From contig JACOSB010000096.1 of assembly GCA_016179105.1 (NCBI GenBank), positions 1 through 45,133 of the forward strand: a DNA stretch of 45,133 bases, given 5' to 3'. Made by a program: the position numbers and the translations under genes. Numbering within the stretch: the stretch's first letter is position 1; every line of letters begins with the position of its first letter. Below, piece by piece: positions 1 to 45,133 of this stretch. Under the pieces are notes generated by a model. The model did not search any database and was not told the DNA's origin. It was given only the letters and a program-made list of their open reading frames with translations. The DNA comes from Candidatus Acetothermia bacterium. GTDB lineage: Bacteria; Bipolaricaulota; Bipolaricaulia; RBG-16-55-9; DRXL01.

Positions 1-83
1 CGTGCAGAATGCCGACCTGATCGGATCAGCGCTAGCAGGCTGCGGCGGTCGGAGACCTTGAGCTGCACTCGATGCTTTCTCAT
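1..83 (-). CDS. IS630-type transposase, N-terminal fragment (runs off window)
   Basis: The open frame begins with ATG at 83 and continues off the left edge. The 27 visible residues start MRKHRVQLKVSDRRS and continue LLALIRSGRHSA. This matches the usual N-terminus of IS630-family transposases, a first helix ending in a 'LIRSG..SAR' motif before the helix-turn-helix. The rest of the gene, including the DDE domain, is outside the window, so the family call rests on a short stretch. It lies in the same orientation as, and immediately 3' of, the truncated CHAT gene. Confidence 0.55.
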   Translation of the reverse strand, partial: MRKHRVQLKVSDRRSLLALIRSGRHSA

Positions 84-127
84 GTCTCATTTTAATCCCT
101 CACCATCTACCCATCAATTTCACATGG
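1..127 (-). mobile_element. Left part of a probable IS630-type element
   Basis: The transposase start, the 44 bases before it and the abrupt end of the CHAT gene at 128 suggest that an insertion sequence begins close to 128. IS630 elements insert at TA, and the CHAT gene end carries TA dinucleotides (for example in CTAGTACTCTAACC on the minus strand). The exact terminus cannot be fixed without the other end of the element. Confidence 0.4.
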
Positions 128-1330
128 TTAGAGTACTAGTGCCTGATTAACCTTCACCATCTTTGCTCCACGCCCTACGAATTCTGAATCGCGTTCAGGG
201 ACGCCCTTTAGGAGTGAAGGCTTAGGCCATGGGTGCAGCTCACCCAGACTTTTCTCTTTTGTCTCTTCTAACTTGGGGAATAAATTCCCGTTCTCTGTTT
301 GCAGATAAAGTGCAGGTATTCCCCACTGGATCGCTTCAAACCCTTTCGCGTCTGCTACGTAACGGATTTTGCGCGCGGTCAAAATGGCTTCTTCCAAAGG
401 CTTTTCGCCCAAAGCCCGGTAGATGTCGCTAGCAAACGCAAAAGCAGGCTCGACAAGAGCTGAGTATTGCATTGCCAAGACTCCACCTACTCCAGCGCGA
501 ACCAACGCTGTGGCCGTGTTGGTGAACAAATCTCCAGGTTTCTCTCCCTGCGCTGAAAGGCAGGCTGTCAGAAAAACGAAGCGAACGCCTTTGCCATCGA
601 ATAATGCACGCAATCGGCCTGCATCCACAATTTGCTTGTCTCCTACTTCATCCTCAAATGCTAGTCCACCCACAGTTCCATGACCGACGAAGTGCACGAT
701 ATCATAATGCCCTTGGGCTAACTGACGAGCGAAACGTTCCGATGTGATCGGAAGTGCGAGAAAATCCAGATGCAAACGTCCTGCTTTCACTAATGGTTCT
801 AGCTCTGCTAACAGAAGATCATGCACGTTCCGTGCGTTGAAGCGATGCAACGTCAAGGGTTCAGCGATAACTACAAGAGCACGAGGTGTTTTGGCTTCAG
901 TCACTTTGGGCGAAATAGTTTGACCCACACGTCGCACTATCGAACGCACCGTAGCCACCGGCGTTCGTTCTTGGATGTCAAAAAGATATTCCCAGGGTAG
1001 AGCCAAGAGAGATTCAGCTCCATCCTCAAATTGCAAGACCAGTTTGTCTTCTGCATCCATCGTGCGGTAGTGCTCGTGCAACGACGTATTAGCCACGAAC
1101 AGTGCTTTGAATAAGAGTTTCCCAACCTCGCAAAGTACACGATCAGGCTCAAGTTGTCCAGCTGCATCTGGCTCGACAAGCTGATAAAGCGTACGAAGCT
1201 CAACTGCCTCGTCTTTATCTTTATCAACGTCCAGTGGTGAAACAAAACCTCCCAGGCTGCGATTGTCTAGCGAGGTCAGGCTGTAGTTTTTGTCCTTATC
1301 AGCTTTACGAAAACAGATAATCAAATCCAT
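128..1330 (-). CDS. CHAT-domain protein, truncated at the start of a STAND ATPase region
   Basis: This is a caspase-like CHAT (HetF-associated with TPRs) protease domain. Numbered from the TTG one codon upstream of the ATG used here, the His motif HFVGHG lies at 214-219 and the Cys motif LTACLS at 255-260, so the His218/Cys258 dyad is intact. N-terminal to it is the common LPWEYLFD segment. The last residues, PERDSEFVGRGAKMVKVNQAL, match the linker and first strand that open STAND/NB-ARC ATPases in CHAT-STAND-TPR proteins, but the frame stops within a few residues. The protein therefore looks cut down from a much longer signalling or defence protein, probably by the adjacent IS element. The ATG at 1330 directly follows an in-frame TTG and there is no SD. 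The remaining CHAT domain could still be made. Confidence 0.82.
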   Translation of the reverse strand: MDLIICFRKADKDKNYSLTSLDNRSLGGFVSPLDVDKDKDEAVELRTLYQLVEPDAAGQLEPDRVLCEVGKLLFKALFVANTSLHEHYRTMDAEDKLVLQFEDGAESLLALPWEYLFDIQERTPVATVRSIVRRVGQTISPKVTEAKTPRALVVIAEPLTLHRFNARNVHDLLLAELEPLVKAGRLHLDFLALPITSERFARQLAQGHYDIVHFVGHGTVGGLAFEDEVGDKQIVDAGRLRALFDGKGVRFVFLTACLSAQGEKPGDLFTNTATALVRAGVGGVLAMQYSALVEPAFAFASDIYRALGEKPLEEAILTARKIRYVADAKGFEAIQWGIPALYLQTENGNLFPKLEETKEKSLGELHPWPKPSLLKGVPERDSEFVGRGAKMVKVNQALVL

Positions 1331-1339
1331 CAAGATAGC

Positions 1340-1345
1340 ATTATA
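1340..1345 (-). promoter_or_regulatory. -10 box of the CHAT gene, near-leaderless
   Basis: A perfect TATAAT on the minus strand ends 9 bases before the ATG at 1330, so transcription would start 2-3 bases before the start codon. I see no convincing -35 box. A 7-bp inverted repeat, TAGCATT (1336-1342) and AATGCTA (1366-1372), overlaps the box and could be an operator. Confidence 0.5.
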
Positions 1346-1444
1346 ACAAATGGAAACGTGGAGAGAATGCTAGCTTTGAGGCCCCTGTTTGAAGTATGAT
1401 CGAAGTCGTAGCTCGGCCAATTTCTCAAGAGCTCAAGGCCTCGT

Positions 1445-2254
1445 ATGGAAACGAAAAATTATCAACATTTGTTGGTCGATCAAAAGAACGGAGTCGCTCG
1501 CGTCACGCTGAATCGTCCCGACGTGCGCAACGCACTCAACGAAGTGCTCATCGCTGAATTAACAGATTGTTTCAGCAAACTCAGTGCGAATATGAGTGTT
1601 CGCGTGGTCGTCCTTCACGGTGCTGGCCCTGTCTTTTGTGCCGGCGGCGATCTCCACTGGATGCAACGCTCGATCAATTTTTCTCCCGAAGAAAATCGAC
1701 GCGACGCGCGCGGGCTGGCCGAAATGTACCGAGCGATCGACGAATGCGCTCAGCCTTTGATTGCCAGCGTGCACGGAGCTGCCCTCGGCGGTGGCATGGG
1801 CATGTGCTCTGTTTCTGACATCGTTCTGTCGATGCCCGATACACAATTCGGATTCACCGAAGTGAAGTTGGGTATCGTGCCCGCCGTGATCTCTCCGTTT
1901 GTGCTCAAGAAGATTGGAGAAGCCAACGCACGAAGATATTTTCTCACCTCCGAACTTTTCAATGCCGACATCGCAAAGCAAATTGGTTTAGTGCACGAGA
2001 TTCTGCCCGCCGATCAGCTCGACGCGCGCGCCGACACTCTCGCGCAGCAAATTCTAAGCAACGGACCACAAGCTGTTAGAGAAGCAAAAAAGCTCATTCG
2101 TAATGTCATGCAATTGCCATTAGATACAGCGCTCGATCACGCCGTCGAACTGATCGCGCGCCTGCGCACCTCACCCGAAGGCCAAGAAGGGTTACGCGCG
2201 TTCTTGGAAAAACGGCCTCCACGTTGGCGACAACCCTCACAGGAGAGCAAATGA
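1445..2254 (+). CDS. Enoyl-CoA hydratase/isomerase family, probably methylglutaconyl-CoA hydratase
   Basis: This is a crotonase-fold protein of 269 residues, normal for the family. The two oxyanion-hole segments are FCAGGDL (64-70) and ALGGGMG (113-119), and GFTEVKLGIVP (136-146) carries a candidate catalytic Glu139. Crotonases have many substrates. The context (biotin-dependent carboxylase and HMG-CoA lyase genes next in the operon) argues for 3-methylglutaconyl-CoA hydration in leucine breakdown (LiuC role). It is the first gene of the operon, and the biotin carboxylase gene starts 3 bases after its stop. The 111-base gap to the divergent CHAT gene must hold the promoter, but I do not recognise one. 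Confidence 0.85.
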   Translation: METKNYQHLLVDQKNGVARVTLNRPDVRNALNEVLIAELTDCFSKLSANMSVRVVVLHGAGPVFCAGGDLHWMQRSINFSPEENRRDARGLAEMYRAIDECAQPLIASVHGAALGGGMGMCSVSDIVLSMPDTQFGFTEVKLGIVPAVISPFVLKKIGEANARRYFLTSELFNADIAKQIGLVHEILPADQLDARADTLAQQILSNGPQAVREAKKLIRNVMQLPLDTALDHAVELIARLRTSPEGQEGLRAFLEKRPPRWRQPSQESK

Positions 2255-2257
2255 AAA

Positions 2258-3757
2258 ATGTTTAAGAAGATCTTGGTGGCCAATCGCAGTGAGATCGCCG
2301 TGAGAATCTTTCGGACACTGCGCGAGCTGGGTATTCAATCGGTCGCTGTTTATTCAGAGCCCGATGCTCAAGCCCCGCACGTCCTGGCGGCTGATGACGC
2401 TGTTTTGATTGGACCTGCTCCGGCTCGCGAGAGCTACCTCAAGATCTCCGCGATTCTGGACGCCGCGCGCAAAACTGGAGCCCAAGCGATTCACCCAGGT
2501 TACGGTTTTCTATCTGAAAATTCATCGTTTGCTCAGGCTTGTGAACAAGCCGGGATTGCCTTCATCGGACCGACGGCGGACTCGATGAGAAAGCTCGGCG
2601 ACAAGCGCGCGGCGCGCGAGACCGCCCAGCAACTTGGAGTGCCCACCGTTCCGGGAGTCAACGAGTGCGACACGTCCGAACAGATTCGCGCGGCTGTCCA
2701 CCAAGTTGGGTTGCCCATTTTATTGAAAGCTTCCGCCGGTGGCGGCGGCAAAGGCATGCGCCTTATACACCAAGAGAGCGAATTGGATGAAGCGATCCAA
2801 GCCTCTCAACGCGAGGCCCTTTCAGCTTTCGGAGATTCTCGACTCATGGTTGAAAAATTCGTCAGCCCGGCCCGCCATATCGAAGTGCAGCTTTTAAGTG
2901 ATGCTCACGGGAACGTGATCGCCCTGGGCGAGCGCGAGTGCAGCCTACAACGCCGTTACCAAAAGATTATTGAAGAATCTCCTTCAGCAGCCGTCAGCTC
3001 CGAGCTGCGCGAGAAGATCCAAGAAGCCGCGTGCAAGTTGGCCCGCGCTACCGGCTATCGCAACGCAGGCACCGCCGAGTTCTTGCTCGGCCCGGACGGG
3101 AATTTCTATTTTTTAGAAGTCAATACGCGCCTTCAAGTTGAACATCCTGTCACCGAATGCGTTACTGGGTTGGATTTAGTCCGCAAACAGATCGAGATCG
3201 CTGCAGGTGAAAAACTCTCGCTGCAACAAAAAGACATCTTGCTTCGGGGACACGCGATCGAAGCGCGTCTCTATGCTGAAGACCCAAGCAATCGCTTCTT
3301 GCCCACGACGGGAAAAATCTTAAAGTTGCGATGGCCGACGCTGCCGGGAGTGCGTATCGATAGCGGCATCCGTGAGGGTCAGGAGATTTTAACGCACTAT
3401 GATCCGCTGCTCGCGAAAGTGATCGCGTGGGGGCTGGATCGAGAGCAGGCACGCCAACGACTCATCCAAGCCTTGCGCGAGACAGTCCTACTGGGACTTG
3501 TGACCAACCAAAGTTTTCTCGTCCAGCTCTTAGAAGATGATTCTTTCAAAAACGGAAAAACGTTCATCCATACGGTTGAATCTACGATGTGGGATGACCC
3601 TGAGGAAGAATGGAAAGAGCCGATGCTTCTCACGGCGGCGCTCGCGCTTAGTTCAAGAACTCAACGCGATCGCAACGCGCGCGCTGAGGATAGAGTGATG
3701 AGCAAAGACCCACACTCACCATGGGAGAGTCTGGGTCGCTGGAGGATGCTGGGGTAG
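2258..3757 (+). CDS. Biotin carboxylase subunit of an acyl-CoA (methylcrotonyl-CoA type) carboxylase
   Basis: The 499-residue protein carries out ATP-dependent carboxylation of biotin. It has the three biotin carboxylase subdomains: an N-terminal pre-ATP-grasp domain beginning KKILVANRSEIAVRI, an ATP-grasp glycine loop around 158-168 (KASAGGGGKGM), and the active-site segment EVNTRLQVEHPVTE at 287-300. A stand-alone AccC ends near residue 450. Here about 50 extra residues follow and end in SPWESLGRWRMLG, resembling the start of the BT linker domain that joins carboxylase and biotin carrier in fused methylcrotonyl- and propionyl-CoA carboxylase alpha chains. The biotin carrier is in the next gene, so the alpha chain appears split. 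The carboxyltransferase subunit is not in the window. Confidence 0.92.
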   Translation: MFKKILVANRSEIAVRIFRTLRELGIQSVAVYSEPDAQAPHVLAADDAVLIGPAPARESYLKISAILDAARKTGAQAIHPGYGFLSENSSFAQACEQAGIAFIGPTADSMRKLGDKRAARETAQQLGVPTVPGVNECDTSEQIRAAVHQVGLPILLKASAGGGGKGMRLIHQESELDEAIQASQREALSAFGDSRLMVEKFVSPARHIEVQLLSDAHGNVIALGERECSLQRRYQKIIEESPSAAVSSELREKIQEAACKLARATGYRNAGTAEFLLGPDGNFYFLEVNTRLQVEHPVTECVTGLDLVRKQIEIAAGEKLSLQQKDILLRGHAIEARLYAEDPSNRFLPTTGKILKLRWPTLPGVRIDSGIREGQEILTHYDPLLAKVIAWGLDREQARQRLIQALRETVLLGLVTNQSFLVQLLEDDSFKNGKTFIHTVESTMWDDPEEEWKEPMLLTAALALSSRTQRDRNARAEDRVMSKDPHSPWESLGRWRMLG

Positions 3758-3792
3758 GGACAAAACTTCTATTAATCTCTACGGATTGAATT

Positions 3793-4320
3793 ATGCAAAA
3801 GAAGATTCATCTGAAAAACCGAGATCGAATCTATGAACTAGCGCTTGAGAGCAAGGGCGTTCATCATCGCTTGAGCATCAAAGAGCCTTCAATGCCTGAG
3901 ACCACCATCCAAGCTGATGCTTCGCTCCAAGCCGACCAAGCTTTCTTGACAACGCAGCAAGGTCGCTTTGTTTGCGCTGTCGCACAAGATGCAAATGGCA
4001 TCTGGGTGGGTTGCCAAGGGCATGTCGAGTACTTTGAGATCGAGCGCAAAGTAGTTCATAAAAAAACCGAAGCGAAAGCCGACAACGAACTGCGCGCGCC
4101 AATGACCGGTCGCGTCATCTCTGTGCGCGTGCAGCCGGGGCAAACCGTGCAAGCCGGGGACGTCGTCGCGATCTTGGAGGCGATGAAGATGGAGTTCAGA
4201 ATCGAAGCACCGTATGCTGCTCAGATCGAGAAAGTAACCTGCCGCCAAGGAGATCTCGTTGACTTGGGTCAAGTGCTTGTCACACTGGGAGCACCGTTGG
4301 TAGCACAGAACAAAAAGTAA
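3793..4320 (+). CDS. Biotin carboxyl carrier protein with BT-like N-terminal region
   Basis: The 175-residue protein has a C-terminal biotinyl domain at about 97-170, with EAMKME at 129-134 and the biotin-accepting Lys132. The first 90 residues are beta-rich and end in VGCQGHVEYFEIERK, consistent with the C-terminal part of the BT linker of fused alpha chains. This fits the idea that the gene pair is a split alpha subunit. It begins 35 bases after the carboxylase stop, in a different frame, with no strong SD. It would carry carboxybiotin from the upstream carboxylase to an unseen carboxyltransferase. Confidence 0.88.
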   Translation: MQKKIHLKNRDRIYELALESKGVHHRLSIKEPSMPETTIQADASLQADQAFLTTQQGRFVCAVAQDANGIWVGCQGHVEYFEIERKVVHKKTEAKADNELRAPMTGRVISVRVQPGQTVQAGDVVAILEAMKMEFRIEAPYAAQIEKVTCRQGDLVDLGQVLVTLGAPLVAQNKK

Positions 4321-4328
4321 GCGTCTAT

Positions 4329-5240
4329 ATGAGAATAAACCTAGCTGATAAACCCATCTATCTCACCGAGGTCGGCCCGCGCGATGGGCTGCAGAACGAG
4401 AAAGAGATCATCCCAACAGAAGTTAAAGTAGCGTTCGTGAATGCGCTCTCGCGCACGGGTGTCTCCGAAATCGAAGCCTCTTCGTTTGTCTCGCCAAAAA
4501 AAATTCCACAGTTAGCAGATTCATCGGAAGTTTTCCAGAAAATTGAACGCGTGCCAGGGATAATTTATTCTGCGCTTGTACCCAATGCGCAAGGGTTTGA
4601 GCGAGCCCTTGAAGCAAAAGTAAATAAGATCGCCGTATTCACAGCTGCTTCTGAAACGTTCAATCAAAAAAATATCAACGCGACGATCGCAGAATCCATT
4701 GAAAGATTTAAGCCTGTCGTCGCTCGCGCCAAGCAAGAAAAACTTCCCGTCCGCGGCTACATCTCGACGTGCTTTCATTGCCCCTATGAAGGCAAGATTG
4801 CCCCTAGTGCCGTCATCCCCATCGTGCAACAACTCTTGGCGCTGGGTGTCGACGAGATCGTGCTCAGCGACACGATCGGGAAAGCCGTGCCCACGGAAGT
4901 GCGAACGCTCCTCGATGCCGTCCTAAAACAGCTCTCTCAAGAGCGTGTGACCCTGCATTTTCATGATACCTACGGAACGGGGATTGCCAATGTGCTCGCG
5001 GGCTGGGAGTACGGCATCTCACGCTTTGATGCGTCGGCGGGGGGATTGGGCGGCTGTCCGTACGCTCCGGGTGCTTCCGGCAACGTCGCCACCGAAGATG
5101 TCGTCTACGCCCTCCAGAATTCCGGCGCAAAACTTTCTGTAGACTTAAACCAAGTTATCGCTGCCTCACAGCGCATCGCGGCCCATCTTCAAAAACCCCT
5201 TCCTTCACGGGTTTACGGGGTTTATCGATCCAAAAACTGA
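4329..5240 (+). CDS. Hydroxymethylglutaryl-CoA lyase
   Basis: The 303-residue TIM-barrel enzyme cleaves HMG-CoA to acetyl-CoA and acetoacetate, the last step of leucine breakdown (called mvaB or liuE elsewhere). EVGPRDGLQNE at 14-24 carries the catalytic Arg-Asp. HFHDTYGTG provides metal-binding histidine. GGLGGCPYAPGASGN is the HMG-CoA lyase active-site signature with the catalytic Cys; this last motif separates it from homocitrate and isopropylmalate synthases. It starts 8 bases after the biotin carrier gene, so it is co-transcribed. Confidence 0.93.
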   Translation: MRINLADKPIYLTEVGPRDGLQNEKEIIPTEVKVAFVNALSRTGVSEIEASSFVSPKKIPQLADSSEVFQKIERVPGIIYSALVPNAQGFERALEAKVNKIAVFTAASETFNQKNINATIAESIERFKPVVARAKQEKLPVRGYISTCFHCPYEGKIAPSAVIPIVQQLLALGVDEIVLSDTIGKAVPTEVRTLLDAVLKQLSQERVTLHFHDTYGTGIANVLAGWEYGISRFDASAGGLGGCPYAPGASGNVATEDVVYALQNSGAKLSVDLNQVIAASQRIAAHLQKPLPSRVYGVYRSKN

Positions 5241-5311
5241 ATCATCTCGGTTGCTGGCGTCAGAATGCAACGAATATAATGAGCCCGTTCTTGGCAAAGG
5301 GAATTTTTTCC

Positions 5312-6253
5312 ATGAATCTGACCGAACGACTCTTGAATCGGGATCCCAGCGCCCTTGCGAAACTCATTTCTCAAGTAGAAAATCGCGTTCCGGGCTACCC
5401 AGAAATTTTAGATCAAATTTTCTCACACACCGGACACTCTTATCGCATCGGGATCACCGGGCCGCCGGGTGCCGGCAAATCGACTCTGGTCGATAAACTC
5501 GTGCGGCTTTTGCGCGCCGAAGGGAAAACCGTCGGCGTTCTCGCGTGCGATCCAACCAGTCCCTTCACCGGCGGCGCGCTGCTCGGTGATCGCATCCGTA
5601 TGCAAGATTTAGTCTCAGACGACGGCGTTTTCATCCGCAGCATGGCCACCCGCGGAAGCTTGGGAGGACTTGCTAAATCCGCTCAGGAAGCGGCCTTGCT
5701 CTTAGAAGCTTTCGGGTTCGATTGGATTATCTTGGAGACCATTGGCGTGGGCCAAGTCGAAGTGGACATTGTCCAGGCAGCCGACACGACGGTTCTTGTG
5801 TTAGTTCCGCAATCGGGCGACGTCATCCAAGCGATGAAAGCCGGCTTGATGGAAATTGGAGATGTCTTCGTCGTGAACAAATCCGACCAGGGCGAAGCAG
5901 ACCTCGCGTACAGAAATTTACAGACGATGCTCGGTCTCTCGATGCACGAATGGATGCCACCGATCGTGAAGACCGTCGCCTCGCAAAATCAAGGCATCGT
6001 AGAATTGCGCAGCGCGATCGAACGACACAAAGCGTATCAAGAGAAAAATACTCTCTCGCACCGACGACGGGTAAGATTAAAAGCTTTTCTTCAGATGATC
6101 ATCGAAGAGGAGTTACAGCTTCAGCTCTGGCACAGTCAGAGGTTGAAGACTCTCGACGCACAGCTCGAACAGATCTTAAACAAACATCAGACGCCTTATC
6201 GCGCCGCCAAAGAAATCCTGCAAAGCATCAGCAGTTCTTTGCAAAACAATTAA
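5312..6253 (+). CDS. meaB: Methylmalonyl-CoA mutase-associated GTPase MeaB
   Basis: This is a G3E/SIMIBI P-loop GTPase that guards and reloads adenosylcobalamin-dependent acyl-CoA mutases. It has Walker A GPPGAGKST, a switch region with CDPTSPFTGGALLGDRIRM, the ETIGVGQVE segment and the base-recognition NKSD, followed by the C-terminal dimerisation helices. I chose ATG 5312 (MNLTERLL) because AAAGGG lies about 9 bases upstream. An in-frame ATG at 5279 would add 11 unusual residues and has no SD. It lies 71 bases after HMG-CoA lyase and is probably in the same operon. The mutase is not in the window, so the link to propionate or branched-chain catabolism is by context. Confidence 0.92.
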   Translation: MNLTERLLNRDPSALAKLISQVENRVPGYPEILDQIFSHTGHSYRIGITGPPGAGKSTLVDKLVRLLRAEGKTVGVLACDPTSPFTGGALLGDRIRMQDLVSDDGVFIRSMATRGSLGGLAKSAQEAALLLEAFGFDWIILETIGVGQVEVDIVQAADTTVLVLVPQSGDVIQAMKAGLMEIGDVFVVNKSDQGEADLAYRNLQTMLGLSMHEWMPPIVKTVASQNQGIVELRSAIERHKAYQEKNTLSHRRRVRLKAFLQMIIEEELQLQLWHSQRLKTLDAQLEQILNKHQTPYRAAKEILQSISSSLQNN

Positions 6254-6260
6254 ATCTGAC

Positions 6261-7706
6261 CTAGAAGACTACTGCAATCCCAAAAGCCACAGCCTCAATG
6301 GTGTGCGCCCCGACAATCAACGATGTTCTGAAACTCACGTTACCCAGTGTCCAGCTCACATCTCCCCAAAGCTCGGAAAAACCAGAGAGCAGCCCGGACA
6401 TTTTGAGCGTCAAGTCCAAAGTCAGGTGGCCTAAAGCAGCCGAGATAATGATATTGTGCTCCAATACTCCCAAGGTACAAGAAATAAAAAAAAGCGATTC
6501 AGTACAAAGGGTTAAGTCGCTCGTAATTGTTACTCCTAAGGGATCGAATGTCGTGATCAGTTCGGCCAGCTGTGCTTCATAATGACCCACAATCCCCGGA
6601 TAGAAGTACCATATGGCAGTGACGGACATGTCTCCGTACTTGAAGGACGCCGTCAAGAAATCAAAACGCGGATCCAGGCTCCCATCGAGACGAATGGTAT
6701 TGCTGATCATCAATCCACTCCCAAACGGAGTTAGTCGATAGCGCTGACTCCATTCGAGATAGCTCAATCCATTGGCTGAGGGATTTGATTGACCAAATTT
6801 GAACTCGATCCGAACACTGTTATCGACCCCGGCGAAGACCAAGTTGCGAATGAAAATCTTCTCTTCTTCGACGCCAAAGCTCGGAAGAACCTTGCCGCCA
6901 TAGTTGCGCTCGATCGGTTTGCACTCACCCCAACATTCAAGACCTTGCCGCGCTCCCAGCCACGTCTCAGAGCGCAAAGTGATTCCGCTTACGGTCTGGC
7001 CTTCCAATCCGAGGACAATGCCCGTCTGCCAGCTTCTTGTTTGTGTGGTGGGTTGGCCCGCGTTAAAGTTAGCGAAGAGCGCACGCGTGTTGAGCGTCAA
7101 GCCCGCGATGTTGATACTCAGATCGACGATCTTTTTGGATAATTCCAGGGGCGCGTCCAACATACCGAAGGTATCGAAGGTGCTCCCCAGGATCAGGTTG
7201 GCTACCGCCGGATGGAACACTCCAACATCTTCGAGCAAGAAATAGAGCGTATCATCGGCGGCCGGACAATCCAAGAACGGAGGCGTCAAATCACCGGGGG
7301 TGCTGTAATTGATGCAGTAACGGGTAGCGAGTGTAAGGCTGCTCCGAACGTACTCGATCTCGACTAAGTCCGAGGAGAAAACAAACGTATCTCGGAAGGT
7401 CAATGCGCCGATCGTTCCTGCGATGACGAACGTTTGTGATTCGACTCCTTTGAAGGTGAACACCGTCGCCGTCGTCACATCCAGCCCCGAGATGGACAAT
7501 GTCAATAGTAAATCAGCTTCAACCTTCACCCGCGTGTCATCGACCTTGTCGCAAGTTACGGAGTTGTTCGTGATCAAGTTCGCACATAATGGCTGAATTA
7601 CGAGGTCTAGCGTAAAGCTACCCGCAATGGGGGCAGCCGGAGTAGCGTAGGGAAATCCCCCCAGTATCGCAACGATGAAGGCCAGTCTCAAGCACTTCCT
7701 AAACAT
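6261..7706 (-). CDS. Exported beta-rich protein, tandem paralogue 1 of 3
   Basis: I do not recognise a named family. The 481-residue protein has an N-terminal signal peptide ending near ATPAAPIAG and then a long run of alternating hydrophobic/polar strands with no soluble-enzyme motif. It ends in Phe (GIAVVF), as outer-membrane beta-barrels often do. Cysteines sit in blocks shared with the next two genes: PPFLDCP, ARQGLECWGECKP around 250-260, and DLTLCTESLF. Paired cysteines suggest disulfides outside the cytoplasm. The start has AGGGGG upstream. The gene is last of three in a probable operon and ends 7 bases from the convergent meaB stop. An outer-membrane barrel or surface-layer role is inference. 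Confidence 0.8.
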   Translation of the reverse strand: MFRKCLRLAFIVAILGGFPYATPAAPIAGSFTLDLVIQPLCANLITNNSVTCDKVDDTRVKVEADLLLTLSISGLDVTTATVFTFKGVESQTFVIAGTIGALTFRDTFVFSSDLVEIEYVRSSLTLATRYCINYSTPGDLTPPFLDCPAADDTLYFLLEDVGVFHPAVANLILGSTFDTFGMLDAPLELSKKIVDLSINIAGLTLNTRALFANFNAGQPTTQTRSWQTGIVLGLEGQTVSGITLRSETWLGARQGLECWGECKPIERNYGGKVLPSFGVEEEKIFIRNLVFAGVDNSVRIEFKFGQSNPSANGLSYLEWSQRYRLTPFGSGLMISNTIRLDGSLDPRFDFLTASFKYGDMSVTAIWYFYPGIVGHYEAQLAELITTFDPLGVTITSDLTLCTESLFFISCTLGVLEHNIIISAALGHLTLDLTLKMSGLLSGFSELWGDVSWTLGNVSFRTSLIVGAHTIEAVAFGIAVVF

Positions 7707-7746
7707 AGAAATTTACCCCCTGACTGAAGGCACTCTTCGGGCCCAT

Positions 7747-9186
7747 CTAGAACTTCCATATGAAGCTAAAGCTAAGCGCTTTCAGGGCATCTAGACCGAT
7801 GACGTAGCTGTTGGCCAACTCTACTTCCGGAATTAGTTTGTACCTCAGATCAAACCGCGCCTCACTGAAATGGCTTATCAAACCGAGCAAGATCAGCTGG
7901 GCATCGAAGGTGAAGTTTGCCACAGCCGCGGAGATAGATATATCGTGCTCCAGCGTCCCGCTGAGACAAGAACTTACGAAAAGTGTTTCGGTACAAAGCG
8001 TCAAATCGCTGACCGCGGTAATATCAGAAGCTTCAAAGCTGTTGATAAACTCTGCCAATTGCGCTTCCCATGTGTTCGTCAAGGATTGATAAATGTAGAA
8101 AATGGCCGTGCTGGTGAGAGCCCCCATGCGATAACTCACTTGCAGCGTATCGAAGCGTGGGTCCAGCTGACCGTTGAAGCGAATCGTATTGCTCACAGAG
8201 AGCCTGAGCGGCTGAAGCAGAGCGCGTTGATTCCACTCCAGATAAGTGAGTCCCGGCCCGGCATCGCCCGGCTGGGTGAAGAATTGAAACTCTATGCGAA
8301 GAGTGTTGCTCACACCCGCTACCACCAGGTTACGAATGAAAAGCTTTTCTTCTTGGATGGAAAAATCGCTCACGAGGTGTCCGCCATAGACGCGCTCGTT
8401 CGGCTTGCACTCAGCCAAACACTCCAACCCCTGGCGAGCGCCAAACCATGTTTCTGCCCGCACGGTAACCCCACTCACCGTTTGGCCTTCCAGGCTCAAC
8501 ACTGTCCCCATCGCAAAATTTGGGGACTGCGCCGTCCCCAAATTGCCGAACAGCGCGCGAACTCCCAGCACCAGCCCCACGACGTTCAGATTAATGTCAA
8601 CCACTTTCTTCACGAAATAGAGCGGGCCATCGAGGGCTCCTGCGCTGTCGTAGGCAAAAGCTAATCCCAGATTCTGGATGATCGGATGATAGATTCCTGC
8701 ATTCTCGATCAAGAAATACAGATTGCTATCCACTTGGGGGCAGTCGAAAAATGGAGGAGTTATGTCGCCCGGATTCTGATAGGCCACACAGTAGCGCATC
8801 GCGAGCGTGCTGCTGTCGCGAACGATCTCGATCTCTGTGACGCTCGGAGCGAAGACTAACGTTGTCCGTGCCGTCAAGGCTCCGAGCGTAGCCACGACGT
8901 GGAAGACCTGCGCTTCGAGTCCTTTGAACGTGAACGTGGACGCGCTGGTGATGTCTAAACCACTCAACGAGAGCGTCACCACTAGGTCCGCCTCCAGTTT
9001 GAGAAAAACCCCATCCACTTTGCTGCAACCGACAGCAAATGGCCCGGTGAACGTCAGCCTGTTGCAGTCCGGGGTGATCACCAGATCGAGGGTCAAGCTA
9101 CCGCTCAGCGGAGCCGCCGTGCCGGCTACAGAAAAAGCCACGACCAACGATGCTGCCCACACGAAGTACTGCGATTTGCTAAACAT
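7747..9186 (-). CDS. Exported beta-rich protein, tandem paralogue 2 of 3
   Basis: The 479-residue paralogue aligns by eye with its neighbours along the whole length. It has a signal peptide (VAFSVAGTAAPLSG), a SLTLDLVI first strand, LEADLVVTLSLSGLDI, PPFFDCP, ARQGLECLAECKP, EEKLFIRNLV and DLTLCTETLF, and it ends in SFIWKF. A perfect AGGAGG precedes the ATG. The spacing to the downstream paralogue is 40 bases, so co-transcription is likely. Divergence is enough that the triplication is old and not an assembly artefact. Function is unknown; a structural envelope role fits the sequence best. Confidence 0.8.
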   Translation of the reverse strand: MFSKSQYFVWAASLVVAFSVAGTAAPLSGSLTLDLVITPDCNRLTFTGPFAVGCSKVDGVFLKLEADLVVTLSLSGLDITSASTFTFKGLEAQVFHVVATLGALTARTTLVFAPSVTEIEIVRDSSTLAMRYCVAYQNPGDITPPFFDCPQVDSNLYFLIENAGIYHPIIQNLGLAFAYDSAGALDGPLYFVKKVVDINLNVVGLVLGVRALFGNLGTAQSPNFAMGTVLSLEGQTVSGVTVRAETWFGARQGLECLAECKPNERVYGGHLVSDFSIQEEKLFIRNLVVAGVSNTLRIEFQFFTQPGDAGPGLTYLEWNQRALLQPLRLSVSNTIRFNGQLDPRFDTLQVSYRMGALTSTAIFYIYQSLTNTWEAQLAEFINSFEASDITAVSDLTLCTETLFVSSCLSGTLEHDISISAAVANFTFDAQLILLGLISHFSEARFDLRYKLIPEVELANSYVIGLDALKALSFSFIWKF

Positions 9187-9206
9187 CGATCACGACCTCC
9201 TGACCC

Positions 9207-10655
9207 TTAGAATCTGACCGCACTGGACAGCCGCACGACCTCGATGTAATCAGTTTTTAGGACCGCAGAAAGAGCGAAGTCCACATGACCTGTCCTCCAG
9301 GCTACATCCATCCAAAGCTCTGAAAAACCGTTCATCAAGCCAAAAAAGACAGCTTTGCTGTTCAAGACAAAATCTCCGATGACCGTCGACACATAGACGT
9401 CATGTTCGAGAGTGCCTCCGGTACAAAAGCCTACAAAGAGGCTTTCGGTGCAGAGAATCAAATCGCTGGTGAGGGTCACGCCGGGTGGGTCGAGGACGCT
9501 GATGAATTCTGCGAGCTGTCCCTCCCAGACCCCGGATGCCGCAATATAAGAGACCCAAGAGGCGGTGACAGAGACATCGCCAAACTTAAAACTGGCCTGC
9601 AGCAGATCATACCGTGGGTTGAGGTCTGGACCTAAACGGAGGGTGTTGCTGACATTGAGGTTGAGCGGCTGTAAGCGGGCACGTGAATCGATTTGCACAA
9701 ACGTAATACCCGGGTTGGGCGTGCTGGAGCCGGTCTGTGTGAAAAACTGAAACTCTGCGCGGAGATTAAGCATAACACCCGCGAGCACCAGATTGCGTAA
9801 GAAAAGCTTCTCTTCTTGGATGGTGAAGTCTTGCGGAGAAAGCACTTTACCGACGCGATAGATTTCGAGAGGTTTGCACTCTCCGAAGCATTCTAACCCT
9901 TGTCGAGCCCCAATCCAGCTTTCGGCACGCACGGTGATTCCACTGACGGTCTGCCCCTCCAGCGCTACGATCAACCCTGTCACAAACGAGGGCGTCGTGG
10001 AGGTACCTAGGTTCGCGAACAAGGCGCGGGTGCTGATCGTTAGACCCGCGATGCTGAGGCTGATCTCGACGATCTTTTTACGAAAAACCACAGCATCACT
10101 CAGCATCCCGGCGGCATCGAAGAGCGTGGCCAAAACTAGATTTTGATAGGCTGGATGAAATACCCCCACATCCTCAATCAAATCATAGAGCAAGCTATCT
10201 GTCGCAGGGCAATCCAAAAACGGCGGAGTGAGATCACCGGGAGCAGAGAAGTTAATGCAGTAGCGCAGTGAAAGCGTGCTCATGGTACGGACATCTTCAA
10301 TCTCTGTGATGCTCGGGGCGAAGATGAACGTGTCCCTGATTGTGAGAGCTCCTATGGTTGCCGCCAATCTGAACGCCTGAAACTCCAGTCCCTCGAACGT
10401 GAAGACCGTCGTGCTGCCGATCTCGAGCCCACTGATGGTGAGGCGCACGATGAGATCGGCCTCGAACTTCATGATCGTGTCGCTCACTTTGTTGCAGGGC
10501 AGAGTGACGTTGAGCGCATTGAGTGCGCTCACGCAGGTGGGAGCAAAGACGATGTCGACTGAAAAACTGCCGCTGATCGGGGCAGCGCTCAGTGAGGTGA
10601 CCAGCGCGAGGGCGAGAACCGCCACCGCGAGAAACGCAAAAGAACCCCTAGCCAT
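9207..10655 (-). CDS. Exported beta-rich protein, tandem paralogue 3 of 3
   Basis: This is the first gene of the triplet in transcription order. It has a signal peptide (FAFLAVAVLALALVTSLSAAP) and the same blocks as the others: PPFLDCP, ARQGLECFGECKP, EEKLFLRNLVLAGV, DLILCTESLF, and a C-terminal Phe (SSAVRF). Two ATGs lie six bases apart. The first (10661) directly abuts the SD AAGGGGG, while the second (10655) sits at proper spacing, so I use 10655, giving 482 residues. The gap to the next gene is 20 bases. The promoter must lie in the long upstream spacer, but I found no clear -35/-10 pair. Confidence 0.8.
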   Translation of the reverse strand: MARGSFAFLAVAVLALALVTSLSAAPISGSFSVDIVFAPTCVSALNALNVTLPCNKVSDTIMKFEADLIVRLTISGLEIGSTTVFTFEGLEFQAFRLAATIGALTIRDTFIFAPSITEIEDVRTMSTLSLRYCINFSAPGDLTPPFLDCPATDSLLYDLIEDVGVFHPAYQNLVLATLFDAAGMLSDAVVFRKKIVEISLSIAGLTISTRALFANLGTSTTPSFVTGLIVALEGQTVSGITVRAESWIGARQGLECFGECKPLEIYRVGKVLSPQDFTIQEEKLFLRNLVLAGVMLNLRAEFQFFTQTGSSTPNPGITFVQIDSRARLQPLNLNVSNTLRLGPDLNPRYDLLQASFKFGDVSVTASWVSYIAASGVWEGQLAEFISVLDPPGVTLTSDLILCTESLFVGFCTGGTLEHDVYVSTVIGDFVLNSKAVFFGLMNGFSELWMDVAWRTGHVDFALSAVLKTDYIEVVRLSSAVRF

Positions 10656-10661
10656 ACTCAT

Positions 10662-11202
10662 ACCCCCTTGCTGAGAGAAACCGATTCAAATCACACAGAC
10701 TATTCCCCTCGGCACCCTTAAATTTTAGGGACTGGCCGGCGCGTCACCGGAGTATGTACGTTACAGTTTTTCAGGGACACTGACTCTCTTCGATTTTCCG
10801 AATCCCGTCCAATTTGTGTGATCTTTTCAGCTACTTAGATAAGAAGTAGCGAGGATCACGCTCGCATTCGGGTGGTCGTCATCACTCTGGAGGGGGGGCC
10901 CGCTCTCCTGTCCAGAGCTAAGGACAGAAGATCTGAGCTCGAGGCTACAAAGGGAAAAAAGCGAGGCGGCCGGCAGGCTCAGTGCGAGTCCGCCGGCCGG
11001 TTGCAGCACAGCAAGGTCAGTAGGACCTCATAGGGAGGAGGGGTCTTAGGTCTCGTTGCTGCTTTGAGGTTGGACCTCTGACTTAAATTTAGATGAGATC
11101 GCAGGAAGTTGCCATGTTTTGCGTCATGCGAAAGGCTGATTTGGGTCAGGGGCGCTGATTCTACCGTAGGGGCGAGGTAACCTCGCCCCTACCGTTGGGA
11201 TT
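10662..11202. other. 541-base spacer with several stem-loops
   Basis: No convincing gene. Perfect inverted repeats are: GTGATC 10818-10823 with GATCAC 10854-10859 enclosing GCTACTT 10830-10836 with AAGTAGC 10844-10850; CTCTGGA 10885-10891 with TCCAGAG 10911-10917; and CTGTCC 10908-10913 with GGACAG 10922-10927. The last two share bases and cannot form together. A GC-rich pair of the CGGCCGGC/GCCGGCCG type brackets about 10973-11001. ATCACACA near 10689 and TGTGTGAT near 10815 are also inverted. It is upstream of the exported triplet and downstream of the amidase, so a structured leader or small RNA on the minus strand is possible. I could not match it to a known RNA family. Confidence 0.4.
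11166..11192. repeat. GTAGGGGCGAGGT palindromic repeat, copy 1
   Basis: Arms GTAGGGGCGAGGT and its exact complement are separated by one base. It lies 10 bases beyond the amidase stop on the minus strand, so it can act as that gene's terminator hairpin. Confidence 0.85.
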
Positions 11203-11991
11203 TTACCGAGTGTACAAATCCGTACGGCGATCTTTGAACAGATCGTTCATGGACGTGACGCGCTTGTCGTCGGCCGCGCGCGGCTCGATCTCGACAATCT
11301 GAAGACTCTGTTCGTCAAGCCCGGCCTTGGCGAGAATTTCGCCCTTGGGAGAAACAATCTGACTCTCGCCGGTGAACGCTAGTTCTCGGCCTTCGCGCAC
11401 GTCCTTGCCCGTACGATTGCACAGCACCCAAAACATTCGATTCTCCATCGCGCGCACACGAGTGACTTGCTGGCCGTAGCCGGGCAAGACTAAGTTCGAC
11501 GGATGGCAGATGATTTGCGCGCCTTGGAGAGCCAATTGACGTACCGCTTCGGGAAACCAGTAATCGAAGCAGACCAAAATCCCGATCTTGACTTGTCCAA
11601 TATTATAGACTTGGAAAGGCGAATCTCCGGGCGCGAAATAGAGTTTTTCTTCTGAGAAGAGATGGGCTTTGCGATAGACGGCGCGTACGCCGTCGGGGCC
11701 GAGGAGCACGGCCGAGTTGTAGAATTTGTCCTGCGCGCGCTCGGCGATGCCATGAACTATAGACATCTGCTTGCGCTCGGTGAGCTGTTGGAGAAAGAGC
11801 GTTGTCGGTCCGGGTACGGGTTCAGCCAGCTCAATCAAATCTTGTTTGGACGTGAAGAGATAGCCCGTGTTAAAGAGCTCGGGCAGCACGAGCAAATCTA
11901 CAGAAACATTGGCAAGTACCTCGGCGACAGCTTTTAAGTTTTCGCGTCGCTTGCCGAACTGGGGCGCAAACTGGAAGAAGCCGATCTTCAT
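11203..11991 (-). CDS. Carbon-nitrogen hydrolase (nitrilase superfamily amidase)
   Basis: The protein of about 262 residues has the catalytic triad of the family: Glu38 in LVLPELFNTGY, Lys108 in YRKAHLF and Cys141 in GILVCFDYWFPE. Such enzymes hydrolyse amides or carbamoyl compounds; the substrate (omega-amide, N-carbamoyl-amino acid, putrescine derivative) cannot be read from the sequence. I chose the ATG at 11991 because GAGAG lies about 7 bases upstream. The ATG at 12006 would add five residues and has no SD. It is divergent from the sugar transporter operon and followed by a palindromic repeat. Confidence 0.88.
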   Translation of the reverse strand: MKIGFFQFAPQFGKRRENLKAVAEVLANVSVDLLVLPELFNTGYLFTSKQDLIELAEPVPGPTTLFLQQLTERKQMSIVHGIAERAQDKFYNSAVLLGPDGVRAVYRKAHLFSEEKLYFAPGDSPFQVYNIGQVKIGILVCFDYWFPEAVRQLALQGAQIICHPSNLVLPGYGQQVTRVRAMENRMFWVLCNRTGKDVREGRELAFTGESQIVSPKGEILAKAGLDEQSLQIVEIEPRAADDKRVTSMNDLFKDRRTDLYTR

Positions 11992-12077
11992 AAGTTCTCT
12001 CTTCATCTTTGAGCTTGTTTGCCCAAATCTATCCGAGTTATACTCGATCGAGGCTCGAAAATCACCCTAAGTTGTAC

Positions 12078-12107
12078 TTGACAAGAGAGAAACCACGGGT
12101 ATAGAAT
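12078..12107 (+). promoter_or_regulatory. Sigma70-type promoter of the sugar transporter operon
   Basis: A perfect -35 TTGACA (12078-12083) is followed after 18 bases by TAGAAT (12102-12107, within TATAGAAT). The predicted leader is about 140 bases and ends in the strong SD GAGGAGGGG just before the start at 12257. Confidence 0.6.
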
Positions 12108-12256
12108 CGAAAAGCACAAAGAAGACGAGAGCTGCACTCTCTTCACAAAGTCTGTGCGCTCGGCACACGGGGGGTGATGTCTCTAGAGTATTTCTTAAGT
12201 GAAGGTTCCACCTGTCACACTTTAGTTGCTCCACAAAACTACGAGGAGGGGTATCG

Positions 12257-13789
12257 ATGGCATTCAGTAAAAATGTTTCTCGTCGCAGCTTCCTCAAGAA
12301 GGTCGGTATGGGCGCGTTGGCCGCAGGAGTCGCGAGCGGCTTCTATCCTTTCCGTGTTTCTGGCCAGCCCGCACCACTCAAGATCATGCAATGGACTCAC
12401 TTCGTTCCTGCCTTTGACCAGTGGTTCGATCCCTATGCCAAAGCATGGGGACAGAACCATAACCCGCCTGTGGACGTCACTGTCGACCACATCTCGTTCG
12501 CTGATATTCTAACCCGCGCCTCTGCCGAAGTCGCAGCTCAAGCCGGACACGATCTTTTCTTCTTCTTGGCTCCGCCCCCAGCGTTCGAGCAACAAGTCAT
12601 CGACCATCGAGAGATCGTCGAGGCGGTCACGAAGAAGCATGGCCCCATCACCCAATTGGCTCAGAAGAGCACCTTTAACCCGGTCACGAAGAAATGGTTC
12701 GCCTTCTCGGACTTTTTCACGATTGACCCCTTCGACCTGCACAAAGATATTTGGGACGCGATCGGCAAACCCAACGGCCCCACGACCTGGCAAGAGTTGC
12801 TCGAGGCCGGCGATCAGATCCGCGCAAAATTCCCAACGCTCCAAGTCCCGATCGGCGTCGGCTATTCCAACGACGTTGACTCCAACATGGCGATGCGCGC
12901 GCTCATGTGGTCCTTCGACGCTTACGAGCAGGACGAGAACCAGAACGTCGCACTTAACTCGGCCAACGCGCTCGAGGCACTCAAGTTCGGCGTCCAACTC
13001 TTCAAGCGCGCGAATCCGGTGGTGCTTACCTGGGACGCCGTCTCGAATAACCTAGCCTTCAATGCCCATCAGACCGGGATTATTCTCAATTCAATCTCGG
13101 CTTATCGCACGGCTCAGTTGAACAACCTTAAAGTGCCGGGCACAGATACTCCGCTTGCGGACAACACGTTCTTCGTAGGCCCCTTGAAGGGACCGCGTGG
13201 CACCGCGATCAACTCCGAGCACGTGATGAGCTCGTATGTCATCTGGAAGTTCGCCAAGCAACAGGACTTGGCCAAAGAGTTCTTGGTCAGCTTGGTGGAC
13301 AACTATAGCTCTGAAGGCTTCGCCTCTCCAGGCGCACAACTCCCGGGCACGAAGGGTGCGGTCCTCAACAGCAAGCTCTATAACACACCCTCCTTCTTGG
13401 GCGCAGCCGCTCCCAAGAGCGTCACCGATCCCGCGAAGCGCTCGCGTGCCGGCTATGAATGGTTGCGGGATCAGTTCAATAACGACCCCTTCAACTCAAA
13501 GCCAGCCAACAAACTGGCCCCGCTCTTCAGCGCCGTCGAAGAGCCGTCGGCTGACGGGACTTCTGTGAAGCAGGGCTGGAGCACGAACATCGGCCATCCA
13601 GGCCCCGCTCATGCCGCGATCGGCCAAATTTTTGACGAATATGTGATCCCGCAGCTCTTCGCGCAGGCGGCTCTTGCCCATGGAACTCCAGAAGCTTTAC
13701 TCAAACAGTACGATGACAAGTTCAAGGAGATCTTCAACTTCTGGCGCAAGCAAGGGCTCTCGGGCGGCGACCCCAGCAAGGACAAGTAG
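12257..13789 (+). CDS. Tat-exported substrate-binding protein of a carbohydrate ABC transporter
   Basis: The 510-residue protein begins with a twin-arginine signal (SRRSFLKK, Arg9-Arg10, then a hydrophobic stretch to about residue 33), so it is probably exported folded. The body resembles extracellular solute-binding proteins of the maltose/glycerol-phosphate class (family 1-like), with a mature start LKIMQWTHFVPAFDQWFDPY. It would capture a sugar or polyol outside the membrane for the transporter encoded next. A 13-bp stem-loop follows the stop, which usually stabilises the mRNA and lets the binding protein be made in excess. It is somewhat longer than MalE-type proteins (about 400-450). The ligand is not predictable. 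Confidence 0.87.
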   Translation: MAFSKNVSRRSFLKKVGMGALAAGVASGFYPFRVSGQPAPLKIMQWTHFVPAFDQWFDPYAKAWGQNHNPPVDVTVDHISFADILTRASAEVAAQAGHDLFFFLAPPPAFEQQVIDHREIVEAVTKKHGPITQLAQKSTFNPVTKKWFAFSDFFTIDPFDLHKDIWDAIGKPNGPTTWQELLEAGDQIRAKFPTLQVPIGVGYSNDVDSNMAMRALMWSFDAYEQDENQNVALNSANALEALKFGVQLFKRANPVVLTWDAVSNNLAFNAHQTGIILNSISAYRTAQLNNLKVPGTDTPLADNTFFVGPLKGPRGTAINSEHVMSSYVIWKFAKQQDLAKEFLVSLVDNYSSEGFASPGAQLPGTKGAVLNSKLYNTPSFLGAAAPKSVTDPAKRSRAGYEWLRDQFNNDPFNSKPANKLAPLFSAVEEPSADGTSVKQGWSTNIGHPGPAHAAIGQIFDEYVIPQLFAQAALAHGTPEALLKQYDDKFKEIFNFWRKQGLSGGDPSKDK

Positions 13790-13810
13790 GCTTCTCTAAG
13801 GAGAGCAAAC

Positions 13811-13844
13811 GAAGAGGGCCAGTTGAGTATGACTGGCCCTCTTC
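13811..13844 (+). terminator. Strong intra-operon stem-loop after the binding-protein gene
   Basis: A perfect 13-bp stem, GAAGAGGGCCAGT with its complement, has an 8-base loop and is followed by TTAACCTTAATTT. It lies between the binding protein and ATPase genes and is likely an attenuating terminator or mRNA 3' stabiliser. Confidence 0.8.
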
Positions 13845-13857
13845 TTAACCTTAATTT

Positions 13858-14961
13858 ATGGCCAAGGTAGAAACTCGCGGACTCAAAAAGCATTTTGGCA
13901 AAGTGCACGCCGTCGACGGCGTCGATCTCACGATCGATGACGGTGAGTTTCTGGTCTTATTAGGACCTTCGGGCTGCGGCAAGACCACTCTTATGCGCAT
14001 GATCGCCGGGCTCGAACAGCCGACTGCCGGAGAGATTCTCATTGGTAGCGAAGTCGTGAACGATCTACCGCCGCGCGTGCGCAAGATCGCGATGGTCTTC
14101 CAGAGTTACGCACTCTATCCCCACAAGACAGCGTTCGATAACATCGCTTTTCCCTTAAAGGCCCAGGGACCAAAGGATGCGACAGGGGGCTTGGCAAAAC
14201 TGCTCAACTTCGAGCGCTTACTCATCAGTGCCAAAGCTCGTCGTCGGCGACGAGAAGAAATTCAAGAAAAAGTGCAATGGGCTGCGAACTTGATGAAGAT
14301 TTCGCACTTATTGGATCGCAAGCCGCGCCAACTCTCGGGCGGCGAGCGACAGCGAGTCGCGCTCGCCCGCGCGCTCGTGCGTGAGCCCAGCGTCTTTTTG
14401 CTCGACGAGCCGCTCTCGAACTTGGATGCAAAACTGAGACATTCTGCACGCGATGAGCTCAAGCGTTTCCAAGCCGAAGTCGGCATAACAACAATTTATG
14501 TCACGCATGACCAAGTCGAAGCGATGGGCCTCGGCGATCGCATCGCGGTGATGAATGCGGGAAAAGTCCGCCAGATCGGGACTCCACGCGAGGTCTACCA
14601 TGAGCCCGCCGATACGTTCGTAGCCACGTTCGTCGGCACGCCGCCGATGAATCTTATGGAGCGCACTGACGCAATCGTCGGCTTCCGCCCTGAAAGTTTT
14701 ATGCCCCGCGGTGTCTACAACTCTCACGATAATTTAGTGAAATTTCAGTTCCATGTGCGCCGCACGGAGCACCTCGGCTCGGATCGGCTGCTGTACGGTT
14801 CTCTCAAAGGGCCATTCCAAGCCGACGTGATTGCCAAACTTCCGTTCACGGTCTCGACTGCAATTCAAGAACATCAAGATCACGAGTTCGCTGTCCGCCC
14901 CGAAGATGTTAAATTTTTCGACAAGAGCAGTGGTCTACGCACGGAGGCTAAGGCACTGTAG
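13858..14961 (+). CDS. ABC transporter ATP-binding protein (MalK/UgpC type)
   Basis: The 367-residue ATPase energises carbohydrate import. Walker A GPSGCGKTT is at 36-44, the Q-loop is in AMVFQSYALYPH (78-89), the signature is LSGGE (159-163), Walker B is VFLLDEPLSNLD (179-190), and the switch His217 is in YVTHDQ. The C-terminal 110 residues form the regulatory/OB-like region. An unusual, partly basic insert of roughly 25 residues (about 103-130, with KARRRRREE) sits between the Q-loop and the signature, in the helical subdomain that touches the permeases. There is no evident SD; the ATG follows the stem-loop by 13 bases. The two permease genes follow. Confidence 0.92.
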   Translation: MAKVETRGLKKHFGKVHAVDGVDLTIDDGEFLVLLGPSGCGKTTLMRMIAGLEQPTAGEILIGSEVVNDLPPRVRKIAMVFQSYALYPHKTAFDNIAFPLKAQGPKDATGGLAKLLNFERLLISAKARRRRREEIQEKVQWAANLMKISHLLDRKPRQLSGGERQRVALARALVREPSVFLLDEPLSNLDAKLRHSARDELKRFQAEVGITTIYVTHDQVEAMGLGDRIAVMNAGKVRQIGTPREVYHEPADTFVATFVGTPPMNLMERTDAIVGFRPESFMPRGVYNSHDNLVKFQFHVRRTEHLGSDRLLYGSLKGPFQADVIAKLPFTVSTAIQEHQDHEFAVRPEDVKFFDKSSGLRTEAKAL

Positions 14962-14982
14962 ATTATGGCATTGACAAAATTT

Positions 14983-15068
14983 GCCACAGAGATCACGGAG
15001 ATCACGGAGATTAGCTTTTAGCTGTTGGCTTTTGGCCGTTGGCTAATAGCTAGAAGCCAAAAGCTAAT
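14983..15068. repeat. Intergenic repeat with long imperfect hairpin
   Basis: CACAGAGATCACGGAGATCACGGAG-type direct repeats are followed by inverted arms ATTAGCTTTT (15010-15019) and AAAAGCTAAT (15059-15068), with inner arms GCTTTTGGC (15028-15036) and GCCAAAAGC (15056-15064). It looks like a small non-coding dispersed repeat inserted between the ATPase and permease genes of the operon. Similar 'cacggaa' segments recur near 21104 and 29925. Confidence 0.65.
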
Positions 15069-15093
15069 GGCCATTTTAGGAGGATCATCGCTG

Positions 15094-16014
15094 ATGGAAA
15101 TCGCGCGTGAGGTGGCACGGCCTCGACGTCGGTCTTTGATCGACCGGGAAGCATGGCTCGGCTCCTTGATGCTCAGCCCAGCCATCGGCTATATCTTTCT
15201 CTTGATCGCCGTCCCCTTCTTCTTGGCGATCTATCTGAGCTTTACTAATTCCATCGCGGGCAATTTGAACGCTGAATTTATTGGGTTCGCCAACTTTCAG
15301 AAAGTTCTCTCCGAACCCGTCTTCCAACGAGCCCTCATCAATACGTTTATCTTCACGTTCGTCTCTCAGCTGATCGTTTTGGTCTTGGCCAAAATTCTCG
15401 CGCTCGCTCTGATGCGAAGTTTCCCCGGCAAGCCCATCGTGCGCTTTTTGATTTTGTTACCGTGGGTCGCGCCGATAGCGCTCACCACCAAAATGTGGTG
15501 GTTTATGCTCGAGCCAACTTATAGCATCATTAGTTGGACTCTGCAATTCTTCCATCTGATCGGCCCCTTCGATTGGAAAGGTTACAGCGACGAGGTGACC
15601 GGCATGATGTGCATAATAATGATTCACGTCTGGCGCATGCTCCCGTTTGCGACCGTAATTATTCTCGCGGGTTTGACCTCGATTCCTCAAGATTTGATGG
15701 ATGCGGCGATCGTCGACGGGGCCAGCCCTTGGCGTCGCCTCTTCGAGATCACCTTGCCCTTGATGCTTCCTGTGGTTGCCGTTGCTGTACTTTTCGGGGT
15801 TATCTTTACTTTCACGGACTTGATTGTCGTTCGTCTGCTCACGAACGGTGCGCCGTTCGATACGACACAAGTCTTAGCCAGCCTCTCCTTCCGACGCGGG
15901 ATCGACTCGCGCTTACTCGGGCAAGGGGCTGCCATCGCGCTCTTCTTGGTGCCCATGCTGCTCATCGTCTCTGTGTTGATGCTGCGCTATGTCCGCAAGA
16001 CGGAGGTGGCCTAA
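15094..16014 (+). CDS. Carbohydrate ABC transporter permease 1 (MalF type)
   Basis: A permease of about 306 residues with six or so transmembrane segments, the first after a short N-terminal cytoplasmic stretch (IGYIFLLIAVPFFLAIYLSF). The EAA loop that contacts the ATPase is in MDAAIVDGASPWRRLFEITLP near residue 205. I start at ATG 15094 because AGGAGG lies 10 bases upstream. Earlier in-frame ATGs (15025, 15067) fall inside the repeat and would add residues encoded by repeat DNA. The stop codon is directly followed by the ATG of permease 2. Confidence 0.9.
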   Translation: MEIAREVARPRRRSLIDREAWLGSLMLSPAIGYIFLLIAVPFFLAIYLSFTNSIAGNLNAEFIGFANFQKVLSEPVFQRALINTFIFTFVSQLIVLVLAKILALALMRSFPGKPIVRFLILLPWVAPIALTTKMWWFMLEPTYSIISWTLQFFHLIGPFDWKGYSDEVTGMMCIIMIHVWRMLPFATVIILAGLTSIPQDLMDAAIVDGASPWRRLFEITLPLMLPVVAVAVLFGVIFTFTDLIVVRLLTNGAPFDTTQVLASLSFRRGIDSRLLGQGAAIALFLVPMLLIVSVLMLRYVRKTEVA

Positions 16015-16881
16015 ATGAGAATCCCGCGCTGGCTACGCCGGTCAGTAGAGGGGCTTTCGCTGGGCCTCATCTTAACGGTCTTCGTCGTCTTCACGGCCTT
16101 TCCCTTCTACTGGATGGCGCTCGCCTCTTTCAAGCAAGATGCTGATCTCTATCGCGGAGCGACGGACATGACGCAAAATCCCTATTGGTTCAACATGGCT
16201 CCGAGCCTAGAGCATTTCAAGGTCCTTTTCACGCCCGAGGCACCGTTTCTTAAATATGTATGGAACACTTTCAAAGTAGGAGCGCTTGTCTCGCTGATCA
16301 CGCTCTTGATTGCTGTGCCCGCCGGCTACAGCCTCGCGCGTCTGGCAGGGCGCTGGGGAGAGCACTTAGGCATCGGGATATTCATCACGTATCTTGTGCC
16401 GCCCACACTTCTTTTCATTCCCTTGACGCGCGTCATTAATATGCTCGGGCTCCAAGATTCTCATTGGGCCTTGATATTGATTTATCCGACATTCACGATC
16501 CCTTTCTGCACATGGCTCATGATGGGTTTTTTCAAATCCATTCCTAAAGATATTGAAGAGCAGGCGATGATCGACGGTCACAGTCGTCTCGGAGCGATTC
16601 TCAGAACGGTCTTGCCTTTGTCTCTTCCAGGATTGCTCACGGTGGTCATCTTCTCGTTCACGCTCTCGATGCAGGAGTTCGTCTACGCGCTGACCTTCAT
16701 CAACTCCAGAGACAATTTCATGATCAGCGTCGGCGTCCCGACCAATCTCATCACGGACGTGTATAATATCGGCGCGATTGCAGCGGCTACTTTAATCTGC
16801 AGCATTCCCGTCGCGATCCTTTACAATCTCTTTCTCGATAGATTCATCGCGGGCCTCACCGGCGGAGCTGTGAAGGGATAG
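16015..16881 (+). CDS. Carbohydrate ABC transporter permease 2 (MalG type)
   Basis: The 288-residue second membrane subunit has a first transmembrane helix at about 14-36 (LGLILTVFVVFTAFPFYWMA), a large loop with ALASFKQDADLY, and the EAA loop EEQAMIDGHSRLGAILRTVLP near residue 182. Together with permease 1, the ATPase and the Tat-exported binding protein it completes a CUT1-type importer. It starts immediately after the permease 1 stop, so translation is coupled. Confidence 0.91.
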   Translation: MRIPRWLRRSVEGLSLGLILTVFVVFTAFPFYWMALASFKQDADLYRGATDMTQNPYWFNMAPSLEHFKVLFTPEAPFLKYVWNTFKVGALVSLITLLIAVPAGYSLARLAGRWGEHLGIGIFITYLVPPTLLFIPLTRVINMLGLQDSHWALILIYPTFTIPFCTWLMMGFFKSIPKDIEEQAMIDGHSRLGAILRTVLPLSLPGLLTVVIFSFTLSMQEFVYALTFINSRDNFMISVGVPTNLITDVYNIGAIAAATLICSIPVAILYNLFLDRFIAGLTGGAVKG

Positions 16882-16885
16882 TTCT

Positions 16886-17290
16886 ATGCCAGAGATCAGC
16901 GTCGAAGTGCGCCAAGTTGGACAGACAACGACTTCTGAGGGAGTCGCTCGTCAACATAAAGTGCTCGTGGACAGGCCCGAAGCCAAGGGTGGCCTCGATA
17001 AAGGAGCGATGGGCGGCGAGTTGCTCTTGCTCGCGTTCGGCGGGTGTTTTATGAGCAATCTCATCGCGGCCGCTGCTGCACGAAATATCACGGTGCAAAA
17101 TTTAAAGACAGTCGTGCGTGGTGAACTCGGAAGCGCTCCGCCGCGCTTCGACTCAATTATTTTAGAAGTGCATGGGCGTTGCGCGGACGAAGACCTGATG
17201 CAAAAAATCATAGAAATATCTGAGCGCGGCTGCATCGTGCACAACACGCTCAAGCCGAGCGTGAAACTTGAAGTAAAACGCGTCATGTAG
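16886..17290 (+). CDS. OsmC-like thiol peroxidase family protein
   Basis: The 134-residue OsmC/Ohr-fold protein has the two conserved cysteines: Cys54 in AFGGCFMSN and Cys116 in ERGCIVHNTL. Proteins of this family reduce organic hydroperoxides or handle reactive thiols, usually as dimers. It begins 4 bases after permease 2 with AAGGGA as SD, so it is the last gene of the transporter operon. Its TAG stop is the first three bases of a palindrome that also contains the stop of convergent hisS. Confidence 0.88.
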   Translation: MPEISVEVRQVGQTTTSEGVARQHKVLVDRPEAKGGLDKGAMGGELLLLAFGGCFMSNLIAAAAARNITVQNLKTVVRGELGSAPPRFDSIILEVHGRCADEDLMQKIIEISERGCIVHNTLKPSVKLEVKRVM

Positions 17291-17313
17291 GGGCGAAGCA
17301 TGCTTCGCCCCTA
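17288..17313. terminator. Bidirectional palindrome carrying both stop codons
   Basis: A perfect 26-base palindrome, TAGGGGCGAAGCA plus its exact complement. Its first TAG is the stop of the OsmC-like gene and its last CTA is the TAG stop of hisS on the other strand. It is a variant of the GTAGGGGCGAGGT repeat found elsewhere in the window and probably terminates both transcripts. Confidence 0.85.
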
Positions 17314-18609
17314 GCTCGGTAGGGTTCTCAATCTCACGATCACATCTTCGACGCTCAACATTTCTTCTTGCCCGCTCCTCATATCGCGCAGCTTCACTTT
17401 GCTCTGGACTAACTCATCGGGGCCAACAATCAAAACATAGGGAATGCTGTATGCGTTCGCGTATTTAAGATTGTCGCTGATGCCCTTGCCCGCGAGGTCC
17501 ATATCGGTGTTGATGCCGGCACGACGCAGTTGCTGCGCGATCTGTCGCCCCTCTTTCACGATCGCCTTGAATGGGATCACATAGACTTGCGTGACACACT
17601 TGGGCAAGCCTTCGGCAGATTCAGCACGGCGCATTTTTAACTCTTGAAGGATCGGCTCAAGGCCGAACGAGAAGCCTACCGCCGGGTATTGTTCTTTTGA
17701 TCCCAAAAATGTCCCGATCATATTGTCCCAGCGCCCGCCAGACCCGAACGCACTGTTGATCTTGCTATCGCGCACATAGGATTCAAAGATAGTTCCCGTA
17801 TAATATGCTTGGCCGCGCACCATCCTTGGGGTAAAAATCACGCGCTCGGGCGCATCTACGTAAGCATAAAGCTCACGCAGCTCGCGCAGGCCTTCGCTTT
17901 CGGGGATACGCATTGCGATCGCTTTCATACGTTCTTCGCTGTTTCCTCCGACTTGGATGAGTTCCAAGGCTTGATCAATAGCTTCAGAGGCAATTTTCTT
18001 CTCCATCAACTCTTTACGCACTCCGTCTTGGCCGAGCTTATCCAGCTTATCCAGAGAGATGAGCGCTTCGAATGCTGCGTCACCTGTGAGACCGACTTTG
18101 GCCAAAAGATCGTTCAGAATTTTCCGGTTGTTCACTTGAAGCTCGTAATCAAAACCAAGTTTGGAGAAAACATCGGCAGCGATATTGAGGCACTCGGCAT
18201 CGGCGAGCATCGAGCGCACGCCCACGGTATCGGCATCGCACTGGTAGAACTCCCGCGTGCGGCCTAATTTCACGGGGCCGTCGCGATAGACCGTACCGAT
18301 CTGATAGCGCTTGAACGGTCTCTTAATGGTCGGGTTCATCCCGATGTAGCGCGCCAAGGGAACCGTCAAATCGTAACGCAACCCTAGATCGCGCTGGCCT
18401 TGGTCGGTTAGCTTGAACGTTTCTTTCAGAAGCTCGGACCCGCCGGCGTACTTCGCGGCCAGAATCTCCCAGCGCTCGACGATCGGTGTTTCTAAGGGGT
18501 TGAACCCATAGGCTTCGAATGTCTTGCGAATGAGCCCAATAAGCTCGTCGCGCAGAATTTTTTCTTCAGGCGGAGTGTCGCTCATCCCGCGCGGCAGTTG
18601 CAATTCCAT
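17311..18609 (-). CDS. hisS: Histidyl-tRNA synthetase
   Basis: This 432-residue class II synthetase charges tRNA-His. Its motifs are GLRYDLTVPLARYIG, motif 2 in RPFKRYQIGTVYRDGPVKLG with REFYQCDADTVG, the histidine-binding AYYTGTIFE, and the motif 3 region GSGGRWDNMIG to AVGFSFGLEPIL. The C-terminal anticodon-binding domain starts near 335 (CVTQVYVIPF). AAGGAG lies just upstream of the ATG. It is transcribed alone from a TTGCCA-17-TAGACT promoter. The stop codon lies in the shared palindrome. Confidence 0.96.
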   Translation of the reverse strand: MELQLPRGMSDTPPEEKILRDELIGLIRKTFEAYGFNPLETPIVERWEILAAKYAGGSELLKETFKLTDQGQRDLGLRYDLTVPLARYIGMNPTIKRPFKRYQIGTVYRDGPVKLGRTREFYQCDADTVGVRSMLADAECLNIAADVFSKLGFDYELQVNNRKILNDLLAKVGLTGDAAFEALISLDKLDKLGQDGVRKELMEKKIASEAIDQALELIQVGGNSEERMKAIAMRIPESEGLRELRELYAYVDAPERVIFTPRMVRGQAYYTGTIFESYVRDSKINSAFGSGGRWDNMIGTFLGSKEQYPAVGFSFGLEPILQELKMRRAESAEGLPKCVTQVYVIPFKAIVKEGRQIAQQLRRAGINTDMDLAGKGISDNLKYANAYSIPYVLIVGPDELVQSKVKLRDMRSGQEEMLSVEDVIVRLRTLPS

Positions 18610-18652
18610 GATGCTCCTTGCGTTCGCTCACTGAATTTACGGAAGTGCACTC

Positions 18653-18681
18653 AGTCTAGCAGTCCTAAAAGAATCTGGCAA
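18653..18681 (-). promoter_or_regulatory. Probable hisS promoter
   Basis: On the minus strand, TTGCCA (18681-18676) is followed after 17 bases by TAGACT (18658-18653). The predicted start gives a leader of about 37 bases containing the AAGGAG site. The same -10 hexamer appears in the vapB promoter. Confidence 0.5.
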
Positions 18682-18698
18682 GATGCTCGGTTGGCCCT

Positions 18699-18725
18699 GT
18701 AGGGGCGAGGTGACCTCGCCCCTGC
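18699..18725. repeat. GTAGGGGCGAGGT palindromic repeat, copy 3
   Basis: Arms GTAGGGGCGAGGT and ACCTCGCCCCTGC around one base, with one mismatch. It lies between the divergent hisS and nucleotidyltransferase promoters, so here it cannot be a simple gene-end terminator. Confidence 0.8.
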
Positions 18726-18728
18726 GAT

Positions 18729-18759
18729 TTGACACCGCCCCCGTGGCTTGTGCTAAAAT
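18729..18759 (+). promoter_or_regulatory. Probable promoter of the nucleotidyltransferase leader
   Basis: TTGACA (18729-18734), 19 bases, then an extended -10 TGCTAAAAT (TAAAAT 18754-18759). The spacer is long, but the extended -10 compensates. The predicted transcript has about 195 bases before the ATG at 18961. Confidence 0.5.
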
Positions 18760-18774
18760 ATCCCAAATCGCGGT

Positions 18775-18904
18775 CTCTCAAAAACAATCGGGCCCCTGGC
18801 ACTTTGCCTGGGAGGTCCTCTCGGGGCGAGAGAACGGATTGAGAGGTGCACAGGAGCCCGGCGTTCCTCTACAGTTCCACTATATACCCGTTTCCCTGAA
18901 CTGT
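18775..18904 (+). other. Structured leader or small-RNA candidate
   Basis: Downstream of the TTGACA promoter, CTCTCAA (18775-18781) pairs with TTGAGAG (18839-18845). This encloses two hairpins: CCC.GGCA/TGCC.GGG with loop CTT (18794-18812) and CTCTCG/CGAGAG with loop GGG (18818-18832). A fourth, ACAGTTC (18871-18877) with GAACTGT (18898-18904), follows. The layout is a closed multi-branch fold. I could not match it to a named riboswitch, SRP or 6S RNA. Confidence 0.4.
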
Positions 18905-18960
18905 CAATAACTTCCGCTACATTGGCGGATCGGCTCTCCTTTTGTTATAAAAGAAAGACG

Positions 18961-19695
18961 ATGCCCAAACGCGAGCTTAATCTCGAAAACACTCTCCAGT
19001 TCTTTGTTTCTCAGTTGGAGCAACTCTATGGCGAAGACCTAGCCTCGGTGACGCTGTATGGCAGCACGGCCGGGGTCGATTACAACCCGGAGCGGTCCGA
19101 CCTGAATTTTCTGGTCATTTTGAAAGAATTAGACCCCAACCAGCTTCGAAAATCCGTTTCACTCGTCAAGGGCTGGCAACAGCGCCAGATCGCGACCCCA
19201 CTCTTTTTAGACCCCTCTTTGATGGAGTCATCGCTCGCGCTCTTCCCCATGGAATTCTTGGAGATGAAAGACCAGCACGAGACGCTCTACGGTCAAGACC
19301 CATTGGCCACGCTCGAGGTTCCTGCAAAATATCTAAAGCTCCAATGCGAGCAAGAGCTCAAGGGCAAGCAACTGCGTCTCCATTTAGTCTATTTAGCAGC
19401 GCAAGCTCAGCAGCCCGCGCTCGAAGAACTCTTGATCGCCTCTGTCAAATCTTTTGGAGTCATTATGAGAACGTTGCTGCGACTCAAGGGACTAGAGCCC
19501 CCGCGAGAATTCTTAGAGATTCTCACCGAAATTGAGCGCGTCTTTCATCTTCAGCCCGACGGCTTTCGCGAGGCGCATCAGTTGCGCATGGGGTTTCGGC
19601 GCTTTGACCGCGATGAAGCCGAAACGCTCTATAAACGCTTGATGCATGATGTAACGAGCCTTGCCGACAAAGCTGAGGATTGCTTCCGGGAGTGA
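18961..19695 (+). CDS. Nucleotidyltransferase-fold protein with altered active site
   Basis: The 244-residue protein has an N-terminal minimal nucleotidyltransferase pattern: LYGSTAGVDYNPERSDLNFL with Gly34-Ser35 and Asp47. The second carboxylate of the usual D-x-D is Asn49 (SDLNF), so metal binding may be weakened. The C-terminal 140 residues are helical and may be a HEPN- or KNT-type helical domain. I start at ATG 18961, which sits after AGAAAGACG; an earlier frame start at 18922 would add 13 residues and has no SD. The TPM-domain gene follows 6 bases after the stop. Its target (antibiotic, nucleotide or protein) is unknown. Confidence 0.65.
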   Translation: MPKRELNLENTLQFFVSQLEQLYGEDLASVTLYGSTAGVDYNPERSDLNFLVILKELDPNQLRKSVSLVKGWQQRQIATPLFLDPSLMESSLALFPMEFLEMKDQHETLYGQDPLATLEVPAKYLKLQCEQELKGKQLRLHLVYLAAQAQQPALEELLIASVKSFGVIMRTLLRLKGLEPPREFLEILTEIERVFHLQPDGFREAHQLRMGFRRFDRDEAETLYKRLMHDVTSLADKAEDCFRE

Positions 19696-19701
19696 AGATT
19701 C

Positions 19702-20556
19702 TTGATATTTAATGCGATAAACCAGTTTTTCCCTCACCCCCATCCCCTCTCCCGTTCAACAGGAGAGGGGTGCCGAAGGCAGGGTGAGGGCTCTAAGCAA
19801 ACTCTGTTCCTTATCTCTGCGGTTCTATTGAGTCTTTTTGTTTTTGTTCAGGCTCAAGAGACGCCTGTGCCGCCGTCGGCCGGTCCTGTCTTGGATTACG
19901 CTGCTCTGATTGATGATGCACACGCAACCCAACTCATTGTATTGCTCCAAAAGCTAAAAGAAAAGACCAACGCAACCGTCGCTGTGCTTACGGTGAAGAC
20001 AGGCCCGAGGCCCTGGGACCGCAGTCAAGTCGAAGCCTATGCTGCACGTGTCTATGCTGAGTGGACGCTAGCGAAAACCCCAATCGATAGCAATGTGCTC
20101 TTCTTAGTTGCCATCGATGATGCTCATCAATCTGCTCAAGCCTTCCTATATCGAGGACAAGCCGCGCAAGAGTTGATCGACAACGTGAAGGCCGGAAAGT
20201 TGCTCGACAAATTCGCTTCTCCAGCTTTTGAACGGAAAGAGTACGCCAAGGGCATCTACGAGACGACCTGGGCTGTCGCGTTCGTGATGGCACAAGCGTA
20301 TAAGATTACGCTGACCGGAAAACCTCCGTTTGAGGGAGACCCGCTGGCAGGCGATTCCGGTTCTCAGAATATCGCGATCTGGTTGATCGTGCTGCTCGTC
20401 CTGGGCGCTTTTGCTTTTCAACGCATCAAGCAGCGAAAACCAGGAGAGTCTTTGCTGCCGTGGATAGGTCGGAGAAAGCGTGTCCGAAGACAACCGTCTT
20501 CTCAATGGCGAGGCCCGTTCAGTAGAGGGAACTTTGGTGGGTTTGGTGGACGCTAA
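19702..20556 (+). CDS. TPM-domain (YgcG/TPM_phosphatase-like) membrane protein
   Basis: The 284-residue protein has a hydrophobic segment at 34-50 (FLISAVLLSLFVFVQA) that acts as signal or anchor, a TPM domain at about 63-205 (VLDYAALIDDAHATQLIVLL, then KTNATVAVLTV), a second transmembrane helix near 228-245, and a basic, Gly/Arg-rich tail ending NFGGFGGR. TPM proteins act in envelope or membrane-protein maintenance; the activity is uncertain. The start is a TTG at 19702. The residues before the hydrophobic segment (HPHPLSRSTGEG..RRQGEG) are encoded by a palindromic repeat, so the N-terminus has been extended or the true start replaced by the repeat. Confidence 0.75.
   Translation: MIFNAINQFFPHPHPLSRSTGEGCRRQGEGSKQTLFLISAVLLSLFVFVQAQETPVPPSAGPVLDYAALIDDAHATQLIVLLQKLKEKTNATVAVLTVKTGPRPWDRSQVEAYAARVYAEWTLAKTPIDSNVLFLVAIDDAHQSAQAFLYRGQAAQELIDNVKAGKLLDKFASPAFERKEYAKGIYETTWAVAFVMAQAYKITLTGKPPFEGDPLAGDSGSQNIAIWLIVLLVLGAFAFQRIKQRKPGESLLPWIGRRKRVRRQPSSQWRGPFSRGNFGGFGGR
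19731..19790. repeat. CCCTCACCC...GGGTGAGGG palindromic repeat
   Basis: Outer arms CCCTCACCC (19731-19739) and GGGTGAGGG (19782-19790); inner arms CCCCTCTCC (19744-19752) and GGAGAGGGG (19762-19770). This repeat class is seen in many bacterial genomes. Here it lies inside the 5' coding end of the TPM gene. Confidence 0.85.
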
Positions 20557-21197
20557 GATCTCAAACAACAGACTAATCCTAGCAATTCTCTTTCTACGGT
20601 AAACATACTTGTCCGTCGGGCAAACTAGCAGAATTTGCACTTCCCCGCTCATAGAACTCTTAAAGTGCTTTTAGGAAAACAAGGCAAAGCACCTCCCCAC
20701 AGTACCAAGGCATTTGTGAATGTCTTTTGTGTTCTTGCTCGGCATTATATACGCTCCCCCCTATTGTCTGACAAGTCGACGACATAGAACTTGCGTAGGC
20801 TACGCACCTGCCAGAATCACCTACGTGAGTCTGGTGGATCACTGCATTGCAACTCTAACCCCTCGACATTCTCTTGAGATTTTTGGCTAAAAATGATGAT
20901 AGTATGAAGGATTATTCCAAATTAAGGCTCTTTTTTGTCTTTTTCAGTGAGCTTAGTCGAGGGCTTGTGAAGAATGTTGTGGTGAAAAATGACCAAAACC
21001 ACAGCATTCTTCATTTTGCTTATGGGGAGATGATTTTAAGTCGGTATCGCTCAATTATGAGCGCTTTATTGGAGGTTAAACATGAAGGACGTTGTGGTGG
21101 GTGAGAATCACGGAAGGCGCTGAAGCTCCACAGAATACACGGGAAACGGCCTGCCTTTCTTCCGCGCTTTCCGTGACGTTTCCGTGTTTTCCGTGAT
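20557..21197. other. 640-base spacer without a convincing gene
   Basis: It contains a TGCGTAG-g-CTACGCA palindrome (20792-20806), a 15-bp stem-loop (20969-21012) and the beginning of a long inverted repeat at 21104. A 76-codon frame from a TTG at 20874 to 21104 is A+T-rich and runs through the 15-bp hairpin. It has no SD and no recognisable product, so I do not call it a gene. No tRNA is visible. Confidence 0.5.
20969..21012. other. 15-bp stem-loop in A+T-rich spacer
   Basis: GAAGAATGTTGTGGT (20969-20983) and ACCACAGCATTCTTC (20998-21012) pair along their length with one G-U wobble and a 14-base loop. ATTTTGC follows on the plus strand. It could be a terminator, a small RNA or a remnant of a mobile repeat. 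Confidence 0.6.
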
Positions 21198-21199
21198 TC
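21104..21199. repeat. GAATCACGGAA inverted repeat at the R2lox gene end
   Basis: Arms GAATCACGGAA (21104-21114) and TTCCGTGATTC (21189-21199) enclose about 74 bases with further TTTCCGTG iterations. The right arm overlaps the R2lox stop codon on the minus strand. A decayed relative starts at the stop of the YedK gene (about 29921-29985). Confidence 0.7.
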
Positions 21200-22013
21200 A
21201 ACTCAACGCCCGCTCGATCGCTTCCACTCGAAAACTATATTGCTTGGCCGCGTAGCTCACAAACTCCTCAACGCTTAACCCAAAGGGCATCTGCCCATCA
21301 TAGAAGTCAAATGACTCTTGTATCAGACCCGTCGCCAACGGAAGCAGCTCGTTGAGACGGTGTTGAATCACATCCCAGATCGCGCGATCTTGCTCGACCA
21401 AGCGCTGCAAGAGATAAATCCCAAACGCGATGTGACGTGCTTCGTCTTGCTGCACATAACGAATCCCCTCTACTAAACCGGGCATCAGATTTTTTTCTTT
21501 GAGCGCGCGCGAGAAGCCGTGATAGCCCGTCTCGGCCAAGACTCCTTCAATGATCATATGATAAGTCACGACGGCTTCGGCCTGCGCTTGCGGAGAATGA
21601 TCTGTCAATAATTTGTTGAGCACGCGCGGCAGCTCTAGCTCAAAAATTTTTCGATAACTCTCACCCAAGAACGACCCCATCTCAAAGGGTTTTCCGACGA
21701 CTTCGTCGAACCAGCGGTCGAACCATTCGAGATGCTTCGCTTCCTCAAAGAGCTGCGCCGTGAGAAACATCTCGTCTTCCAAATGATTCCCCTCACGACG
21801 AATCGCAATCAAGAGCGGAGAGAGATCGTGTGCGACCGCCTCTTCGCCGACGTGAAAGAGCGAGCAGAGCTGCAAGGTGGCTTCTCTCTGTGCTCCGTTG
21901 AGCGAGGCCCAGTCTTTCTTATCTTGGACGAGAGAAATTTTTCTCGGGTCCCAGAGCAACTCCTTCGCTTTGTGATAATCCAGCATCGGCGGTAAGTCGT
22001 GTCGAATGCGCAT
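21198..22013 (-). CDS. R2-like ligand-binding oxidase (R2lox), Mn/Fe ferritin-like protein
   Basis: The 271-residue ferritin-like four-helix protein is related to ribonucleotide reductase R2. Metal ligands can be read in order: Glu57 (FHVGEEAV), Glu91 and His94 (FEEAKHLEWF), Glu156 (YHMIIEG), Glu191 and His194 (QDEARHIAFG). The Val60 and Tyr151 positions match the valine-tyrosine ether cross-link pair of R2lox, and there is no R2 radical-tyrosine context or R1 gene. R2lox binds a fatty-acid-like ligand and activates O2; the physiological substrate is unknown. The SD is AAAAGGA. The stop lies within a long inverted repeat. Its presence suggests exposure to oxygen. Confidence 0.85.
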   Translation of the reverse strand: MRIRHDLPPMLDYHKAKELLWDPRKISLVQDKKDWASLNGAQREATLQLCSLFHVGEEAVAHDLSPLLIAIRREGNHLEDEMFLTAQLFEEAKHLEWFDRWFDEVVGKPFEMGSFLGESYRKIFELELPRVLNKLLTDHSPQAQAEAVVTYHMIIEGVLAETGYHGFSRALKEKNLMPGLVEGIRYVQQDEARHIAFGIYLLQRLVEQDRAIWDVIQHRLNELLPLATGLIQESFDFYDGQMPFGLSVEEFVSYAAKQYSFRVEAIERALS

Positions 22014-22069
22014 AAGGTCCTTTTCTCTATTTTTTCAGAGACCGCCAAGACGCCAAGGGAATTTTTTAC

Positions 22070-22096
22070 GTAGGGGCGAGGTTACCTCGCCCCTAC
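22070..22096. repeat. GTAGGGGCGAGGT palindromic repeat, copy 4
   Basis: Perfect arms GTAGGGGCGAGGT and complement around one base, 7 bases beyond the end of the DUF4097-like gene on the minus strand and upstream of R2lox. It is preceded by CCGCCAAGACGCCAAGG, also seen in altered form at 25865. Confidence 0.85.
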
Positions 22097-22103
22097 GATG
22101 ATT

Positions 22104-23018
22104 TCATTTTCGCCCAATCTGGACATTCCCGCTCTGGGTGCTGATCTCTATGCGCGCGTCCGGCTTGCCTCCCCCGACTTGCGCCGTGACTTGCCATTCA
22201 TCCCTCAACCCCGTGGTCGTCAGCGGGAAATCAATCTTAATCTGACCCGAAGTGCTCCGAGCCCTGATCTGAAATTGAGAGTCCTGCGGCAGGGCGAGCA
22301 CAACCTCTCCGGACTGAGTCTGGAAATGCCATTGTGCTCCCAAGGTAATCTCGGAGTCCAGCTCAATGCCCCCGCTCCTTGACTCCACGGTAAGATCACC
22401 CCGAATGTCATTTAGAAAAATTAACCCCGACTTGCTCTCGAGCTTTGTTTGGCCCCTTAGATTGGCCAGCGTGAGACGCCCGGTCGTCGTCTTGATGTCG
22501 AGTGCTCCCTCGAAACTTTTCACCGTGGCTGCGCCCCAGCCCAACTCAGCTTTGAGCGTCCCGCTCAGGCGCGAGACGTTGAGGTCTCCTGAATTTGTCT
22601 GAATGTCCAGTGACGTTCCCTCGGGAACTTTGAGCTGAAAATCGATCGAGACCGCGGGATCAAAAAACCCGCCGCTGGGCAGTTTGTACTTGCTCAAATC
22701 GCCCAATCGAATCTTAGTTCCTTCACGCTCTATAGGAGGGTCGCTCTCCAATTGCTTGAGCAGTTGCCGCGCTCCCGCGCGGTCGCCCGCCCGGACGCCA
22801 AACTTCATCGTCACGGAAATCTTTCCTTCCGGCCCTCGATCAATCCGCACCGACCCGCCCGAACTTTGCACCGAGAGCGTCGCCGACCCATCCACGTCGA
22901 GCGTCTGCTCCGATGAGAGTTCTCCCAGATAGACGAGCCCGCACGATTTCACAGAACCCTGTAAGAAGAACGCGAGCAGCGCAATCGAGAAAAGACGGCT
23001 TGCGAAAGATATGTTCAT
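22104..23018 (-). CDS. DUF4097-like exported beta-helix protein
   Basis: The 304-residue protein begins MNISFASRLFSIALLAFFLQ, a signal sequence followed by Cys (VKSCG) that could be a weak lipobox. The rest is made of repeated beta units typical of DUF4097/adhesin-like right-handed helices: GSATLSVQSSGGSVRI, TSLDIQTNSGDLNVSRL, GALDIKTTTGRLTLANL, TKLESKSGLIFLNDIRG, LTVESRSGGIELDS and ARIEISTQSGNVQIG. I start at ATG 23018 because AGAGGA lies about 6 bases upstream; the open frame upstream runs into a palindromic repeat. The role is unknown; such proteins are often envelope-associated. Confidence 0.8.
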   Translation of the reverse strand: MNISFASRLFSIALLAFFLQGSVKSCGLVYLGELSSEQTLDVDGSATLSVQSSGGSVRIDRGPEGKISVTMKFGVRAGDRAGARQLLKQLESDPPIEREGTKIRLGDLSKYKLPSGGFFDPAVSIDFQLKVPEGTSLDIQTNSGDLNVSRLSGTLKAELGWGAATVKSFEGALDIKTTTGRLTLANLRGQTKLESKSGLIFLNDIRGDLTVESRSGGIELDSEITLGAQWHFQTQSGEVVLALPQDSQFQIRARSTSGQIKIDFPLTTTGLRDEWQVTAQVGGGKPDARIEISTQSGNVQIGRK

Positions 23019-23073
23019 AATTTCCTCTTGTTTTCTTGGGTAGAGGCCACCCCCTGTGGTTGCCCTTTTCTCA

Positions 23074-23095
23074 GGGCAGGCACAGGGACCTGCCC
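23074..23095. repeat. GGGCAGG...CCTGCCC palindromic repeat
   Basis: GGGCAGG (23074-23080) and CCTGCCC (23089-23095) around CACAGGGA form a common bacterial intergenic palindrome. It lies between divergent genes, and open frames on both strands run into it, which artificially extends gene starts. Confidence 0.75.
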
Positions 23096-23227
23096 CCACA
23101 TTGTTCCAATCATCTGCAATTCTACCCAGACGACTTTAGCAGTTGTATCGCCCCGATTCAATGGGAGACTTGCCCGCTCCCCTCCAAGGCTGATACAATG
23201 GCAGCAATTTCCCATGAGGAGTTTTCT

Positions 23228-24505
23228 ATGCTAGACCTGAAGTTGATTCGCGAGAATCCGAAAGAGATTGAGCGGCGTCTGCAGAGGCGCGACCCCGCTA
23301 TTTCGCTCGGGAAACTTCTGGAGTACGACGAGGAGCGCCGCAAGATTATCGGCCACGTCGAAGAGAAAAAGAGTTTGCGCAACAAAGTTTCCGAGCAGGT
23401 CGGGAAACTCAAGCGCGAGAAGAAAGACGCCGAAGCCCAAAAAGTCATCGCCGAGATGGGCCAGCTCGCCGACGAGATCAAAGCGCTCGATAACAAACTC
23501 GCGCAGCTTGAAACCCAGATGAAAGATATTTTGGATCGCTTGCCGAATCTGCCTCATCCGAGCGTTCCGGTGAGCCAGAACAAATTTGACCAAAAAATTT
23601 TACGAATTCATAAAGAAAAACCCAACTTTAGTTTTGAGCCCAAGACCCACTTAGAGTTAGCCGAAACATTTGGGATGCTGGATTTCCCCCGAGCGGCCAA
23701 GATCGCCGGTTCGCGCTTCCCGCTCTATCGGGGCTGGGGCGCGCTCCTCGAGATGGGGCTTATCCAATTTATGTTCAAGTATCAGGTCGAGAAAAACGGT
23801 TACACGCCCATGATCCCTCCCTATCTCGGGAACGAAGAAAGCTTTTACGCGTCATCGCAGTTTCCCAAATTTAGAGAGCAAGTGTACGAGATCCCCGAAG
23901 ACAAACTCTTCATCAATCCGACGGCGGAGATCGTTCTCTGTAACGTGCATCGCGATGAAATTCTAGAAGCTGATCAACTGCCCATTAACTACGCGGGCTA
24001 CACGGCCTGCTTCCGCCGCGAGGCCGGCACTTATGGCGAAGAAGAGCGCGGGTTGATTCGTATGCACCAATTTAACAAAGTCGAACTCTTTAAGTTTACC
24101 AAACCCGAAGAGTCTTACGCCGAACACGAGAAGATGTGCGAGGACGCCGAAGATATTTTGAAAGAATTGGGCATCCACTATCGGGCAGCACTTTTGCCCA
24201 GCTGCGATATGGGGCTGGCAGCCGCCAAGACGATTGACTTGGAAGTCTGGATTCCCTCGCAGAATCGCTACTATGAAGTCAGTTCGGTGAGCAATTGCGA
24301 AGATTTTCAAGCGCGCCGTGGCAACATTCGCTATCGGCCCGGCAAAGATGCGAAGCCCCAGTTCGTGCACACGCTGAACGGTTCGGGTTTAGCGACTTCT
24401 CGTTTGTTTATCGCAATTATAGAAAACAACCAACAACCCGACGGCTCGGTGGTCATTCCTGAGCCTTTGCGAGATTACGTCGGGGCTGATCGCTTGAAAC
24501 CATAG
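23228..24505 (+). CDS. serS: Seryl-tRNA synthetase
   Basis: This 425-residue class II synthetase charges tRNA-Ser. The N-terminal antiparallel coiled coil (about 30-110, rich in Lys/Glu: EEKKSLRNKVSEQVGKLKRE) binds the long variable arm. Catalytic motifs include FRREAGTYGEEERGLIRMHQ (motif 2) and HTLNGSGLATSRLFIAIIEN (motif 3), ending in IPEPLRDYVG. The ATG at 23228 (MLDLKLIREN, the usual SerRS start) follows GAGGAG by 7 bases; the longer upstream frame is not native coding sequence. It is a single-gene unit. Confidence 0.96.
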   Translation: MLDLKLIRENPKEIERRLQRRDPAISLGKLLEYDEERRKIIGHVEEKKSLRNKVSEQVGKLKREKKDAEAQKVIAEMGQLADEIKALDNKLAQLETQMKDILDRLPNLPHPSVPVSQNKFDQKILRIHKEKPNFSFEPKTHLELAETFGMLDFPRAAKIAGSRFPLYRGWGALLEMGLIQFMFKYQVEKNGYTPMIPPYLGNEESFYASSQFPKFREQVYEIPEDKLFINPTAEIVLCNVHRDEILEADQLPINYAGYTACFRREAGTYGEEERGLIRMHQFNKVELFKFTKPEESYAEHEKMCEDAEDILKELGIHYRAALLPSCDMGLAAAKTIDLEVWIPSQNRYYEVSSVSNCEDFQARRGNIRYRPGKDAKPQFVHTLNGSGLATSRLFIAIIENNQQPDGSVVIPEPLRDYVGADRLKP

Positions 24506-24596
24506 TTTACTTTCGGAGTAGATTAAGTTATGTATTTGACACAGCTATTGTTCATGGATTAGTCAGTCGGACAAAAAAATGAGGAGGCCTCTTTTC

Positions 24597-25865
24597 ATGA
24601 ATCGCATCTCGCTGGTGACAGCGGTGGTCGTGATTGTTTCGCTTGCCGCAGGTATTGTTTTTGTCCTGGGTGGAGCACAGCCCTTGCCCGATTTGGTCGT
24701 CAGCGATTTTCAGATCAGTCCCGCGAATCCCAAGCCGGGCCAAGAAGTTCAGCTGACCGCAACGATCACTAATCAAGGAGCCGGTCCGGTGAATGATACG
24801 TTCGTGGTTCAATTCAACGTAGGTCGCCGTACGGTCTCTAGCCGTTTTCTCCCAGGGCTTCTCGCTGGTCAGTCGACGACCGTAGAAGCCAGCTGGGATG
24901 CCGAAATGGGAGAATTCCGGCTTCGCGTCATCGCCGACGCCTTCGGCAAAATTTTCGAGTCCAATGAAAGCAATAACGTACGCGATCGCCTGATCGACGT
25001 GAGCGATTCCGACCCGACTCAGTCGGACTTGGTCGTCAAAGCGCTCGACCTCGAGCCGAGCAACCCCAAGCCCGGTGAGACGGCAAAGATCACAGCCACA
25101 GTGGCCAACAACGGCACCGGCCCCGCTCCGGCCTTCAACGTCTCGTTCGAGGCCGATGCGAGAGTGCTCGATACTGAAAAACTTGAGGGACTTGCCGCCG
25201 GCCAAGAAACTACTCTTTCTCTGGATTGGACTGTCGAGATCGGGGAGCGCATTCTCCGTGTCAAAGCCGATCCCGACGCTAAGATCGTCGAGACCGACGA
25301 GACCAACAACGCATTCGCCAAGACGATCGATTTCGGGCCGCCGCCCGCTTCTTGCGCCCAACAAGTTCACCTAAATTTCGACGCTAAATCTCTCGATCAG
25401 CTCGAAGACGCGACCGGGCTGACGCGCGAGGCGTTGCTCGACTCGTTCATCCCCTTGATCAAGCGCAGCATAGAAAAAGACTACGACGGGATCAACGTGC
25501 GTCTCTTCTATACGCGCCCCAACGGGGCTTTCTCGACCATTCTTTTTGACCCGGAGAACAAACAGAGTATTCTGGGGCTCGCTCCGCTCGATCGCGGCAA
25601 TTTTAATAAGCGCGATACAGCGTTTGTCTTCATCGGGAGCCTCGTCGCGCGCGGCAGCTTGAACAACATCGCGCTGCCCTCCGTCGCGATTATCATCGGC
25701 AAAGTCGCTTCGCACGAGCTGGGCCACGCACTGGGCTTGGATCACAACCCGAACGGAGGGATCATGAACGCGACGGCCGAGACCAACCCGATCTCAGTCG
25801 AGTTCGAAACCTTCAAGCCCGATGATTTGGAATATTTGCGAAGAATTCTTCCGATGAATTGTTAA
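24597..25865 (+). CDS. Exported CARDB-domain metzincin-like metallopeptidase
   Basis: The protein of about 422 residues has a signal or membrane anchor (VTAVVVIVSLAAGIVFVLGG), two CARDB adhesion modules (about 30-130 and 140-245, both with LEPSNPKPGE/ISPANPKPGQ and a SNNV/TNNA end), and a C-terminal peptidase domain. HELGHALGLDH has His373, Glu374, His377, Gly380 and His383, and is followed by the Met-turn GGIMN. This is the HExxHxxGxxH zinc site of metzincins (matrixin/archaemetzincin-like). The start is ATG 24597 with AGGAGG 8 bases upstream; the ATG at 24579 overlaps that SD. A TTGACA at 24536-24541 may be the -35 box, with a weak -10. It probably works outside the cell on proteins. Confidence 0.87.
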   Translation: MNRISLVTAVVVIVSLAAGIVFVLGGAQPLPDLVVSDFQISPANPKPGQEVQLTATITNQGAGPVNDTFVVQFNVGRRTVSSRFLPGLLAGQSTTVEASWDAEMGEFRLRVIADAFGKIFESNESNNVRDRLIDVSDSDPTQSDLVVKALDLEPSNPKPGETAKITATVANNGTGPAPAFNVSFEADARVLDTEKLEGLAAGQETTLSLDWTVEIGERILRVKADPDAKIVETDETNNAFAKTIDFGPPPASCAQQVHLNFDAKSLDQLEDATGLTREALLDSFIPLIKRSIEKDYDGINVRLFYTRPNGAFSTILFDPENKQSILGLAPLDRGNFNKRDTAFVFIGSLVARGSLNNIALPSVAIIIGKVASHELGHALGLDHNPNGGIMNATAETNPISVEFETFKPDDLEYLRRILPMNC

Positions 25866-25903
25866 GCCGCCAAGGCGCAAAAAACACCAAGAGAACAAAA
25901 TTT

Positions 25904-25930
25904 CTAGAGGCGGGATGACCCCGCCCCTAC
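25904..25930. repeat. Decayed GTAGGGGCG-type palindrome, copy 5
   Basis: CTAGAGGCGGGAT and ACCCCGCCCCTAC retain the family's size and centre with mismatches. It lies between the convergent metallopeptidase and trpS ends. Confidence 0.65.
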
Positions 25931-25955
25931 GGGTCTATTGGGGGGAGGGGCAATT

Positions 25956-26957
25956 TTAGACCAATGGCCCCACACCGATCAGCTCGCGCGCCTCGGCGAG
26001 CGTCTTCTGCGCGACCTCGCGCGCGCGCTCCGCACCTTCTCTCAAAATTTTTCGTACGCTCGTCTCATCGAGCTGTGCGCGTCGCTCGCAAATCGGCTTG
26101 AGCTCAGCCATCAGCACCTCAAAGAGCGCCATCTTGAGTTTCGCGTACTGGAGCGTGCCGTTGGTATACTCGGCCTCCAGCTCCTTCAGGAGCTTGGGTG
26201 AAGCCATCAATTTGATGAGCAAGAAGAGATTCGCAACTCCAGGGCTCTTCTCTTTGCCCTGAGGCCCCGTATCTGTGACAGCTGACTTCACTTTTTTGAG
26301 AATTTCGGACTCGGGTTCGGTCAGCGAGATCGTATGTTTTGCGCCGAGGCTTTTGCTCATCTTGCGCTCCGGGTCCGCGAGAGACATGATTCTCAAGGCT
26401 TCGTTGACAATCGGCTCCGGCTCTGGGAAAAGCTCGCCAAAACGCTGGTTGAAGCGCCGCGCGATTCTCCGCGTCAGCTCGATGTGCTGGACTTGGTCCT
26501 CGCCTACGGGAATTTTACTCGCTTTGTAAATGAGAATATCGGCAGCTTGTAAGACTGGGTAAGTGAAGAGTCCACAGCTGACAAACTCTTGATGCTCGCC
26601 CTTGTCTTTGAATTGGGTCATACGTTGCAAATCACCATAAGAGGCCACGGTGCTCAAAATCCAACTGAGTTCGGTGTGCTCCGGCACTTGCGATTGCACG
26701 AAGAGCACGCACTTTTTCGGATCGATCCCGCAGGCGATGAGATCGAAGGCCATCTCGATCGTGTTGCGTTTGAGCTCTTCGGGGTCATGCTCGACCGTGA
26801 TCGCGTGATAGTCCACGATCGCGTAAAAGCAGCGATATTTTTCTAGCATCGCCACGGCATTCTTGACCATGCCCAGATAATTCCCGAGATGAAGCGTGCC
26901 AGTGGGCTGGATACCGGAGAGAACTGTTTCTTTGGGATGAGAAGAGGACTTGCTCAC
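25956..26957 (-). CDS. trpS: Tryptophanyl-tRNA synthetase
   Basis: This class I synthetase has the HIGH-type segment SGIQPTGTLHLGNYLG and the KMSKS motif in DPERKMSKSLGAK; HVSLSWILSTV and DQVQHIELTRRIA-type substrate segments are also present. The GTG at 26957 (VSKSSSHPKETVLSG) gives 333 residues, the normal length. It lies 7 bases after the stop of a 17-codon leader ORF, so translation may be coupled. A GTG at 26999 would add 14 residues not seen in the family and has no SD. The promoter upstream is a perfect consensus. Confidence 0.94.
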   Translation of the reverse strand: MSKSSSHPKETVLSGIQPTGTLHLGNYLGMVKNAVAMLEKYRCFYAIVDYHAITVEHDPEELKRNTIEMAFDLIACGIDPKKCVLFVQSQVPEHTELSWILSTVASYGDLQRMTQFKDKGEHQEFVSCGLFTYPVLQAADILIYKASKIPVGEDQVQHIELTRRIARRFNQRFGELFPEPEPIVNEALRIMSLADPERKMSKSLGAKHTISLTEPESEILKKVKSAVTDTGPQGKEKSPGVANLFLLIKLMASPKLLKELEAEYTNGTLQYAKLKMALFEVLMAELKPICERRAQLDETSVRKILREGAERAREVAQKTLAEARELIGVGPLV

Positions 26958-26964
26958 GATAAGT

Positions 26965-27018
26965 TTAGAAGGAGAGATCGACCGACCAAAGACGTTCACT
27001 GGTTGCTTTATGAACCAT
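26965..27018 (-). CDS. Putative 17-codon trpS leader peptide
   Basis: The frame reads MVHKATSERLWSVDLSF then TAA. AAGGATGG sits about 5 bases before its ATG, a better ribosome site than any at trpS itself. It contains one Trp codon (position 11) and stops 7 bases before the likely trpS GTG. It could couple or attenuate trpS translation in response to tryptophan charging. A single Trp is weak evidence, so this is a candidate only. Confidence 0.45.
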   Translation of the reverse strand: MVHKATSERLWSVDLSF

Positions 27019-27051
27019 AAAAACCATCCTTTGTGTGTGAAATGTGGGTTG

Positions 27052-27080
27052 ATTATACGTTTGAGACGAAATTATGTCAA
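27052..27080 (-). promoter_or_regulatory. Perfect consensus sigma70 promoter for trpS
   Basis: On the minus strand, TTGACA (27080-27075), exactly 17 bases, then TATAAT (27057-27052). The predicted start near 27045 leaves about 27 bases to the leader ORF. A palindrome overlaps the upstream edge of the -35 box. Confidence 0.85.
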
Positions 27081-27103
27081 GCATGAATTACAAATTCATG
27101 CTT
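27079..27103. promoter_or_regulatory. Palindrome overlapping the trpS -35 box
   Basis: AAGCATGAATT (27079-27089) and AATTCATGCTT (27093-27103) are exact complements around ACA. The left arm includes the first two bases of the -35 hexamer. Its size and position suit a dimeric regulator. The 250 bases beyond it to 27356 show no gene. Confidence 0.6.
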
Positions 27104-27356
27104 CGAGTGTGAGGGCAGTTACACTCTTCTCAACGCACCACCGGTATAATTGAAGATTAGGAAAGGGGCTGTCCGTTTCGACTGAGGTTTTGCCTATCTC
27201 TCCTACCTTTTTATAGGCCCAAGAGATGGGATTTTTCCTCAATGCTGGGAGGCGGGCAGCCAATTTCTTTCTTTAGTAGGAAATTAACCCCAGAGTTCGC
27301 AGAGAAATTTTTTGTAGGAGCGGTGCTCGCTTTAGGCAAAACAGTATTAGCGGTTC

Positions 27357-28886
27357 TTATTTCGCCGTATTGAGTAGGATCGAGAGCGACCCACTTGCGT
27401 GCAACGGAAAGCTCGCCAGTGTGTTCAGCGTGATCGCATCCAAATCCCCATCCCCATCAACGTCGGCCAAGATTAATTTACGAGGGACGAGCTGCCCCGG
27501 CCCCAACGAGAAGAAGCTGGGTTCATAAAAATTGCCTGCGCCATCGCCTCTCAAGAACGCGATGCTCGCAGCGCCTGCGCCGCTGACAGCGACTACAACA
27601 TCCAAGTTCCCATCAGCGTCTACATCCGCGACTTGTAGGCCGACGGGGTTACGATCGATCGTCGCATCTCTCGGTTTATCCAGCCCCGCGCCTCCCGCGC
27701 CCAGTAAGAAAAGCCGGAGCGCAAACGAATTCGACGCTTCTACCGGGAGTGCAATATCGAGATCGCTGTCCTTGTTAAAATCACCGAAGCCCAAGCTCCC
27801 ACGGGATTCTATGGCCTGTGTCTGCTGAGTCCCCAGCAGATGGAAGTCTCCAGTGCCGTCGCCACTCAGTAACGTCAATCCTCCAGATTTATCCAGTACG
27901 GCGAGATCGGGAATCTCGTCATGGTTGAGGTCTGCGATCTCCAGGGCCGTGATCGGCCAACGGCCTATGTCTATGTCTTGAGGGTCTTCAAACTCGCCCT
28001 GGCCGTCTCCTAAAATAACGGTTAGCTTGGTAGGGAAAGAATTGCCAATCACAATATCTAAATGTTTGTCTTGATTAAAATCGGCCAGACGGACTATTGC
28101 CGGGAAGCGATAACCCAAACTAATCGTCTCACGCTTCGGGAAGTCCCCCTTTCCATCTCCGAAAAAGATTGTGAGGTCTTTGCTGATGCTGTTCGCGACG
28201 ACGATATCCAAATGCCCATCTTCGTCGAGATCACCCAGCGCCAGCGAGACGGGGCCGTCGCCGACTTCGAGAGCGCGCTGCGCTCGCACTTCAGTTAAAT
28301 TGGGCCCAGGCCCCAAGACTTTTTCTCCGAACTGCCCGTGACCGTTGCCGAACAGAACGAAGAGCGAATCTGCCGAGCCCATCGTGGGCTGAGTCAGTAT
28401 CACATCCACAAACCCATCTTCATTCACGTCGCCAAGGGCGAGGTCCGAAGGGTTCCATTCTGCTTGAAAATAGATCGTCTGAGCGGAGGCAAACTGAAGA
28501 TTATTCGGAGGGGATGTAGGCGATGGCTCGGGCGGCAAGACGCTCACCACGACGGACGCCGACCCAGTGTATCCTTGCTGATCAACGACTGTGAGCGTGG
28601 CCGTAAATTCTCTGTTCTGTTCGTAACTGTGTGCAGTCTTTGCGCCGCTGCCGGAAGAACCATCCCCAAAATCCCAGCGGTAAGAGACGAGCGGAGCTTG
28701 CTGCGTATCATATGAGCCTGATCCATCGAACTGGACCTTGAGTATGCTATAACCTCGAGTGGGATCGGCTTTGATGACGGCGACCGGCGTCGGCACCGGA
28801 ATATAGACTACCCTGGAACATGCAGACAGAACGCTGAGCAAAATGATCAATAACCCAATCTTGGAAACCCACTGAAAGACTTTCAC
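27357..28886 (-). CDS. PKD and VCBS/FG-GAP repeat lipoprotein (beta-propeller)
   Basis: The 509-residue protein has a lipoprotein signal with LSACS (Cys23). A PKD-type domain (about 40-115: VQFDGSGSYDTQQAPLVSYR, WDFGDGSSG) and a Pro/Ser linker follow. Next come seven VCBS/FG-GAP units, each with a calcium-loop pattern such as GDVNEDGFVDVIL, GDLDEDGHLDIVVAN, ADFNQDKHLDIVIGN, ADLNHDEIPDLAVLD, GDFNKDSDLDIALPV, ADVDADGNLDVVVAV and ADVDGDGDLDAITLN. Seven units suggest one complete propeller. It starts with GTG after AAGGAGAG. It is a surface binding protein; the ligand is unknown. Confidence 0.9.
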   Translation of the reverse strand: MKVFQWVSKIGLLIILLSVLSACSRVVYIPVPTPVAVIKADPTRGYSILKVQFDGSGSYDTQQAPLVSYRWDFGDGSSGSGAKTAHSYEQNREFTATLTVVDQQGYTGSASVVVSVLPPEPSPTSPPNNLQFASAQTIYFQAEWNPSDLALGDVNEDGFVDVILTQPTMGSADSLFVLFGNGHGQFGEKVLGPGPNLTEVRAQRALEVGDGPVSLALGDLDEDGHLDIVVANSISKDLTIFFGDGKGDFPKRETISLGYRFPAIVRLADFNQDKHLDIVIGNSFPTKLTVILGDGQGEFEDPQDIDIGRWPITALEIADLNHDEIPDLAVLDKSGGLTLLSGDGTGDFHLLGTQQTQAIESRGSLGFGDFNKDSDLDIALPVEASNSFALRLFLLGAGGAGLDKPRDATIDRNPVGLQVADVDADGNLDVVVAVSGAGAASIAFLRGDGAGNFYEPSFFSLGPGQLVPRKLILADVDGDGDLDAITLNTLASFPLHASGSLSILLNTAK

Positions 28887-29254
28887 GATGCTCTCTCCTT
28901 TTTCCCCGGCGGGAGTGAGTCCCGGCTCACAGGCAAGTGATGCAATTTACGTTAATGCGATCGGAGGAGCAGCGTCTGTAACGTAGGTGACGCCTAAAGA
29001 GAGCTGGGACGAGGATCACCGCGCGATCGTCCCACCGTTCAACGTTTTGGTGACCGTTTTCTTGTCTCGGCTTTTAGAGATTATTCCCCGCATTTTGTTC
29101 TCGTTTGTGATTCTCTCTCCAGCCAGGTTAACATAGATCAAGATGGACCTAGTCTTTTGGTTAAGTTAGACAGTGCTGCTGTGATGTAGTCTTGCTGTTA
29201 ACGGTAGCACCGCAGCACGTCAACACTGCAACACTTTTGAGAAAGGAGCGTACA
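28887..29254. other. 368-base divergent spacer
   Basis: This holds the upstream regions of the VCBS lipoprotein (minus) and YedK (plus). The only clear structure is an 8-bp inverted repeat, TGGGACGA (29005-29012) and TCGTCCCA (29027-29034), about 120 bases upstream of the lipoprotein start. I see no promoter worth calling and no small gene. Confidence 0.4.
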
Positions 29255-29920
29255 ATGTGCGGACGGTTCACCCTTAAATCTGATCCAGAAGAGATTGAAG
29301 AAACGTTCGGTGCAAAAGTCCCTGTGAATTACGCGCCTCACTACAATATCGCTCCGACGCAAGATGTCTTGGTATTGCTCGGCGACGGTTCGCCACGTAT
29401 CGAAGCATTCCGTTGGGGACTGATTCCCTCGTGGGCCAAGGATGAGAAGATTGGGAACAAGCTCATCAACGCCCGCGCCGAGACGATTTTTGAAAAACCG
29501 AGTTTTCGCTCTGCTGTGAAATCGCGGCGCTGCCTGGTAATCGCCGACGGCTTTTACGAATGGCGCCAGACGGAGCTGGGGAAGAGACCGATGCACATTC
29601 GATTAAAATCTAAAGAGCCGTTCGGGTTCGCGGGCTTATGGGAGTCGTGGAATTCTCCGGAGGGCAAAGTCATTAAGACGTGCACAATCGTCACGACCGA
29701 TCCCAATGAATTGATGAAAGCCATCCATAATCGGATGCCGGTGATTCTCTCTAAAGAGCTTCAAGAGATCTGGCTCGATGCAAAATTAAAAACTCAAGCC
29801 GAGCTGGAGCTGGTGCTCCAGGCTTATCCTGCGAAAGAGATGGAAGCGTACGAAGTCTCGCGCTTGGTGAATTCCCCAACGAATGACAAACCCGAGTGCG
29901 TTGAGCCGGTGGGGGCGTAG
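29255..29920 (+). CDS. yedK: SRAP-family protein (YedK/HMCES), abasic-site DNA-protein crosslinker
   Basis: The 221-residue protein begins MCGRFTL, where Cys2 becomes N-terminal after Met removal and forms the thiazolidine crosslink with abasic sites in single-stranded DNA. Other family residues are visible: YNIAPTQ, WGLIPSWAKD, INARAET, DGFYEWR (catalytic Glu), FAGLWE and HNRMPVIL (catalytic His). GAAAGGAG lies 7 bases upstream of the ATG at 29255; the frame upstream has no SD and would hide Cys2, so it is not used. It is single-gene, and no SOS box was recognised. Confidence 0.94.
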   Translation: MCGRFTLKSDPEEIEETFGAKVPVNYAPHYNIAPTQDVLVLLGDGSPRIEAFRWGLIPSWAKDEKIGNKLINARAETIFEKPSFRSAVKSRRCLVIADGFYEWRQTELGKRPMHIRLKSKEPFGFAGLWESWNSPEGKVIKTCTIVTTDPNELMKAIHNRMPVILSKELQEIWLDAKLKTQAELELVLQAYPAKEMEAYEVSRLVNSPTNDKPECVEPVGA

Positions 29921-30298
29921 AATCACGAAGGGCATGGAAACCGCTCCTATCTTCTTCCGTGGAGTTTCTGAGTTTTACGCGATTCAAAGTGGATAAGATT
30001 CGACGTTGCGTCGTACTCTCTCTATTCTCTAGGCTGAAAGCCTAGCGTATAGCTCCTGTCCAGGTGAGAAGAGGGAGAGCACTATAGCAAATTTGACAGT
30101 ATATAGTGCTCTCGTACCTCGACTACCCTGTCAACGACACATTACTCTCCAGAATCGTTAGCGCTCGATACCCGAAATCTTTTGACAGGACGCTATGGCC
30201 GTCGTCGGCTATTACCAGAATACATAAAAGGTCGCGTGGGAAGGAGGGTGCATGACCACCTTTCATTGAAATACCTATGCAGCCCGTGAGCACTACCC
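29921..30298. other. Spacer with decayed GAATCACG repeat and F-repeat copy A
   Basis: The stop of YedK is followed by a degenerate copy of the GAATCACGGAA inverted repeat (to about 29985). F-repeat copy A (30023-30152) is next, then about 145 bases without recognisable features before the end of the minus-strand exported-protein gene. TTGACAG occurs twice (near 30093 and 30182), without good -10 partners. Confidence 0.5.
30023..30152. repeat. F repeat, copy A
   Basis: It contains ATTCTCTAGGCTGAAAGCC, TAGCGTATAGCTCCTGTCC, then CTCGTACCTCGACTACCCTG and ACGACACATTAC. The same order occurs at 33673-33776 (copy B), and its first half occurs at 38124-38176 (copy C). Confidence 0.8.
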
Positions 30299-31405
30299 TT
30301 AATAGAATTGGCAAACTAAAACCCACATCGACTGACGTGCGGGGGGCGGCGCCATAACGATTCCGAGCGCTGAGGGGACGCAGCCAGGCACTCCGCCCCC
30401 CTGGAAGCCCCACGCAGTGGGGCTAAAGCCAGTAGGTCCACCTCCTGGATCCACTGCACTAGCAGGCCCAGCGACGGCGGGCCCAGCGGCGGGGAGCCCC
30501 AAAGGATCACACCTGGCCTCACCGGTAAATGAATTAGGTGGTGCAGGTGGTACTGGTACTGGCCCACCCCAAATCGCGGTGTTGACCCTGACATTCGCGG
30601 CCGCTAGTGCGCCCGGTGGGAGTACTGCTCCTGGCGGTTGTGGCACCGCTCCTGCCACGCATATGAAAGGTCCAGGTATTAAAACCTGTATGATTGGTGG
30701 AGGTAGAACAGCAGGTGGAACTCCTGCACCGAGTCGTATTAGCCTGAAGCGCGGGGTGGCCACTGGAGGAGCAGCTCGTAACACGATTGGAACTATACTA
30801 TGACATATCAGAGGAATGATCATTAGAGTTCCTCCAAGTACCGGTAGTTCCTTAGGAATGACACCGCTGATGACTCCAACAATGTCGAAACCATCAGAGA
30901 TTCTGAATGTCATCTGAACGGGCACTAGGGCTGGCGACAAAGACGGCAGGTTTTCTTGGCTTATCGCAAGGCGGAAAGAGATCTCCCCATCGCTGTTTTT
31001 GTTCAAGATGACGGAAGCCACAGTACTAGGCTCTAAGCTGAAAGTAATCACGCCGGTCGACGGTCCGCCTATTGTCGGTGGCTTCGGATGGCCCTTGAAG
31101 TTAAGATTGAGAAGTAGTGACGTGTCCGCGGTCGGCAGAAAGATAAACTCCATTGAACCTTCTACTAGTTCATATTTGAGGACCGGATCAAACCCAAAGA
31201 ATTCAGCGAAGTTGTAGTGATCTATAGACGTTGTTAACTCACAAAGAATAAGAGGGGTTGTCGGCTCACTAAAGTGCTCACTCATTCCTTCACTTCTGCT
31301 GTTTCCTGCCTGTGCCAGTTGATCGCCATTACTGACTGAAAGCGCTCCTGCGAGAACGAGCGCTAACAACACCCACTTCCCACCAGCTGCGTTGTTCTTC
31401 AACAT
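30299..31405 (-). CDS. Exported protein of unknown function, Pro/Gly-rich C-terminus
   Basis: I do not recognise a family. The 368-residue protein has a signal peptide (GGKWVLLALVLAGALSVSNG). A beta-rich middle region (about 40-220, with FIFLPTADTSLLLNLNFKG and VPVQMTFRISDGFDIVGVIS) is followed by a Pro/Ala/Gly-rich tail containing several Cys and ending WVLVCQFY. The start is ATG 31405, preceded by GAGGAGGAGG at 6-7 bases; the GTG at 31423 is inside that SD. Upstream is the complete L leader, and downstream is F-repeat copy A. The N-terminal style differs from the other L-preceded gene, so the shared part is the flank and not the protein. Confidence 0.65.
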   Translation of the reverse strand: MLKNNAAGGKWVLLALVLAGALSVSNGDQLAQAGNSRSEGMSEHFSEPTTPLILCELTTSIDHYNFAEFFGFDPVLKYELVEGSMEFIFLPTADTSLLLNLNFKGHPKPPTIGGPSTGVITFSLEPSTVASVILNKNSDGEISFRLAISQENLPSLSPALVPVQMTFRISDGFDIVGVISGVIPKELPVLGGTLMIIPLICHSIVPIVLRAAPPVATPRFRLIRLGAGVPPAVLPPPIIQVLIPGPFICVAGAVPQPPGAVLPPGALAAANVRVNTAIWGGPVPVPPAPPNSFTGEARCDPLGLPAAGPAVAGPASAVDPGGGPTGFSPTAWGFQGGGVPGCVPSALGIVMAPPPARQSMWVLVCQFY

Positions 31406-31427
31406 AGTAAACCTCCTCCTCACGTTG

Positions 31428-31702
31428 GGTACTTATAGAGCGCCCCAGCTCGGCGCTGAATGTGATCGGCTTAAGCGTCTTATTCTTGCTGATCTCACCT
31501 CCTACTGACGTCAAGTATAGACTCTCGATGTCCGATACATGTCCGATGACGAAATCGCATATTGGAAGATGCAAATTAGCTATAACGGACTCGATCACAG
31601 AGACAAAATACCTCCACCTTTAAGATGCATCTGTGCTTAAAGCACCACGCCCTATGGGTTCGTTCAATGAAGTAGGATTTGACACTCAGCCGAGCGGCTT
31701 AA
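31428..31702 (-). repeat. L leader repeat, copy 1 (promoter and 5' untranslated region)
   Basis: About 275 bases, nearly identical to 37572-37867 except for a 20-base indel. It ends about 22 bases before the start of each gene. Shared elements on the minus strand are: a GTGCTTTAAGCAC palindrome (31633-31645), direct repeats of TATCGGACAT type, a TATACT -10-like box (31519-31514), GATCAGCAAGAATAAGA, and the AGCGCC...GGCGCT hairpin with AAGTACC near the gene. No known riboswitch recognised. Confidence 0.85.
31514..31519 (-). promoter_or_regulatory. -10-like TATACT in L leader copy 1
   Basis: TATACT is conserved in both L copies (also 37686-37681). No -35 hexamer is visible at 16-18 bases. Instead a direct repeat (CATCGGACATG, TATCGGACATC) lies there, as expected for an activator-dependent promoter. 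The predicted leader would be about 100 bases. Confidence 0.4.
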
Positions 31703-31831
31703 GCAGGTGAGATGAGGATTACGCTGTGCGCTGTGCCTTGTTGGCGAAGAAGGCATGGGGTCATGATGGCGATTTGTAAAACCATCACAATTATAGTAAA
31801 AGAAGAAAATCTCAAGAGTAGGGAGGGTCTT

Positions 31832-33370
31832 ATGAAATCATCAGCAAGACCGTTAAGACGGGTGCTGTCGTTAGCGATCGCTTTGGCAATCGGTTTGGGA
31901 ATATCTATTGGATGGGCAAGCAGCCCTACGATCTCCGTCAGTCCAAATATCAAAGTCATCAAAGACAACAGTAACGCCCCGTGTCCGGCAGGAACTCTAC
32001 CCGATCCTACCTTTGATTGTAACAATCGTCAGCAAGTCGAGCCTTACCTCGCTGTGGATCCTAAAGACCCCAACATTCTCGTCGCCGGAGCTTTTGATCT
32101 TCGCATGTTAGACAACCGGGCCATTGGCAATTTCTTTGAGAATGGTACTTGGTTTGGCTACTACCGATCCACTGATGGCGGCAAGACGTGGAGTAACTCG
32201 TTCATACCCGGTTTTCCTAAAGATAATTCCCCGGAGGGCAATGCGTCTCCCCTCAAGGGCCTGGGCTCTGACGGAGACTCGATCGTAGTTTTTGATAATT
32301 TGGGCAACGTCTACTACGGAGGATTAGCTTCTTCTCGTCAAGACGATTTCGCGTTCGTCTCAGTCTACAGCGACCATGGAGCCAAGTACGAGCGTACGAC
32401 TCTGGCTTTTGTGATCACGGGTTTCCCCGATAAGCCCTGCATGGTTGTCGATACGACCGGTGGGCCGAATAATGGCAATTTGTACATTGCAGTGACTCGT
32501 TTCGGTGTTGGCTCTACCGGAGCAACGGTTGCGTTTTCGCGCTCCACCGATCATGGGGTGACTTTCTCCCCTCTCCAGACATTGACGGGGGAAAATCCTC
32601 AAGGGTGTGCGCTGGCGGTAGGCCCCAAGGGCGAAGTCTACTTAACATGGCGAGTTTTCTCGGGTGCAGGGGATGTCCTAAAATTGGCGAAGTCCACGGA
32701 TGGAGGCCAGTCCTTCAGTTCGCCGGTATCCGTTCGAGCGATCAACCCGTTCGATCAGGCTCGCACCAACCCAACCACCTTCCGCTCTACGACTTTCCCG
32801 ACCATCGCCGCCGATGACAAAGCAATTTACATCGCATGGCACGATGCGGGCTCGGGCAAAGGCTCTCGCATCGTGATCAGTTGCTCCAGCGATGGAGGGC
32901 AAGGCTGGTCCGCCCCTGTCCAAGTGACGAGCGATGCCCAAAGCGGTCATCAGATCATACCCGCGCTCACGCTTGCCAATGGCAAACTCCGGCTCGCCTG
33001 GTATGATAGCCGCAATGATTCCCAATTTGCTCCCAACCGCTTTATCGGGAACACACTCGATGTTTACTATGCCGAGGCTCCCGCAGGCTGCCCGCTCGCG
33101 TTTCCCGCGACTAGCGTGCGGGTAACCGATAAATCATTCAATCCCAATTTAAGGCACTACGAATTTTTCCGTGAAAACCCGTTCATCGGAGACTACATCG
33201 GGATCGCCTCGGACGGTACGCGGACGCAGGTCATGTGGACCGACAATCGCGACATCACTCCGCAGCAGCCGCCGAACAATGTGCCGTGCGATTTCTTTCG
33301 GCCTGAGCTAAACAATAGCGGTTGCCGCAATCAGAACATCTACATGGCGACCGTGACCTCCAATCCCTGA
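31832..33370 (+). CDS. Exported BNR/Asp-box repeat beta-propeller protein (sialidase-like fold)
   Basis: The 512-residue protein has a signal peptide (LSLAIALAIGLGISIGWAS) and at least four Asp-box motifs: STDGGKTWS, STDHGVTFS, STDGGQSFS and SSDGGQGWS. These mark a sialidase-type propeller. I do not see the FRIP/YRIP arginine motif or a clear catalytic set, so carbohydrate binding or another hydrolase role is as likely as sialidase activity. The start is ATG 31832, with GGGAGGG about 5 bases upstream; upstream in-frame ATGs (31712 and others) lack an SD and encode no signal sequence. It is divergent from the L-preceded gene, so the L region may influence both. Confidence 0.85.
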   Translation: MKSSARPLRRVLSLAIALAIGLGISIGWASSPTISVSPNIKVIKDNSNAPCPAGTLPDPTFDCNNRQQVEPYLAVDPKDPNILVAGAFDLRMLDNRAIGNFFENGTWFGYYRSTDGGKTWSNSFIPGFPKDNSPEGNASPLKGLGSDGDSIVVFDNLGNVYYGGLASSRQDDFAFVSVYSDHGAKYERTTLAFVITGFPDKPCMVVDTTGGPNNGNLYIAVTRFGVGSTGATVAFSRSTDHGVTFSPLQTLTGENPQGCALAVGPKGEVYLTWRVFSGAGDVLKLAKSTDGGQSFSSPVSVRAINPFDQARTNPTTFRSTTFPTIAADDKAIYIAWHDAGSGKGSRIVISCSSDGGQGWSAPVQVTSDAQSGHQIIPALTLANGKLRLAWYDSRNDSQFAPNRFIGNTLDVYYAEAPAGCPLAFPATSVRVTDKSFNPNLRHYEFFRENPFIGDYIGIASDGTRTQVMWTDNRDITPQQPPNNVPCDFFRPELNNSGCRNQNIYMATVTSNP

Positions 33371-33448
33371 AGCTGCGTCTTGCTTGAGCGACCTTCAAGA
33401 GTGGAATGTGTCTGTTTTGGAGGATTCTAGACACATTCCAGAAAAGGC

Positions 33449-33688
33449 ATGAAGTATCAGAAGCAAGGCATCTCCTTTGTCGTCTTCGGCGATCTCTTTT
33501 CGGAAGAGATCAAATTTCTCTCTGCACTTCCTTCGAGCGTAGACCCTTGCGGCGAGAACGGAGAATTTCACTCCTTCGTCTTCGATGGCCCGATTTTCCA
33601 GAAGCCAATCCAATTTGAGAAGGGCGAGATCGTTCTCCGCGACAGTCGCTTCTACTATTGTGATCTGATCCCGAAACCTAGCGAATAA
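33449..33688 (+). CDS. Small hypothetical protein
   Basis: The 79-residue frame starts MKYQKQGISFVVFGDLF and is beta-strand-like, with FHSFVFDGPIFQKPIQFEKG. No family is recognised. AAAAGG lies too close to the ATG for a good SD. The opposite strand also has a 107-codon frame here, but that frame begins inside the F repeat and looks less natural. The stop codon of the plus frame lies in F-repeat copy B. It could be a remnant. Confidence 0.35.
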   Translation: MKYQKQGISFVVFGDLFSEEIKFLSALPSSVDPCGENGEFHSFVFDGPIFQKPIQFEKGEIVLRDSRFYYCDLIPKPSE

Positions 33689-33776
33689 CTCCTGCCTGGG
33701 TGAGACAAGCGAGATCACTGTAGCGGAAGTGCTTCTCGTACCTCGGCTACCTTGTCAGTGACACATTACACCCGAG
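33673..33776. repeat. F repeat, copy B
   Basis: GAAACCTAGCGAATAACTCC, GGGTGAGACAAGCGAGATCAC, then TTCTCGTACCTCGGCTACC and GTGACACATTAC follow the order of copy A with a 13-base deletion. It lies downstream of the large metzincin-like gene, as copy A lies downstream of the 30.3-31.4 kb gene. Confidence 0.8.
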
Positions 33777-33882
33777 AATTGCTCGTTCTCAATAACAAAA
33801 ATCTCCTTAAGCGGCGCTCTCATCATCTGGAGCTATGTCCAACGGTTTTGTTACGCATTCTTGACAGGACTAGAGAATTCCC

Positions 33883-36471
33883 TCACTTGTCTTGTTTGAT
33901 AGCCCTGATGAGTGAGTCAATCAGACACATAAGGACAACAGCGTCTGCTTTGGATATCAAGGGGGAGTTCGTTCTGAATCTGGACTTGATGTCCTCAAGC
34001 ACGAACGTCAGCGCTGATACAGCTGCCTGCGGTTGTTTTTCTGCGATATCAATTAAGCTGATGAGGAAAGACAAGCCGGGCGCGTTTGTAACGACGAACT
34101 TGCGCAGCTCGTCAAACGTTGGGACCCGAAATGTACAATCATGTTCTAAGGTCGCTATCAGTTTCCTCGTTAGGTCGATAATCTCATTGACCAGAGGTAT
34201 CGGCCTTCCCTCGGATTGTATCGTCTTGGCATCGTGGATGAAGAATTCTTCCCCAAGTAGCAGGAAAGGTGCGATATCTTTGCTGAAAACTGTTTCTGTA
34301 AATCCCTCAAACTCTGCCATCTCTTGCGCTAGCTGTCTGCCTCGCGGACCTAACGTCTCTAGCTTCAGTAGCTCTACGATTTTCGCCTTGAGATCGTTGA
34401 AGGGAAAAGCGTTACAACGTGCTAGTTGGAAAATGACAGCGTCTGACGCCTCGGTTCTGTCCACAGCCGTGACAGGACTCACGAACTCCCCAAAGTCAGG
34501 ATTGAAGATAAACGTCTGTTCGCCAAACTTGGGAACCGTGAACTGACCTACGAATGCTCCTGTACCGTCTGTAGGTATGTTAGCTACCAATTCCGTTCCG
34601 AAGAAGATGTCAACAGTGGAATTGGGCAGAAATTCTTTGCCGGTTATAGTGACTGCATCCCCAGGAATTCCCTCGATTGGCTTTATCGTTATCGATTGTG
34701 GTTCAGGGAATTCAGTGATGGAACCGGTGATGATAGGAGCTTGGTCTAACTTGCCCGTGTTGCTGTCAAAGGCGAAACTGGCAACGCGATAACCCTCCGC
34801 CAAGGGCAGTGGCAATCGATCAGCGGGGAGCACAAAGGCCACAACCTCCTCAATAGGGAAACTGGTAGTAGGAACTTGAGTTTTCGATTTACCCTCTGCT
34901 ATCAGTGTCACCAGTTTTGCCTCAATGCGGGAATCGACGATCTCCACAAATCGCCCTGCTTCGAACCGTTTGACGACCGCTGTTACTGAGGGCGTGCCAG
35001 ACACTTTACTCACCGTAATTTCGACAAGTAAGTCGACCCCATGAAAGCCATGGGGAAAGCCCACGTCAGGACTGCCGCCCGTGCCAGCGTTATTATCTAC
35101 ATCCACCATAAATACGTACTTTAATCCCTTGATATCGCCTGGTATTAAGCCCGCCAACTGCATATCCAAAGCTAGCGCGCCATCTGCCTTTCGAACGGCG
35201 GCTGCCTCTGCGATATCGATCCAGACACTAGGTACATCATTTAGGTCATCGACGGAAATCCGGCTCCTCGGCTTCGGATCTAGCAGACGCACTCCATGCT
35301 TGTCCTTGTCGATAGTGCCGGAGATCTTCTGTGCTTCAGCTCGAGCATTAGCGCGCTCTATCGGGTCCAACACGAAATTCCCAAAGCCAGTTACATTCAT
35401 GAGGCGCTGGTCAAGATTCGGGTCCACATGGTTCAGGCACAGAGCGTGACCATCCTCGTGTGCCAGCGTCTCGGGGAAATTGTCGATATTGACGAAAGGG
35501 ATGAACAAGGGCAAATCCAGCGGGTGTGGAAGCGGCACTTTCAGGGTGAATGTGTCTGGATCGTTCGTCGTTGGCTTGGCAGTAGGACGTGGGACAGCCG
35601 TGCAGGGCGGCACCTGCGACCACCCGACATTCCCGGATGGCATCCCAGCGCCATCGACCCATCGTCGAATCAATATGTCAACGAGCTTTTCCGCCGCGTC
35701 CTCACCAATCTTAAGATTGCAAAGGAACTTTACGATGATCCATTCCAACGGATTAATATCAGGATCTAATACATCACCCGGAGCTGATCCAGGGCTAATG
35801 ATCAGATCGGGTACGATCACAGATCCTTGAGGCTTAAAAAGGATCCCCGCCTGAGCAAAGACGAGACTCTTCACCAGGAGTCCGAGCAACCGCTTCGCTC
35901 GGTTGAATCTCCCGTCATTGGGGGCAGGTGTATCCATATTGACCCCGTCGCTCAGAAGACAAAACTTGACGGGCACAATCTTGATTGGCGGACGGCTAGC
36001 AGGGATCTGTTGCGGCGGCGGTGGGTTTTGACCCGGAATCGGCACACCGCCCGATGTCCAAGTTAGACCGATGCGTACGAGGGGCGCGAAATTGCCCGCA
36101 AAATTCACCGCGACCACCGCGCCAGGAGCGACACACGCTACCCCCCAGTTAATCCATACCACGTTGGAGCCAGCCTGCGCGGCCACCGGTGCCGGACAAC
36201 CCAGTGGATTGGCTGTCACCACTAGGTTTGCCAAAGTTCCACCGGTCCCAGCGTATTCGACGCATACGTCGCTAGCCGCAACACTCGTACCGTTGACATA
36301 CACATCAGCGAACCCGAGAGTGCGAGGACCAGCCCCAAGAGCTGCCGGTGGACATGGAAGCTGCGTGTTGGCCAGCAGGACACCGTTCATGGAGTAGTTT
36401 GCCTTTCCCAAAGCAAAAAAGCTTGCGATCATAGTGAGCATAAATAGAAACTTGCAGAGCTTAGCACTCAT
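33883..36471 (-). CDS. Large exported metzincin-like protein with IPT/TIG domain
   Basis: The 862-residue protein has a signal peptide (FLFMLTMIASFFALGKA) and a Cys-containing beta N-domain to about 150. The peptidase-like region has the zinc motif HEDGHALCLNH: His338, Glu339, His342, His348, with Cys345 in place of the usual Gly. The Met-turn is QRLMN (Met358). A region with DVNNNAGTGG-like loops follows, then an IPT/TIG domain near 595-680 (PIEGIPGDAVTITGKEFLP). The helical C-terminal 180 residues are unrecognised. AGAGGAGG precedes the ATG. A hairpin (36541-36561) and an L fragment (36697-36730) lie in the leader. It is likely a secreted or surface protease; activity with Cys at that site is uncertain. 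Confidence 0.75.
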   Translation of the reverse strand: MSAKLCKFLFMLTMIASFFALGKANYSMNGVLLANTQLPCPPAALGAGPRTLGFADVYVNGTSVAASDVCVEYAGTGGTLANLVVTANPLGCPAPVAAQAGSNVVWINWGVACVAPGAVVAVNFAGNFAPLVRIGLTWTSGGVPIPGQNPPPPQQIPASRPPIKIVPVKFCLLSDGVNMDTPAPNDGRFNRAKRLLGLLVKSLVFAQAGILFKPQGSVIVPDLIISPGSAPGDVLDPDINPLEWIIVKFLCNLKIGEDAAEKLVDILIRRWVDGAGMPSGNVGWSQVPPCTAVPRPTAKPTTNDPDTFTLKVPLPHPLDLPLFIPFVNIDNFPETLAHEDGHALCLNHVDPNLDQRLMNVTGFGNFVLDPIERANARAEAQKISGTIDKDKHGVRLLDPKPRSRISVDDLNDVPSVWIDIAEAAAVRKADGALALDMQLAGLIPGDIKGLKYVFMVDVDNNAGTGGSPDVGFPHGFHGVDLLVEITVSKVSGTPSVTAVVKRFEAGRFVEIVDSRIEAKLVTLIAEGKSKTQVPTTSFPIEEVVAFVLPADRLPLPLAEGYRVASFAFDSNTGKLDQAPIITGSITEFPEPQSITIKPIEGIPGDAVTITGKEFLPNSTVDIFFGTELVANIPTDGTGAFVGQFTVPKFGEQTFIFNPDFGEFVSPVTAVDRTEASDAVIFQLARCNAFPFNDLKAKIVELLKLETLGPRGRQLAQEMAEFEGFTETVFSKDIAPFLLLGEEFFIHDAKTIQSEGRPIPLVNEIIDLTRKLIATLEHDCTFRVPTFDELRKFVVTNAPGLSFLISLIDIAEKQPQAAVSALTFVLEDIKSRFRTNSPLISKADAVVLMCLIDSLIRAIKQDK

Positions 36472-36837
36472 AAATTCCTCCTCTTTTCTTCCGGCCTAGC
36501 AACCTCCGGTAAGCAGATCGGTAGCACTGGAAAATTCCTTGGACCTACTATCTGTAGGTCCCGAGTCCCAATCTTTCTTTGCCCTCAAGACCAAAAGTCC
36601 TAAACAATTACTACTTTCACTGCTGCTATAGATGAAATACGAAAGCCCCGGTCGGCAAGTTTCCCAAATAGCATTTGTGCCTCTTTCTTAAGTTTGGTAC
36701 TTCTATAGCGCTTCAGCTCGGCGCTGTATTCTGACGATTCCACCCCCCTTGCTTCTTTCTGCTACAGCATCCTTTCGTTGGTTATCCGTAACGCTTTCCG
36801 TTCGGTTCATCCAGACTATCGGCTGGAGTTCGATTCT
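36472..36837. other. Spacer with hairpin and L-leader fragment
   Basis: GGACCTAC (36541-36548) and GTAGGTCC (36554-36561) form a perfect 8-bp hairpin in the leader of the large metzincin-like gene. At 36697-36730 a 34-base fragment matches the gene-proximal part of the L leader, including AGCGC and GCGCT arms and the GGTACTT end. It sits 226 bases from the gene instead of about 22. CCAG/CTGG near 36810-36826 may be part of a terminator for the upstream gene. Confidence 0.55.
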
Positions 36838-37551
36838 TTAGATGTTATCTTCAGAGAAGCAGAACGGAAAAGGTGGAAACGCTGGTCCACCCAACAAGAC
36901 AACCGCGACATCGAAATCCCCTGGGGGGACTGGGATCGGCGCTGGTAGCGTCACAGAGTGAATGAGCGTGAGAGGCGGCGTAAAATCGAATCCTATAGAC
37001 GGCGGGAACGGAGCCACATGGACGAAAATCAGTAGAGAAGGATTGAGATGCCAACCCTGCAAGGTAGCGGCTTGTTCCGGGCCAAATCCGGGCGGGTCGA
37101 GAATAAAAACGAACAAGATTAAGGGGCCAGTCACAGGTGCCGTGCAGAACAGCAAGGGATCGCCGGGTTCACCCTTGACCTCTTTTTCGAGGAGCTCAAC
37201 CTTATTCGCTTTCGCACAATCCCTGAGTGGTTGCAGGAGATTCCGCTCGACACCTTCCCTATCCTTTATAGTCTGATCCTTTATAGCCTGCTGGATAGCT
37301 ATTGTCTGTTTGTGCGCGACTTCCTCGCACGGATTGTGAGGTTTTTCCTTCTGTTGGTCCGTTCCGATGACGCTCCCGATGCTTTCTCCGCTGACTTGAG
37401 AGAGGCTATTGGTATGAGAGCTGGGCGCGATCGCTTGTTGTGCTATCCCCGATAGACCGAACAAGATCAAAGTTCCGATCAAGCTCAAGACTCCAACTCT
37501 GAAAAGGCGCCCAAGAACCTGTTCTACTTTGAACACGACTCTATTAAACAT
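36838..37551 (-). CDS. Exported or membrane-anchored protein of unknown function
   Basis: The 237-residue protein has one N-terminal hydrophobic segment (VGVLSLIGTLILFGLSGIAQ) acting as signal or anchor. A charged helical stretch follows (about 68-130, HKQTIAIQQAIKDQTIKD, with Cys residues). The C-terminal half is Pro-rich and beta-like, with runs such as GPLILFVFILDPPGF and PAPIPVPPGDFDVAVVLLGG. No family is recognised, and it is not evidently related to the 30.3-31.4 kb product. TAGGAGG precedes the ATG. The full L leader copy 2 begins 21 bases upstream. The downstream neighbour on the same strand is the metzincin-like gene. Confidence 0.6.
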   Translation of the reverse strand: MFNRVVFKVEQVLGRLFRVGVLSLIGTLILFGLSGIAQQAIAPSSHTNSLSQVSGESIGSVIGTDQQKEKPHNPCEEVAHKQTIAIQQAIKDQTIKDREGVERNLLQPLRDCAKANKVELLEKEVKGEPGDPLLFCTAPVTGPLILFVFILDPPGFGPEQAATLQGWHLNPSLLIFVHVAPFPPSIGFDFTPPLTLIHSVTLPAPIPVPPGDFDVAVVLLGGPAFPPFPFCFSEDNI

Positions 37552-37571
37552 AGTGAACCTCCTATACTTTT

Positions 37572-37867
37572 GGTACTTTTTGAGCGCCCCAGCTCGGCGC
37601 TGTATGCGATCGGCTTAAGCATCTTATTCTTGCTGATCTCACCCCCCGAGCGTTTGAGATTTCGTTTCGCTGTTCAGCCAAGTATAGACTCTCGATGTCC
37701 TATACATGTGCGATGACGAAATCGCATAGTGGACGATGCAAATTAGCTGTAATGGACTCGGCCACAGAGACAAAATACCTCCGCCTCAAGATGCAGTTGT
37801 GCTTAAAGCACCACGCCCTAGGGTACCGTTCAATGAACTAGGATTTGATACTCAGCCGAGCGGCTTA
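37572..37867 (-). repeat. L leader repeat, copy 2
   Basis: It carries the same elements as copy 1: GTGCTTTAAGCAC palindrome (37799-37811), TATACT (37686-37681), GATCAGCAAGAATAAGA, and the AGCGCC/GGCGCT hairpin next to AAGTACC. Compared with copy 1 it carries about 20 extra bases near 37650-37675. It ends with AGCCGAGCGGCTTA, as copy 1 does. Confidence 0.85.
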
Positions 37868-38123
37868 TATAGGCAGATGGGCTCCGCCTTAGATTAGTAT
37901 CTCCGAGCTGGGTACTAAAGAAAGGTATTTCTGACCTCTATAGGTCGCTAACAATGACCGCTTGCACTGCAACTACATTATACACCCACTACCCCCAGAG
38001 AGTAGCCGTAATCCCTGACCCACAGGGGCAAAAGGGGGGACTTAACACGCATAAACGACAGGACAAAAGCTCGCAATCGACGCGAGCAGCGCTCACGCAA
38101 CCACGTTGCGCCCTCATCCTAAA
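37868..38123. other. Spacer between L copy 2 and the tricorn promoter
   Basis: No gene. A small GACCT-CTAT-AGGTC hairpin lies near 37935-37950. GAGCTGGGTACT near 37903 faintly resembles the gene-proximal L element. Nothing else is recognised. Confidence 0.35.
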
Positions 38124-38176
38124 ATTCTCTATACTGAAAGCCTAGCCTATAATTCTCGCCGAGCGAGACGAAGGAG
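38124..38176 (+). repeat. F repeat, copy C, with tricorn promoter and ribosome site
   Basis: It repeats the first half of copy A (ATTCTCTATACTGAAAGCC, TAGCCTATAATTCTCGCC, GAGACGAAGGAG). Here it contains a perfect -10 TATAAT (38148-38153, weak -35) and the SD of the tricorn gene. Copies A and B may therefore be displaced copies of a promoter region. Confidence 0.65.
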
Positions 38177-38184
38177 ATTTTCGT

Positions 38185-41100
38185 ATGAACGCAGCCGGTT
38201 ATTATCGATTCCCTACGATTCACAATGATACTGTTATTTTTGTGAGCGAAGACGATCTGTGGACGGTCTCGGCCAAGGGCGGCGTCGCGCGCCGTCTCAC
38301 CTCGGGCTTGGGCGAGGCCAACCGCCCGGCGTTCTCTCCCGACGGGAAATGGCTCGCCTTCAGTGGGCGCGACGAAGGCCCGCTCGAAGTCTTTCTGATG
38401 CCCTCGTCCGGCGGACAGCCCAAGCGATTAACTTTTATCGGCAGCGTCGCGCTCGTCTGCGGCTGGACGCCCGATGAGAAAATTATCTTCGCGAGCGACC
38501 TCGGCCAACCTTTTTTGAGGGTCACTCGGCTCTACGCGATCTCACCCGAGGGTGGCACTCCGGAGCTTCTTCCCACAGGCGTCGGGCTTCACGCTTCCTA
38601 TAGCCCTAAGGGCGGTTGCGTCATCGGGCGCTACGGGATGGTCAGCCGCGAGCCGGCCTATTGGAAGCGCTACCGGGGGGGAACAGCCGGCGACCTTTGG
38701 GTCGATCCCGACGGTTCTGGCAATTTTAAGAGACTAATCCAACTCAAAGGCAATCTCTACCGCCCCCTCTGGGTCGGCCACCGAATCTTCTTCACATCCG
38801 ATCACGAGGGCATCAGCAATCTTTATTCGGTCACACCCTCCGGCCAAGACCTGAAGCGCCATACCGATCACGACGAGTTTTACGTGCGCCATCCCTCTAG
38901 CGACGGAAAACGCATCGTCTATCACGCCGGAGCCGATCTCTATCTCTACGACCCAGCCAACGGAAAGAGTGCGAAAATCGAAGTCGAGCATCACAGCCCG
39001 CGCACGCAGCGTTATAGAAAATTTGTCGATTCTGCAAAATATATGGAAGCGTACCAGCCGCATCCGCAGGGACATTTGATCGCACTCACGACGCGCGGCA
39101 AGACGTTCACGATGGGCAACTGGGAAGGTCCTGTGGTTCAACGCGGAGAGCCCGACGGCGTGCGTTATCGCTTGGCGCGCTGGCTCCACGATGGGAAGCG
39201 CTTCGTGCTCGTCAGCGACGCCGGTAGCGAAGAATCTTTGGAGATTCATCCCGCCGAAGGACTCATTCCACCGGAGCGCTTAGAGCACCTTGAGATCGAC
39301 CATCCCGTCGAGATGAAAGCTTCGCCCAAAGCCGATCAAGTCGTTCTTTCGAACCATCGCAATGAGCTGATCTTCGTCGATTTGAGCTCGAAAAAATCTC
39401 GGGTGCTCGACCGAAGCCCGTACGGGATGATCGCCGGGTTTGATTGGTCTCCCGACGGGCGCTGGGTCGCTTACAGTTGCACGCAAAGCCTGCACACAGC
39501 GGCCATTAAACTGTGTGACACGCAGAACGGAAAAGTTTATGCTGCCACGAAGCCCGTCTTGCAAGATGTCTCTCCGACGTTCGATCCTGACGGGAAATAT
39601 CTCTATTTTCTTTCCTATCGCGAGTTCGACCCGGTTTATGACAATCTGCACTTTGATCTTGGCTTCCCGCGCGGCGTACGGCCTTATCTCGTGACGCTCC
39701 AGAAAGACCTGCCTTCTCCCTTCGTGCCCGTCCCAAAGCCGATGGAAGAGGTCTGGAAAGCCGAGGCAGAGAAGAAATTGGGTAACGAAACTAAGAATAA
39801 CAAGAAGAACTCGGAGCCGATGCAGACTCAGATCGATCTCGATGGGATCGAGAACCGCGTGCTCGCTTTCCCCGTAGCCGAGGCGCGCTATATGCAGATT
39901 GCCGCAATCAAGGGCAAAGTGCTCTTCTCCTGGTGGCCGATCGAAGGAAGTTTAAGTAACAACTGGTATCCCATGCAGGAACCGCCGGCGAAAGCGACTC
40001 TCGAAGCGTACGACTTGGAGACAAAAAAATCCGAAGTGCTGGTGAGCGGGATCACGAACTTCAGAGTTTCGGGAGATCGCAAGACGCTCGTCTATCGTGC
40101 GGGCAACCGACTGCGCGTGCTCAAGGCTGGCGAGAAGTCTGACGAGACCGTCGCGAAAGAGCCCCCGGGCAAGAAGAGCGGCTGGATGGATCTCTCCCGT
40201 GTAAAAGTTTCTGTAGAACCTCCGGCCGAGTGGCGCCAGATGTATCGTGAAGCGTGGCGCCTGCAACGCGACTACTTCTGGGACGAGAAGATGACTCAAG
40301 TCGACTGGGGAAAAATCTACGAACGCTATTTGCCGCTATTGGATCGAGTTACGACGCGCTCTGAATTTTCAGACTTGATGTGGGAAATGCAGGGCGAGCT
40401 GGGTACTTCTCATGCGTATGAGATGGGTGGAGATTATCGTCCTGCCCCAGACTATAGCATGGGCTTTTTGGGCGCTGATGTCGTCTACGATGACAAAGTG
40501 AAAGCTTGGAAGGTCTCTCATATCGTGCACGGCGACGTTTGGGACGAGATGAAAAGTTCGCCGTTGGCCAAGCCGGGTCTCAACGTGCGCGAGGGCGATA
40601 CGCTCTTGGCAATCGGCAGTCAGCGACTCACCAGAGAGCTTCCGCCTCAAAAACTTTTGGTCAACCACGCAAACCAAGAAGTAGCGCTCACGGTCGGTGA
40701 CTCGAAGGGCAAATCGCCACGGACGATCTCAGTAAAGACGTTGGTGAACGAGACGCTCGCGCGCTATCGCGAGTGGGTCGAACAGAACCGAAAATACGTG
40801 CACGAGCAGACCGACGGACGCGTCGGCTACGTGCATATCCCGGACATGGGTCCGCGCGGCTATGCCGAGTTCCATCGCTCGTTCATCGCTGAAGTCGATC
40901 GCGAAGGGCTGATTGTGGATGTACGCTTTAACGGCGGCGGCCACGTCTCGGAGTTACTCTTGGAAAAACTGGCGCGACGCCGCGTGGCCTACACCAAGAC
41001 ACGCTGGTTTGGCACGCAACCCTATCCCGTGGAGTCCGTGGCAGGACCGATGGTTGCGCTCACGAATGAGTACGCGGGTTCGGACGGAGATATCTTCTCG

Positions 41101-41439
41101 CACGGCTTTAAGTTGTTAAAACTAGGGCCGCTCATCGGCAAGCGAACATGGGGTGGCGTGATTGGTATTTGGCCGAGAAATTCTCTAACTGACGGGAGCA
41201 TCACCAGCCAGCCGGAGTTTTCGTTCTGGTTTAAAGACGTGGGCTGGAAGGTCGAGAATTATGGGACTGACCCGGACATCGAAGTCGAGTTTCGTCCACA
41301 AGATTATGTAGCTGGCAAAGACCCGCAACTCGAGCGAACGCTGCAAGAAATGGTGAAGCTCTTGGAGGAGAACCCGCCGAAGATGCCGGATTTGAGCAAG
41401 GTGTCGAATCTCGCCTTGCCCCGACTGCCGAAGAGATAA
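38185..41439 (+). CDS. Tricorn protease homologue
   Basis: This 1084-residue protein matches Thermoplasma tricorn in length and order: N-terminal six- and seven-bladed propellers (1-680, with SPDGKWLAFSGRDEG and SPDGRWVAYSC), a helical C1 segment, a PDZ domain (about 755-850), and the C2 serine-protease core. The catalytic residues line up: His743 in LGTSHAYEMGG, Ser966 in EYAGSDGD and Glu1024 in WKVENYGTDPD. Tricorn cuts proteasome-size peptides into short pieces in a large cytosolic capsid. There is no signal peptide. AAGGAG precedes the ATG. It fits the peptide-degrading theme of the region. Confidence 0.93.
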   Translation: MNAAGYYRFPTIHNDTVIFVSEDDLWTVSAKGGVARRLTSGLGEANRPAFSPDGKWLAFSGRDEGPLEVFLMPSSGGQPKRLTFIGSVALVCGWTPDEKIIFASDLGQPFLRVTRLYAISPEGGTPELLPTGVGLHASYSPKGGCVIGRYGMVSREPAYWKRYRGGTAGDLWVDPDGSGNFKRLIQLKGNLYRPLWVGHRIFFTSDHEGISNLYSVTPSGQDLKRHTDHDEFYVRHPSSDGKRIVYHAGADLYLYDPANGKSAKIEVEHHSPRTQRYRKFVDSAKYMEAYQPHPQGHLIALTTRGKTFTMGNWEGPVVQRGEPDGVRYRLARWLHDGKRFVLVSDAGSEESLEIHPAEGLIPPERLEHLEIDHPVEMKASPKADQVVLSNHRNELIFVDLSSKKSRVLDRSPYGMIAGFDWSPDGRWVAYSCTQSLHTAAIKLCDTQNGKVYAATKPVLQDVSPTFDPDGKYLYFLSYREFDPVYDNLHFDLGFPRGVRPYLVTLQKDLPSPFVPVPKPMEEVWKAEAEKKLGNETKNNKKNSEPMQTQIDLDGIENRVLAFPVAEARYMQIAAIKGKVLFSWWPIEGSLSNNWYPMQEPPAKATLEAYDLETKKSEVLVSGITNFRVSGDRKTLVYRAGNRLRVLKAGEKSDETVAKEPPGKKSGWMDLSRVKVSVEPPAEWRQMYREAWRLQRDYFWDEKMTQVDWGKIYERYLPLLDRVTTRSEFSDLMWEMQGELGTSHAYEMGGDYRPAPDYSMGFLGADVVYDDKVKAWKVSHIVHGDVWDEMKSSPLAKPGLNVREGDTLLAIGSQRLTRELPPQKLLVNHANQEVALTVGDSKGKSPRTISVKTLVNETLARYREWVEQNRKYVHEQTDGRVGYVHIPDMGPRGYAEFHRSFIAEVDREGLIVDVRFNGGGHVSELLLEKLARRRVAYTKTRWFGTQPYPVESVAGPMVALTNEYAGSDGDIFSHGFKLLKLGPLIGKRTWGGVIGIWPRNSLTDGSITSQPEFSFWFKDVGWKVENYGTDPDIEVEFRPQDYVAGKDPQLERTLQEMVKLLEENPPKMPDLSKVSNLALPRLPKR

Positions 41440-41640
41440 AAAACAGCAGCATACTGGCACGAAGAAGCCGGACTAGCCACATGGATGGCGCTCAAATGGT
41501 TCCGCCAGCAGAACAATATGACCGGCAAACCTCTGTGGGGCGATGATACAGCCAAGGCATTCATTAACACGTGGGCCGAACTGGATAAGTCGATTGAGCG
41601 CCGCGAGTTTGCTGTAAGGCTGTATGAGACATTGAAATAA
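41440..41640 (+). pseudogene. In-frame coding remnant after the tricorn stop
   Basis: Directly after the tricorn TAA the same frame stays open for 66 codons, reading KTAAYWHEEAGLATWMALKW to WAELDKSIERREFAVRLYET and ending at 41640. The composition is that of real protein, with an internal ATG at 41485 but no SD. It is not part of the known tricorn C-terminus. It is most likely the 3' end of another gene left after deletion or insertion. Confidence 0.4.
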
Positions 41641-41685
41641 CTGAGAGTACCCAGCCAAGTGAGTTGATTCAGCGTAATCTGTCCC

Positions 41686-42144
41686 CTAGGACAATGGCGG
41701 TATGTCGAATGCTGAAAGTGACTGCACGCGATAGGGCTTACCCGACAAAGCCCGCACCAACTTCTCATCCGCTGTGACGAAAGGTGCATTCACGCGATGC
41801 GATAAAGCAACATAAAAAGCATCATAGCCGCTGATCCCACTGGCTAACGCAATGTCCAGTGCTTCCGCTGCTAAATCTGCGGTTGACCTAACGTGCAGTG
41901 CGAGTGCCAGCAGCTCTGCCATATCTTGACGTGCTTGCTTGGGAGTGTAATCGGTCAGTCGGGCGTAGTTCGCTAGAGCACTCGCGCACTCGGCATAGAA
42001 GAAATCGGGCACATAGAAGCGTGACCGAGTGTTAGCCTCCAGGTGTGCAAAGAGGGCGTCAGTCTGGTCAGACCCTGACTGCTCAAAAAACAGCTTGAGG
42101 GCAACGTTGGCATCGACGACGCAGGCGAGGGGTGGGTCGTTCAT
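41686..42144 (-). CDS. vapC: PIN-domain toxin VapC
   Basis: This is a 152-residue PIN ribonuclease, the toxin of a type II toxin-antitoxin pair. The acidic residues are in place: Asp in CVVDANVALK, Glu in YAECASAL, Asp in SGYDAFYVAL and Asp in FVTADEKLV. They bind Mg/Mn for cutting RNA, usually tRNA or rRNA. Its ATG overlaps the antitoxin stop by four bases (ATGA type), giving coupled translation. Confidence 0.9.
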   Translation of the reverse strand: MNDPPLACVVDANVALKLFFEQSGSDQTDALFAHLEANTRSRFYVPDFFYAECASALANYARLTDYTPKQARQDMAELLALALHVRSTADLAAEALDIALASGISGYDAFYVALSHRVNAPFVTADEKLVRALSGKPYRVQSLSAFDIPPLS

Positions 42145-42389
42145 TCATGATCGCCGCGGACCTGCCTGACTATGGTTACGCTGTCAGGAGCGTTGGCAGG
42201 CAGCGGACGACGACGGCGGCGTATGTTGGAGAGCGCCTTGGATCGGGTGCGGCGCAACTTCTCGTCCTCGATGGCTTGTTCGAGAACGGTAACGATGTAG
42301 GCGCTCAGCGACCGGCCCTGAGCCATAGCGATCTTGCGGGCCTGCTGGTAGAGGCGATCAGGGATTTGGCGGACGTAAAGCGTCGGCAT
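42141..42389 (-). CDS. vapB: Ribbon-helix-helix antitoxin (VapB/FitA-like)
   Basis: The 82-residue protein starts TLYVRQIPDRLYQQARKIA, a ribbon-helix-helix DNA-binding N-terminus, with LSAYIVTVLEQAI as the second helix. A basic tail (IRRRRRPL) would wrap into the toxin. It neutralises VapC and represses the operon, probably at the palindrome overlapping the promoter. No SD is present; the -10 box ends 6 bases before the ATG, so the mRNA is probably leaderless. Confidence 0.85.
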   Translation of the reverse strand: MPTLYVRQIPDRLYQQARKIAMAQGRSLSAYIVTVLEQAIEDEKLRRTRSKALSNIRRRRRPLPANAPDSVTIVRQVRGDHE

Positions 42390-42395
42390 ACGGCT

Positions 42396-42426
42396 AGTCT
42401 AGCATGTTAGCTTGCATTGTGCAAGC
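42396..42426 (-). promoter_or_regulatory. vapBC promoter with overlapping operator
   Basis: On the minus strand, TTGCAC (42424-42419), 17 bases, then TAGACT (42401-42396). A perfect inverted repeat, GCTTGC (42410-42415) and GCAAGC (42421-42426), around ATTGT overlaps the -35 box and spacer, as expected for autorepression. Confidence 0.6.
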
Positions 42427-42446
42427 ATAGAGTCGCGGTTTGTTGA

Positions 42447-42584
42447 GTGACTTCTGGCGCCCTCTATTATCCCTGGAACGCGTTGAGTCATTTTACCCAG
42501 CTCAGACTTTTCAATGAGCTGAATGCACAACGCGAACTTGCACTCACGCTGATGCTGAGACAAGCACCTAACGTCGGCGCATGA
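42447..42584 (+). pseudogene. Possible C-terminal gene remnant
   Basis: A 45-codon open stretch reads TSGALYYPWNALSHFTQL and RLFNELNAQRELALTLMLRQ and ends at TGA 42584. It looks like natural protein but has no start signal. It overlaps the weaker, C-terminal part of the opposite-strand frame below, suggesting two gene fragments joined here. Confidence 0.25.
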
Positions 42585-42817
42585 GCCGCAATATTACAAC
42601 ATGCAAGGAGAGGCTTAAGTATAATTGGTCGAGCCAATATGGCTCTTGCAAGGTCAAGGGCACTCATCTTAGAAAATACTACCACTTCAGCTTCGCGTCT
42701 ATCGATAAAGTGTGACAGTGCTTCTCGTAATGCAGTCTCTACAGACTTTTGGCGTTTGTCCGCATCTGCTTTTACCCAATCTATGTAATCTCGTTGACTA
42801 CTATAGCCTTGAGGCAT
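42488..42817 (-). CDS. Hypothetical small protein, probably truncated
   Basis: The 109-codon frame starts MPQGYSSQRDYIDWVKADAD and is plausible and helix-rich to about residue 75 (ALREALSHFIDRREAEVVVF). The remaining residues look like out-of-frame translation. GAGGGATCGG precedes the ATG. It may be the intact front of a gene whose end was lost. No family is recognised. Confidence 0.35.
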   Translation of the reverse strand: MPQGYSSQRDYIDWVKADADKRQKSVETALREALSHFIDRREAEVVVFSKMSALDLARAILARPIILKPLLACCNIAAHAPTLGACLSISVSASSRCAFSSLKSLSWVK

Positions 42818-42900
42818 CCCGATCCCTCGTCCATCTGATGTTAGCTTACTTCCTATGATACTATGCGACTTAAAAAACCTGAATACCAGGTTAATTTAGC

Positions 42901-44904
42901 TCAACTCACAATCCCAATCAACTCTTTGCGTAGCTCTTTGATCTCATCGCGAATCTTGGACGCACGCTCGAACTCCAAGTTCTTCGCGGCTTTGTACATC
43001 TCTAGCTCCATCTCTTTAATAAGTTCAGCAATCTGCGGCGGCGTCATTACTTTCAAGCGCTTCTGAGTTTTTCCATCGTTCTGCTTCGTCGTTTCTAGAT
43101 TTAGCGCGGAGACGATATCGCTCACGGCTTTCTTGATCGTTTGCGGCGTGATCCCGTGTTTTTCATTGTACTCAGTCTGAAGATTGCGACGGCGCTCGGT
43201 CTCTTTGAGCGCGCGGTCCATTGAGTCCGTGATTGTATCGGCATAGAGGATGACTCTCCCGCGCACGTTGCGCGCTGCACGACCGATCGTCTGAATCAAT
43301 GAAGTTTCTGAACGCAAGAAGCCCTCTTTGTCGGAGTCGAGAATCGCAACGAAAGAAACTTCAGGCAAGTCCAAACCCTCTCTCAATAAGTTGATACCCA
43401 CGAGCACGTCGAACTCACCCAGACGCAAGTCTCGCAAAATCTCGATGCGATCGAGCGTCTCGATCTCCGAATGCAAGTAGCGCGCTTTGATGCCCAACTC
43501 CGTGAGATAGTCCGTCAAGTCTTCGGCCATCTTCTTTGTGAGCGTCGTGACGAGCACGCGCTCGCCCCGTCTAGTCACATCTTTAGTCTCATCGAGCAAG
43601 TCATCAATCTGACCCTTGACCGGACGCACGACGACCTCGGGATCGACCAAGCCTGTCGGCCTGATAATTTGTTCGACGGTCTTCTGGCTCTTCGATTTTT
43701 CGTATGGACCAGGCGTCGCCGAGACGTAGATGACTTGGCTCATGCGTAGTTCGAATTCTTCGAATTTTAGCGGGCGATTGTCTTTCGCCGACGGTAGTCG
43801 AAAACCGTAGTCCACCAAGACTGCTTTGCGTGATTGATCTCCGTTGTACATGCCGCGAATTTGCGGGACTGTCTGGTGTGCTTCATCAATCACCAACAAA
43901 TAATCTTTGGGGAAGTAATCTAAAAGTGTATGCGGCGGCGTGCCCGGCGCGCGCCCATCCAAGTGTCTCGAATAATTTTCGATGCCCTGGCAGTAGCCCA
44001 ATTCTCGGATCATCTCAAGATCATAACGCGTGCGCTGCGCGATGCGCTGGGCTTCGAGCAGCTTTCCCACTTTCGTAAAATAATGGAGTTGCTCTTCGAG
44101 TTCTTTGGAGATAGTCTGGATCGCGCGCTCTAATTTTTCTGGTCGTGTGACGAAGTGTGTCGCCGGATACACTGTGACTGAGTCGAGCTCGCGAATCAGT
44201 TTTCCCGTGAGTGCATCCAATTCCAAGATGCGATCGACCTCATCTCCGAAAAGCTCGATGCGTACGGCATTCTCGCTGTAGGCCGGGATGATCTCGACTG
44301 TGTCACCCTTGGCACGAAAAGTGCCACGCCCGAAGCCGATCTCGTTTCGCTCGTACTGAAGCTCGACCAATCTTTTCAGAATCTGTTCGCGCTCTTTGGT
44401 AGAACCTTTGTTGAGCGTGAGCGTCATCGCCGCGTATTCTTCGGGCGTGCCCAGGCCATAGATACAAGAGACGCTCGCGACCACGATCACGTCTCTGCGT
44501 TCCAACAGAGAACTTGTTGCCGCGTGTCGCAGCCGGTCGATCTCATCATTGATGGAAGCGTCTTTTTCGATATATGTGTCTGTCTGAGGAATGTACGCTT
44601 CGGGTTGATAGTAATCGTAATAACTCACGAAATAGTGCACAGCGTTATGAGGGAAAAACTCTCTGAACTCGTTGCAAAGTTGCGCCGCCAATGTTTTATT
44701 ATGCGCGATCACGAGCGTGGGCTTTTGAACTTCTTGGATCACGTTCGCAACTGTGTAGGTCTTGCCGGAGCCGGTAACGCCAAGCAATATCTGATGCTGG
44801 AGCCCGGCGTTAATCCCTTGGCTCAACTCATGAATCGCATTCGGTTGGTCGCCGCAGGGCTTGTACGAAGACATAACTCTAAACTCTTGATGCTGGGTTG
44901 CCAT
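42901..44904 (-). CDS. uvrB: Excinuclease ABC subunit B
   Basis: The 667-residue DNA-damage verification helicase of nucleotide excision repair works with UvrA and UvrC. Walker A GVTGSGKT is at about 43-50. The beta-hairpin [20 protein letters not shown] follows, with Walker B VIDEAH in the first half. The C-terminal helicase motifs include [11 protein letters not shown] and QTIGRAARN. The UVR domain ([20 protein letters not shown]) at the end binds UvrC. The ATG at 44904 ([16 protein letters not shown]) gives the usual N-terminus. The -10 box ends 8 bases before it and there is no SD, suggesting a near-leaderless mRNA. Confidence 0.97.
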
Positions 44905-44912
44905 AATACGTC

Positions 44913-44941
44913 ATTATAGCTTCAGGGTGTTCGGGGAACAA
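44913..44941 (-). promoter_or_regulatory. uvrB promoter, near-leaderless
   Basis: On the minus strand, TTGTTC (44941-44936), 17 bases, then a perfect TATAAT (44918-44913). The start codon follows 8 bases after the -10 box. No LexA-type box was recognised. From here to the window end (45133) there is no gene; the last 30 bases resemble the 'gccaagaaggcacagag' intergenic repeat type. Confidence 0.6.
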
Positions 44942-45133
44942 ACGTCTGGTAGTTGATGGGACAATTGGACTTGTAAGTGAGCATAGAATTATAATATCAG
45001 GACTTTCGCGTTTCAGCATAAATAGGCAGTAACCGCCCGCCTAGCAATGGACCATTTGTAGTCATACCAAGAAACGGCGGTCTGGAGGCGTTGCCATTCT
45101 AGCTTAAGAAAAGCCAAGAAGGCACAGAGAATA

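Follow-up and report, generated by a model that had tools for sequence, protein, structure and literature searches.

A 30-nucleotide sequence, element B (AGCGCC-N7-GGCGCU-N4-AARUACC), stands in front of 49 unrelated, chiefly exported protein groups from ANME-1, Asgard archaea, Hadesarchaea and Bipolaricaulota. It comprises a 6-bp GC hairpin with a 7-nt loop and an A-rich tail ending in UACC. A leader element generally serves a single gene or pathway within a single domain of life. The sequence evidence points to B as a previously undescribed control element, acting on the mRNA in both domains. B was recognized in a duplicated leader, L, within the window (the whole 45,133-nucleotide stretch that was analysed). 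L is a composite of two separable control elements, A and B, and duplicated filler. Our preferred reading, to which we give a probability of about 0.6, is that A is the promoter and B a 5′-UTR cis-element acting after transcription.

The duplicated leader and the genes behind it

L is a minus-strand element preceding two minus-strand genes (31405->30299 and 37551->36838; Table 1). A search within its own genome showed that the duplication is real and far above chance (E = 5e-85). The two copies had been described in a first-pass annotation as matching almost base for base. The homology is confirmed but its extent was overstated, 261 of 299 aligned bases (87%) being identical. The indel between the copies, earlier given as 20 nt, measures 23 nt and lies just past the TATACT box. 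All the parts previously listed as conserved are indeed found in both copies, namely the GTGCTTTAAGCAC palindrome, the TATCGGACAT-type repeats, the TATACT box and the AGCGCC/GGCGCT hairpin with AAGTACC. The homology extends across the Shine-Dalgarno (SD) sequence and the start codon (ATGTT) and ends there. As proposed, the two proteins encoded beyond are not homologous, the best BLASTP match having E = 0.98 over 9 residues, and neither has a Pfam family. A third fragment had also been assigned to an exported gene. It is present at 36696-36724, with two mismatches to the hairpin/AAGTACC core, but the codon that it fronts opens a 24-aa ORF (36674->36600) and the exported gene begins about 220 nt further on.

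Table 1. Features of the window
Feature	Positions	Strand	Description
Leader L, copy 1	31401..31701	-	Whole duplicated promoter/leader block; alignment
Leader L, copy 2	37545..37867	-	Whole duplicated promoter/leader block; alignment
GTGCTTTAAGCAC palindrome, copy 1	31633..31645	.	Upstream of element A; direct reading and alignment
GTGCTTTAAGCAC palindrome, copy 2	37799..37811	.	Direct reading and alignment
Element A, copy 1	31514..31546	-	TCGGACATGTATCGGACAT-N8-TATACT; SARP-type direct repeats, 8 bp before the -10 box
Element A, copy 2	37681..37713	-	2 mismatches to copy 1
Element B, copy 1	31428..31457	-	AGCGCC-GAGCTGG-GGCGCT + CTAT + AAGTACC; 22 nt before start codon
Element B, copy 2	37572..37601	-	AGCGCC-GAGCTGG-GGCGCT + CAAA + AAGTACC; 20 nt before start codon
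Element B, copy 3	36696..36725	-	Loop GAGCTGA, closing C-A mismatch; followed by 24-aa ORF
Element C	37872..38064	-	Further upstream repeat, GTGTATAATG box
368-aa exported protein	30299..31405	-	Behind L copy 1; no Pfam family
237-aa exported protein	36838..37551	-	Behind L copy 2; no Pfam family
24-aa ORF	36600..36674	-	Directly after B copy 3
862-aa exported protein	33883..36471	-	About 220 nt downstream of B copy 3

Element A, a candidate SARP-type promoter

Element A is built on direct repeats of the CGGACAT-N4-CGGACAT type with an 11-bp period, found in both L copies and on contigs C75 and C134. A further match, on C131, has a weaker first repeat, and A occurs in 3-4 places outside the L pair. 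The 3′ repeat lies 8 bp from a TATACT, TATAAT or TACACT box in the matches, which were obtained with a search pattern built on the first copy. SARP/AfsR operators are described as direct repeats of 11-bp period whose 3′ member is 8 bp away from the -10 element (PMC10936776, PMC5930380). Membership of the SARP class allows a period of 11 bp or 22 bp, the 8-bp spacing rule coming from PMC10936776. The genome encodes 41 BTAD domains. An AfsR-type gene (Trans_reg_C+BTAD+AAA_16+TPR) ends 94 bp upstream of the gene carrying both A and B on C134, and BTAD genes adjoin B genes on C120, C68 and, in the related genome G004, C59. Judged by its sequence, A is very likely an activator-dependent promoter and a candidate target of an AfsR-type SARP regulator, which would very likely bind both CGGACAT repeats, these standing where a -35 box would otherwise be. 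The predicted transcription starts are near 31507 for copy 1 and near 37674 for copy 2. The shared regulator suggested earlier is retained for the promoter part, where SARP geometry, further copies and adjoining AfsR/BTAD-type regulators argue for it.

Upstream of L copy 2, element C is a repeat common to C144, where it precedes another B gene, and to C120, where it precedes a BTAD regulator that itself precedes a B gene. Its appearance raised the suspicion of a 6S RNA, for which there was no Rfam support; an Rfam search of L, B and C gave no match.

Element B recurs before start codons in archaea and bacteria

The genome and its relatives were searched for further copies, as had been advised; the genome contains no other full L. 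A was found in the places given above. B was found 11 times in its own genome at E<=1.3e-4 (8 besides the copies in the window) and also in G004 and G009, which represent two further genera of its family. A reversed-pattern control gave 0 matches in all 60 genomes. Sequence beyond B is not common to most of the own-genome copies. Weak matches in G032, G047, G139 and G148 were put aside as chance.

When 84,980 species were scanned with the exact pattern, 43 stretches with 48 distinct matches came up, about 1-8 being expected. Nearly all the stretches are archaeal (Methanophagales, Borrarchaeum, Hadesarchaea and others). Loop positions left free in the pattern are still conserved as GAGGAGG, with GAGGA at 1.4-1.7 bits each. 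Among relatives of an ANME-1 genome, 46 of 197 carry B, as do 6 of 196 relatives of Borrarchaeum, with up to 17 copies per genome in the relatives searched. Two matches in a viral collection were chance-like, with no SD behind them, and a Pantoea match (L066) was also taken as chance. Records from WOR-3 (L103) and Nitrosotalea (L074) may be mis-binned archaeal contigs and were therefore not counted as lineages. B probably spread between remote lineages by horizontal transfer. That it escaped attention until now is probably due to the uncultured state of its host species.

Position and gene content were analysed on 122 non-redundant copies. A start codon follows the hairpin by 24-90 nt in 117 of them (median 37 nt, IQR 34-41), and 95 of these 117 have an SD. 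Among the A-bearing copies, the distance from B to the start codon is constant (31-33 nt) whereas that from A to B is 34, 56 or 79 nt. The genes were called as having a signal peptide in 81/117 cases by a crude hydropathy rule, against 47 of 159 control ORFs drawn from those loci; most exceptions to export are cytosolic enzymes of Borrarchaeum. The tail is absent in a handful of copies. Overall, B has the placement expected of a cis-regulatory leader element: a fixed distance to the SD and start codon, on the same strand, before many unrelated genes.

As judged from these positions, the most likely role of B is to influence translation or transcript stability from within the 5′ UTR, because B is locked to the start codon and not to the promoter and crosses two domains that share ribosomes but not promoters. 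Indeed, promoters differ between archaea and bacteria, whereas SD-type initiation does not, which argues for the level of the ribosome or the mRNA. B would be transcribed and would fold in the 5′ UTR just upstream of the SD. There it would tune ribosome loading or mRNA stability, mainly for exported-protein genes, through a sequence-specific partner that may be a ribosomal component or an RNA-binding protein. Its presence in the transcript is indirectly supported by the position of the SD, by the upstream promoters and by an intercistronic copy on C143, only 34 nt past the stop codon of a co-directional gene. We tentatively extend this reading, at slightly less than even odds, to an RNA element common to archaea and bacteria that a shared factor, either part of the ribosome or spread horizontally, would recognize, giving post-transcriptional control of a set of exported proteins.

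Predicted fold of element B and alternative explanations

The first-pass annotation had also raised a new structured RNA. This stands for the 30-nt B, which is conserved, anchored to the start codon and Rfam-negative; the fold is a plausible one, though covariation gives no proof of it. Stem cells are 94% paired, shuffled controls being equal, and the stem is nearly invariant. Its changes comprise one two-sided replacement of G-C by A-U and, in the five inner pairs, 13 G-U against 9 broken cells. Covariation did not exceed that of shuffled controls, and minimum-energy folds of 91-nt leaders were not better than shuffles. The window and 17 archaeal loci gave no Rfam match at B at gathering thresholds, and neither did a permissive scan of the leader.

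Several candidate functions were discarded. An intrinsic terminator or attenuator does not suit the tail, which after the hairpin is of the NUANAARUACC type with no U run. A CsrA-type GGA motif is found in the archaeal loop and is absent from most own-genome loops; likewise, a loop acting as SD decoy fits the former and not the latter. On grounds of position, the tail was rejected as a bacterial -10 or an archaeal TATA box. An upstream mini-ORF in AUGA-containing linker variants is not general.

B could also be a DNA operator, its GCGCC/GGCGC inverted repeat being bound by a transcription factor and joined in archaea to a TATA box. We regard this as unlikely, though it is the strongest of the alternatives. 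The GC inverted repeat itself and the failure of covariation to exceed shuffles are compatible with it, and the archaeal tail (TTTATAAATA) is TATA-box-like in about 40% of copies. However, the hairpin lies a median 37 nt from the start codon, usually with an SD between them, and a TATA box so close to the gene would place the transcription start at the SD or beyond it. At its fourth position the tail accepts either C or G, unlike a TATA box, and a separate TATA-like peak occurs about 80 nt upstream in 24/101 copies. In the bacterial copies with A, a -10 of their own lies upstream at a distance that varies, and the tail misfits a -10. One operator would moreover need to serve two unrelated promoter systems.

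A recent segmental duplication that copied a promoter region inside the window is improbable as a full account of L. The full 275 bases occur nowhere else in the genome, and identity outside the elements (89% upstream, 78% between A and B) nearly equals that in A and in B (94% each). Duplication is likely true for the L pair, but leaves unexplained A and B at their other places, before unrelated genes, and B in archaea. It is refuted for B by copies lacking surrounding homology and stands for the rest of L. In its entirety the pair resembles a promoter/leader duplicate that includes two widespread elements, of which B is the actual discovery.

A small-molecule riboswitch with a pseudoknot between loop GG and tail CC, resembling preQ1-I in size and place, has a small probability. 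The length of about 30 nt, the A-rich tail adjoining the SD and two loci (L189, L191) that change both sides of the loop-tail pairing to A-U speak for it. However, of the 23 variants in which a base has changed, most lose the GG:CC pair, shuffles reach the observed values, and the genes share no metabolic theme besides export, those of Borrarchaeum including cytosolic enzymes. The proposed cassette mechanism, with B as a recombination site for swapping secreted proteins behind one leader, is hardly credible: L homology does stop at the start codon with unrelated genes beyond, but B is asymmetric, tied to the SD and start codon, single-copy in several genomes (G154-G158, G163), and mostly devoid of shared sequence beyond itself in its own genome.

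Significance and comparison with known systems

If B acts on the mRNA, it would offer a handle on cell-surface control in uncultured methane-oxidising archaea and a test case for a translation signal working with both archaeal and bacterial ribosomes. If a common factor recognizes it, B would mark part of the secretome across domains. No description of B was found in the searchable literature, and no match in Rfam.

The preQ1-I riboswitch is also a tiny hairpin with an A-rich tail directly before the SD. B resembles it in this respect, but differs in sequence, has no common downstream pathway, lacks support for the pseudoknot and is Rfam-negative. The leader hairpin of E. coli ompA is a 5′-UTR stabiliser of its mRNA, and such hairpins are not known to be sequence-conserved between genes. 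B is likewise a stem-loop upstream of the SD in leaders of exported proteins; unlike these stabilisers, it keeps a single sequence before many unrelated genes across both domains. Conserved structured leaders, some riboswitch-like and some with K-turns, have been described among 5′-UTR-derived RNAs of Pyrococcus abyssi (PMC3124441). In contrast to B, these are, in the parts of that report drawn on here, separate RNAs at particular loci with no common many-gene hairpin (PMC3124441). Finally, element A is similar to SARP/AfsR operators (afs box) in repeat period, -10 spacing and adjoining AfsR-type genes; it differs in its heptamer, CGGACAT, in having exported proteins rather than antibiotic genes as presumed targets, and in belonging to a phylum far from Streptomyces.

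Leader L separates into two elements

The first-pass annotation had placed leader L upstream of exported-protein genes. The genes downstream of both copies are, from sequence and ORF reading, on the minus strand, which had not been stated, and all motifs are therefore read on that strand. The aligned copies are identical at 261 of 299 positions over a homologous block that takes in the Shine-Dalgarno sequence (SD) and ATGTT and ends there; directly after the TATACT box they differ by a 23-nt indel. The proteins behind them are unrelated to each other, and neither has a Pfam family match. The third leader fragment is present too; it directly fronts a 24-aa ORF, the 862-aa gene following about 220 nt later. 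The window pair is an ordinary duplicated promoter/leader. Elsewhere in the window, three similar exported proteins (~480 aa, by eye) stand in tandem without either element described below.

Further copies of L were sought in its own genome. At full length, the 275-base query matched itself and 37572-37867 (83%, E = 5e-85). Short partial matches on other contigs split into two groups: the end nearest the gene (element B, AGCGCC-N7-GGCGCT-N4-AAGTACC), and the TATCGGACAT repeats with TATACT (element A). These occur separately, A without B on contigs C75 and C131 and B without A on C143, C99, C43, C94, C144, C120 and C68, or together, on C134 and twice in the window.

Locations of the features discussed
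Feature	Location	Strand
Leader L, copy 1	window 31401-31701	-
Leader L, copy 2	window 37545-37867	-
Third leader fragment	window 36696-36724	
24-aa ORF	window 36600-36674	
Tandem exported proteins	window 6261-10661	-
Element C	window 37872-38064	-
Element C	locus L211 ~5490-5680	-
Element C	locus L031 ~1400-1590	+
B with 31-aa ORF, C143	locus L212 5735-5930	
B gene, C43	locus L209 2759-3685	
Common end of C99 and C75	locus L004 1-135 and end of L005	

Element B spans bacteria and archaea

A covariance-model search gave 11 copies of B in the own genome at E <= 1.3e-4, with no others down to E ~1. Two other genera of the family (G004, G009) carry a single copy each. ORFs behind B in this lineage appear exported, with Sec-like or Tat-like signals; the exceptions are two mini-ORFs, of 24 aa (window) and 31 aa (C143). 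The latter is hydrophobic and is followed by a terminator-like hairpin, AAGGGGCTTAAGCCCCTTGTTTT. The C43 protein has a Tat-like signal, no Pfam match and a cysteine-rich C-terminus, which we take to recall halocin C8-like domains.

Among 84,980 species, the exact B pattern occurred in 43 stretches, against ~1-8 expected from base composition. Nearly all are archaeal: Methanophagales (ANME-1), Methanosarcinales records including GoM-Arc1, Methanolliviera, Hadesarchaea, Borrarchaeum and a Methanothrix bin; Acetothermia and one Aminicenantes are also represented. At the five loop positions left free in the pattern, nearly all exact matches read GAGGA (1.4-1.7 bits each), and C-A-A follows the pattern, features that would not be expected from chance. 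Among 197 genomes related to an ANME-1 genome, covariance models found B in 46, with up to 17 copies; among 196 related to a Borrarchaeum genome, they found it in 6. Variants with a linker ~2-3 nt longer (GGCGCAAUGAUAGAAGUACCC) keep loop and tail. The Aminicenantes B gene shares 44% identity with one of ANME-1, so the element may have travelled with its gene; for the proteins of the window, no archaeal relatives of this kind occur among the B genes.

In 122 non-redundant copies, a start codon lies 24-90 nt past the hairpin in 117 (median 37, IQR 34-41), 95 of them with an SD. A crude hydropathy rule assigns a signal peptide or N-terminal anchor to 81 of the 117 proteins, as compared to 47 of 159 other ORFs of the same loci. 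The non-exported exceptions are mostly Borrarchaeum enzymes (ATC_hydrolase-like, Oxidored_FMN, DUF3237, DUF3303), plus a papain-family protease; linker-variant copies in other Borrarchaeum relatives again precede exported proteins. Once signal peptides are removed, 109 B proteins fall into 49 unrelated groups. At Borrarchaeum loci L070, L082 and L090, ATC_hydrolase-like genes form tandem arrays with one B per gene, and poly-T runs closely precede some B hairpins.

Overall, B is a leader element present in both domains, anchored to the start codon and linked mostly to export. It has no Rfam entry, and no description was found in the searchable literature. B, rather than the duplicated pair, is the reason for a second look at the window.

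Element B at the RNA or DNA level

Three observations speak against action as RNA: the proposed covariation check was run and the stem proved too invariant to covary, single leaders fold no better than shuffles, and the archaeal tail is often TATA-box-like. Its placement argues for RNA. In copies bearing A upstream, B lies 31-33 nt from the start codon while its distance to the -10 box is 34, 56 or 79 nt, so that it keeps its place relative to the start codon and not to the promoter. In one case, the stop codon of a gene read in the same direction lies 34 nt before B. Archaeal copies show a separate TATA-like peak ~80 nt upstream of B; were B itself the promoter there, transcripts would lack the SD, which follows it. 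Finally, archaea and bacteria have ribosomes in common, not promoters. We therefore favor, at a probability of about 0.6, an element of the 5′ UTR that affects either translation or the stability of the mRNA. A test for a loop-tail pseudoknot gave no support.

Other leader modules

Element C, a 190-nt repeat, stands twice before B genes and once before a BTAD regulator. It contains GTGTCAAG, GTATAAT and a conserved GCTCGGAGAT...AAGGCGGAGCCCACCTGCC block and resembles a promoter combined with a small RNA, with no Rfam match. Other recurrent modules precede B in ANME-1 leaders (L069, L073, L077, L092, L097): a tRNA T-arm and acceptor-like segment (CATGGTGCAAGTCCATGgAGGGGC), GATGCAC...GTGCATC enclosing a GCCTTCGGG hairpin, and a CATCC...GGATG hairpin. 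They possibly form a family of modular leaders.

Element A resembles SARP targets

Element A reads CGGACAT-N4-CGGACAT-N8-TATACT. With <=3 mismatches, the pattern was found at 6 places, and its reverse at none. At locus L214, A without B fronts a 2163-aa exported protein, RHS/YD-repeat-like by eye. Contigs C99 and C75 have a common end of >130 bases, so the A promoter of C75 and the B gene of C99 are probably neighbours.

The own genome encodes 41 BTAD domains, as compared to 0-5 in other family members. The A box on C134 lies 94 bp past the end of an AfsR-type regulator gene (Trans_reg_C, BTAD, AAA_16, TPR) and is itself followed by B and then an exported protein. B genes on C120, C68 and, in G004, C59 likewise have BTAD genes as neighbours. 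In published SARP targets, direct repeats recur at 11 bp and the -10 box is 8 bp away from the 3′ repeat (PMC10936776); heptamers separated by 4-bp spacers are also described (PMC5930380). This spacing, with the abundance of BTAD domains and the adjoining regulators, makes A a likely SARP-type promoter, which such a regulator would bind.
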